Assembly: GCA_944358525.1 (NCBI GenBank)
Contig: CALVRI010000009.1
Span: 1 to 38,306 of the forward strand
Direction: 5' to 3'
Length of the DNA stretch: 38,306 nucleotides
Source of the DNA: an uncultured Bacilli bacterium
Lineage (GTDB): Bacteria > Bacillota_I > Bacilli_A > RF39 > UBA660
Shown here in pieces: positions 1 through 38,306 of this stretch. Every line of letters starts with the position of its first letter. Position 1 is the first letter of the stretch. Both the position numbers and the translations under genes were made by a program. Under the pieces are notes generated by a model. That model saw nothing but the letters and a program-made list of their open reading frames with translations. It was not told the DNA's origin and did no database searches.

Positions 1-1062
1 AAAAGTCAAACATATTATGGATTTGTTAGAGATAGAGCGGGAAATGTAGGCACATGTTCAAAGAATGTTAAAAGAGACATAGTAGCTCCAAGTTGTAGTA
101 TAATACCATCAGGACAAGAAGGAAATAATGATTGGTATACTGGAAATGTCACTCTAACCTTAAATGAAACAGATGCGACAAGTGGAGTAGTATCAAGAGG
201 TTTAACAACAAGTAGTAGTACATCATATAACGGAAGTAAGAGAGCAACACAAACTGCCGATACAAAAGGAATAACCTATTATGGATTTGTTAGAGATGAT
301 GCTGGAAATACAAGTAGTTGTTCAAAAACAGTAAAGAAAGATGAAACTAAACCTAAAGTTAACTGTAGTTTAACTTTGGCAAATGGTAGTAGTTATAAAC
401 AAGGAACGTGGAGTAGATCTAGTTTAACTAGAAAAATTACTGCTTCCGATAATATTAGCGGTGTAAATCAAATACAAAATAACGCAAATGGAAGTTGGGC
501 AACAGAATACAATGCCAGTTCTTGGACATTAGGTGAAGGACGACATAAATATTCATTTAGAAGTATTGATAATGCGGGTAATGTTAGTAATTCTTGTTCG
601 ATAAATGGTCTAGTTGACTGGACACCACCAACATATTATGAACGTATTCATTATAGAGATTGTGATTTGGGTTCATACAATTGGTATGGCACATCTTCCT
701 TCTTTGGTTACAATGTCACAGACAACTTATCGGGAATTGATATTTCAACATCAATTGTAGAATATTGTTATACTGGACATACCGCTTCTAGTTGTGGAGC
801 AACGTGTAGTAATGCAAACGGGAATAAATCCGCCTATATTCCTGGAAAGGTATTTGGTGATAGACGTTATTATTTAAAGGCAAAATTAAAAGAAAATGGA
901 AGCAACGGTGTAATTAGAACAGCCGTTAGTACTAACTGTGTAAAAGGTTATTCTATCTTAACTAATTATTCGATGAATGATAAAGCCGGTAATGTAAAAA
1001 GAGTAAAAGATGAATATAAATTTCCAACTAATTCTGATGGTAGTTGTTATCCTATTGGTTAA
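1..1062 (+). CDS. Ig-like repeat surface protein, C-terminal part (5' truncated)
   Basis: Frame 1 is open from base 1 to the TAA at 1060-1062, so this is the last 353 residues of a larger protein; internal ATGs such as 376 are not the start. It consists of tandem bacterial Ig-like modules ending in variants of (R/I/N)D-x-AGN (RDRAGN, RDDAGN, IDNAGN, NDKAGN), each with paired cysteines that could form intradomain disulfides. The segment YYGFVRD recurs at 13 and 277, giving an 88-residue (264-bp) period. Ser, Thr, Asn and Gly are abundant and no enzymatic motif is visible. Such proteins are usually exported adhesins or scaffolds. No C-terminal LPxTG sorting signal or membrane segment is present. 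A related Ig module occurs in the surface protein at 34707-36353. Confidence 0.8.
   Translation, partial: KSQTYYGFVRDRAGNVGTCSKNVKRDIVAPSCSIIPSGQEGNNDWYTGNVTLTLNETDATSGVVSRGLTTSSSTSYNGSKRATQTADTKGITYYGFVRDDAGNTSSCSKTVKKDETKPKVNCSLTLANGSSYKQGTWSRSSLTRKITASDNISGVNQIQNNANGSWATEYNASSWTLGEGRHKYSFRSIDNAGNVSNSCSINGLVDWTPPTYYERIHYRDCDLGSYNWYGTSSFFGYNVTDNLSGIDISTSIVEYCYTGHTASSCGATCSNANGNKSAYIPGKVFGDRRYYLKAKLKENGSNGVIRTAVSTNCVKGYSILTNYSMNDKAGNVKRVKDEYKFPTNSDGSCYPIG
13..297 (+). repeat. 264-bp tandem repeat encoding Ig-like modules
   Basis: The run TATTATGGATTTGTTAGAGA occurs at 13 and again at 277, exactly 264 bases (88 codons) apart and in frame. Both copies are followed by an AGN motif and a TGTTCAAA-like Cys-Ser-Lys codon run. 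The window enters the array in mid-repeat, so more copies probably lie upstream. Confidence 0.7.
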
Positions 1063-1102
1063 ATATTAAATTGTCTTAAAATATAATATAGGAGTGGTAA
1101 AC

Positions 1103-1870
1103 ATGAAGAATAAAATAATAATTACTTTAATATTTATAATAATTATTGCCATTATTTTGTTAATTGCCTTTTGGCCAAAAAAACAAGAAGAAAATTATAC
1201 AAAAAAAGAAATTGTCGAAAAAGTATCGAATGGCTTTATAAATGGTATAAGTAAGGAAAAATTAGAAAAGCTAATGAATCAAGATATAGCTGATAAAACG
1301 ATGATAACAGGAAATGATGCTTATCTTTTAACAAAACCTAGCCAAAATAAAATCGATCAATATAACTTAAATGAATACGTGCAAAAAAATCAAACATACT
1401 TTAGTAACTTAGAAAAAAAAATAAAAGAAAATTATTCATGGGAATTTGATGGAGAAGCAGAAGCAAATCAATCATCATATATTATAAATGTAAAATCCTA
1501 TAGTTATGGTACGTATCTTTCTGATTTAGAAGAAATGGTAAATCAATTAATGATAAGAGTTTCTGATAATACACCAAAAGATATTAATAAATACAAAGCT
1601 AAAGTAATAGCCATGAAAATTTTAAATTCCCATCTTGATGAATACATTTGTAATGAAGTTAAAACCATCCTTATAGATTTTACAAATATTAATAGTGATG
1701 AAACCAAAAATTCCCTAATGCAATATTTAGTAGATCTAGCTGGTTATAACAATTTGCAAGATGAAAATATAAATGCAATGGAACAAAATAGACAAACTAG
1801 AATAACTGAATATATTGATAATGCTATTAATAATAAAACTTTAGATAAAAATGATATATTAAAAATATAA
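1103..1870 (+). CDS. Membrane-anchored protein of unknown function, 255 aa
   Basis: The start is placed at ATG 1103 rather than GTG 1094, because AGGAG at 1090-1094 is the ribosome site and overlaps that GTG. Residues 2-24 form one hydrophobic segment after a short Lys-rich N-terminus and are followed by a Lys/Glu-rich stretch, so this is a signal anchor with an extracytoplasmic domain of about 225 residues. The rest is helical, polar and Asn/Lys-rich, with no recognised motif. It lies 40 bases after the Ig-like gene and 32 bases before the EIIB-like gene. TATAAT at 1082-1087 could be a -10 box. I do not recognise the family. Confidence 0.65.
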   Translation: MKNKIIITLIFIIIIAIILLIAFWPKKQEENYTKKEIVEKVSNGFINGISKEKLEKLMNQDIADKTMITGNDAYLLTKPSQNKIDQYNLNEYVQKNQTYFSNLEKKIKENYSWEFDGEAEANQSSYIINVKSYSYGTYLSDLEEMVNQLMIRVSDNTPKDINKYKAKVIAMKILNSHLDEYICNEVKTILIDFTNINSDETKNSLMQYLVDLAGYNNLQDENINAMEQNRQTRITEYIDNAINNKTLDKNDILKI

Positions 1871-1902
1871 AATTTATAGTATAATGGTAATAGGTGATAA
1901 AT

Positions 1903-2214
1903 ATGATATGGCAATATATAATTATAATTGTAGTTCTTTTAATAATCGCATTCGCAATTTTAAAAGCTAAAAGTAAAGATTTTAAATTAGAAGCAAATAA
2001 ATTGATTGAATATCTAGGAGGCACAGCAAACATTATTAATTATGAAGTAAATAATTCTAGGTTTGTTGTAAATCTTCATAACATTGACCTTGTAAATAAA
2101 GAGGCCATTCAAAAAATGGGCGCACAAGGTATTGTAGAAATAGATAATCAATTAAAAATAATCTTTGGTGATGATGCGAAACAATTAAAGAAAAATATTG
2201 ATGATTTAAAATAG
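1903..2214 (+). CDS. Membrane-anchored PTS EIIB(Glc)-like domain lacking the active-site Cys
   Basis: The start is ATG 1903, with AGGTGAT at 1892-1898 as ribosome site; GTG 1894 lies inside that site. Residues 2-20 are a transmembrane segment. Residues 30-100 match the small EIIB domain of glucose-type phosphotransferase permeases: a LGGxxNI turn, a beta strand, then KEAIQKMGAQGI and IFGDDAKQLKKNI. In true EIIB the strand carries the phosphorylated Cys (C-I-T-R-L-R); here the aligned segment is N-N-S-R-F-V, so Asn replaces Cys while the Arg two residues beyond the Thr/Ser is kept. It has no EIIC or EIIA partner nearby. A regulatory or structural role is more likely than phosphotransfer. The gene ends in a strong terminator. 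Confidence 0.7.
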   Translation: MIWQYIIIIVVLLIIAFAILKAKSKDFKLEANKLIEYLGGTANIINYEVNNSRFVVNLHNIDLVNKEAIQKMGAQGIVEIDNQLKIIFGDDAKQLKKNIDDLK

Positions 2215-2239
2215 ATGTAGAACAACCTCTACATCTTTT
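2213..2239 (+). terminator. Intrinsic terminator of the upstream surface/EIIB-like group
   Basis: AGATGTAGA (2213-2221) pairs perfectly with TCTACATCT (2228-2236) around a six-base loop, followed by T residues. The stem begins in the stop codon of the EIIB-like gene. Confidence 0.85.
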
Positions 2240-2256
2240 AAATGTTCTAAAATTCA

Positions 2257-2285
2257 TTGACTTTACATAGCAGATACATTATAAT
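2257..2285 (+). promoter_or_regulatory. SigmaA-type promoter of the pyruvate kinase-like gene
   Basis: TTGACT (2257-2262), 17 bases, TATAAT (2280-2285). It lies directly after a terminator and 26 bases before the next start codon, so it probably starts the 2311-6146 transcript. Confidence 0.85.
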
Positions 2286-2310
2286 TTAAATAGAATAGGG
2301 TGTGGTAAAC

Positions 2311-3723
2311 ATGGAAAAAACAAAATTAATCGCAACTGTATGTGAAAATAAAAACGAAAGAAAACAGATTGAAGAATTTATTAAAAGTGGGATAGATGTA
2401 ATTAGATTAAATATGAGCTATACCTCAGAGGATGTTTGCCGCAGATTAATTAATATAATAAATGAAACTAATGAACAACTAGGTACAAATACAGCAGTAA
2501 TGTTAGATTTAGAAGGCCCATGCATTCGAACAGATACTTTCATTGGAGGAAAAGCTTATTTAAATACAGGTGATAAAATAAGAATATATATGAATGAAAT
2601 AAATGGTAATATGACTGGATTTTCTGTAAATTATCCAAACTTAGTCAACGATTTAAAATATCATACAAAAATAAAGTTAAGTAAAGGAAATGTTATTTTA
2701 CAAGTTATTGAAAAAGGGTTAGACTATGTTGTATGTACCGTTTTAAAAGGTGGAGAAGTTAGTAATAATTCTAAAATTTATTTACCAGAAACCAAAGCAA
2801 GTCGAAAATTTTTAACACAGCAAGATTACCAAGACGTATTATTTGCAAATGAAATGGGTGTTGATTTTATAAGTGTATCATCCATTTCATCAGCCGAAGA
2901 TGTTTTAGAAATCAACGATTTATTAATTGAACTCAAAAATGAACACATTGGACTACTCGCAAAAATAGAAAATAAAAGTGCTGTTGAAGATATTGATAAT
3001 ATAATCAACATTGCTGATGGAATAATTTTAGATAGAGGAGATCTAGGAATTGAAATGCCAATCGAAATTGTTCCTAATATACAAAAGAAAATCATTCACA
3101 AATGTTATGAACATGGTTGTCTCATGATTATAACAGCTGAATTTAATAGTTTTCTAACTAAAAAAGCAGTTCCAAATCGTGCCGAAGTATCAGATTTGTC
3201 AACATTAGTATCTGAAGCCATTGATGCTATTATGCTTACTAGTGAAACCACCATTGGCGCTCATCCTATTGATACCGTTAGAATTGTCAGTAAAATAATC
3301 AAAGAGTCAGAAGATAGTATAGATTATAGCTATTTCTTTAGAAATTCATTATATGAAAAACAAAAAAGCATAACATCTACAGTTTCTTCAAGTGTTGTTT
3401 TAGGAGCTAACGAATTAGACTGTAAAGCAATCATTGTCGCCACTAATTTTGGTAGAACCGCAAGAAGAATTAGCCAATTAAAACCGCCTTGTCCAATTAT
3501 AGCTGCTGCATCTAGTAAAGAAGTTGTCAAAAGCCTTCAACTTCACTTTGGGGTTTTACCAGTTCAAGCTAAAGGTGATACCTTAGACGAATTAACCGAA
3601 AATGTCAAAAGTGAATTAGAAACAACTTTTAAATTAAATCAAGGTGATAAAATTATTATTACAGGTGGCTATCCATTTAAAAAAGTTAAACATACTAATT
3701 TTATGCAAATAGATGAAGTATAA
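2311..3723 (+). CDS. Divergent pyruvate kinase-like protein with altered active site
   Basis: This is a full-length (470 aa) pyruvate kinase fold. ATG 2311 follows AGGGTG at 2297-2302; GTG 2302 overlaps that site. Conserved parts: RLNMS (usual RLNFSHG), MLDLEGPCIRT (usual LLDTKGPEIRT), AKIENK with the catalytic Lys and metal-ligand Glu, and RGDLGIE with the second metal-ligand Asp. Altered parts: the His of NFSHG is Tyr, the Thr-Lys after the first Asp is Leu-Glu, the SFxR loop is SSIS, and ITATQML is ITAEFNS, so the Thr equivalent to E. coli PykF Thr278 is Glu. The C-terminal domain keeps a GDKIIITGG strand. The fold is certain; turnover of phosphoenolpyruvate is doubtful. The GH31 gene follows after 20 bases. 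Confidence 0.8.
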   Translation: MEKTKLIATVCENKNERKQIEEFIKSGIDVIRLNMSYTSEDVCRRLINIINETNEQLGTNTAVMLDLEGPCIRTDTFIGGKAYLNTGDKIRIYMNEINGNMTGFSVNYPNLVNDLKYHTKIKLSKGNVILQVIEKGLDYVVCTVLKGGEVSNNSKIYLPETKASRKFLTQQDYQDVLFANEMGVDFISVSSISSAEDVLEINDLLIELKNEHIGLLAKIENKSAVEDIDNIINIADGIILDRGDLGIEMPIEIVPNIQKKIIHKCYEHGCLMIITAEFNSFLTKKAVPNRAEVSDLSTLVSEAIDAIMLTSETTIGAHPIDTVRIVSKIIKESEDSIDYSYFFRNSLYEKQKSITSTVSSSVVLGANELDCKAIIVATNFGRTARRISQLKPPCPIIAAASSKEVVKSLQLHFGVLPVQAKGDTLDELTENVKSELETTFKLNQGDKIIITGGYPFKKVKHTNFMQIDEV

Positions 3724-3743
3724 AAGAATAAGGAGAGATATTT

Positions 3744-6146
3744 ATGTATAATTTAGGCGAGCAATTTACACTAGATAAAAAAAGAGCTATAGCTAATAAA
3801 AAAAACGTAATTCAAGGTAAAAATTATCGTTTTACCGTTTTAACCGAAAGATTAATCAGATTAGAATATAATGATAATGGTATATTTATTGATGATCCAA
3901 CCGAACTTGTTTTATATCGTGATTTAAAAACCCCAGAATTTAATGTTAAAGAAGATAATAATTTTGTGATTATTACAACTAAGTACTTTAAATTAACATA
4001 TATTAAAGGAAAATCTTTTTTAGGAGGTAAAGCATCACCAGCAGCTAACCTAAAAGTTGAACTTTTAAACACTGACCGATATTGGTACTATGGTCACCCA
4101 GAAATTAGAAACTTTGGCATTCCAAACAGCTCACTTGCCGAAGGTGGATTAAAAGGAAAGGGATTATATTCAGCAGAAGGTATAGCTAGTATTGATGATA
4201 CAAATTCATTAATATTTAACGAGGATGGTACCGTTTCTAAAAACACTGAACTTAGAGTAGATACATATTTATTTATGTATAATAAAGACTTTGAAGAAGC
4301 TTTGAAAGACTACTACCAAATAACTGGTTTTCCAGCTCTTCCACCTAGATATGCCTTGGGTAACTGGTGGAGCAGTAATAATGATTATGATGATTTAAAA
4401 CTAAAAACCTTAGTTGATAATTTTGAAAATCACGAAATACCCTTATCTATAGTTGTCTTAGACAAGGATTGGCACAAACGTCTTAAAATTAAAGATAAAC
4501 ATTTAAGAACCGGTTTTACTTTTAATGAGCAATACTTTAAAAACCCCAAAGCCATGATCGAATACTTACATGCAAAAAATATTAGATTAGGTTTAAGTGT
4601 CGATCCGACTTCGGGTATTTATAATATTGATACTTATTATAATGAAGCTTTAAAGTACATACAAGCAGATAAAGATGGTAAAATTCCATTTAATGTTTTA
4701 GATCCAAAATTTGTCGATGTTTATTTCAAATTATTCATTCATCCATTAGATACTCTAGGTGTTGACTTTTATTGGTTAGATTTAGAAAATAAGCAAAATA
4801 TTCAAGATTTAACATTACTAAAACATTATCACTTTTATGACATGCAAAGAGATTTTAAACGTAGACCATTATTACTATCTGAAGGTAATGGATTAGCTCC
4901 TCACCGTTATCCAGTATTATATTCTGGAAAAACTGAAGTAAGCTGGGCCACATTAAGAAAAATACCTTTTTACAATAACAATAGTTTTAATAATGGTGCA
5001 CCTTTCTGGGCTCACGATATTAGTGGATATTTTAAAGGAACTGAAGATAACGAATTATACCTTCGTTCCATTCAACTTGGTGTCTTCTCACCAATCTTAA
5101 AATTTGGCGTTGACAAAGGCCACTATTATAAAAGAGAACCATGGAGATGGGATATAAAAACATATACAATTGCCAAAGAATATTTACAGTTAAGACATAA
5201 ATTAATTCCATATATCTATAGTGAAGCTTATAAATATCATAAATTTGGTGAAGCTTTAATAAAACCATTATACTATTTAACTCCAAGCTTTTATGATGAT
5301 GTATTATACCGTAATGAATATTTCTTCGGTTCATCTTTATTAATTGCACCAATCATTACTAAAAAAGACGAAGTCATGAATCGTGTTGTTCACAATTTCT
5401 ATCTTCCAGAAGGTACATGGTACGATTATGTAACAGGTAAAAAATTTCCTGGTGGCAAAAGCTATATTAGTTTCTTCCGTGATGAAGATTATCCAGTATT
5501 TGCTAAATCAGGAGCAATTATCCCATTAAGTAATAATCAAAACTTAAATGATACAACTCCACCAACTGATATGGAAATAAACATTTTTCCAGGACAAAGT
5601 AATTCCTATACTTTATTCGAAGACGATGGGGAAAGTGATTTATATCGTAAAGATTACTATTTATTAACCCAAATAGATTATACTTATATGCCAAACAACT
5701 ATAGTGTAGTAATTAGATCAGTCAAAGGTAAAAGTGGTATTGTACCAGATAAAAGAAATTATAAAATTATCTTTAGAAATACTAAAAGAACAAATGAAGT
5801 TGAAGCATATATGAATGAAACATCACTATCTTTAAAAACTTACGTTGATGGCCCAGATTTTATAGTTGAAATTCAAAATGTTCCAACTGTTGGACAACTA
5901 TCTATAAGTTGTAAAGGTAAAGATATTGAAATTGATGCTTTAAGATTAATAAATGAAGACATCGAACGAATTATTAGTGATTTACAAATTTCAACCGAAA
6001 TGAAAGAAAAAATCGACTCTGTATTATTTGGTAAATTACCAATTAAGAAAAAAAGAATTGAAATTCGTAAATTAGCTAGAATAGGATTAGATAAAAAATT
6101 CGTTAAAATGTTCTTAAAGTTGCTTGAATATATTGGAGAAATTTAA
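3744..6146 (+). CDS. Glycoside hydrolase family 31 protein with substituted acid/base region
   Basis: This 800-aa protein starts at ATG 3744 after GGAGAG. An N-terminal beta-sandwich (about 1-200) precedes the (beta/alpha)8 barrel. Barrel landmarks are GNWWSSN, VVLDKDWH, GVDFYWLDLEN (nucleophile Asp of the WxDxxE type, kept), and WAHDISGYFKGTEDNELYLR, typical of alpha-glucosidases and alpha-xylosidases. The segment normally reading SGD-x-x-x-SW is SGKTEVSW (YSGK at 4918-4929), so the usual general-acid Asp is Lys. A beta-sandwich and a helical tail of about 70 residues complete the usual length. It has no signal peptide and should be cytoplasmic. It probably shares a transcript with the pyruvate kinase-like gene. 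The family is sure; substrate and activity are not. Confidence 0.85.
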   Translation: MYNLGEQFTLDKKRAIANKKNVIQGKNYRFTVLTERLIRLEYNDNGIFIDDPTELVLYRDLKTPEFNVKEDNNFVIITTKYFKLTYIKGKSFLGGKASPAANLKVELLNTDRYWYYGHPEIRNFGIPNSSLAEGGLKGKGLYSAEGIASIDDTNSLIFNEDGTVSKNTELRVDTYLFMYNKDFEEALKDYYQITGFPALPPRYALGNWWSSNNDYDDLKLKTLVDNFENHEIPLSIVVLDKDWHKRLKIKDKHLRTGFTFNEQYFKNPKAMIEYLHAKNIRLGLSVDPTSGIYNIDTYYNEALKYIQADKDGKIPFNVLDPKFVDVYFKLFIHPLDTLGVDFYWLDLENKQNIQDLTLLKHYHFYDMQRDFKRRPLLLSEGNGLAPHRYPVLYSGKTEVSWATLRKIPFYNNNSFNNGAPFWAHDISGYFKGTEDNELYLRSIQLGVFSPILKFGVDKGHYYKREPWRWDIKTYTIAKEYLQLRHKLIPYIYSEAYKYHKFGEALIKPLYYLTPSFYDDVLYRNEYFFGSSLLIAPIITKKDEVMNRVVHNFYLPEGTWYDYVTGKKFPGGKSYISFFRDEDYPVFAKSGAIIPLSNNQNLNDTTPPTDMEINIFPGQSNSYTLFEDDGESDLYRKDYYLLTQIDYTYMPNNYSVVIRSVKGKSGIVPDKRNYKIIFRNTKRTNEVEAYMNETSLSLKTYVDGPDFIVEIQNVPTVGQLSISCKGKDIEIDALRLINEDIERIISDLQISTEMKEKIDSVLFGKLPIKKKRIEIRKLARIGLDKKFVKMFLKLLEYIGEI

Positions 6147-6174
6147 AACTTGTTTAATGCAAAACGAGTTTTTT
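6145..6174 (+). terminator. Terminator after the GH31 gene
   Basis: AAAACTTG (6145-6152) pairs with CGAGTTTT (6165-6172) with one G-T pair, in a run of six T residues. The stem starts in the stop codon. Confidence 0.7.
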
Positions 6175-6225
6175 CATCAATCCTAGAAAAATGGGTTATA
6201 TGTGATTTATCAAAAATAATAAGAG

Positions 6226-6270
6226 TGTATAATCTAGTGGTAAATTATAAGCACACTAGATTTGCTTTTT
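6226..6270 (+). other. Isolated hairpin with T-tail behind a TATAAT box (possible small transcript or terminator)
   Basis: AATCTAGTG (6231-6239) pairs perfectly with CACTAGATT (6254-6262), followed by TTTTT at 6266-6270. TATAAT at 6228-6233 overlaps the left arm. It could be a second terminator or a very short RNA; nothing else is visible in the 6175-6338 gap. Confidence 0.35.
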
Positions 6271-6338
6271 CTAAAAAGTAGTAAAATATCTTTATAAAAA
6301 TCTTTAAAAATGATATACTTATAAAAAGGAGGAATTAA

Positions 6339-6986
6339 ATGACAAGTAAAATATTACCAAAAGTATTTGGTTGGATGTTCATAGGATTATTAGTTACATT
6401 CTTTACAGGTTATTATGTATCACTTCATCCAGAAACAATGTTTAAATTATTTGGTAGTTATGCATTTTTAATTGTAATTATTATTGAATTTGCGATTGTT
6501 ATATTTTTATCAGCTAGAATAACTAAAATGAAACCAGCAACCGCTATTGTAAGTTTTATAATTTATTCAGCAGTAAGTGGTTTAACATTTTCAACAATCT
6601 TTGTAACATATGATCTAGGTTCAATAATGTATGTATTCTTATTAACAGCAGGAATATTTGCTGTATTTGCATTCCTAGGTGCTGTAACAAAAGTAGATTT
6701 ATCTAAAATTGGTGTATATTTATTTATAGGACTAATTGCTATAATAGTGTGTGGTTTAATAAATTTATTTATGAATAACTCAACATTTGATTTAATTGTT
6801 TCATGTATAGCAATTGCTATATTTGTAGGATATACAGCATATGATGTACAGCAAATATTAAAAATGCAAGAGTTTAACGTATTACCAGAAGATAATCTAG
6901 CAATCTATGGTGCTTTAGAATTATACTTAGATTTTATTAACTTGTTCTTAAGACTACTTCAATTATTTGGTAGAAGCGATGATTAA
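6339..6986 (+). CDS. Bax inhibitor-1 (BI-1/YetJ) family membrane protein
   Basis: This 215-aa protein has seven hydrophobic segments spread across its whole length and ends with a short charged tail. The C-terminal half carries the family hallmarks: GYTAYDVQQI in helix 6 and LYLDFINLFLRLLQLFG in helix 7. The two Asp residues correspond to the pH-sensing Asp pair of the YetJ/BsYetJ calcium-leak channel. Start ATG 6339 has AAGGAGG eleven bases upstream, and TATACT (6314-6319) is a likely -10. It stands alone between a terminator and the leucine T-box promoter. The role (pH-dependent calcium leak or membrane stress) is inferred from the family. Confidence 0.88.
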   Translation: MTSKILPKVFGWMFIGLLVTFFTGYYVSLHPETMFKLFGSYAFLIVIIIEFAIVIFLSARITKMKPATAIVSFIIYSAVSGLTFSTIFVTYDLGSIMYVFLLTAGIFAVFAFLGAVTKVDLSKIGVYLFIGLIAIIVCGLINLFMNNSTFDLIVSCIAIAIFVGYTAYDVQQILKMQEFNVLPEDNLAIYGALELYLDFINLFLRLLQLFGRSDD

Positions 6987-6989
6987 TCC

Positions 6990-7018
6990 TTGAACATTAT
7001 AAAAAAATATATTATAAT
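6990..7018 (+). promoter_or_regulatory. Promoter of the leucine T-box transcript
   Basis: TTGAAC (6990-6995), 17 bases, TATAAT (7013-7018). It lies immediately after the BI-1 stop codon and just before the T-box stem I. Confidence 0.85.
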
Positions 7019-7024
7019 ATTAAC

Positions 7025-7244
7025 AGTTTAAAAGCCTTGAATAAGAGTAGTAATAATGATTTGTTATATAGAGAGAAAGTGGTCGGTGCAAACTTTCTAA
7101 CAATAATTATGAACTTGCTTATGAGCTTCTTATATGATAAGTATAAGACGGTCATGTCCGTTATCACATTAAGAGATAATAAAAAGTATTATAAAGTAAG
7201 GTGGTACCGCGTTCATGACGCCCTTACATTCATAATACTTTTTT
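7025..7244 (+). promoter_or_regulatory. T-box riboswitch, leucine-specific
   Basis: The antiterminator core AAGGTGGTACCGCG is at 7198-7211; its TGGT bulge would pair with a tRNA ACCA end. In stem I, ATAAG (7041-7045) pairs with CTTAT (7118-7122), enclosing the specifier loop: AGTA on the 5' side and GAACTTG (7111-7117) on the 3' side. The specifier reads CTT or, one base later, TTG; both are leucine codons. The competing terminator is AAAAGTATTAT (7182-7192) with ATAATACTTTT (7232-7242), then T residues. Uncharged tRNA-Leu should allow read-through into the membrane protein gene and leuS. Confidence 0.95.
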
Positions 7245-7259
7245 ATATAGGGAGGATTT

Positions 7260-7604
7260 ATGGAATATTTAATAACATTTATATTTTGTTTTGTAATAGT
7301 TTATTTGGTTTACAGTACAGTTGTTATATTTAGAAAAAAAGGTTTTGAAAAATTTAAAACAAGTAAACAATTAAAATTTTTTGAAGCAGCTTATAAAATA
7401 GATTTTAAAAAAATAAACTTAAAAAGCTTCGCCCAAGCCTTAGCTTTAACAAATGCTTTTATTATAGCATTCACATGTACAGTGATTGAAATATTTGATA
7501 GTTTAATATTTAAAATGTTAGTAGGATTTGTTATCTTAGTTCCACTAATGCTTTTAATGTATAAACTATTAGGCACAATTTATAAAAAGAAAGAAGGAAA
7601 ATAA
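7260..7604 (+). CDS. Small membrane protein of unknown function under leucine T-box control
   Basis: This 114-aa protein starts at ATG 7260 behind GGAGG (7251-7255). Three hydrophobic segments are visible: about residues 2-24, 62-80 and 84-105. A basic stretch (KKGFEKFKTSKQLKFFEAAY) lies between the first and second, and the tail is KKKEGK. It is the first gene after the T-box and ends one base before leuS, so it is co-regulated with leucyl-tRNA synthetase. No catalytic or transport motif is recognisable. Its position suggests a housekeeping link to translation or leucine supply, but that is speculation. Confidence 0.8.
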   Translation: MEYLITFIFCFVIVYLVYSTVVIFRKKGFEKFKTSKQLKFFEAAYKIDFKKINLKSFAQALALTNAFIIAFTCTVIEIFDSLIFKMLVGFVILVPLMLLMYKLLGTIYKKKEGK

Positions 7605-7605
7605 A

Positions 7606-9993
7606 ATGTATGATCATAAAGAAATAGAAAAAAAATGGCAGAATTATTGGCAGAAGCACCAAACATTTGCCGCTAAAAATGGTGATAAAAAAGAAAAATA
7701 TTATCTATTAGTAGAATTTCCATATCCATCAGGAGCTGGTCTTCATGTTGGACATGCTAGAAGTTATACCGCTTTAGATACAGTGGCTAGACAAAAAAGA
7801 ATGGAAGGTTATAATGTATTATTCCCAATGGGATGGGATGCTTTTGGAGCTCCTGCTGAACAGTATGCAATAAAAAATCATATTCATCCAAAAGAAGCTG
7901 TTAAAGCAAATATCACAACATTTAAAAGTCAAATAGAAGAGCTTGGTATTTCTTTTGATTGGAATAGAGAGTTTTCAACAACAGATCCAGATTACTATAA
8001 ATGGACTCAGTGGCAATTTTTAAAATTTTATGAACATGGTATGGCTTATAAAGCTAAAAAGAATATTAACTGGTGTCCAACATGTAAAACGGGTTTATCT
8101 AATGAAGATTCAGCTGGTGGAGTTTGTGAAAGGTGTGGTTCTAAAGTAGTTCAAAAAGAAAAAGAGCAGTGGATGCTTAAAATGAGTGACTATGCAGAAG
8201 ATTTACTAAATGGACTAGATAATACTAATTTTAGTAAACGTGTTAAACTAGGTCAAATAAATTGGATTGGTAAATCTACTGGAGCTGAAATTGATTTTGA
8301 AATTCAAGATACAAACGAAAAACTAAAAGTATATACAACTAGACCGGACACAATTTATGGCGCAACATTCATGGTAATTGCTCCAGAGCATCCAATTATA
8401 GAAACACTAAAAAACAAAATAACCAACATGGATGAAATAAAGAAATATAAGGAATATGCTAAAACTAAAACTGAATTTGAAAGAACTGAACTAGCTAAAG
8501 AAAAAACCGGTGTAAAAATAGAAGGAATTAATGCCATTAATCCATTTACAAATAAAGAAATTCAAATTTGGACCGCAGATTATGTTATGATGAGTTATGG
8601 AACAGGAGCTATCATGGCTGTACCAGCTCATGATGATAGAGACTATGAATTTGCTACTAAATTTAATATTGAAATTATTCCTGTAATTGAAGGAGATACA
8701 TTACCATACATAGGTGAAGGAAAATATATTAATTCAGAAATTTTAAATGGAATGACAAATAAAGAAGAAGCAATCAAAAAAATGATTGATGAAATCACCA
8801 AAAGAAAAATTGGTAATAGTAAAGTAAATTATCGCCTTCAAGATTGGATTTTCTCAAGACAAAGATTTTGGGGAGAACCAATCCCACTAGTTTATTGTGA
8901 GCATTGTGGTTGGCAGCCCGTTCCTGAAAAAGAGCTTCCAGTATTACTTCCAGATGTTGCAAACTATGAACCTACAGATGATGGTGAAAGCCCACTTGCT
9001 AATATCGAAGATTGGGTAAATACTACTTGTCCAAAATGTGGTGGAAAAGCAAGAAGAGAAACAGACACTATGCCTAACTGGGCTGGATCATCATGGTATT
9101 TCTTAAGATATATGGATCCGCATAATGATAAAGAATTTGTCTCAAAAGAAGCTTTAAATTATTGGGGCAAAGTAGACTGGTATGATGGTGGTATGGAGCA
9201 CACAGCTCGCCACTTACTATATGCTAGATTTTGGAATCAATTTTTATATAATATTGGACTAGTTCCAAATAAAGAACCAATTGATATCAGAACATCACAT
9301 GGTATGATTCTAGGGCCTGATGGAGAAAAAATGAGTAAATCAAAAGGTAATGTCATTAATCCTCACGATGTTGTTGAAGAGTATGGAGCTGATGCTTTAA
9401 GACTTTATGAAATGTTTATTGGTGATTATGAAAAAGATGCCGCATGGTCTACTAATAGTCTAAAAGGATGTAAAAGATTTATAGATAGAATATGGAAAGC
9501 CGGCGAAAAACTAAATGATAAAGAAGGTTATTCTGATGAAGCTTTAGTTCATAAAACAATCAAAAAAGTAACTAATGATATAAAAAGTATGAAATTTAAT
9601 ACTGCTATTTCAGCTCTAATGATTTTAATGAATGCTTACGATGATATGGAAACAATTACCAAAGAAGATCTAAGAGTATTACTTCATTTGTTAAACCCAT
9701 TTGCTCCACATATCACTGAAGAGATAAATGAGAAATATAAATTAAGTAATCCGCTATGTGAATCTATGTGGCCAGCTTATGATGAAAATAAAACTATTGA
9801 TAATACATATGAACTAGTTTTCCAAGTAAATGGTAAAGTTAGAGGTAAAGAAACAGTAAGTACTGATACCTCTAAAGAAGAAATGGAAAAATTAGCTAAA
9901 GAAAACACCAATGTTCAAAAATTTATAGAAGGAAAAACTATTGTTAAAGTTATAGCCATACCAGGAAAATTAGTAAACATTGTTGTTAAATAA
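7606..9993 (+). CDS. leuS: Leucyl-tRNA synthetase
   Basis: This class I synthetase charges tRNA-Leu. The 795 aa are near the usual 800-860. Landmarks in order: FPYPSGAGLHVGHARSY (HIGH motif as HVGH, residues about 38-54); a zinc knuckle CPTC..CERC near 157-182; the CP1 editing domain with the threonine-rich entry TTRPDTIYG and its conserved Asp; a second CxxC pair, CEHC and CPKC; and the KMSKS loop GEKMSKSKGN. A C-terminal anticodon-binding domain ends in VKVIAIPGKLVNIVVK. It is the second gene of the leucine T-box transcript, with one base between the previous stop and its ATG; its ribosome site GAAGGAAA lies in the previous gene. Confidence 0.98.
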   Translation: MYDHKEIEKKWQNYWQKHQTFAAKNGDKKEKYYLLVEFPYPSGAGLHVGHARSYTALDTVARQKRMEGYNVLFPMGWDAFGAPAEQYAIKNHIHPKEAVKANITTFKSQIEELGISFDWNREFSTTDPDYYKWTQWQFLKFYEHGMAYKAKKNINWCPTCKTGLSNEDSAGGVCERCGSKVVQKEKEQWMLKMSDYAEDLLNGLDNTNFSKRVKLGQINWIGKSTGAEIDFEIQDTNEKLKVYTTRPDTIYGATFMVIAPEHPIIETLKNKITNMDEIKKYKEYAKTKTEFERTELAKEKTGVKIEGINAINPFTNKEIQIWTADYVMMSYGTGAIMAVPAHDDRDYEFATKFNIEIIPVIEGDTLPYIGEGKYINSEILNGMTNKEEAIKKMIDEITKRKIGNSKVNYRLQDWIFSRQRFWGEPIPLVYCEHCGWQPVPEKELPVLLPDVANYEPTDDGESPLANIEDWVNTTCPKCGGKARRETDTMPNWAGSSWYFLRYMDPHNDKEFVSKEALNYWGKVDWYDGGMEHTARHLLYARFWNQFLYNIGLVPNKEPIDIRTSHGMILGPDGEKMSKSKGNVINPHDVVEEYGADALRLYEMFIGDYEKDAAWSTNSLKGCKRFIDRIWKAGEKLNDKEGYSDEALVHKTIKKVTNDIKSMKFNTAISALMILMNAYDDMETITKEDLRVLLHLLNPFAPHITEEINEKYKLSNPLCESMWPAYDENKTIDNTYELVFQVNGKVRGKETVSTDTSKEEMEKLAKENTNVQKFIEGKTIVKVIAIPGKLVNIVVK

Positions 9994-9994
9994 T

Positions 9995-10023
9995 TTGTCA
10001 TAAAGTTAAATTTGTGATAAAAT
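9995..10023 (+). promoter_or_regulatory. Promoter of small RNA 1 (antitoxin-like)
   Basis: TTGTCA (9995-10000), 17 bases, TAAAAT (10018-10023). The following bases TGTATATAGATGAGAGAA are nearly the same as those after the promoter of the second RNA at 22246-22282 on the minus strand. Confidence 0.75.
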
Positions 10024-10030
10024 GTATATA

Positions 10031-10101
10031 GATGAGAGAAATCTCATAAAATAAAAAAGGAACATTCAATACTTCTATGTTGGATGTTGCCATGTTTTTT
10101 T
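10031..10101 (+). ncRNA. Candidate antisense small RNA 1 (type I antitoxin-like)
   Basis: The predicted RNA is about 70 nt and starts near 10031. It has a 5' hairpin ATGAGA (10032-10037)/TCTCAT (10042-10047), an A-rich linker, then a terminator hairpin and TTTTTTT. It is convergent with the hydrophobic-peptide mRNA on the minus strand, so it is fully complementary to that mRNA's 3' end. GAACATTC in the RNA (10060-10067) is also complementary to GAATGTTC at the predicted 5' end of the mRNA, giving two separated contacts as in the RNAI/RNAII pair of par. The 5' segment is conserved in the second locus (22230-22246, minus strand). No experimental support; not a family I can name. Confidence 0.65.
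10059..10091. terminator. Bidirectional terminator shared by the peptide mRNA 1 and small RNA 1
   Basis: GG-AACATTCAA (10059-10069) pairs with TTGGATGTT-CC (10080-10091) with a bulged base and one mismatch. T residues follow on the plus strand (10095-10101) and on the minus strand (A run at 10053-10058), so it can end both convergent transcripts. Confidence 0.75.
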
Positions 10102-10106
10102 GACTA

Positions 10107-10140
10107 TCACCTAATTCATAGTAGCTAATGAGTTAGGTGA
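10107..10140. other. Hairpin in the 3' UTR of peptide mRNA 1
   Basis: TCACCTAATTC (10107-10117) pairs with GAGTTAGGTGA (10130-10140) with one wobble. It sits between the peptide stop codon and the shared terminator, the same place as the GACACTCA/TGAGTGTC hairpin in the second locus. Confidence 0.6.
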
Positions 10141-10147
10141 CTTTCTT

Positions 10148-10231
10148 TTATATTAAGGTTATTAATAATAACGATAATAGAAAGAAGATTATAATGATTA
10201 AAGCAAAGATTAAAAAATCCTTTTTACCCAT
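10148..10231 (-). CDS. 27-aa hydrophobic peptide, candidate type I toxin 1
   Basis: ATG at 10231, TAA at 10150-10148. The peptide begins MGKKDFLIFALIIII, continues with Phe, Leu, Ser and Ile, and ends ITLI. It is one transmembrane helix after a short Lys-rich N-terminus. The ribosome site is very strong (AGGAGGGAGG, eight bases before ATG), so this is a translated gene rather than noise. Its own promoter is at 10296-10324 on the minus strand, and a convergent RNA gene overlaps its 3' UTR. Single-helix peptides in this arrangement are typical of type I toxin-antitoxin systems (Fst, TxpA, BsrG classes), but the sequence does not match Fst. A second peptide of the same style is at 22050-22142. 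Confidence 0.72.
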   Translation of the reverse strand: MGKKDFLIFALIIIIFFLLSLLLITLI

Positions 10232-10295
10232 TATATCGCCTCCCTCCTAAATAGAGTTCAGCAATCACTTTGGCTTTGAACATTCCTTATATATA

Positions 10296-10324
10296 ATTAT
10301 AACAAATAATGACACTAACTACAA
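10296..10324 (-). promoter_or_regulatory. Promoter of hydrophobic peptide 1
   Basis: On the minus strand: TTGTAG (10324-10319), 17 bases, TATAAT (10301-10296). The predicted mRNA starts near 10289 with AAGGAATGTTC. The second locus has the same layout, TTGTAT-17-TATAAT. Confidence 0.8.
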
Positions 10325-10353
10325 TAACATTTTGTTATTTTTTGATAAAACAT

Positions 10354-10383
10354 TTGACAAACGTAAAACCTTTGTGTTATAGT
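10354..10383 (+). promoter_or_regulatory. Promoter of the tyrosine T-box transcript
   Basis: TTGACA (10354-10359), 18 bases, TATAGT (10378-10383). Confidence 0.8.
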
Positions 10384-10390
10384 CTTATTA

Positions 10391-10595
10391 ATTGATGTGG
10401 ACAAATAACCTAGTAATTATTTAACTAGTAATTAGAAAGTTAGTGGTAGATGAAAACTAACCAAGGTTAAATAATGAATTACACTATTTATAGTCAAACC
10501 GGTTAATCACCGTTATCAGATAAAGAAGCATAGATACTATGAAATAAGGTGGTACCGCGGGAAAAACTCGTCCTTATAATTCATAGTATCTTTTT
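10391..10595 (+). promoter_or_regulatory. T-box riboswitch, tyrosine-specific
   Basis: The antiterminator core AAGGTGGTACCGCGG is at 10546-10560. Stem I has ATTATTTAAC (10416-10425) pairing perfectly with GTTAAATAAT (10466-10475); the loop below carries AGTA (10412-10415) opposite GAATTACAC, which places the specifier TAC (Tyr) at 10480-10482. AAATA (10403-10407) with TATTT (10485-10489) closes the base. The terminator GATACTATGAA (10533-10543)/TTCATAGTATC (10580-10590) is followed by TTTTT. It controls deoC and then tyrS, so the specifier agrees with the second gene. Confidence 0.95.
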
Positions 10596-10613
10596 ATTGA
10601 AGGAGGAATAAAC

Positions 10614-11309
10614 ATGGAAATAGGAAAATATATTGACCACACAAATTTAAAAATGGATGCGAAAGAAGAAGACATTGCTAAACTATGTCATGAGGCTATA
10701 GAATATGGCTTTGAAACAGTATGTGTTCATCCATATTATGTAACTTTGGCTAAAGATTTACTTAAAGATACTAATATTGGAGTATGTACTGTCGTTGGAT
10801 TTCCACTCGGAATGAACACCCCAAAAGTAAAAGCTTATGAAGCTATTGAAGCTACTGAAAATGGAGCCGATGAAATAGATATGGTTATCAATGTTGGAGC
10901 TTTAAAAGACAAAGATTATGATTATGTAAAGTCAGAAATCGAAGAAATTAGAGATCAAATTGATGGAAAAACATTAAAAGTAATTATTGAAACATCTTTA
11001 CTTACAGAAGAAGAAATGATAAAAATGACCGAAATCTGTAATGAAACCTTTGTTAATTTCATAAAAACCAATACTGGTTTTGGAAGTCGTGGAGTAAGCT
11101 TAGAAGATGTTGAGTTAATAAACAAACATAAAAACGAAGTATTAGAAATAAAAGCTAGTGGTGGTATAAAAACATTTAAACAAATGAATGAATTAATTAA
11201 AGCAGGAGCTACTAGAATAGGCACTAGTAATAGTGTAGAAATAGTAACACATATGAACTGTAATTGCGAAGAAAAATGTGACCACTGTAACTGTGAGGAG
11301 GATAAATAA
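10614..11309 (+). CDS. deoC: Deoxyribose-phosphate aldolase with Cys-rich C-terminal tail
   Basis: DeoC cleaves 2-deoxyribose 5-phosphate to glyceraldehyde 3-phosphate and acetaldehyde, in the cytoplasm, as part of deoxynucleoside catabolism. Landmarks are IDHTNL at the N-terminus, VCTVVGFPLG, EIDMVINVGALK (conserved Asp), the Schiff-base Lys in FVNFIKTNTGFG, and KASGGIK. After the aldolase core (about residue 212) comes an added tail with five Cys and one His (CNCEEKC, then HCNC), which looks like a metal-binding or zinc-ribbon-like stub and is not part of standard DeoC. ATG 10614 has GGAGG seven bases upstream. The stop codon overlaps the tyrS start (TAATG), implying translational coupling. 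Confidence 0.96.
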   Translation: MEIGKYIDHTNLKMDAKEEDIAKLCHEAIEYGFETVCVHPYYVTLAKDLLKDTNIGVCTVVGFPLGMNTPKVKAYEAIEATENGADEIDMVINVGALKDKDYDYVKSEIEEIRDQIDGKTLKVIIETSLLTEEEMIKMTEICNETFVNFIKTNTGFGSRGVSLEDVELINKHKNEVLEIKASGGIKTFKQMNELIKAGATRIGTSNSVEIVTHMNCNCEEKCDHCNCEEDK

Positions 11310-12538
11310 TGAAACTATATGATGAATTAAAATGGAGAGGTCTTATTAAAGATGAAGCCGGAGAAGATTTAGAAGAAAAATTAAATAATGGTGGATTAAC
11401 TTTCTATATCGGAACAGATCCAACAGCCGATAGTCTGCACCTTGGTCATTTATCAACATTTTTAATTAGTAAAAGATTAGAAAAAGCTGGACATCATCCT
11501 ATTTTATTAGTTGGTGGAGCAACCGGTAGAATAGGAGATCCTAGACCAACCGAAGAAAGACAAATGCAACCAGTAGAAGTAATTGAGCACAACTATGAAT
11601 GTTTAAAAAAACAAGTAGAAGATTTATTTGGATTTGAAGTAGTTAATAACTATGACTGGTCTAAAGATATTAATTTTATTGACTTTTTAAGAGATTATGG
11701 AAAATATTTTAATATAAATTATATGCTAGATAAAGATATAATTAGAAGAAGATTAGATACAGGAATCACTTATACAGAATTTTCATATATGATAATGCAA
11801 GCTTTAGATTATCTCCACCTTTATCAAACTAGAAACTGTACACTAGAATGTGCTGGTTCTGATCAGTGGGGTAACATCACTGCTGGTATAGATTTAATCA
11901 GAAAAAAAACAGGTGATGAAGTATATGGCTTTACAATGCCATTAGTTACCGATAAAAATGGCAAAAAATTTGGTAAATCAGAAGGAAATGCTTTTTGGCT
12001 TGATAAAGACAAAACATCTAGCTATGAAATATATCAATATCTATTAAATAGTGATGATGAAAAAGTCATTGATTACTTAAAAATATTTACCTTCTTAACA
12101 AAAGAAGAAATTGAAGATATTGAGAAACAGCAAACCGCTCATCCAGAAACTAGAATTGCCCAAAAAACTTTAGCTAAAGAAGTTGTTACCTTCTTACACG
12201 GAGAAAAAGAAGCTGAAAAAGCCAAAGAGATGAGTGAAGCTCTATTTAGTGGACATGTTAAGAATCTAACCAAAAAAGAAATAGAAGATGTCTTTAAAGG
12301 AGTACCAACATTTGACACAAATAACAATATAAATATTATTGATATGCTTGTTAATAATAAAATAGCTTCTAGTAAAAGAGAAGCTAGAGAATTTGTAAAT
12401 GCTGGCAGTATTACTATAAATGAAGAAAAAATCACCGATGAAAATTATACAGTAACTAAAGAAATAGCAATTGATAATGAAATTTTAGTTTTAAGAAGAG
12501 GTAAAAAGAAATACTTTATTGGAAAAATAGGACTATAA
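11309..12538 (+). CDS. tyrS: Tyrosyl-tRNA synthetase
   Basis: TyrRS class I enzyme of 409 aa, the usual length. Landmarks are YIGTDPTADSLHLGHL (HIGH as HLGH), CAGSDQWGNITAG (tyrosine-binding), and KFGKSEGNAFWLD (KMSKS variant KFGKS). A C-terminal S4-like RNA-binding domain covers about the last 70 residues (ASSKREAREFVNAGSI). The ATG overlaps the deoC stop by one base; ribosome site GAGGAGG lies in the deoC end. Expression depends on the tyrosine T-box upstream of deoC. Confidence 0.98.
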   Translation: MKLYDELKWRGLIKDEAGEDLEEKLNNGGLTFYIGTDPTADSLHLGHLSTFLISKRLEKAGHHPILLVGGATGRIGDPRPTEERQMQPVEVIEHNYECLKKQVEDLFGFEVVNNYDWSKDINFIDFLRDYGKYFNINYMLDKDIIRRRLDTGITYTEFSYMIMQALDYLHLYQTRNCTLECAGSDQWGNITAGIDLIRKKTGDEVYGFTMPLVTDKNGKKFGKSEGNAFWLDKDKTSSYEIYQYLLNSDDEKVIDYLKIFTFLTKEEIEDIEKQQTAHPETRIAQKTLAKEVVTFLHGEKEAEKAKEMSEALFSGHVKNLTKKEIEDVFKGVPTFDTNNNINIIDMLVNNKIASSKREAREFVNAGSITINEEKITDENYTVTKEIAIDNEILVLRRGKKKYFIGKIGL

Positions 12539-12563
12539 AAAATTACAATTTTATAGTTTTTTT
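12532..12563 (+). terminator. Terminator of the deoC-tyrS transcript
   Basis: ACTATAAAA (12532-12540) pairs with TTTTATAGT (12549-12557), followed by T residues; the left arm includes the tyrS stop codon. Confidence 0.8.
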
Positions 12564-12570
12564 CGTTTGA

Positions 12571-12613
12571 AAAAAAGGAAATAATGCAAAAATGTCGTAT
12601 GTTTATATATAGA
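12571..12613 (+). promoter_or_regulatory. Conserved 43-bp element, copy 1, upstream of Rpn-family gene
   Basis: AAAAAAGGAAATAA (12571-12584), seven variable bases, then a 22-bp block beginning ATGTCGTATGTTTATATA (12592-12613). The same two blocks with the same spacing stand at 27505-27547, again 11 bases ahead of an Rpn-family start codon. It fits no canonical -35/-10 pair well, so it may be an unusual promoter plus operator. Confidence 0.7.
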
Positions 12614-12624
12614 GGAGGACAAAA

Positions 12625-13512
12625 ATGACAAATCAAGTTAAAGCAAAAAGCAAAATGATGCCTACAATGTTTGACCCTGTATTTAAATCACTTTTTCAAA
12701 ATAAAAACTTCAGAAAAACATTATCTTATTTCTTAAGTAAATTAACTGAATATTCGGAAGGTTATATTTATAAAAATTTAGTTTTTCTAAATACCGAAAT
12801 GTCCATAAAACATTACGATGAAAAGAAAAAAATAGCTGACTTAATTATTAAAATTGATGATGATATTATCAATATTGAAGCTAACAGAAATAATAATAAA
12901 AGTACTAAACTTAAAAATAATTCTTATCATCATAAACTAGCTCATGAAAAATTTCAGGCTGGTGATGATTTTGATGATGGCTGTGTTTTACAAATTAATA
13001 TCAATAGTAAAAAAAGATTAAAAAATGAATTATTGCCAGATGATTATAAAATGAGAAATAAAGATGGCAAAAGTACTGATGAAGAAAATTTCAAAAGAAT
13101 ACATATAAATATAGAATTTGCGAAAGAAAAGTATTATACTAAAGGTAAAGAGAAAATGACTAAATTTGAAAAGATAGCTGCAATGTTAGACATTACTAGC
13201 CAAAAAGATTTAAAAGATATTTCGAAAGGAGATGATGATTTAATGGCTATGGAAAAAATAATTTCAGATTTAAACGATGACAAACACATGATAGGTTTAT
13301 ATGACAAAGCCGAAATGGAAGCTTGGATGCATAAAATTGACCGTGAAGAAGCTGAAGCTAAAGGGCAAAAACGTGGTGAAAAACGTGGTGCAAAAAATAG
13401 TGCATTAAATATAGCTCAAAATATGTTAAAGGCAAACATGAACGTAGAAGAAATTGCAAAACTAACTGGCTTGCACAAAAATGAAATTACAAAACTTGCT
13501 AATAATCTATAA
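12625..13512 (+). CDS. Rpn-family PD-(D/E)XK nuclease / transposase-like protein 1
   Basis: This 295-aa protein has the N-terminal FDPVFKSLFQNKNFRKTLSYFLS segment typical of Rpn/PDDEXK_2 proteins. The core ADLIIKIDDDIINIEANRN supplies the Asp and the Glu-x-Asn of the PD-(D/E)XK fold, a variant of the usual IEMQ. The C-terminus has a basic KGQKRGEKRGAK run and a helix-turn-helix-like segment (VEEIAKLTGLHKNEITKL) common to this family. Ribosome site GAGGAGG precedes ATG 12625. It is convergent with the XRE gene at 13538-13999 through a shared terminator; the same pair recurs at 27559-28929. No terminal inverted repeats are seen, so it is not an insertion sequence as such. Confidence 0.8.
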   Translation: MTNQVKAKSKMMPTMFDPVFKSLFQNKNFRKTLSYFLSKLTEYSEGYIYKNLVFLNTEMSIKHYDEKKKIADLIIKIDDDIINIEANRNNNKSTKLKNNSYHHKLAHEKFQAGDDFDDGCVLQININSKKRLKNELLPDDYKMRNKDGKSTDEENFKRIHINIEFAKEKYYTKGKEKMTKFEKIAAMLDITSQKDLKDISKGDDDLMAMEKIISDLNDDKHMIGLYDKAEMEAWMHKIDREEAEAKGQKRGEKRGAKNSALNIAQNMLKANMNVEEIAKLTGLHKNEITKLANNL

Positions 13513-13514
13513 CA

Positions 13515-13539
13515 AAAACTAGGACAAAATCCTAGTTTT
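13515..13539. terminator. Bidirectional terminator between Rpn 1 and XRE 1
   Basis: AAAACTAGGA (13515-13524) and TCCTAGTTTT (13530-13539) are perfectly complementary; the arms provide T runs in both directions, and the right arm includes the end of the XRE stop codon. Confidence 0.85.
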
Positions 13540-13999
13540 AATGTGTCAAAATTCTAATATTCTTATCATCAGTTTTACCCATTAAATAATCTAAAGAAAT
13601 ATTAAACTCTTTCGCAACTAAATAAAGTTTAGAAAAAGGAATTAACACTTTTCCAGATTCATATCTACACCAGTTCATTTGCCCAAATCCTAATTTACTG
13701 CCAATTTCAAATTGTGATAAATTATTTTCCTTGCGTAATCTTTTAAGTCTAATAAACATCTCTTCACTGTTAAAATAATTAATGAAAACACCGTGATCAT
13801 TAGAGAGTCCAGTTAAATAATCTATAGAACAATTATAAAACTTAGATAGTTTATCAACCATCTCAATAGGTATTTCATACATTCCACTTTCCCAATGCGG
13901 GTAAGTATTAACATTAACTTTTAATATAGAAGCAATATCCTTTTGCTTCAAATCATTATCTACTCTTAAATCGTGAATTCTTTTAAAAAATGTTGCCAA
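13538..13999 (-). CDS. XRE-family regulator with two HTH domains (copy 1)
   Basis: This 153-aa protein holds two Cro/CI-type helix-turn-helix domains in tandem: residues about 6-65 (LKQKDIASILKVNVNTYPHW, ending IDYLTG) and 80-145 (LSQFEIGSKLGFGQMNWCRY, ending LDYLMG). It has no sensor or protease domain. The start is TTG 13999, chosen because GAGGTGG lies six bases upstream and no nearer ATG or GTG is in frame. GTACTCATTGTAC (14013-14025) upstream is a small inverted repeat that could be an autoregulatory operator. It converges on the Rpn-family gene, and the same pairing occurs at 28495-28929. Confidence 0.85.
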   Translation of the reverse strand: MATFFKRIHDLRVDNDLKQKDIASILKVNVNTYPHWESGMYEIPIEMVDKLSKFYNCSIDYLTGLSNDHGVFINYFNSEEMFIRLKRLRKENNLSQFEIGSKLGFGQMNWCRYESGKVLIPFSKLYLVAKEFNISLDYLMGKTDDKNIRILTH

Positions 14000-14085
14000 T
14001 TGTTACCACCTCGTACTCATTGTACAAAGGTTTTTAGCAGCACCTCATAAATTGTCGCTTAACGTTTTAAAAAATAGATTATAAT

Positions 14086-14109
14086 AAAAAAAGAGAACAA
14101 AATGTTCCC
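14086..14109 (-). terminator. Terminator of rpsD
   Basis: On the minus strand GGGAACA (14109-14103) pairs with TGTTCTC (14099-14093) with one wobble and is followed by seven T residues. Confidence 0.8.
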
Positions 14110-14715
14110 TTAATTTCTGTTGTAGTATTCGATAATTAATGCTTCATCAATATCAGCATTTAATTCACTACGTTCAGGCATTCTAACATAAGTAGCTTCC
14201 ATTTTCTTATCATCATAAGAAATAAATTCGACTCTATTATGTAAAGCTTCTAAAGAAGATTTAACAATAGCCATTTCTTTATCATTTTCCATTAAACTGA
14301 TAACATCACCAGGTTTAACTTGATAAGATGGAATATCAACTCTTTTACCATTAACAGTAACATGTCCGTGGTTAACTAATTGTCTAGCACCTTTTCTTGT
14401 AGTAGCAAATCCAATGCGATAAACTAAATTATCTAAACGACTTTCTAATAATTTAAGTAAGTTTTCACCGTTGACACCTTTCATTTTAACTGCTTTTTCA
14501 AAAGTTTTTTCCATTTGTTTCTCACTTAAACCATACATGAATTTAACCTTTTGTTTTTCTTGTAATTGAATACCGTAGTTAGATAATTTTTTCTTACGGT
14601 CTTGACCATGCTCACCAGGTGCATAAGGTTTTTTAGCTAATTCTTTTCCATTTTCTAAAACAGAAAAACCAAAACGTCTAGATTTTTTGTAAGTTGGTCC
14701 AAGATATCTTGCCAT
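14110..14715 (-). CDS. rpsD: 30S ribosomal protein S4
   Basis: S4 is a primary 16S rRNA binder of the small subunit. The 201 aa are the standard length. It begins MARYLGPTYKKSRRFG and contains the S4 RNA-binding domain around residues 91-150 (SRLDNLVYRIGFATTRKGAR, then QLVNHGHVTVNGKRV). The N-terminal four-cysteine zinc knuckle of some S4 proteins is absent. ATG 14715 has AAGGAGG upstream. It is monocistronic, with its own promoter, a structured 148-base leader and its own terminator, the usual arrangement for autoregulated rpsD in Firmicutes. Confidence 0.98.
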   Translation of the reverse strand: MARYLGPTYKKSRRFGFSVLENGKELAKKPYAPGEHGQDRKKKLSNYGIQLQEKQKVKFMYGLSEKQMEKTFEKAVKMKGVNGENLLKLLESRLDNLVYRIGFATTRKGARQLVNHGHVTVNGKRVDIPSYQVKPGDVISLMENDKEMAIVKSSLEALHNRVEFISYDDKKMEATYVRMPERSELNADIDEALIIEYYNRN

Positions 14716-14863
14716 TTAAATTCCTCCTTCCACTAGCGCGAAAGGTTATTTTGCAAAACTATAGGGTGGAATATATCAATACTTAATTTCGCAGCCAAAT
14801 AAGTAACCCCTATAGGGAATATCCACATTATAATCTTCAAAATAACGCTGCTTTAACACGCTG
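14716..14863 (-). promoter_or_regulatory. Structured rpsD leader, candidate S4 autoregulatory RNA
   Basis: Between promoter and start codon the minus-strand RNA can fold with CTATAGGG (14815-14808) pairing to CCCTATAG (14766-14759), enclosing TACTTA/TAAGTA as an inner stem. Firmicute rpsD leaders bind S4 and repress translation (known for B. subtilis). The identification here rests on position and on these pairings, not on a covariance match. Confidence 0.6.
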
Positions 14864-14869
14864 TCATTA

Positions 14870-14898
14870 ATTATATATGCAATTAACCTTAAAGTCAA
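14870..14898 (-). promoter_or_regulatory. Promoter of rpsD
   Basis: On the minus strand: TTGACT (14898-14893), 17 bases, TATAAT (14875-14870). A second possible start is the extended -10 TGC-TATAAT at 14971-14963, further upstream. Confidence 0.85.
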
Positions 14899-15088
14899 TA
14901 CTTTTGCTTATAAAATAAGGTTAAAACCCCATAAATATTAAAAAAGTACAAACACCTCAAAAATTATAGCACACAAAATAGTAATAATTTGTGAAAAATA
15001 GTCAATATTAAATAAAAAAGTAATTTTTGCGTCAATTAGTGTAAATAAAGTATTTAAAACATATTTGACCAAAAATAAAATCACAAAA

Positions 15089-15108
15089 TATGTTATCATG
15101 ATAATATA
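15089..15108 (+). promoter_or_regulatory. Palindrome in the arc operon promoter region
   Basis: TTATCATGATAA (15093-15104) is a perfect 12-bp palindrome, extended by TAT/ATA outside one mismatch pair. It lies just before the arcA ribosome site and overlaps TATCAT, which with a TGT extension could be the -10. TTGACC is at 15065-15070. Arginine deiminase operons are often controlled by Crp/Fnr-type or ArgR-type regulators; which would bind here is unknown. Confidence 0.4.
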
Positions 15109-15121
15109 AGGAGGATATGAA

Positions 15122-16363
15122 ATGAGTGCAATCGATGTCACAAGTGAAATAAAACCATTAAAAGAAGTATTACTCCATAGACCAGGAAAAGAATTATTAA
15201 ATTTAACACCAGACACCTTAGAAAGATTACTTTTTGATGATATTCCATATCTTGAAGTTGCTCAAAAAGAACACGATGAATTCGCAAACATACTAAAAGA
15301 AAATGGAGTAAAAGTGTTTTATCTCGAAGATTTGATGACTGAAGTCTTAGATCAAAGACCAGACATCAAAGAGAGATTTATTAAACAGTTTATAACTGAA
15401 GCCGGGGTTGATACACCTAAATATAAATACTTAGTATTAGAATATTTAAATAGTATCGAAAACAATAAAGAATTAGTCTTAAAAACAATGGAAGGAATCA
15501 GAATAAGTGAACTAGATTATGAAAAAAGAAGACTAGATAAATCACTAGTTGACTTAGTAAGCGAAGATTCAGATTTTATCACTGATCCAATGCCAAACCT
15601 ATATTTTACAAGAGATAATTTTGCTAGTGTGGGTGAAGGTATAACCTTAAATAAAATGTATTCCGTAACTAGAAATAGAGAGACAATTTACGCTGAATAT
15701 ATTTTTAATTACCATCCAAAATTTAAAGGGCAAGTTCCAAAATATTATGATCGCTATGAAGAATGCCATATCGAAGGTGGAGATGTTTTAAACCTAAACG
15801 ATCACGTTTTAGCTATTGGTATCTCTCAAAGAACCGAAGCTGGAGCTATTGATCAATTAGCTAAAAATATTTTCAAAGATAAAGAAAGTAAAATTGATAC
15901 AATCTTAGCCTTTGACATTCCAGTGTCAAGAGCATTCATGCACCTAGACACCGTATTTACACAAGTTGATTATGATAAATTTACTTATCATCCAGGAATT
16001 ATGGAAACATTAAAAGTGTATGAAATCAAAGAAGGAAATGACCCAGATAGTGATGAAGACTTAAATGTTAAAGAAATGACCGGTTCATTAGAATCCATTT
16101 TAGAAAAATATTTAGGACTAGACATAACTTTAATTCCATGTGCTGGAGGAGATGAAGTAGCATCTCAAAGAGAGCAGTGGAACGATGGTAGTAATACTCT
16201 CGCAATCGCTCCAGGAGTAGTAGTTGTCTATAATAGAAATACTGAAACCAATAGAGTATTAAGAGAGTATGGCCTTAAAGTAATTGAAATGAGTAGTGCC
16301 GAACTTTCAAGAGGTCGTGGTGGCCCAAGATGTATGAGTATGCCATTAGTTAGAGAAAAATAA
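15122..16363 (+). CDS. arcA: Arginine deiminase
   Basis: ArcA hydrolyses L-arginine to citrulline and ammonia, the first step of the arginine deiminase pathway. It has 413 aa, the usual length. Guanidino-group hydrolase landmarks: [12 protein letters not shown] at the N-terminus, [13 protein letters not shown] (FTRD), CHIEGGDVL (catalytic Glu/Asp region), [12 protein letters not shown] (catalytic His), [11 protein letters not shown], and the nucleophile Cys in [12 protein letters not shown] near the C-terminus. ATG 15122 has AAGGAGG eight bases upstream. It is the first gene of arcA-arcB-arcC-antiporter, with 14 bases to arcB. Confidence 0.98.
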
Positions 16364-16377
16364 GAAAGGAACATAAC

Positions 16378-17376
16378 ATGAATTTACAAGGAAGAAACTT
16401 TTTAAAACTATTAGATTATTCAAAAGAAGAAATTAGATACTTACTAGATCTATCTAAAGACTTCAAAAATAAAAAGAAACAAGGAATTCCTCATCGCTAC
16501 CTAGATGGAAAAAACATCGTTTTACTATTTGAAAAAACCTCAACAAGAACAAGATGTGCTTTTGAAGTTGCCGGACATGACCTAGGAATGGGTGTAACCT
16601 ATTTAGATCCAGGAAGCTCTCAAATGGGTAAAAAAGAAAGTATCGAAGATACCGCAAGAGTTCTAGGCCGTATGTATGATGGAATCGAATATCGTGGTTT
16701 CGATCAATCACTAGTTGAAACATTAGGAGCCTATGCTGGTGTTCCAGTTTGGAATGGCTTAACTAATGAATTTCATCCAACCCAAATGCTAGCCGATATG
16801 CTTACTATTGAAGAAAATTTTGGACACCTAGAAGGCATTAACTTTGTCTTCATGGGTGATGCTAGAAATAATGTAGCAAATTCATTAATGGTCGCATCAG
16901 CTAAAATGGGAATGAACTTCACCTGCTGCGCTCCAAAAGAACTATGGCCAAACAAAGAACTAATAGATACTTGTCAAAAAATAGCCAAAACAAGTGGTAG
17001 TCATTTAACCTTTGAAGAAAATGTCAAAGAAGCTACTAAAAATGCCGATGTCATTTATACTGATGTTTGGGTATCTATGGGTGAACCTGATGAAGTATGG
17101 AATGAAAGAATAAAACTTTTAAAACCATACCAAGTCACTAAAGAAGTTTTAAATAATGCAAATCCTAATGCAATCTTCTTACACTGCCTTCCATCATTTC
17201 ACGATTTAAAAACCACAATTGGTAAAGAAATTTATGAAAAATTTGGCTTACCAGAAATGGAAGTAACCAATGAAGTTTTTGAATCAAGTCACTCTAAAGT
17301 TTTTGATGAAGCTGAAAACCGTATGCATACAATCAAAGCTGTAATGTATGCCACAATGAAGGATAAAAATGAGTAA
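16378..17376 (+). CDS. arcB: Ornithine carbamoyltransferase (catabolic)
   Basis: ArcB converts citrulline and phosphate to ornithine and carbamoyl phosphate in this pathway. It has 332 aa. Landmarks are the carbamoyl-phosphate loop [34 protein letters not shown], and the ornithine/catalytic loop [10 protein letters not shown] (usually HCLPAFHD). Its operon position between the deiminase and carbamate kinase supports the catabolic direction. Its last 8 bases overlap the arcC start, implying coupled translation. Confidence 0.97.
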
Positions 17377-18268
17377 AATCGTTATTGCCTTAGGAGGTAA
17401 TGCTTTAGGAAATAATGCTAAAGAGCAACAAACTAAAATAGAATTAATTGCTCCAATGCTTGCTGAATTAACCAAAAATAATAATATTATTTTAACTCAT
17501 GGTAATGGCCCGCAAGTAGGAGAAATATTCAATCACATGGAAATGCCATTCCCAGAATGCGGTGGCATGAGCCAAGGATATATTGGTTATCAGCTTCAGC
17601 AGTCACTTCAAGATGAATTAAATAAAAAACATATTAAAAAAACATGCCTAACCGTTATTACCCAAACACTTGTAGATAAAAACGATGAAGCTTTTAAACA
17701 TCCAACAAAACCAATCGGAACATTTTATACCAAAGAAGAAGCTGAAAAAATGACTAAAGAAAAAGGCTATACTTTCATTGAAGATGCCGGTAGAGGATAT
17801 AGAAGAGTTGTTCCATCACCAAAACCTATAAAAATAATTGAAGAAGAAGTAATCAAAAAACTAAATAATGATGGATACCTTGTCATCGCCCTAGGAGGCG
17901 GTGGCGTACCTGTCATAAATGATGAAGAAAAAGGACTAGAAGGCATTGATGCTGTTATCGATAAAGATAAATCTGCAGCCCTATTAGCCGGAAACATTGG
18001 GGCTGATATTTTACTAATCTTAACCGCTGTCGATAAAGTCTGTTTAAACTATGGTAAAGAAAATGAAATAACTCTAGATAAACTTACCACCTCTGAAGCA
18101 CATAAATATATAAAAGAAGGACATTTTGCTAAAGGAAGTATGCTTCCAAAAATTGAAGCTTGCCTAGATTTTGCCGAAAAGCATCATGGTACAGCTATTA
18201 TCGCCTCATTAGAAAACGCTAATGCTGCTTTAAACGGAAAAGCTGGGACTGTTATTAAGGAGGGATAA
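17369..18268 (+). CDS. arcC: Carbamate kinase
   Basis: ArcC transfers phosphate from carbamoyl phosphate to ADP, giving the ATP of the arginine deiminase pathway. It has 299 aa of the amino-acid kinase fold. Landmarks are IALGGNALG at the N-terminus, [33 protein letters not shown] and [13 protein letters not shown] 17369 overlaps the arcB end by 8 bases, and only two bases separate its stop from the antiporter start. Confidence 0.97.
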
Positions 18269-18270
18269 TA

Positions 18271-19716
18271 ATGACAGAAACCAAAAAAACAAAAAACAAA
18301 GTAATGTTATCAGCTTTTTCAATTATTTTAATACTAATATTTGCTCTAGGAGTTCTTTCATATATTTTACCAATCGCTCAGTTTAATGGTGATGCTATTA
18401 TTAACGGTAGTGGAGTAGTTAGAGCCAAAATATCAGACATTTTAATGTCACCAATACTTGGCTTTGAAAATGCCATAGATGTTTGTATATTTGTAATCAT
18501 ATTGGGTGGTTTCCTAGCCATTGTAACAAAAACCGGAGCCTTAGAAACCGGTATCAAAGTTTTAGTTCAAAAACTAAAAGGTAGAGAAACAATATTAATT
18601 CCAATTTTGATGTTTATTTTCTCATTAGGTGGTACAACCTATGGAATGCTTGAAGAAACTGTTGGATTTTATGCCTTACTAGCTGCTACTATGGTTGCCG
18701 CTAGAATGGACACCTTAGTAGGAGCCGCTGTTGTTTTATTTGGTGCTGGATCTGGAGTATTAGGTTCAACCATTAATCCATTTGCTGTTGGAGCCGCTGT
18801 CAGTGCATTACCAGCCGGCATTGAAGTCAATCAAGGAATTATAATAGGCTTAGGTGTTTTACTTTGGTTAACAACTTTAGGTATATCTATCTTCTTCGTT
18901 ATGCGTTACGCAAAAAAAGTTCAAAAAGATAAAGGATCAACCTTCCTATCACTTCAAGAACAAAAAGCCATGGAAGAAACATATGGTGAAGAAAAAGAAC
19001 AAACAAAAGCCGAATTAACAAGTAAACAAAAATTAACTCTTATAATATTTGCTTTAACATTCTTAGTTATGATCATCGGCTTCATTCCTTGGGGTGAATT
19101 TGGTATAACCATATTTGATAAATTCACAGGTTGGTTAACCGGAACTCCACTTGGTGGTTGGTATTTCTATGAAGCAGCTTTATGGTTCTTAATAATTTCT
19201 ATCATAATAGCTCTTATAAATGGTTACAAAGAACATGAATTTGTCGAAACATTTGTAAATGGTACTAAAGATATGATGAGTGTAGTTTTAGTAATTGCTA
19301 TTGCTAGAGGAGCTAGTGTCTTAATGCAAACAACACACTTAGATAATTATATTATCTATAATACCTCAGAAGCTTTAAAAAACATGCCAGCAGTCATCTT
19401 TGGGCCAGCCAATTATATACTTCATATAATTTTATCTGTTCTAGTTCCATCTAGTTCAGGTCTTGCAACATTATCTACTCCAATTATTGGACCACTCGCA
19501 TCTAACTTAGGCTATAGCGTTGAAGCAACAATCATGACTCTAGTAGCCGCTAACGGATTAGTTAATCTAATCACTCCAACTTGTGGTGCAATCATGGGAG
19601 GTTTAGCTTTAGCAAAAGTTGAATACGGAACTTGGTTTAAATGGGCTATTAAAGTAGTCACAACAATTGCTATTGTAAATATTTTAATCCTAACATTTGC
19701 CATGGTAATACTTTAA
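18271..19716 (+). CDS. YfcC/DcuC-type membrane antiporter, probable arginine/ornithine exchanger
   Basis: This 481-aa integral membrane protein has about 12 hydrophobic segments and a cytoplasmic loop rich in Glu and Lys around residues 215-250. The sequence follows the YfcC family (GGFLAIVTKTGALE, GTTYGMLEETVGFY, VPSSSGLATLSTPIIGPLA, NLITPTCGAIMGG) rather than the APC-type ArcD. Some Streptococcus and related arc operons use this family to exchange arginine for ornithine, and its place after arcC supports that role here. ATG 18271 has GGAGG about ten bases upstream in the arcC end. The operon ends with a terminator just after it. Confidence 0.88.
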   Translation: MTETKKTKNKVMLSAFSIILILIFALGVLSYILPIAQFNGDAIINGSGVVRAKISDILMSPILGFENAIDVCIFVIILGGFLAIVTKTGALETGIKVLVQKLKGRETILIPILMFIFSLGGTTYGMLEETVGFYALLAATMVAARMDTLVGAAVVLFGAGSGVLGSTINPFAVGAAVSALPAGIEVNQGIIIGLGVLLWLTTLGISIFFVMRYAKKVQKDKGSTFLSLQEQKAMEETYGEEKEQTKAELTSKQKLTLIIFALTFLVMIIGFIPWGEFGITIFDKFTGWLTGTPLGGWYFYEAALWFLIISIIIALINGYKEHEFVETFVNGTKDMMSVVLVIAIARGASVLMQTTHLDNYIIYNTSEALKNMPAVIFGPANYILHIILSVLVPSSSGLATLSTPIIGPLASNLGYSVEATIMTLVAANGLVNLITPTCGAIMGGLALAKVEYGTWFKWAIKVVTTIAIVNILILTFAMVIL

Positions 19717-19739
19717 ACTGCTTAAAATAAGCAGTTTTT
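19715..19739 (+). terminator. Terminator of the arc operon
   Basis: AAACTGCTT (19715-19723) pairs perfectly with AAGCAGTTT (19729-19737), followed by T residues. Confidence 0.88.
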
Positions 19740-19785
19740 AAATGTCTAAAAATATGTTATAATCATAAATGAAAGAGTGATTAAA

Positions 19786-20760
19786 ATGAATTTATTTAAA
19801 CAAAATATATATAAACAAATCTATAAAAAAATAAAAAAAGCAGATACTATTATCATTGCTAGACATGTCGGGCCAGATCCTGATGCCTTAGGAAGTTCCT
19901 TAGGATTAAAGCAAATCATCAATGATAATTTTCCAGACAAAAAAGTTTATTGTATAGGTAGTCCAGCTGCCAAATTTAGATTTATTGGGGAATTGGATAA
20001 ATTACCAGAAACAATTGATAATGCCTTATTAATTGTAACTGACACTCCAGACCATAAAAGAGTAGATGGTATTGATCCAAGAAGAATAAAAAATTCTATT
20101 AAAATAGATCACCACCCATATGTTGAAACCATGTGTGAATTAGAGTGGATTGATGATAAATCATCAAGTGCCTCACAAATGGTATTAGAATTAGTATTTA
20201 ATAACAATTTAAAACTAACAAAAGAAGCCGGTGAAAAGTTATATATTGGATTAGTTGCCGACACTAATAGATTTATGTTCTCTTATAGTAATGCTAAAAC
20301 ATTTGCTTTAGTAAGTAAGTTATTACAAGAAACAAGTATCGATATTACCAAAATATATAATGAATTATATTTAAGACCATATAAAGAAATAAAATTCCAA
20401 GGTTATATGTCACAGAACTATCAAATAACTGAAAATAAAGTGGGGTATTTGATAATCCATGATGAAACCTTAAAAGAGTTTAATGTCGATGCTGCCACTC
20501 CTGGAAATATGATAAATAGTTTTAACCATATAAATGAAATGTTAGTATGGGTAACTGCTACCGAAGATAAAGATTTAGGCTCATATAGAATTTCAATTAG
20601 ATCAAGAGGCCCAATTATCAATGAAGTTGCCGCAAACCATGGCGGTGGTGGGCATATGTTTGCTAGTGGAACTAGATTAAAAACTGAAGAAGAAATTGCA
20701 TCTTTAATTAAAGATTTAGAAAAAGTTTCAAAAAAATACATAGAAAAAGTCTCAGATTAG
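19786..20760 (+). CDS. nrnA: DHH/DHHA1 phosphoesterase, NrnA-like
   Basis: NrnA degrades short oligoribonucleotides (nanoRNA) and can dephosphorylate pAp. The 324-aa protein starts at ATG 19786; GTG 19777 lies within the ribosome site GAGTGAT. DHH metal motifs in order: ARHVGPDPDALGSSLG (DxD), VTDTPDHKR, KIDHHPYVE (DHH) and GLVADTNRFMFS. The DHHA1 substrate domain follows with RISIRSRG and NHGGGGHMFASG. TGTTATAAT at 19755-19763 is a likely extended -10. It converges on the small gene at 20772 through a shared terminator. Confidence 0.92.
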   Translation: MNLFKQNIYKQIYKKIKKADTIIIARHVGPDPDALGSSLGLKQIINDNFPDKKVYCIGSPAAKFRFIGELDKLPETIDNALLIVTDTPDHKRVDGIDPRRIKNSIKIDHHPYVETMCELEWIDDKSSSASQMVLELVFNNNLKLTKEAGEKLYIGLVADTNRFMFSYSNAKTFALVSKLLQETSIDITKIYNELYLRPYKEIKFQGYMSQNYQITENKVGYLIIHDETLKEFNVDAATPGNMINSFNHINEMLVWVTATEDKDLGSYRISIRSRGPIINEVAANHGGGGHMFASGTRLKTEEEIASLIKDLEKVSKKYIEKVSD

Positions 20761-20771
20761 AGACTTTTTCT
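20742..20771. terminator. Bidirectional terminator between nrnA and the Pro/Gly/Tyr-rich gene
   Basis: AGAAAAAGTCTC (20742-20753) and GAGACTTTTTCT (20760-20771) are perfectly complementary around a six-base loop, with A and T runs serving both directions. Confidence 0.88.
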
Positions 20772-20993
20772 TTAACGATAATAATATGGATAAGGTCCAT
20801 ATGGTGGATAGTAAGGATAATATATAGGACGGTTACCTCCCCAAAAGAGTGGAGAAATAAGGCCACCAGTAATTCCACCTAAAATAAATGGTCCCAAAAA
20901 TCTACCTTGATTATTTGGACCAGGACCGGGACCTCCTGGTCTTGGTCCATTGGGCCTCATAGGCTGTCTATACATATAATATTGTCCATTCAT
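20772..20993 (-). CDS. Short Pro/Gly/Tyr-rich protein of unknown function
   Basis: This 73-aa protein starts at ATG 20993 behind AAGGGGG. The N-terminal 30 residues are rich in Pro, Gly, Asn and Arg; a central apolar Gly-rich segment (FLGPFILGGITGGLISPLFW) follows, and the tail is almost only Tyr and Pro, ending YYYR. The composition recalls short spore-coat or surface proteins of Firmicutes, and a SpoVID-like gene exists elsewhere in this window, but I cannot assign a family. TATACT or TATTAT upstream on the minus strand may be the -10. Confidence 0.75.
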   Translation of the reverse strand: MNGQYYMYRQPMRPNGPRPGGPGPGPNNQGRFLGPFILGGITGGLISPLFWGGNRPIYYPYYPPYGPYPYYYR

Positions 20994-21087
20994 CTAGATT
21001 ACCCCCTTCATAGTATAATATGATAAGTTAATCAAATTGTGAAAGCATACAAAGAAAAGAAATTCATATACTTTCATAGGTGAGTTT

Positions 21088-21933
21088 ATGAAGAAATTTT
21101 TTGAAATAATTGGCATTTTAACCCTCATGATAGGAAGCTTTGTTTATACAGAAAAAGTTGGAACAACAGCTAAATTAAGTGATACCTTACTTACCGAAAT
21201 TAAAAGTAAAAAAGATGGCTATAAAGAAAATGCCATTGAACCAATAATCAAAGATGATACTATTATACCTGGTATAAATGGGAAAGAAGTTGATGTCGAT
21301 AAAAGTTATGAAGCCATGAGTAAAATAGGGTATTTTGATGATAAATTATTAGTTTATAAACCTCTAAAAGTCGAAAATACATTAGATAAAAATAAAGATA
21401 AATATGTCATAAATGGTAATAATACTAAAATGGATATAACCTTACTTTTTAAAGTAAGCAATAAAGATGACATAACAAATATCATAAAAATGTTAGAGTC
21501 AAAAGAAGTTAAAGCTACCTTTTTCATCGAAAGTAAATATCTAGAAAAACATCATAATCAAATAATAAAACTTGTTCAAAACGGACATACAGTAGGAAAC
21601 TTAAGTAATAATGAAGACTACGATGATAGTGATTTTGTCTGGATGAAAACTATTCTAACTAACATAGGCCCTCAAATATATAACTATTGTTATACTGAAA
21701 AACCAAATAAAAAAATATTAAGAGTTTGTAATATTCAAAACTCCATAACCATCATGCCTGGGATCATCATTAAAAATAATCCTTTATTAAATATCAAAAA
21801 ACAAATATTACCTGGCTCGATAATATCTGTAGATGTAAATAGTGAGTTAAATAATCAAATAGAAGTCATATTAAATTACATAACCTCAAAAGGATACAAA
21901 CTAGTATCTTTAGAAGAATTATTAAAAGAATAA
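21088..21933 (+). CDS. Degenerate polysaccharide deacetylase-like exported protein
   Basis: This 281-aa protein has an N-terminal membrane segment (residues 4-20) and a linker, then a NodB-like barrel from about residue 115. The strand-helix pattern MDITLLFKVSN, KEVKATFFIESKYLEKHHNQI and QNGHTVGNLSNNEDY follows the deacetylase order LTFDDGP, KATFFV, GHEIGNHSxxH. The catalytic and metal ligands are gone: the FDDGP position reads FKVSN and HSxxH reads LSNNE. The protein should therefore be inactive as a deacetylase and may bind cell-wall glycan. ATG 21088 follows AGGTGAG. The gene stands alone. Confidence 0.75.
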   Translation: MKKFFEIIGILTLMIGSFVYTEKVGTTAKLSDTLLTEIKSKKDGYKENAIEPIIKDDTIIPGINGKEVDVDKSYEAMSKIGYFDDKLLVYKPLKVENTLDKNKDKYVINGNNTKMDITLLFKVSNKDDITNIIKMLESKEVKATFFIESKYLEKHHNQIIKLVQNGHTVGNLSNNEDYDDSDFVWMKTILTNIGPQIYNYCYTEKPNKKILRVCNIQNSITIMPGIIIKNNPLLNIKKQILPGSIISVDVNSELNNQIEVILNYITSKGYKLVSLEELLKE

Positions 21934-21957
21934 ACAAGCAAATATTTGTTTGTTCGC

Positions 21958-21986
21958 TTGTATAACTATTCGTTATATTGTATAAT
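21958..21986 (+). promoter_or_regulatory. Promoter of hydrophobic peptide 2
   Basis: TTGTAT (21958-21963), 17 bases, TATAAT (21981-21986). The predicted mRNA begins near 21993 with AGGAACATTTA. Confidence 0.8.
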
Positions 21987-22016
21987 TTTATTAGGAACAT
22001 TTAATGTGAGTGTCGT

Positions 22017-22040
22017 CCTCCAATCTATATAGAGAGGAGG
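22017..22040 (+). promoter_or_regulatory. Ribosome-site-sequestering hairpin of peptide mRNA 2
   Basis: CCTCC (22017-22021) is complementary to the ribosome site GGAGG (22036-22040); TCTATATAGA between them can pair on itself. This would limit translation of the peptide, as 5' structures do in par/Fst mRNAs. Confidence 0.6.
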
Positions 22041-22049
22041 TAGATATTA

Positions 22050-22142
22050 ATGAAAACAAAAACTTTTATTTTAAAGTTTTTAAACCTCATTTGTATCATT
22101 TTGCTACTTTCTACCTTATTGGTTCTAGCAATACAAAAATAG
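22050..22142 (+). CDS. 30-aa hydrophobic peptide, candidate type I toxin 2
   Basis: ATG 22050, TAG 22140-22142. The peptide begins MKTKTFILKFLNLICIILLL and ends with LAIQK: a basic N-terminus, one membrane helix, a short polar end. Ribosome site GAGGAGG lies 9 bases upstream. The mRNA 5' end AGGAACATTTA (21993-22003) is complementary to its own 3' end TAAATGTTCCT (22207-22217), and GTGAGTGTCG (22006-22015) to CGACATTCAC (22189-22198) with one wobble, so the message can close on itself as in type I toxin mRNAs. A convergent RNA gene on the minus strand overlaps its 3' end. It is a paralogue in design of the locus at 10148-10231. Confidence 0.72.
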   Translation: MKTKTFILKFLNLICIILLLSTLLVLAIQK

Positions 22143-22246
22143 ACACTCATCATCAGTGATTGAGTGTCAAATCGATTTATTTTAGAGGCGACATTCACTT
22201 GCGAACTAAATGTTCCTCTTTTTTATTATATGAGACTTCTCTCATC
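22135..22246 (-). ncRNA. Candidate antisense small RNA 2 (type I antitoxin-like)
   Basis: The predicted start is near 22246 on the minus strand. The 5' sequence GATGAGAGAAGTCTCAT forms the same hairpin as small RNA 1 (10031-10047, one base different) and is followed by the same A-rich linker and AGGAACATT. It then runs through the complement of the peptide mRNA terminator (22185-22218) and probably ends at GACACTCA/TGAGTGTC (22143-22168) followed by TATTTTT on the minus strand. It would be about 110 nt and would overlap the peptide's stop codon. Confidence 0.65.
22185..22224 (+). terminator. Terminator of peptide mRNA 2
   Basis: GAGG-C-GACATT (22185-22195) pairs with AAATGTTCCTC (22208-22218), leaving one bulged C, followed by TTTTTT. 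The equivalent hairpin of locus 1 has the same bulged C. Confidence 0.8.
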
Positions 22247-22253
22247 CATATAC

Positions 22254-22282
22254 ATAATAACACAAAATTAAGTTCATATCAA
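22254..22282 (-). promoter_or_regulatory. Promoter of small RNA 2
   Basis: On the minus strand: TTGATA (22282-22277), 17 bases, TATTAT (22259-22254), with the downstream TGTATATGGATGAGAGAA matching locus 1. Confidence 0.75.
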
Positions 22283-22351
22283 GTACGTGACAAACTGCTA
22301 AAAAAACAAAACATAAGTACCCATTTACTTCACATAATTTTACGTTTTCAT

Positions 22352-22380
22352 TTGTTTTTTAAAGGTTTTTCTGTTATAAT
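22352..22380 (+). promoter_or_regulatory. Promoter of parE-parC
   Basis: TTGTTT (22352-22357), 17 bases, TATAAT (22375-22380), 16 bases ahead of the parE start codon; this short leader argues against the longer reading frame from 22160. Confidence 0.65.
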
Positions 22381-22396
22381 TCTATATGGTGATGAT

Positions 22397-24304
22397 ATGG
22401 CAAAATATGATGAACACTCAATAAAAATATTAGAAGGCTTGGAAGCTGTAAGAAAAAGACCAGGTATGTATATTGGATCAACCGATAAAAGAGGTCTTCA
22501 TCATCTAGTATGGGAAATTGTCGATAACAGTATTGATGAGGCAATTAACGGCTATGGTGATAAAATAAACATTACAATTCATAAGGATGGTAGTATTAGT
22601 GTTGAAGACTTTGGTAGGGGAATACCAACTGGAATGCATGAAAGTGGTAAATCAACCCCAGAGGTTATATACACAGTCTTACATGCTGGTGGTAAATTTG
22701 AAACATCAGGTTATAAAGTATCTGGTGGTCTTCATGGTGTTGGTGCTTCTGTAGTTAATGCTTTAAGTAAATGGATGGAAGTTAATATCAAAAGAGATGG
22801 GGAAGAATATTTTATTAGTTTTAAAAATGGTGGACATTTAGATAAACCATTAAAAAAAATAGGAAAAACAAACAAAACAGGTGTTAAAGTTAGATTTATG
22901 CCTGATGATGAAATATTTCAGGCAACCACCTTTTCTTTTTCAACCATATGTGAAAGAATGCAGGAAAGTGCTTTCTTATTAAAAAACATAACTATTGATG
23001 TTTATGATGAAATAACCGATAGAAAAGAATCATATCACTATGAAAAAGGTTTAAACTCTTTTGCTGAATACCTAAATACCGATAAAAAAGTCTTGCATAA
23101 ACCATATGACTTTCAAGGCCTGAAAGATGGTATAAATGTCGAAGTAGCTTTCCAATATACCGAAAGTTATTCCGAAAACATAATCTCATTTGTCAATAAT
23201 GTAAAAACATCAGATGGTGGTACTCACGAAGTGGGTTTTAAAACCGCTATCACAAGAGTATTTAATGACTATGCCAGAAATAACGGTTACTTAAAAGCTA
23301 AAGACAAAAATTTTGAAGGGCCAGATACTAGAGAAGGATTAACCGCCATTATAAGCTTGCAAATACCTGAAAAATTATTACAATTCGAAGGTCAAACCAA
23401 AGGTAAATTAGGTACTCCTCAAGCTAGAACCGTTGTTGACAGTATAACAACTGAACACATGCAATTCTTCTTAGAAGAAAACAAAGAAATAGCCACTAAA
23501 ATATTAGAAAAAATGGTTAAATCAAAACAAGTTAGAGAGGCTGCTAGAAAAGCTAGGGATGAAGCTAGAAATGGTAAAGGAAAAAATAGAAAAGAAAAAT
23601 CTATCAGTGATAAATTTACTCCGGCTCAAACTAAAAACCCTAAAATAAATGAATTATTTTTAGTCGAAGGAGATTCAGCAGGAGGTTCAGCTAAACAAGG
23701 AAGAGATAGAAAATTCCAAGCAATATTACCTTTAAGAGGTAAAGTAATTAACACAGAAAAAGCTTCTTTAACTGATGTTTTAGCTAACAATGAAATAAAT
23801 ACGATGATTCAGACAATCGGTGCAGGAATCGGAAGTGATTTTAAAATCGAAGACTGTAACTACGATAAAGTAATAATCATGACCGATGCTGATGATGATG
23901 GAGCTCATATTGCCATATTACTATTGACATTCTTCTATAGATTTATGAAACCATTAATTGAAAATGGTCATTTATATATAGCCATGCCTCCTTTATATGC
24001 TTTAAAAAATGGCAACAAAATATATGGATATGCTTGGGATGATGAAGGAGCCGAAGAAATTAGAAAACAAAACAAAATAAAATTAGAAAAACAAAGATAT
24101 AAAGGTCTAGGTGAAATGAATGCCGAACAGTTATGGGAAACAACAATGGACCCAAACAAAAGAAGTTTAATCAAAGTAAACTTAACAGATGCTGCTCTAG
24201 CTGAAAGAAGAGTCAGTGTATTAATGGGTGACAATGTTGAACCTCGTAAACAGTGGATAGAAGAAAACGTTGAATTTACACTCGAAGATAATTATGCAAA
24301 GTAG
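22397..24304 (+). CDS. parE: DNA topoisomerase IV subunit B
   Basis: ParE is the ATPase subunit of topoisomerase IV, which decatenates chromosomes. It has 635 aa. ATG 22397 is chosen because the protein begins AKYDEHSIKILEGLEAVRKR as in the family and GGTGATG precedes it; the upstream open frame covers the antisense RNA gene and a promoter. GHKL ATPase motifs are EIVDNSIDEA, DFGRGIPTGMH and GGLHGVGASVVNALS. The TOPRIM part has LVEGDSAGGSAKQGRDRKFQ, LPLRGKVINTEKA and TDADDDGAHI, ending with QRYKGLGEMN. ParE-type rather than GyrB-type by the DKRGLHHLVWEI region and by pairing with parC ten bases downstream. Confidence 0.96.
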   Translation: MAKYDEHSIKILEGLEAVRKRPGMYIGSTDKRGLHHLVWEIVDNSIDEAINGYGDKINITIHKDGSISVEDFGRGIPTGMHESGKSTPEVIYTVLHAGGKFETSGYKVSGGLHGVGASVVNALSKWMEVNIKRDGEEYFISFKNGGHLDKPLKKIGKTNKTGVKVRFMPDDEIFQATTFSFSTICERMQESAFLLKNITIDVYDEITDRKESYHYEKGLNSFAEYLNTDKKVLHKPYDFQGLKDGINVEVAFQYTESYSENIISFVNNVKTSDGGTHEVGFKTAITRVFNDYARNNGYLKAKDKNFEGPDTREGLTAIISLQIPEKLLQFEGQTKGKLGTPQARTVVDSITTEHMQFFLEENKEIATKILEKMVKSKQVREAARKARDEARNGKGKNRKEKSISDKFTPAQTKNPKINELFLVEGDSAGGSAKQGRDRKFQAILPLRGKVINTEKASLTDVLANNEINTMIQTIGAGIGSDFKIEDCNYDKVIIMTDADDDGAHIAILLLTFFYRFMKPLIENGHLYIAMPPLYALKNGNKIYGYAWDDEGAEEIRKQNKIKLEKQRYKGLGEMNAEQLWETTMDPNKRSLIKVNLTDAALAERRVSVLMGDNVEPRKQWIEENVEFTLEDNYAK

Positions 24305-24314
24305 GTGATAACAA

Positions 24315-26837
24315 GTGGAAGAAGCAGTAAAAAGAATATATGACTACTCATTAGAATACATTATGGGTGACAACTTTAGTAGATATGCTAAAGCTATTAT
24401 TCAAGATAGAGCCTTACCAGATGTCAGAGATGGTTTAAAACCTGTTCAAAGAAGAATTTTGTATGGAATGTATAAAGATGGAAATACCTATGATAAACCT
24501 ACAAAAAAATCAGCCAAAGCTGTTGGAAATATCATGGGTTTCTATCACCCACATGGTGATTCGAGTATCTATGATGCCTTAGTTAGAATGAGTCAGTGGT
24601 GGAAAAACAATCTATGTTATGTTGAAATGCAAGGTAATAATGGTTCCATGGATGGTGATGGAGCTGCCGCTATGCGTTATACCGAAGCAAGATTAACTAA
24701 AGTAGCTGGTGAGCTTTTAAGAGACATTAATAAAGACACGGTTTTAATGAGCTTAAACTATGATGATACTTTATTAGAACCAACCGTTTTACCAGCTAGA
24801 TTTCCAAACCTACTAGTAAATGGAGCCACCGGTATATCAGCTGGATATGCCACAAACATACCACCTCATAACCTAGGGGAAATAATTGATGCTACAATAA
24901 AAAGAATTGATAGTCCAAACTGTAGATTAGATAGTATTTTAGACATTGTCAAAGGGCCAGACTTCCCAACTGGAGGTGTTGCTGAAGGTTTAAAAGGAAT
25001 TAAAGATGCTTTTGAAACCGGTAAAGGTAAAATAAATGTTAGGTGTAAATATGAAATAACAGGTCCAAAATCTAAAAGACAAATAATCATATCAGAAATT
25101 CCTTACGAAGTAAACAAAGCAGCTTTAGTTAAAAAAATTGATGAAATTAGAATAGAAAAGAAAATTGAAGGAATATCTGAAGTTAGAGATGAAACCGATA
25201 GAAACGGACTTCAAATAGCCATTGATTTAAAAAAAGATGCTAACGAAGATTTAATTATCAATTACTTACTTAAAAATACTGATATGATGATTTCCTATAA
25301 TTACAATATGGTGGCTATTGTAAATCGTAGACCAATGGTTTTAGGTATACTTCAAATACTAGATGCCTATATAGCCCACCAAAAAGAAGTAATTACAAGA
25401 AGAACAGAATTTGATTTAAAAGTAGCTCAAGCTAGAATGCACATTTTAGAAGGTTTGATAAAAGCATTATCTATTTTAGATGAAGTAATTAGAGTAATTA
25501 GAGCTTCAAAAAATAAAGCTAATGCTATTGAAAACTTACAAACAGAGTTTGATTTCACCAAAGCTCAAGCTGAAGCTATCGTTAATTTACAATTATATAA
25601 ATTAACAAACACTGATGTTACAGAACTTGAAAAAGAAATGGAAGAAAAAAAGAAAGAAATAGCCATTTGGACAAGTATCTTAGAAAACGAAGAAGCATTA
25701 AAACATGTTATGAAAACTGAACTTAAAATGATTAAAAAAGAATATGCTACCCCAAGAAAAACTGAAATAAAAGATGAAGTAACTGAAATAAAAATTGACA
25801 CTACATCTTTAATTCCAAAAGAAGATTGTATTGTTGTTCTAACAAATGAAGGTTACGTTAAACGTGTATCACTTAGAAGTTATGCCGCTTCTAATAATGA
25901 TGAAACTGGTTTAAAAGACAAAGATTTTAAAACAGCTGTATACGAAGCTAGCACCATGGATACTTTACTCTTATTCACATCATTAGGTAATTTCCTTTAC
26001 GTTCCAGTCTATGAATTACCAGATCAAAAATGGAAAGACATGGGTAAACACATCAGTAACATAATTAAAATTAGTAGTGATGAAGATATTATCGCATCAT
26101 TCTTAACTAAAGATTTTAAAGAAAATGTAAACTTCTTATCATTTACTAAAAACGGTATGGTTAAACAAACAAACATCAAAGATTTAAAAGTTCAAAGATA
26201 CTCAAAACCAATAACCTTAATGAAATTAAAACCAAAAGATAAAGTAGTATCTGTCACTAAAGCAAAAAAAGAAGTTTTAGTCGCATCTCATAATGGACTT
26301 GCCTTAAGATATTTAACCGAAGAAATACCTTTAACTGGTTTAAGAGGTAGTGGTGTTAAAGCTATCAACCTAAAAGATGATTATGTTATCAGTGGACAAT
26401 CATTTAACGAAGCTGAATATGCTTTATTCATAACCAATAAAGGCACCGGTAAAAGAGTAAAATTAAGTGAATTCGATATCATGTCAAGAGCACGTAAAGG
26501 ATTGCTTGCTATAAGAGATGTTAAAACAAATCCTTATAAATTAATATCCGCTTTAGTTATTAATCATAAAAGTGAAATTGGTATTTTAACTGATGAAATA
26601 ATCTACCATAAATTATCTGAATTTCCAATCTGTGACCGCTATCAGACTGGTACAACTATAACTAAAGATAAAATCAAAAAAGTATTTTTAGAAACAGATT
26701 TAATAACATCTAAAGATTTAGAAAAAGCATCAGAACATTTAGAAGAAACTCCAAAAGAAGAAAAACAAATATCTTTAGATCAAATTGATAAACAGATTTT
26801 AACTATTGATGATTTTCTAGATGATTTTGACAAATAA
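24315..26837 (+). CDS. parC: DNA topoisomerase IV subunit A
   Basis: ParC is the DNA-breaking subunit. It has 840 aa and starts at GTG 24315 behind AGGTGAT, ten bases after the parE stop. Landmarks are DRALPDVRDGLKPVQRRIL at the N-terminus, HPHGDSSIYDALVRMSQ (quinolone-resistance region with wild-type-like Ser and acidic residue), and the catalytic Tyr in AAMRYTEARLTK. A coiled-coil-rich tower region and C-terminal beta-pinwheel blades follow (NEGYVKRVS, KNGMVKQTNI, NKGTGKRVKLSEF). The acidic tail is longer than the last blade needs. Confidence 0.96.
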   Translation: MEEAVKRIYDYSLEYIMGDNFSRYAKAIIQDRALPDVRDGLKPVQRRILYGMYKDGNTYDKPTKKSAKAVGNIMGFYHPHGDSSIYDALVRMSQWWKNNLCYVEMQGNNGSMDGDGAAAMRYTEARLTKVAGELLRDINKDTVLMSLNYDDTLLEPTVLPARFPNLLVNGATGISAGYATNIPPHNLGEIIDATIKRIDSPNCRLDSILDIVKGPDFPTGGVAEGLKGIKDAFETGKGKINVRCKYEITGPKSKRQIIISEIPYEVNKAALVKKIDEIRIEKKIEGISEVRDETDRNGLQIAIDLKKDANEDLIINYLLKNTDMMISYNYNMVAIVNRRPMVLGILQILDAYIAHQKEVITRRTEFDLKVAQARMHILEGLIKALSILDEVIRVIRASKNKANAIENLQTEFDFTKAQAEAIVNLQLYKLTNTDVTELEKEMEEKKKEIAIWTSILENEEALKHVMKTELKMIKKEYATPRKTEIKDEVTEIKIDTTSLIPKEDCIVVLTNEGYVKRVSLRSYAASNNDETGLKDKDFKTAVYEASTMDTLLLFTSLGNFLYVPVYELPDQKWKDMGKHISNIIKISSDEDIIASFLTKDFKENVNFLSFTKNGMVKQTNIKDLKVQRYSKPITLMKLKPKDKVVSVTKAKKEVLVASHNGLALRYLTEEIPLTGLRGSGVKAINLKDDYVISGQSFNEAEYALFITNKGTGKRVKLSEFDIMSRARKGLLAIRDVKTNPYKLISALVINHKSEIGILTDEIIYHKLSEFPICDRYQTGTTITKDKIKKVFLETDLITSKDLEKASEHLEETPKEEKQISLDQIDKQILTIDDFLDDFDK

Positions 26838-26849
26838 AGGAGACTTTTT

Positions 26850-27476
26850 ATGGATAAAGAAACCTTTGAAAAATATATAGCCATATATGATGAAGCCTTG
26901 CATAATGGTGGTTTGAATAAATACTATAATATAGATTCAAAAAATGAACTAGAATTATTAAAAGAATTAGACAAAAACAATTCTACAATATTAAAAACTT
27001 CTTTAGGTAATCTTTTAAATAATATATCTTATTTAGAAAAAGTACCTTTAGAACACATAAAAACTATAGTTGAGGTTAATAATTCTCATTTTTATCCACC
27101 ATTAGATATTGAAGGTTATAAACAAATTATCCAAAAAAATTATTTATCAAAAATCACTATCACCATAACCTTTAAAAAAGTCGACAAATATAACAACATA
27201 TATGTATTTGATATAAGTTTCTGCTCATCAATTGATTTAAATAGTTTAGACTTTGAAGATAATTTAGTAACCAAAATAATTGATGACAAAGAACCAACAA
27301 GTGTTTTGCTTATAAACAAAAATCTAGAAGACATCCCATTAACTATAACTTTAAGAACTTTTGATGATGTCTATTATAATTCATTTAGTGAAGATAACTT
27401 AAGTACTTTTTATAAAGCAATTACTAACTGTTTTAATAAAAACAAAATTAAAAAACTTTCAAAACCGCTTAAATAA
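26850..27476 (+). CDS. Hypothetical cytoplasmic protein, 208 aa
   Basis: It starts at ATG 26850 after AAGGAG, 12 bases after parC, so it probably belongs to the parE-parC transcript. It has no signal peptide or membrane segment. It looks like an alpha-helical N-terminal half (ELELLKELDKNNSTILKTSL) and a beta-rich C-terminal half (KITITITFKKVDKYNNIYVF). I do not recognise the family. A terminator overlaps its last codons. Confidence 0.75.
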   Translation: MDKETFEKYIAIYDEALHNGGLNKYYNIDSKNELELLKELDKNNSTILKTSLGNLLNNISYLEKVPLEHIKTIVEVNNSHFYPPLDIEGYKQIIQKNYLSKITITITFKKVDKYNNIYVFDISFCSSIDLNSLDFEDNLVTKIIDDKEPTSVLLINKNLEDIPLTITLRTFDDVYYNSFSEDNLSTFYKAITNCFNKNKIKKLSKPLK

Positions 27477-27488
27477 GGCGGTTTTTTT
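27461..27488 (+). terminator. Terminator of the parE-parC transcript
   Basis: AAAACCGC (27461-27468) pairs with GCGGTTTT (27478-27485), followed by further T residues. Confidence 0.9.
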
Positions 27489-27504
27489 GCGGAAATTTCT
27501 AAAT

Positions 27505-27547
27505 AAAAAAGGAAATAAAAAATAAATGTCGTATGTTTATATATAGA
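27505..27547 (+). promoter_or_regulatory. Conserved 43-bp element, copy 2, upstream of Rpn-family gene
   Basis: AAAAAAGGAAATAA (27505-27518), seven variable bases, then the same 22-bp block as at 12592-12613 (27526-27547). Only the seven-base spacer differs between copies. It lies 11 bases before the ATG, as in copy 1. Confidence 0.7.
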
Positions 27548-27558
27548 AGGGAGCAAAT

Positions 27559-28464
27559 ATGATAAAATTAAATAATAATTTCTTTAAAAAATTAGATAAA
27601 GACTTAACTCTTATTCCTCTGACATATGACCGAGCTTTCAAAAAAATATTTGAATATAATATAGATATATTGAGATATTTGCTAAAAGAAATTATGCCAA
27701 TACCAATAGATGATAATTGCAAGATTACTGTTTTAGATAGTGAACTTCCAGTAGAAAACAAAAAAGAATCAAATAAGATAATAGATATATATGTTGTCTT
27801 AGATGGCAAAAAATACGTCGATATCGAAATGAATAGAAGCAAATTTGAATATGTTTTAGAGCGCAATATAAAGTATCAAAATAAATTATTAAGCCTGCTT
27901 TTGGAAAGAGGAGAAAAACTTAATACTTTAAAAGAAAAACAGTTATATCAAATCAATTTAAATGCTCACCCAGATGAAGAAGTATTAGATGATATAATTG
28001 TATATTATGGAATAAAAACTCATAAAATATATTCTAAAAATGAGTGCATGGTTGTTAAAAGTCTTGAAAGGTATAGAGATTTATATTATAATGAAAATGA
28101 AAGAGGCAAAGATGTCATATGGCTTACGGCATTAACTTCTAGAACATTTAGTGAACTATATAAATTAGTAAGTCAAATCCTTCCAGAAAAAGAAGTTAAA
28201 ATATTAATGGAGGCGGCGATAAGTATGAGTAAAGATAAATTTGTCCTGCACGAATGGCAAAAAGATAAGTTAGATAAACTTGTTATAGACACCGCAAAAG
28301 ATAAAGGAATCGAAGAAGGAAAAAGCATTGGTAGGCAAGAGGGAATTAAGGAAAATACTACCCAAATAACTAAAAACTTACTTAAAGAAAATGTTGATAT
28401 TGAAACCATTTCAAAAGTCACTGGTCTAACTAAAGAAGAAATTAAAAACCTAGAAGAAAAATAG
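27559..28464 (+). CDS. Rpn-family PD-(D/E)XK nuclease / transposase-like protein 2
   Basis: This 301-aa protein has the N-terminal TYDRAFKKIFEYNIDILRYLL segment, then NKIIDIYVVLDGKKYVDIEMN, which gives the Asp and Glu-x-Asn of the PD-(D/E)XK core (usual IEMQ). A family-type tail has a KGIEEGKSIGRQEG repeat and an HTH-like end (IETISKVTGLTKEEIKNL). It is only distantly similar to the copy at 12625-13512, so the pair is not a recent duplication even though their upstream elements are almost identical. Ribosome site AGGGAG precedes ATG 27559. It converges on an XRE gene. Confidence 0.8.
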   Translation: MIKLNNNFFKKLDKDLTLIPLTYDRAFKKIFEYNIDILRYLLKEIMPIPIDDNCKITVLDSELPVENKKESNKIIDIYVVLDGKKYVDIEMNRSKFEYVLERNIKYQNKLLSLLLERGEKLNTLKEKQLYQINLNAHPDEEVLDDIIVYYGIKTHKIYSKNECMVVKSLERYRDLYYNENERGKDVIWLTALTSRTFSELYKLVSQILPEKEVKILMEAAISMSKDKFVLHEWQKDKLDKLVIDTAKDKGIEEGKSIGRQEGIKENTTQITKNLLKENVDIETISKVTGLTKEEIKNLEEK

Positions 28465-28496
28465 TAAGATTAAACACTAACTAATCTTACTATTTT
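28458..28496. terminator. Bidirectional terminator between Rpn 2 and XRE 2
   Basis: AAAATAGTAAGATTA (28458-28472) and TAATCTTACTATTTT (28482-28496) form a perfect 15-bp stem with A and T runs at both feet; it contains or touches both stop codons. Confidence 0.92.
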
Positions 28497-28929
28497 AATT
28501 TCTCCCAGTTAAATAATCGATAGAAATATTAAAAATAATCGATAAATTAAATATAAATTCTAAAGGGATAGCTCTATCATTATGTTCATAACTACTATAT
28601 GTTCTTTGTGGGATATTCAGCATCCTTGCAAGTTGCTCTTGTGACATACCTTTTTCTTTGCGAACTTTTAAAATCCTTTTCGCACATTCCTTCTCATCAA
28701 AATCTTTATAATAATTTAAACTTTTTTTATCTGCAATATTTAATAAATAATCTAAATTTAAATTAAAATAATTCGCAAATCTTACAGCTACATAAATTGG
28801 CATCGCACTTCTTCCGTTTTCATAATTTCCGTATGTATCCTCAGAAATATTTAATAATGAACTCATTTTTTTCTGTGACAAATCATTATCGATCCTAATA
28901 TCATGAAATTTTTTAAGACTAAATACCAT
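28495..28929 (-). CDS. XRE-family regulator with two HTH domains (copy 2)
   Basis: This 144-aa protein starts at ATG 28929 behind GAGGTGG. It has two Cro/CI-type HTH domains: about residues 6-65 (LSQKKMSSLLNISEDTYGNY, ending LDYLLN) and 80-142 (MSQEQLARMLNIPQRTYSSY, ending IDYLTG). Same architecture, length and orientation as 13538-13999. TTTATATAGAGG in its own upstream region (28947-28936) resembles the end of the 43-bp element ahead of the Rpn genes, which would allow one regulator to act on both. Confidence 0.85.
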   Translation of the reverse strand: MVFSLKKFHDIRIDNDLSQKKMSSLLNISEDTYGNYENGRSAMPIYVAVRFANYFNLNLDYLLNIADKKSLNYYKDFDEKECAKRILKVRKEKGMSQEQLARMLNIPQRTYSSYEHNDRAIPLEFIFNLSIIFNISIDYLTGRN

Positions 28930-28972
28930 AATTCCACCTCTATATAAATTGTAAATGGTATTTTTTTATCGA

Positions 28973-29001
28973 TTGATTTTTCCGCAATAATGTGCTAAAA
29001 T
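28973..29001 (+). promoter_or_regulatory. Promoter of the beta-helix surface protein
   Basis: TTGATT (28973-28978), 17 bases, TAAAAT (28996-29001). Confidence 0.7.
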
Positions 29002-29024
29002 TAAAAATAATAGAGGTAGAAATT

Positions 29025-30095
29025 ATGAGAAGAATTGGAAGACATAAAAGAAATAAACAAAAGCAGATTATTATAGTATCCACTATAAGTTTACTATTAC
29101 TTTTAACCATAGGTTATGCGGCCTTTAGTACTAATTTAAGTTTAACTGCCAAAGGCAATATTGAGCCTAGAAAAGATTTATATGTTTCAGCAATTGGTAG
29201 TGATGAAACCGGTAATGGAACAAGAAATAAACCTTATCAAACTATTAATAAAGCATATGAAGTGGCCGAAGATACCGCAACTATTAATATCTTAACTGAT
29301 TTAACAATCGATAAGGAAGCCAGTTTCAATGAAAAAAACATAACTATTCAAACTGCCTCAGGAATTAATACAGTAACACTCAGTAGAGGAACATCTTATA
29401 AAGGTGCACTTCTATCACAGTATAGGGGAGAACTTACTATTCAAAATCTTGTTATTGATGGTAGACAATTGGAAGCAGAATTCTCACTCATAAGTGCTAA
29501 TTTTAGTACTGTAAATTTAAAAAACGGTACAGTTATTCAAAATAATATTGACATAGAAGACCACGGCGGTGGATGTGTTTTTTTTGATTGCACAGTCACA
29601 ATAGATGGAACTAAATTTTTAAATAACACTGCTATGCACCAACCAGGTGGTGGTGGTGGGGCCTTCATATCTCGTCGCTCAAATGTAACAATAAATAGTG
29701 GCGAATTTATTGACAATGTTAGTAAATATTCAACAGGCGGAGCTATCTTTTTTGGTGATGATGGATATAAATTAACTATTAATAATGGTACATTTCAAAA
29801 TAATAGTGCACCGCGAGGAGGATTTATAACTATAGCTTCTGGCGAATTAGAAATTAATGGTGGAGAAATATCTAATAATACTGCTTCAGTAATAGGAGGA
29901 GCTATATATGTTTATTCATTAAATGGTGATGTAAACAATGGCTATGCCACCTTAACAATTAAAAATGGGTTTATTACCAATAATACCGCAGCTACAAATG
30001 GTGGTGGAATTTATATAGTAAAAGGCAATGTATATAATTATGTAAGTGGAACAATCACAAACAACACCCCAGATAATGTATATATTCAAAGCTAG
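29025..30095 (+). CDS. Membrane-anchored parallel beta-helix surface protein
   Basis: This 356-aa protein starts at ATG 29025, with GAGGTAG upstream; the in-frame ATG 28992 overlaps the promoter. The N-terminus is basic (RRIGRHKRNKQKQ), then a hydrophobic segment ending IGYAAFSTNLSL. That ending resembles signal sequences of TasA/camelysin-type fibre proteins processed by SipW, and it recurs at 34707-36353. From about residue 50 short beta-helix rungs repeat (GTFQNNSA, GEISNNTASVIGGAIYV, GFITNNTAATNGGGIYI), the pattern of pectate-lyase-like and polymorphic-outer-membrane-type repeats. No catalytic site is evident. A terminator follows. Confidence 0.82.
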   Translation: MRRIGRHKRNKQKQIIIVSTISLLLLLTIGYAAFSTNLSLTAKGNIEPRKDLYVSAIGSDETGNGTRNKPYQTINKAYEVAEDTATINILTDLTIDKEASFNEKNITIQTASGINTVTLSRGTSYKGALLSQYRGELTIQNLVIDGRQLEAEFSLISANFSTVNLKNGTVIQNNIDIEDHGGGCVFFDCTVTIDGTKFLNNTAMHQPGGGGGAFISRRSNVTINSGEFIDNVSKYSTGGAIFFGDDGYKLTINNGTFQNNSAPRGGFITIASGELEINGGEISNNTASVIGGAIYVYSLNGDVNNGYATLTIKNGFITNNTAATNGGGIYIVKGNVYNYVSGTITNNTPDNVYIQS

Positions 30096-30119
30096 AAGAT
30101 AATATTTGTCTTCTTTTTT
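30094..30119 (+). terminator. Terminator after the beta-helix gene
   Basis: AGAAGA (30094-30099) pairs with TCTTCT (30109-30114), followed by further T residues; the stem overlaps the TAG stop. Confidence 0.65.
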
Positions 30120-30144
30120 CATACAATTAAAAGGAGGCGATAAA

Positions 30145-30735
30145 ATGTATAATGTCATACCACTTCCTTATTCATATAATGCCCTAGAACCTATAATCGA
30201 TGAAGAAACAGTAAATATTCATTATAATAAGCATCATAAAAAATATGCTGAAAACCTAAACAATCTCATAAATAAAAAAATTCCCCTTGAACAAATTCCC
30301 AAAAGAATAGAGGAATTCCCCCTAAAAGATAGAGGACAAATATTGTATAATGCTGGAGGTGTATTAAATCACAATTTATATTGGCAAAGTCTAAATAAAA
30401 ATCCAACATTACCTAAAGGCAAACTTTTAAATAAAATAAATAATGACTATGGAAATTTTGACAACTTTAAAAAAGTTTTTATAAACAAATCTAAAAATCT
30501 AGTTGGCTCTGGATATACCTTTTTAGTAACTGATAATAATGGAAATCTAACTATTATGAATTTACCAAATCAAGAAACTCCATTATCCTATGATTTAACT
30601 CCACTTTTTACCATTGACCTTTGGGAACATGCCTATTACTTAAAATATAAAAACAATAGAAATACATATATTGAAAACATTTGGGATAAAGTAAACTTTG
30701 ATCATGCCAGTAACTTATATGAAAATTTATTCTAA
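30145..30735 (+). CDS. Fe/Mn superoxide dismutase
   Basis: The enzyme dismutates superoxide to oxygen and hydrogen peroxide. ATG 30145 has AAGGAGG upstream, and the protein begins MYNVIPLPYSYNALEPIIDEET, as in the family; an upstream in-frame ATG at 30106 lies in the preceding terminator. It has 196 aa, slightly short. The four metal ligands are present: His in NIHYNKHHKKY, His in GGVLNHNLYW, and Asp and His in the signature DLWEHAYYLKY. It has no signal peptide. Whether iron or manganese is used cannot be told from the sequence. Confidence 0.93.
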   Translation: MYNVIPLPYSYNALEPIIDEETVNIHYNKHHKKYAENLNNLINKKIPLEQIPKRIEEFPLKDRGQILYNAGGVLNHNLYWQSLNKNPTLPKGKLLNKINNDYGNFDNFKKVFINKSKNLVGSGYTFLVTDNNGNLTIMNLPNQETPLSYDLTPLFTIDLWEHAYYLKYKNNRNTYIENIWDKVNFDHASNLYENLF

Positions 30736-30776
30736 AACTTAAATAAGTACATATATTTTTATAGGAGGGGATAAAC

Positions 30777-31427
30777 GTGAGAAAAATAATACCATTTAAA
30801 AAAGATATTGAGTTTGAAACTAATATTGCTGAAATAAGTAGTATTTCACTCGAACATACCTTAAAATTAAAAGAAGAAAATTTAGTATCAGGTGAGTTCA
30901 TTGTAAGTGGCACATACAAAATAACTGAAGCTAGTTTAAATGTCGATCCATTTGAGTATAAATTACCATTTGATATTAGTATTGATAAAAAATACGACAC
31001 TACAAATATAGATGTCGACATAAATGATTTTTATTATGAAATCATTAATAATCAGATGTTAGAAGTCAATATTGAAGTCGTTTTAGAAGGCTTAGAAGAA
31101 AAATCAGAAGAGGAGGAGAGAATCTTGACTGAAGAGAAAATTGAAACTTTAAATGAAAATGAAGAAGAAACAAACCAAAAAGAAACAAACATCCAAGAAA
31201 ATACCGAGGAAAATAGAGAAATAGATACCAATGTAAAATCAATCTTTAATGATTTAGATGAAAACGAAAGATATTCAATTTATAAAGTTCACATAGTTAC
31301 TGAAAATGATACTACTGAAAGCATCATTAGCGAATATGATATAACTAGAGAAGAATTAGAAGCATATAATGATTTAACAGATTTAAAGATAGGTGATAAA
31401 TTAATCATTCCATCTCATGAAGATTAA
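30777..31427 (+). CDS. SpoVID-like protein with C-terminal LysM domain
   Basis: This 216-aa protein starts at GTG 30777 behind AGGAGGGG. Residues 1-105 follow the SpoVID N-terminal domain: SSISLEHTLKLKEENLVSGE, then LPFDISID, then DINDFYYEIINNQMLEVNIE and VVLEGL. A Glu/Asn-rich acidic linker (about 108-150) leads to a LysM domain at about 168-213 (YKVHIVTENDTTESIISEYD, ending IGDKLIIPS). In Bacillus, SpoVID directs coat encasement of the forespore and sits beside ysxE; here the next gene is a YsxE/CotS-like kinase fold. It overlaps that gene by 11 bases. This suggests spore-former ancestry or a reused envelope module. Confidence 0.75.
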   Translation: MRKIIPFKKDIEFETNIAEISSISLEHTLKLKEENLVSGEFIVSGTYKITEASLNVDPFEYKLPFDISIDKKYDTTNIDVDINDFYYEIINNQMLEVNIEVVLEGLEEKSEEEERILTEEKIETLNENEEETNQKETNIQENTEENREIDTNVKSIFNDLDENERYSIYKVHIVTENDTTESIISEYDITREELEAYNDLTDLKIGDKLIIPSHED

Positions 31428-32310
31428 TGAAATTATAAAAAGTAAAGGATTAAAAGCTAGAGGTTATAGAAAAAAAGGAAAGATCACAATAATTGATACT
31501 GTGGATGGTAAATATATTTATAAAGAGGGAAAATTAAATCCGCAAATTTTAAACTATTTAAAATCTCGCAGCTTTGATTACATGCCCTCTTTTTTAAATA
31601 GTGAAAATGAAACATTCCAACTCACTAATTATATAGAAGATTTAGACATTCCCAAAGAACAAAAAATTTTAGATTTAGTTAGATTAACTGCTTTACTTCA
31701 CAGTAAAACCACACACTATAAAGAAATAGATTTAGACTATTATGAAGGAATATATGATGATTTAGATAACAACTTAAATTATTTATATCTTTATTACACA
31801 GATTTAATAACTTTAATTGAAACAAAAGTTTATATGAGCCCAAGTGAAGGGTTACTAGCTAGAAATATTACCAAAATATATGACACAATAGATGAAAATA
31901 AAAAACGTTTAGATAAATGGCATACCCATATAAAAGAAAAAAGAAAACAGCGTCAAGTTGTCCTTCATAATAATTTAAAACTAGATCACTTTTTAGAAGC
32001 AGATTCTTCCTATTTGATTAGTTGGGATAAAGCAAAAGTAGGTAGTCCCGTGTTTGATTTATATAAGCTATATCAAAACCATGCCTTAGATTTTGATTTT
32101 GAACCTCTTCTTAACGAATATGAAAGAAGCTATCCATTAATGACAGAAGAAAAAGAACTTTTATTTATTCTAATATCCCAGCCTGAACTCATCAACTTTA
32201 ATAACTCAGAGTATCAAAATTGTCAAAATATTGGTAAAATGATTGATAAAATTTATAAAACAGAAATGTTTTTATCACCAGAAAAGTCTAAAAATACTGA
32301 AAAAGAGTAA
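31417..32310 (+). CDS. CotS/YsxE-like kinase-fold protein with altered catalytic loop
   Basis: This 297-aa protein resembles the aminoglycoside-phosphotransferase fold of spore-coat proteins CotS, YutH and YsxE. An N-terminal lobe has GKYIYKEGK, a likely ATP-site Lys, and a helical middle follows. The catalytic loop reads VVLHNNLKLDHFL in place of the usual HxDxxxxN, so the base Asp is Asn; the metal-binding segment is LISWDKAKVGSPVFDLYKLY. It may be a pseudokinase or bind a ligand. It starts at ATG 31417, 11 bases inside the SpoVID-like gene, the same order as spoVID-ysxE of B. subtilis. Confidence 0.72.
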   Translation: MKINEIIKSKGLKARGYRKKGKITIIDTVDGKYIYKEGKLNPQILNYLKSRSFDYMPSFLNSENETFQLTNYIEDLDIPKEQKILDLVRLTALLHSKTTHYKEIDLDYYEGIYDDLDNNLNYLYLYYTDLITLIETKVYMSPSEGLLARNITKIYDTIDENKKRLDKWHTHIKEKRKQRQVVLHNNLKLDHFLEADSSYLISWDKAKVGSPVFDLYKLYQNHALDFDFEPLLNEYERSYPLMTEEKELLFILISQPELINFNNSEYQNCQNIGKMIDKIYKTEMFLSPEKSKNTEKE

Positions 32311-32448
32311 AATCATAAATATAAATAATAAAAATACATTAAATCTTGTAACTATAAATATTGTAATTAAAATTTGATAAAACAAAATTATCATACAGAT
32401 TAAACAAATTAATGACCATTTGCCTCTACCACACCAAAAATTTCGCAT
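32275..32448 (-). CDS. 57-aa hydrophobic membrane peptide (tentative)
   Basis: ATG 32448 is preceded by AGGTGAT, the same ribosome site as many genes here, and TATTAT lies just upstream. The peptide begins MRNFWCGRGKWSLICLICMI and continues as two hydrophobic stretches rich in Ile, Leu and Phe. It converges on and overlaps the last 36 bases of the YsxE-like gene. It ends in TGA, unlike every other gene accepted here, which lowers confidence. It fills most of the 32311-32562 gap. Confidence 0.42.
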   Translation of the reverse strand: MRNFWCGRGKWSLICLICMIILFYQILITIFIVTRFNVFLLFIFMILLFFSIFRLFW

Positions 32449-32509
32449 AATATCACCTATAATAGTTTATTCAAAATAAAAATAAAAAGCTATGATATAA
32501 ACCTACCCC

Positions 32510-32538
32510 TTGTATAAAAAGAATAAATAGGGTATAAT
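32510..32538 (+). promoter_or_regulatory. Promoter of the prepilin-like LRR gene
   Basis: TTGTAT (32510-32515), 17 bases, TATAAT (32533-32538). Confidence 0.8.
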
Positions 32539-32562
32539 TTAAACAGAATAGGGGATGGCAAA

Positions 32563-33066
32563 ATGAATAAGAAAGGTTTTATCACATCTGCTTTATTATA
32601 TGGTATTTTATCTTTGTTTTTAGTTTTAGTCTTGGGAACAGTATCTATTTTAGGTAACCGTAAACTAGCTAATGATAAAATAAAAGAAAGTGCGATTGAT
32701 GATGCTCAAGTTTTGTCAACAGATCCTACTTGTTTTATATCTGAAACAAACTCTAGAGGAAATTTAACAATAACTGGATATGATTCATCATGTGATAAAA
32801 CGGTTTTTATTCCAGAAAGTTTAAATGGTGAGACAGTTGATGCCATTGGATCCTATGCCTTTAATAATCAAAAATTAATAAATGTCACTATTAAATCAAA
32901 TATTAAAGAAATTTATGTAAATGCCTTCACAGGAAATGATGAAATTATCTTTTACATCAAAACAACTAGTAATGAAATCGTTGGTACTGGAACTCAAGAG
33001 GAAGTAAATGCCGCCGTTGGTACAGCTTGGGGAGCTAAAGATGCGACAGTTCATTGGGATTATTAA
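32563..33066 (+). CDS. Prepilin-like protein with BspA-type leucine-rich repeat
   Basis: This 167-aa protein starts at ATG 32563 behind GGGGATGG. The N-terminus NKKGFITSALLYGILSLFLV has the Gly-Phe junction and hydrophobic helix of type IV prepilin-like proteins, though the leader is only four residues long. Residues about 67-130 form a BspA-type LRR_5 unit (TVFIPESLNGETVDAIGSYA, then NVTIKSNIKEIYVNAFTGND). Such repeats are usually on surface-binding proteins of gut bacteria. No pilin-assembly genes are in the window. It lies 60 bases before obg. Confidence 0.75.
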   Translation: MNKKGFITSALLYGILSLFLVLVLGTVSILGNRKLANDKIKESAIDDAQVLSTDPTCFISETNSRGNLTITGYDSSCDKTVFIPESLNGETVDAIGSYAFNNQKLINVTIKSNIKEIYVNAFTGNDEIIFYIKTTSNEIVGTGTQEEVNAAVGTAWGAKDATVHWDY

Positions 33067-33126
33067 AATAATCCTTTTTTCTTATCAAAAAATCATGTAT
33101 AATATTTTTAGGAAATGGGTGATATT

Positions 33127-34395
33127 ATGTTTATTGATGAAGCCGTAGTTGAACTAATCGCTGGTAGTGGTGGAGATGGTTGCTTAGCTTTTAGAAGAGA
33201 AAAATATGTTGCCATGGGTGGCCCTTTTGGTGGTAACGGAGGCAAAGGTTCTGACATTATTTTTAAAGTTAATTCCGGTCTAAACACCCTAGTGGATTTC
33301 AAATATAAAAAAATAATCAAAGGATATAAAGGCGAAAACGGAATGGGTAAAGGTATGCATGGAAAAAATGCTGAAGATATCATTATACCAGTACCCGAAG
33401 GAACTGTTGTAACTGATTATGACACTGGCTTAGTCATTGCCGACTTAACTAAAGAAGGTGAAACTCACATCATAGCTAAAGGAGGAAGAGGTGGTAGAGG
33501 AAATATGGCTTTTGCTACCCAATCAAATCCTGCTCCTCATTATGCGGAAAATGGTGAGCCTGGCGAAAAAGTAAAAGTCAAAATAGAATTAAAATTAATG
33601 GCTGATGTTGGACTTGTGGGTATGCCAAGTGTAGGAAAGTCAACATTTATTTCTAAAATATCAGCTTCTAAACCTAAAATAGCCGACTATCCTTTTACCA
33701 CCCTAAAACCAAATTTAGGTGTTGTAAAAACAGTTGATAATCGTAGCTTTGTTGTTGCCGATCTTCCTGGATTAATTGAAGGTGCATCTTTAGGACATGG
33801 CCTTGGTGATAGATTTTTAAAACACATCGAAAGAACTAGAGTAATTGCCCATATTATCGATATGAGTGGTTATACCAATGACCCTTATAATGATTACATA
33901 ACAATAAATAAAGAATTAGAAAACTTTGACAAATCATTAATTAAAAAGCCACAAATAATAATTGCAAATAAGATGGATATGCCTTCCTCTAAAGAGAATT
34001 TAAAGAAATTTAAAGAAAAAGTAGACAAAGAAGTATATGAAATGTCCGCAATTAATGGTGAGGGAATTAATAAAATAATTTTAACACTAGCAGACATGTT
34101 AGATGAAATACCAAAATCAAACTTGTATAATGATGAAAAATTTGAAAGTCATGTAATATATAAATTTAAAGAAGAAAAACCATATAAAATTACCAAAGAA
34201 AATGATGCTTGGGTAATAAGCGGTAAAGAAATAGAAAAACTATTAATTATGAGTAGATTAGACACCGATGAAGCCATCTTAAGATTTTCAAATAAATTAA
34301 GAAAAATGGGAATCGATGATGAACTTAAAGAGTTGGGCGCAAAAGATGGTGATGACATTAGAATAATGGATTATGAATTTGAATTTAAAGAATAA
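33127..34395 (+). CDS. obg: GTPase Obg
   Basis: Obg is an essential ribosome-assembly and stress GTPase associated with the 50S subunit. It has 422 aa. The start is ATG 33127; ATG 33115 lies directly before the ribosome site GGGTGAT. The Gly-rich Obg fold (GSGGDGCLAFRREKYV, GGPFGGNGGKGS, KGGRGGRGN) covers 1-157. The G domain follows with GLVGMPSVGKST (G1), DYPFTTLKPNLG (G2), DLPGLIEGA (G3), NKMD (G4) and SAINGEG (G5). A C-terminal OCT domain ends GDDIRIMDYEFEF. TATAAT at 33098-33103 is a likely -10. Confidence 0.98.
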   Translation: MFIDEAVVELIAGSGGDGCLAFRREKYVAMGGPFGGNGGKGSDIIFKVNSGLNTLVDFKYKKIIKGYKGENGMGKGMHGKNAEDIIIPVPEGTVVTDYDTGLVIADLTKEGETHIIAKGGRGGRGNMAFATQSNPAPHYAENGEPGEKVKVKIELKLMADVGLVGMPSVGKSTFISKISASKPKIADYPFTTLKPNLGVVKTVDNRSFVVADLPGLIEGASLGHGLGDRFLKHIERTRVIAHIIDMSGYTNDPYNDYITINKELENFDKSLIKKPQIIIANKMDMPSSKENLKKFKEKVDKEVYEMSAINGEGINKIILTLADMLDEIPKSNLYNDEKFESHVIYKFKEEKPYKITKENDAWVISGKEIEKLLIMSRLDTDEAILRFSNKLRKMGIDDELKELGAKDGDDIRIMDYEFEFKE

Positions 34396-34424
34396 ACCAA
34401 CTACAAAAATCGTAGTTGGTTTTT
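34394..34424 (+). terminator. Terminator of obg
   Basis: AAACCAACTAC (34394-34404) pairs perfectly with GTAGTTGGTTT (34412-34422), followed by T residues. Confidence 0.9.
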
Positions 34425-34429
34425 AATAC

Positions 34430-34594
34430 TTATTTTTTTAAACACTCTTCAATCATACTAATAACAACATTGTTAAACGAAGTCTTATTATCTTTCGCAA
34501 TTTTTTCAATTTGCTTCACTAGTTCTTCTCTTATATATATTGATTTGTATGTAGTCGCCACTTTTTTCTTTGTTTTTTTGGGTTTAAAAGCCAT
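34430..34594 (-). CDS. 54-aa ribbon-helix-helix DNA-binding protein
   Basis: ATG 34594 is preceded by AGGTGAT; TAA at 34432-34430. After a Lys-rich arm (AFKPKKTKKKVATT) comes the RHH fold: a strand YKSIYI, helix A REELVKQIEKIAKDN, a turn, and helix B SFNNVVISMIEECLKK. It belongs to the Arc/MetJ/CopG type, which acts as a dimer or tetramer with the beta ribbon in the major groove. It is divergent from the tail-collar surface genes, and the gap contains a three-half-site operator (34618-34661), so it is probably the repressor or activator of that cluster and of itself. Confidence 0.8.
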   Translation of the reverse strand: MAFKPKKTKKKVATTYKSIYIREELVKQIEKIAKDNKTSFNNVVISMIEECLKK

Positions 34595-34617
34595 ATTAAT
34601 CACCTAACTTCATTTTA

Positions 34618-34661
34618 ATATATTAGAAAAACAAATGATATATTAGAAATTTCTAATATAT
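34618..34661. promoter_or_regulatory. Three-half-site operator between the RHH gene and the surface cluster
   Basis: ATATATTAGAAA occurs at 34618-34629 and 34638-34649 as direct repeats 20 bp apart, and TTTCTAATATAT at 34650-34661 completes a perfect 24-bp palindrome with the second copy. The right arm reaches the -35 area of the rightward promoter, whose -10 is TATAAT at 34680-34685. Two helical turns between repeats fits cooperative RHH binding. Confidence 0.75.
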
Positions 34662-34679
34662 TTTTATATCAGAATATGT

Positions 34680-34685
34680 TATAAT
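34680..34685 (+). promoter_or_regulatory. -10 box of the tail-collar surface cluster
   Basis: ATGTTATAAT at 34676-34685 gives a TGn-TATAAT-like -10; the -35 region (about 34657-34662) is poor and overlaps the operator palindrome, as expected for a regulated promoter. Confidence 0.6.
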
Positions 34686-34706
34686 GAAAAAAGGTAGGTG
34701 GAGTAA

Positions 34707-36353
34707 ATGCATAGAAGTAAGAGAAAAAGAAATCTAATAATATTTAGTTTAGTAGGAGTGTTACTTTGTATGGCAATAGGTTATGCGGCATTCCAAACCC
34801 AGCTTAAAGTAACAGGATCTTCTACAGTAACATCAAATTGGGATATAGAAATAACTAATGTAACAGCAGGTACTCCAACTGGAAGTGCCGAAAATGCTGT
34901 AGCCCCTTCATATGATAAACTATGGGCAAGTATGGAAGCTAATTTATATGATAAAGGTGATGCCATGGAATATGATGTCACTATCGAAAATAAAGGAACT
35001 TTGGATGCTAAACTAAATGATATTATAACTAATTTAGATAATAGTAATAATGAAGCCGTTTTAATAACTTTTTCAGGATATACCAAAGGAGAAGTATTAA
35101 AAGCCCAAACATCTAAAGTAGTCCATGTAAAAATAGAATATAATCCAGAATATGAAGGTGGAGAAACATCAAGTGAAGTAGAAATAAACTTTGATTATGG
35201 ACAAAATAATAATGAAACTAATAACCCAGATAATACATATTTAGTTAAATATGATTGTACTACTAATGGTGGAGAAGATTGCACAAATAATAATGAATAT
35301 TTTAGCACTGGAAATAATGTAGATTTAAATAAAACAGGGTATAAAAAAGATTTTACTTTTATAGGTTGGAATACTAATAAAGATGCTCAAGAAAAACTAG
35401 ATAGTTTAATAATGGAAAATAATGACATAACATTATATGCCATATTTAAAGATACAACCCCACCAATATGTACCTTAAAAGTAAAAGAAGCAACCATTAA
35501 TACAGTAACTATAGAAGCAACTTGTGAAGATGTAAGTGGTATATCAAAATATGAATACAGTATTAACAATAATGGATATATAGATAATAATAACAATAAA
35601 ACATATACTTTTGCTTCATTTGATTTAAGTACTATTAAACTAAAAGCAACAGATGGAGCTGGTAACAGCGCAGAATTTACATTAACAGAAGAGGAATTAC
35701 AAAATGGATATCAAATAATATATGATGTATTAAATAAAGAATATGAAGATGCACTTGATAAAAAAGAAAAATATGAAAAAGAATTTTTAAACAAGACTTA
35801 TCCAATTGGAAGTATATATATTTCAACTTCTAGCACAAATCCATCGAGTCTATTTGGTGGAACATGGGCAGCATATGCCCAAGGTAGAACATTAATAGGT
35901 GTTGGTAGTAACGGAGAAACAAACTATGCTTCTGCTGGTCTAACTGGTGGTACTGAAAATGTCACTCTAGCTACAACTAATATACCTTCACATAGTCATA
36001 CAGTAACTCCTGTTGGAACAGTTAAAAGTACATTTTCAGGAAGATCAGGGACAACATCTAGCTCTGGTACTCACACTCATAGTGGTGAATATGTGGATAC
36101 AAAAACTTCGCCAGCAGCAGACAATAATTTGGGATTAGCTCAGGTAGCCGGTTTTAAAGATAGAGTAATAGTATCTGGACGTTCAATGACTGCACCTTCA
36201 TCTGGAGCACATACCCATACCTACACAGCTTCTGGAACCGTTTCTAGTCGATTTACTGGTAGTAGTACCACATCTTCATCTGCTGGAAGCACCACATCAT
36301 TTAATGTTATGAATCCATATATTGTTACTTATATTTGGAAAAGGACAGGTTAG
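34707..36353 (+). CDS. Anchored multi-domain surface protein with C-terminal phage-tail-collar-like domain
   Basis: This 548-aa protein starts at ATG 34707 after AGGTGGAG. Domains in order: a basic N-terminus and membrane segment ending IGYAAFQTQL (same type as 29025-30095); a beta-rich domain of about 120 residues like TasA/camelysin fibre proteins; an InlB/Flg_new-type repeat (TFIGWNTNKDAQ, ITLYAIFKD); an Ig-like domain ending TDGAGNS; and a short helical linker. The last domain is collar-like: YPIGSIYISTSSTNPSSLFG, GTWAAYAQGRTLIGVGSNG, HxH motifs (SHSHT, THTH, HTHT) and the ending NPYIVTYIWKRTG, as at phage tail-fibre and baseplate tips. Two shorter genes with the same end domain follow. 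Confidence 0.82.
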   Translation: MHRSKRKRNLIIFSLVGVLLCMAIGYAAFQTQLKVTGSSTVTSNWDIEITNVTAGTPTGSAENAVAPSYDKLWASMEANLYDKGDAMEYDVTIENKGTLDAKLNDIITNLDNSNNEAVLITFSGYTKGEVLKAQTSKVVHVKIEYNPEYEGGETSSEVEINFDYGQNNNETNNPDNTYLVKYDCTTNGGEDCTNNNEYFSTGNNVDLNKTGYKKDFTFIGWNTNKDAQEKLDSLIMENNDITLYAIFKDTTPPICTLKVKEATINTVTIEATCEDVSGISKYEYSINNNGYIDNNNNKTYTFASFDLSTIKLKATDGAGNSAEFTLTEEELQNGYQIIYDVLNKEYEDALDKKEKYEKEFLNKTYPIGSIYISTSSTNPSSLFGGTWAAYAQGRTLIGVGSNGETNYASAGLTGGTENVTLATTNIPSHSHTVTPVGTVKSTFSGRSGTTSSSGTHTHSGEYVDTKTSPAADNNLGLAQVAGFKDRVIVSGRSMTAPSSGAHTHTYTASGTVSSRFTGSSTTSSSAGSTTSFNVMNPYIVTYIWKRTG

Positions 36354-36361
36354 GTGAAAAC

Positions 36362-37069
36362 ATGAAAATAAAAATTTTAATCTCAGTAATACTCTTTATT
36401 ATTCCTCTTGAATTAATAAAAGCTAATGAAATAGAAGCATCACTAAATAATTTAAGTAGAGAAATAAGTAATATAAAGCAAGAAATCAATAATATTAGTC
36501 CTTTGGACAGCAAATATCCAGTTGGAAGTATATACACAACAACATCTAATACTAATCCATCACAAACTATCGGAGGAACTTGGGAAAGTTTTGGCCAAGG
36601 AAGAACATTGATAGGTGTTGGAAGCAACGGAACAACTAACTATTCAACAGTTTTATCTACTAGTGGTAAATCTAAAATAGCTTTATCAACAGCAAACATT
36701 CCTTCACATAATCATACTATTACAGCCAAAGGGACAATAAGTAGTACATTTACAGGAAGAAGTGTTTCCACAAGTAGTAATGGATCACATTCTCATACTT
36801 TTCAATTAAAGACTAGTGGACAAGAAGCTAGAGGCTATGGAATTACTACTTCTGATGGTGGATTTCGAGGTAGAGTAATTATTCAAGACAAAAGTAAATA
36901 TTCGTATTCTAATTCGACCGGCAGTCATACCCACACAATAACTCCATCTGGCACCATTACTAGTACCTTTAAAGGAACAAATGCGACTACATCATCAGTT
37001 GGAAGTTCTTCATCAATTAATGTACAAAATCCATATATAACTGTGTATTTTTGGAAAAGAACTAAGTAA
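36362..37069 (+). CDS. Secreted coiled-coil protein with phage-tail-collar-like domain (copy 2)
   Basis: The start is ATG 36362, behind TAGGTGA; the upstream in-frame ATG at 36335 lies inside the previous gene. It has 235 aa: a signal peptide (KIKILISVILFIIPLELIKA, cleavage near ANE), a short heptad coiled coil (LNNLSREISNIKQEINN), then the collar-like domain YPVGSIYTTTSNTNPSQTIG, GTWESFGQGRTLIGVGSNG. Two histidine repeats follow (SHNHT and SHTHT, each with P-x-GT or K-GT and F-x-G), ending NPYITVYFWKRTK. The coiled coil suggests trimers, as in tail fibres. It is part of a tandem array with 34707 and 37091. Confidence 0.82.
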   Translation: MKIKILISVILFIIPLELIKANEIEASLNNLSREISNIKQEINNISPLDSKYPVGSIYTTTSNTNPSQTIGGTWESFGQGRTLIGVGSNGTTNYSTVLSTSGKSKIALSTANIPSHNHTITAKGTISSTFTGRSVSTSSNGSHSHTFQLKTSGQEARGYGITTSDGGFRGRVIIQDKSKYSYSNSTGSHTHTITPSGTITSTFKGTNATTSSVGSSSSINVQNPYITVYFWKRTK

Positions 37070-37090
37070 ACCCACAAGGAGGAAACAAAT

Positions 37091-37804
37091 ATGAAAAAAG
37101 TGATATTCTTTATTATATTATTAATTATAAGTATGCCTAAAGTTAATGCAGAAACAATCAGCGATAAAATAGCAAATTTACAAAATAATATCAATAACTT
37201 ATCTTCAGAAATAGCTAATTTAAATAATATTGATAAACTATATCCTATAGGTAGTATTTATATAACTATAACAAGTACAAACCCTTCTACAACAATTGGT
37301 GGAACATGGATTGCATATGGTCAAGGTAGAAAAATAGTTGGAGTTGGTAGTAATGGAACGACAAATTATAGTTATAATACTTCTGGAGGAAGTAGTACTA
37401 AAAAATTGGCAGTTACTAATTTACCATCGCACACCCACACAATAACTCCAAGTGGAACAGTTACTAGTACATTCAGTGGAAAATCAGTAAATACTAATTC
37501 AAAAGGATCTCACACTCATACATTTCCGTTTGGTTATGCTAGTGATGAAGCAAAAGGATATGGACTTAGAGAGGGTGTTGACCAAACATCCACAACCAAC
37601 ACATGGGATGTAATCATTGTAAAAGATGGAAATAGTGTAAAATTAAATTCCTCTGGCTCTCACACTCATACGATGACATCATCAGGTACTGTTTCTAGTA
37701 CTTTTACAGGAAGTAGTGCAACCACATCATCTGTTGGAAGTACTACATCATTTAGTATTCAAAATCCTTATATTACAGTATATATGTGGAAAAGGACGGC
37801 CTAA
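37091..37804 (+). CDS. Secreted coiled-coil protein with phage-tail-collar-like domain (copy 3)
   Basis: This 237-aa protein starts at ATG 37091 after AAGGAGG. The signal peptide ends PKVNA before ET. A heptad coiled coil follows (IANLQNNINNLSSEIANLNN), then YPIGSIYITITSTNPSTTIG, GTWIAYGQGRKIVGVGSNG, histidine repeats SHTHT twice, and the ending NPYITVYMWKRTA. It is clearly paralogous to 36362-37069 along its whole length. The most variable part lies between the two histidine repeats (about residues 145-185), where a tail-fibre tip would carry its binding loop. No phage structural, lysis or packaging genes are nearby. Confidence 0.82.
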   Translation: MKKVIFFIILLIISMPKVNAETISDKIANLQNNINNLSSEIANLNNIDKLYPIGSIYITITSTNPSTTIGGTWIAYGQGRKIVGVGSNGTTNYSYNTSGGSSTKKLAVTNLPSHTHTITPSGTVTSTFSGKSVNTNSKGSHTHTFPFGYASDEAKGYGLREGVDQTSTTNTWDVIIVKDGNSVKLNSSGSHTHTMTSSGTVSSTFTGSSATTSSVGSTTSFSIQNPYITVYMWKRTA

Positions 37805-37807
37805 ATT

Positions 37808-38176
37808 ATGAAAAAAAAGATATTTATATGTTTAATAATTATAGTTATAATTGTTATTGCTTTAGTACTTTTTATAAATTATTCTAACAAGAAAACTGTG
37901 TCTAAAATAAACACTATGTGTGAAATTGCTTCATTCACTTTAGGAGATAACGGAACTGAAATAGAAGTAAAAATAACTAACGATACTAATAAAAACTTAA
38001 AATTGGATAGTTTAAACTTAGATTTATATGATACGAGTAATAAAAAAATAAAATCTTTAAATAAAAAAATTACCAGAGAACTTAAAGCTGATAATTATAT
38101 CTCATTAAAAATAAATTTCAAAGAACAATACCCAGAAACAAATACAATTGACTGTACTGTCTATAAAAATGGTTAA
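37808..38176 (+). CDS. Membrane-anchored small beta-domain protein (FxLYD-like)
   Basis: This 122-aa protein starts at ATG 37808, three bases after the previous stop, so it is the last gene of the surface cluster. Residues 4-24 are a membrane segment. The exported part is a single beta-sandwich with ITNDTNKNLKLDSLNLDLYD, a variant of the FxLYD domain pattern, and two cysteines (in TMCEIA and DCTVYK) placed to form a disulfide. Function unknown; such domains are common in Firmicute surface lipoproteins and anchors. No clear terminator is seen after it. Confidence 0.7.
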   Translation: MKKKIFICLIIIVIIVIALVLFINYSNKKTVSKINTMCEIASFTLGDNGTEIEVKITNDTNKNLKLDSLNLDLYDTSNKKIKSLNKKITRELKADNYISLKINFKEQYPETNTIDCTVYKNG

Positions 38177-38218
38177 ACACTTTACAAAATATACTATTTA
38201 ACAAAAACTAGACATTTT

Positions 38219-38249
38219 TTGACAAAAATATAAAAATTTATGGTAAAAT
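38219..38249 (+). promoter_or_regulatory. Promoter of the gene at the right edge
   Basis: TTGACA (38219-38224), 19 bases, TAAAAT (38244-38249); TATACT at 38250-38255 is an alternative -10 with poorer spacing. Confidence 0.5.
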
Positions 38250-38267
38250 TATACTAGGGTGATATGC

Positions 38268-38306
38268 ATGGATAACTTAATTGTAATAATTGCTGCCGCA
38301 CTAGGA
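38268..38306 (+). CDS. Start of an unidentified gene (3' truncated)
   Basis: ATG 38268 has AGGGTGAT six bases upstream and opens MDNLIVIIAAALG before the window ends, suggesting an N-terminal membrane segment. ATG 38264 is excluded because it meets a stop after two codons. Thirteen residues are too few to name it. Confidence 0.55.
   Translation, partial: MDNLIVIIAAALG

Follow-up and report, generated by a model that had tools for sequence, protein, structure and literature searches.

Introduction

The very small peptides of type I toxin-antitoxin modules make such modules difficult to detect in sequence searches. In the window analysed here, a stretch of 38,306 nucleotides from an uncultured Bacilli bacterium, a short hydrophobic peptide gene faces a small RNA gene on the opposite strand, and this arrangement raises the question of whether the two form such a module and, if so, which known system it resembles. 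A sequence-only reading of this DNA had answered with the layout of par (fst/RNAII), in which convergent transcripts would share one hairpin as a terminator and would meet again at the mRNA 5' end. Here, we consider that answer against the copies of the locus found in other genomes.

Organization and promoters of the locus

The unit is 330 bases long and occurs in many copies in uncultured gut Bacilli. Its minus strand carries a hydrophobic open reading frame of 27 amino acids, MGKKDFLIFALIIIIFFLLSLLLITLI, which belongs to peptide class A and would encode the putative toxin (10148..10231, ATG at 10231), preceded by the Shine-Dalgarno sequence AGGAGGGAGG (10239..10248, minus strand) on the 3' side of a local hairpin. 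Both the frame and the ribosome site are present as originally described. The mRNA promoter, TTGTAG-17-TATAAT (10296..10324, minus strand; TATAAT at 10301-10296), was recognized by reading and as a conserved block, and places the predicted start near 10289. From there to the U-run, the predicted peptide mRNA is approximately 240 nt long (10052..10289, minus strand). On the plus strand, the promoter TTGTCA-17-TAAAAT (9995..10023) precedes an antisense RNA gene of approximately 120 nt (10030..10150), the last 100 nt or so of which overlap the predicted mRNA.

In the promoter scan, the plus-strand promoter scored 10 of 12 matches and the minus-strand promoter fell below the threshold, being absent from the list because its -35 element TTGTAG is too weak; promoter-like sites in the locus region were no commoner than in shuffled sequences. 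Both promoter blocks recur across 42-43 aligned copies, and support for them thus comes from conservation among copies and not from the scan. Of the two promoters originally proposed, the plus-strand one was found by the scan and is kept in relatives, and the minus-strand one stands by reading and conservation although the scan missed it.

Distribution of the family

The locus recurs beyond chance. A DNA search of its own genome returned 13 element matches, a tandem array included, and 55 of 99 relatives match the element. Homologous loci might have lacked a conserved peptide frame and ribosome site, a possibility raised with the original proposal, and on checking both proved to be conserved in relatives. 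A covariance model (R1) built from 42 antisense RNAs gave 12 matches in the same 1.3-Mb genome and found matches in 41 of the 44 genomes of the genus; across a class-wide sample it reached 11 genomes of the family f1, to which this genome belongs, and one of family f5. Peptide profiles (A/B and C) matched 23 of the 38 sampled f1 genomes, as the union counted by hand, and gave one strong match among 296 genomes outside f1 (G247, family f5, E 1.4e-13). In a DNA pattern search of one genome per species across 84,980 species, the matches were confined to uncultured metagenome-assembled genomes (MAGs). With few exceptions these bear the label Bacilli or Firmicutes, and they include Candidatus Coprosoma intestinipullorum and Candidatus Caccenecus avistercoris. 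Neither viral contigs (DNA pattern) nor phage records (DNA search) gave a match, and plasmids gave nothing beyond one spurious match of 45 bases. The copies are dispersed and tandem, polymorphic, and amount to approximately 150 distinct copies in four peptide classes.

A second locus lies in the window at 22050-22247, upstream of a DNA gyrase/topoisomerase B-like gene. It consists of a class C peptide of 30 amino acids, MKTKTFILKFLNLICIILLLSTLLVLAIQK, followed by a stop codon (22050..22139, plus strand), and of a facing antisense RNA (22143..22247, minus strand; R1 match, E 1.3e-5). Its terminator and leader are unlike those of the first locus, yet match each other.

Several other features of the window were observed. 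A T-box leader (10397-10578; Rfam RF00230, 87.7 bits, slightly below the gathering score) precedes a deoC-like gene and a tyrosyl-tRNA synthetase-like gene. By reading only, two proteins (12625-13512 and 27559-28464) resemble the Rpn/PD-(D/E)XK transposase-related family, and three adjacent proteins (34707-37804) carry similar tail-collar-like segments of the form PIGSIYxxxxxxNPSxxxGGTW.

Peptide classes and selection on the reading frame

The peptides fall into four related classes of 24-30 amino acids, each with ribosome sites and all with a common plan, a brief charged start followed by a hydrophobic run. Class A (MxKKDFLI...) has 24-30 residues, mostly 27; class B (MTKRE...) has 25; and class C (MKTKTFIIKVLK...) has 30. 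The fourth, a W-bearing variant, ends in ...LLWKSLN, and tryptophan is present solely in this divergent MTKKDFLILVLL..WKSLN subclass. The ratio pN/pS was 0.36 in class A (49 unique open reading frames) and 0.42 in class B, and the second codon position was the least variable. These values demonstrate, as far as comparison of the copies can, that the predicted frame is under selection. Several copies encode identical peptides.

Searches of Pfam, NCBIfam and PHROGs with the peptides returned no usable match and named no toxin family. None of the family peptides matched the Pfam model Fst_toxin (PF13955), which an Fst sequence used as a positive control does match. HokA was reached by one of 27 peptides, with an E value of 0.27 at best. 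The main classes of 27, 25 and 30 residues also lack both tryptophan and the PXXXG motif; the original observation that the peptide is unlike Fst is upheld.

Sequestration of the Shine-Dalgarno sequence in a 5' stem-loop is predicted by folding and agrees with a cognate test, in which the two halves of the hairpin paired at -7.45 within a copy and at -6.17 (sd 0.20) with the halves of other copies.

Structure of the antisense RNA

The antisense RNA folds well beyond chance (z = -4.7) into three conserved hairpins. The first, at the 5' end, has a loop of the GAAA type; hairpin 2 follows, and the terminator is the third. The 5' hairpin (AUGAGA-GAAA-UCUCAU, 10032..10047, plus strand) shows compensatory changes from AUGAGA/UCUCAU to AUGAAG/CUUCAU. 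Hairpin 2, with arms GGAACAUUCAAU and GUUGGAUGUUGCC on either side of its loop (10059..10091, plus strand), has its main helix paired in 99% of cells, and the third hairpin (10107..10140, plus strand) is common to both RNAs and serves as the predicted terminator of the antisense RNA. Over the whole structure, 96.5% of cells are paired as compared with 28-45% in slid controls; nine pairs have two-sided changes, and cells with such changes number 67 versus 20.3 in shuffles. Many of the changes produce G-U on the plus strand, where the opposite strand would have A-C; selection has therefore acted on the strand of the antisense RNA. Taken together, the aligned copies establish the predicted antisense RNA as a selected structured RNA. 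No Rfam family matched the element.

How this RNA would reach the mRNA beyond their overlap was also considered. No selected complementarity was found between the antisense RNA and the Shine-Dalgarno region (p 0.17), so repression would have to be indirect; pairing of hairpin 2 with the Shine-Dalgarno half was rejected, as it has no cognate advantage. The contact originally proposed between the antisense RNA and the mRNA 5' end fared unevenly: the complementarity of GAACATTC and GAATGTTC is present in the window copy, whereas in many others both RNAs contain GAACATTC. As to the par-style reading, in which hairpin 2 pairs with the leader in trans, it showed a small cognate advantage (z -3.6) and was set aside because pairing of the mRNA ends in cis explains the similarity better.

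Predicted end of the peptide mRNA

In the original reading, a single hairpin with a T run on each side ended both transcripts. The terminator scan did not bear this out, as it found a T-rich stretch after the hairpin at 10107-10140 on the plus strand only; on the minus strand, TAGTCAAAAAAAC comes next. A T run is first reached on the mRNA strand past a second hairpin (10091..10059, then T6), which is the antisense of hairpin 2 of the antisense RNA. From sequence, the predicted mRNA terminator is thus this hairpin followed by TTTTTT (10053..10091, minus strand), the T run hardly varying among 42 copies; the scan missed it because it permits loops of 3-8 only. Since the U run of the inner hairpin is on the plus side only and a T run follows the second hairpin, the mRNA would be approximately 240 nt long and its overlap with the antisense RNA approximately 100 nt. 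The peptide mRNA therefore apparently ends at the second hairpin, with the 3' ends of the two RNAs overlapping by that length.

Predicted pairing between the mRNA ends

At the 3' end of the same predicted mRNA, GGCAACAUCCAAC...AUUGAAUGUUCCUU can base-pair with the leader sequence AAGGAACAUUCAAUAGUUGGGUGGUUGCC, and the two are predicted to form a conserved pairing of approximately 27 bp, hereafter the end-lock. In helix 1, the 5' arm AAGGAATGTTCAA (10276..10288, minus strand) pairs with the 3' arm TTGAATGTTCCTT (10057..10069, minus strand), and 95% of cells across 42 copies are paired. The predicted mRNA fold has a z of -5.1, and its ends are predicted to be paired in 42 of 42 copies, with a mean of 23.7 pairs versus 4.4 in shuffles. 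The duplex energy was -33.7 for cognate arms versus -27.9 (sd 0.56) for swapped partners. Among 144 elements, it was -35.5 versus -24.8 with non-cognate partners (z -24.5), and z was still -16.7 when swaps were confined to the same peptide class, a test that limits the effect of the relatedness that permutation leaves in these statistics. Paired cells reached 91% in the end-lock and 33-48% in slid versions. Its columns held 57 cells with two-sided changes versus 15.2 in shuffles, a conservative count because the alignment leaves the majority of the class B rows out of register. The end-lock is retained in all classes despite differing arm sequences, and at the second locus of the window it amounts to -37.9 kcal/mol. 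These comparisons demonstrate that the 5' leader of the predicted mRNA has been kept complementary to the 3' end of the same molecule.

At the first locus, helix 1 (13 bp) is kept and the second half of the lock is mostly lost; GCCAAAGUG stands where other copies have GUUGGGUG, which weakens the lock to -18.6 kcal/mol. The predicted accessibility of the Shine-Dalgarno sequence is nearly equal in the locked (0.21) and 3'-truncated (0.30) mRNA. Because truncation hardly alters this exposure, the lock may affect the stability of the mRNA or its leader and not the Shine-Dalgarno sequence itself.

The leader also has a second possible partner, GUCACCUAACU, the 5' arm of the inner hairpin (10107-10140) on the mRNA strand. 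It fits this arm in class A and class B rows, the W-bearing and class C rows being excluded, and the pairing includes a G-C pair that is impossible for the arm of the antisense RNA; column support is weaker than for the end-lock. The reading in which the inner arm is the sole partner of the leader, considered alongside folds of truncated mRNAs, was rejected because the terminator scan found no U run on the mRNA side. As the two pairings are mutually exclusive, the leader may take part in a folding switch.

Loss of peptide and antisense genes

Among 174 antisense RNA genes with enough flanking sequence, approximately 27 lack an intact peptide, a count that is partly a hand judgement (a script flagged 34 and reading left approximately 27). 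Conversely, two of approximately 150 peptides (L183 and L210) have no antisense RNA gene. The ratio of the two losses is approximate because the two lists come from different searches, and the genomes are MAGs, in which assembly effects could account for some of the losses. Far more frequent loss of the peptide than of the antisense RNA is as expected if a harmful peptide is held in check by the RNA.

At L210 (448-525), the class B peptide keeps its leader and inner hairpin, and the antisense RNA gene is absent; the genome (G036) has other class B copies with antisense RNAs, which might protect in trans. In two genomes (L103:541-642 and L107:2645-2745), antisense RNA genes lie opposite a frame of 37 residues, MPPIFYFKLYLHNIIKHKLLSIILLILNCAFLFYWAV, which has no clear ribosome site and may represent replacement of the peptide or its decay. 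Behind leuS, the element is present in four of 30 genomes (two single copies and two tandem pairs), and genome G012 has the same flanks without the element, meeting at ATAAA. This empty site could reflect either loss there or insertion in the others.

Discussion

We consider the locus to be, quite probably, a type I toxin-antitoxin-like module on the chromosome, belonging to a family absent from the libraries searched. Its anatomy, a small hydrophobic peptide gene together with an RNA complementary to the predicted mRNA, is that of type I systems. The minus strand would yield the mRNA of approximately 240 nt for a single-helix, membrane-type peptide, and the plus strand the structured antisense RNA of approximately 120 nt, covering the last 100 nt or so of the mRNA. 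The full-length mRNA may be born inert, with its ends paired and its Shine-Dalgarno sequence in a local hairpin. Loops of the antisense RNA would then bind the common 3' half of the mRNA, and RNase III would cut the duplex. If the antisense RNA ran short, 3' trimming would probably open the leftover mRNA, so that the peptide would be made and would damage the membrane. In this reading the peptide is the putative toxin and the RNA its putative antitoxin. The type I layout originally proposed is strongly supported by conservation of the frame, the ribosome site, the compensatory changes in the antisense RNA and the skewed loss of the peptide; the par-like mechanism attached to it is not.

The anatomy is closer to that of the 3'-overlapping systems of B. 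subtilis, combined with an end-lock like those of hok and aapA. In txpA/RatA, bsrG/SR4 and bsrE/SR5, the antisense RNA is complementary to the 3' half of the toxin mRNA over 100-140 nt, and in txpA and bsrG the duplex is cleaved by RNase III (PMC6562991). The family shares with these systems a 3'-half antisense RNA (an overlap of approximately 100 nt, as predicted from promoters and terminators), a small membrane-type peptide and a Shine-Dalgarno sequence in a short hairpin (PMC6562991). In contrast, its peptides of 24-30 residues match no library model (no Pfam or NCBIfam match to a TxpA or BsrG toxin, as judged by the models), and it has an end-lock of approximately 27 bp where the review gives other strategies for B. 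subtilis (PMC6562991).

End pairing, which folding and covariation predict for this family, is familiar from Gram-negative systems. In aapA/IsoA of Helicobacter, a 5'-3' long-distance interaction and local Shine-Dalgarno hairpins keep the toxin mRNA inert, and an end-paired mRNA, presumably inert in this family too, Shine-Dalgarno hairpins, a small toxin or putative toxin and several chromosomal copies are points of likeness (PMC6733600). However, the aapA 3' arm pairs with the Shine-Dalgarno sequence itself and here the partner is the leader upstream of the hairpin; the antisense RNA of the family covers the mRNA 3' half, the phylum is different and no sequence relation was found. The full-length hok mRNA is likewise folded inert and is released by 3' processing (PMC4147584), and 3' trimming opens both hok and aapA mRNAs (PMC4147584, PMC6733600). 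Sok, unlike the antisense RNA of this family with its 3'-half target, acts on the 5' leader (mok), and the HokA match noted above gives no homology.

Against this background, a true par/Fst locus, with a bidirectional terminator, direct repeats and an Fst-like toxin, is the least probable alternative and we regard it as very improbable indeed. The par locus of pAD1 does have convergent promoters, a hydrophobic peptide of approximately 30 residues and a stem-loop that sequesters the Shine-Dalgarno sequence (PMC7472228), all of which the family shares. However, Fst carries a signature of conserved tryptophan, PXXXG and a charged C-terminus (PMC7472228), of which the tryptophan and PXXXG are absent from the main classes, and none of the peptides reaches a model that the Fst control does reach. 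The inner hairpin offers the mRNA no U run, and direct repeats meeting the translation start are absent: the leader and the 5' part of the antisense RNA read alike in most copies, making them inverted, not direct, repeats as DNA, and the leader complementarity is conserved in cis. Our verdict from these comparisons is that the family is type I toxin-antitoxin-like and not a member of par/Fst. Inverted repeats, together with dispersed and tandem copies and the presence/absence pattern behind leuS with ATAAA at each edge, could also suggest a mobile, MITE-like element whose arms are kept alike by gene conversion and whose peptide is incidental. We hold this to be highly unlikely, as pN/pS is well under 1, ribosome sites and promoters are conserved, the arms are not identical but show two-sided changes and substitutions that preserve wobble pairing (C-G to U-G, A-U to G-U), and no link to a transposase was seen.

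Two further explanations keep the same RNAs and alter their purpose. The peptide might be a small, non-toxic membrane peptide, such as a regulator of stress or of a transporter, tuned by the antisense RNA through the same logic; with 12 copies in one genome, and identical peptides in several copies, a potent toxin would burden the cell heavily. It is nonetheless unlikely, given the skewed loss of the peptide and a double lock on the mRNA (Shine-Dalgarno hairpin and end pairing) that resembles the precautions of lethal type I toxins (PMC6733600, PMC6562991). Alternatively, the main role of the leader may be antitermination or protection of the 5' end, so that its pairing with the CACCUAAC arm or with the 3' end would control termination or mRNA half-life and not translation. 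The fit of the leader to the inner arm, the G-C pair open only to the mRNA's own arm and the small effect of the lock on Shine-Dalgarno accessibility agree with this idea, which overlaps our preferred explanation; the pairing with the best support, however, involves the 3' terminal arm, which can be reached only when the mRNA has been almost fully made, and we give the idea a small chance, slightly above that of a non-toxic peptide.

More tentatively, and with slightly less than even confidence, we propose that the toxin-antitoxin-like modules described here form a separate superfamily in uncultured gut Bacilli. Its members would unite a convergent antisense RNA at the 3' end with an mRNA whose ends are locked, and the leader of this mRNA, which can pair either with the 3' end of the molecule or with the inner hairpin arm, may act as a timed switch. 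To our knowledge, end-locking would then be seen for the first time in a type I system of Gram-positive-type bacteria. With approximately 150 distinct copies in four peptide classes, the family provides enough covariation to reveal the folding of its mRNA. mRNA end-locking is known from the Gram-negative systems hok and aapA, and the present family suggests that it exists in Bacilli too. A reduced gut genome of 1.3 Mb may carry as many as twelve of these modules, and orphan antisense genes are the traces of peptides lost in the past.
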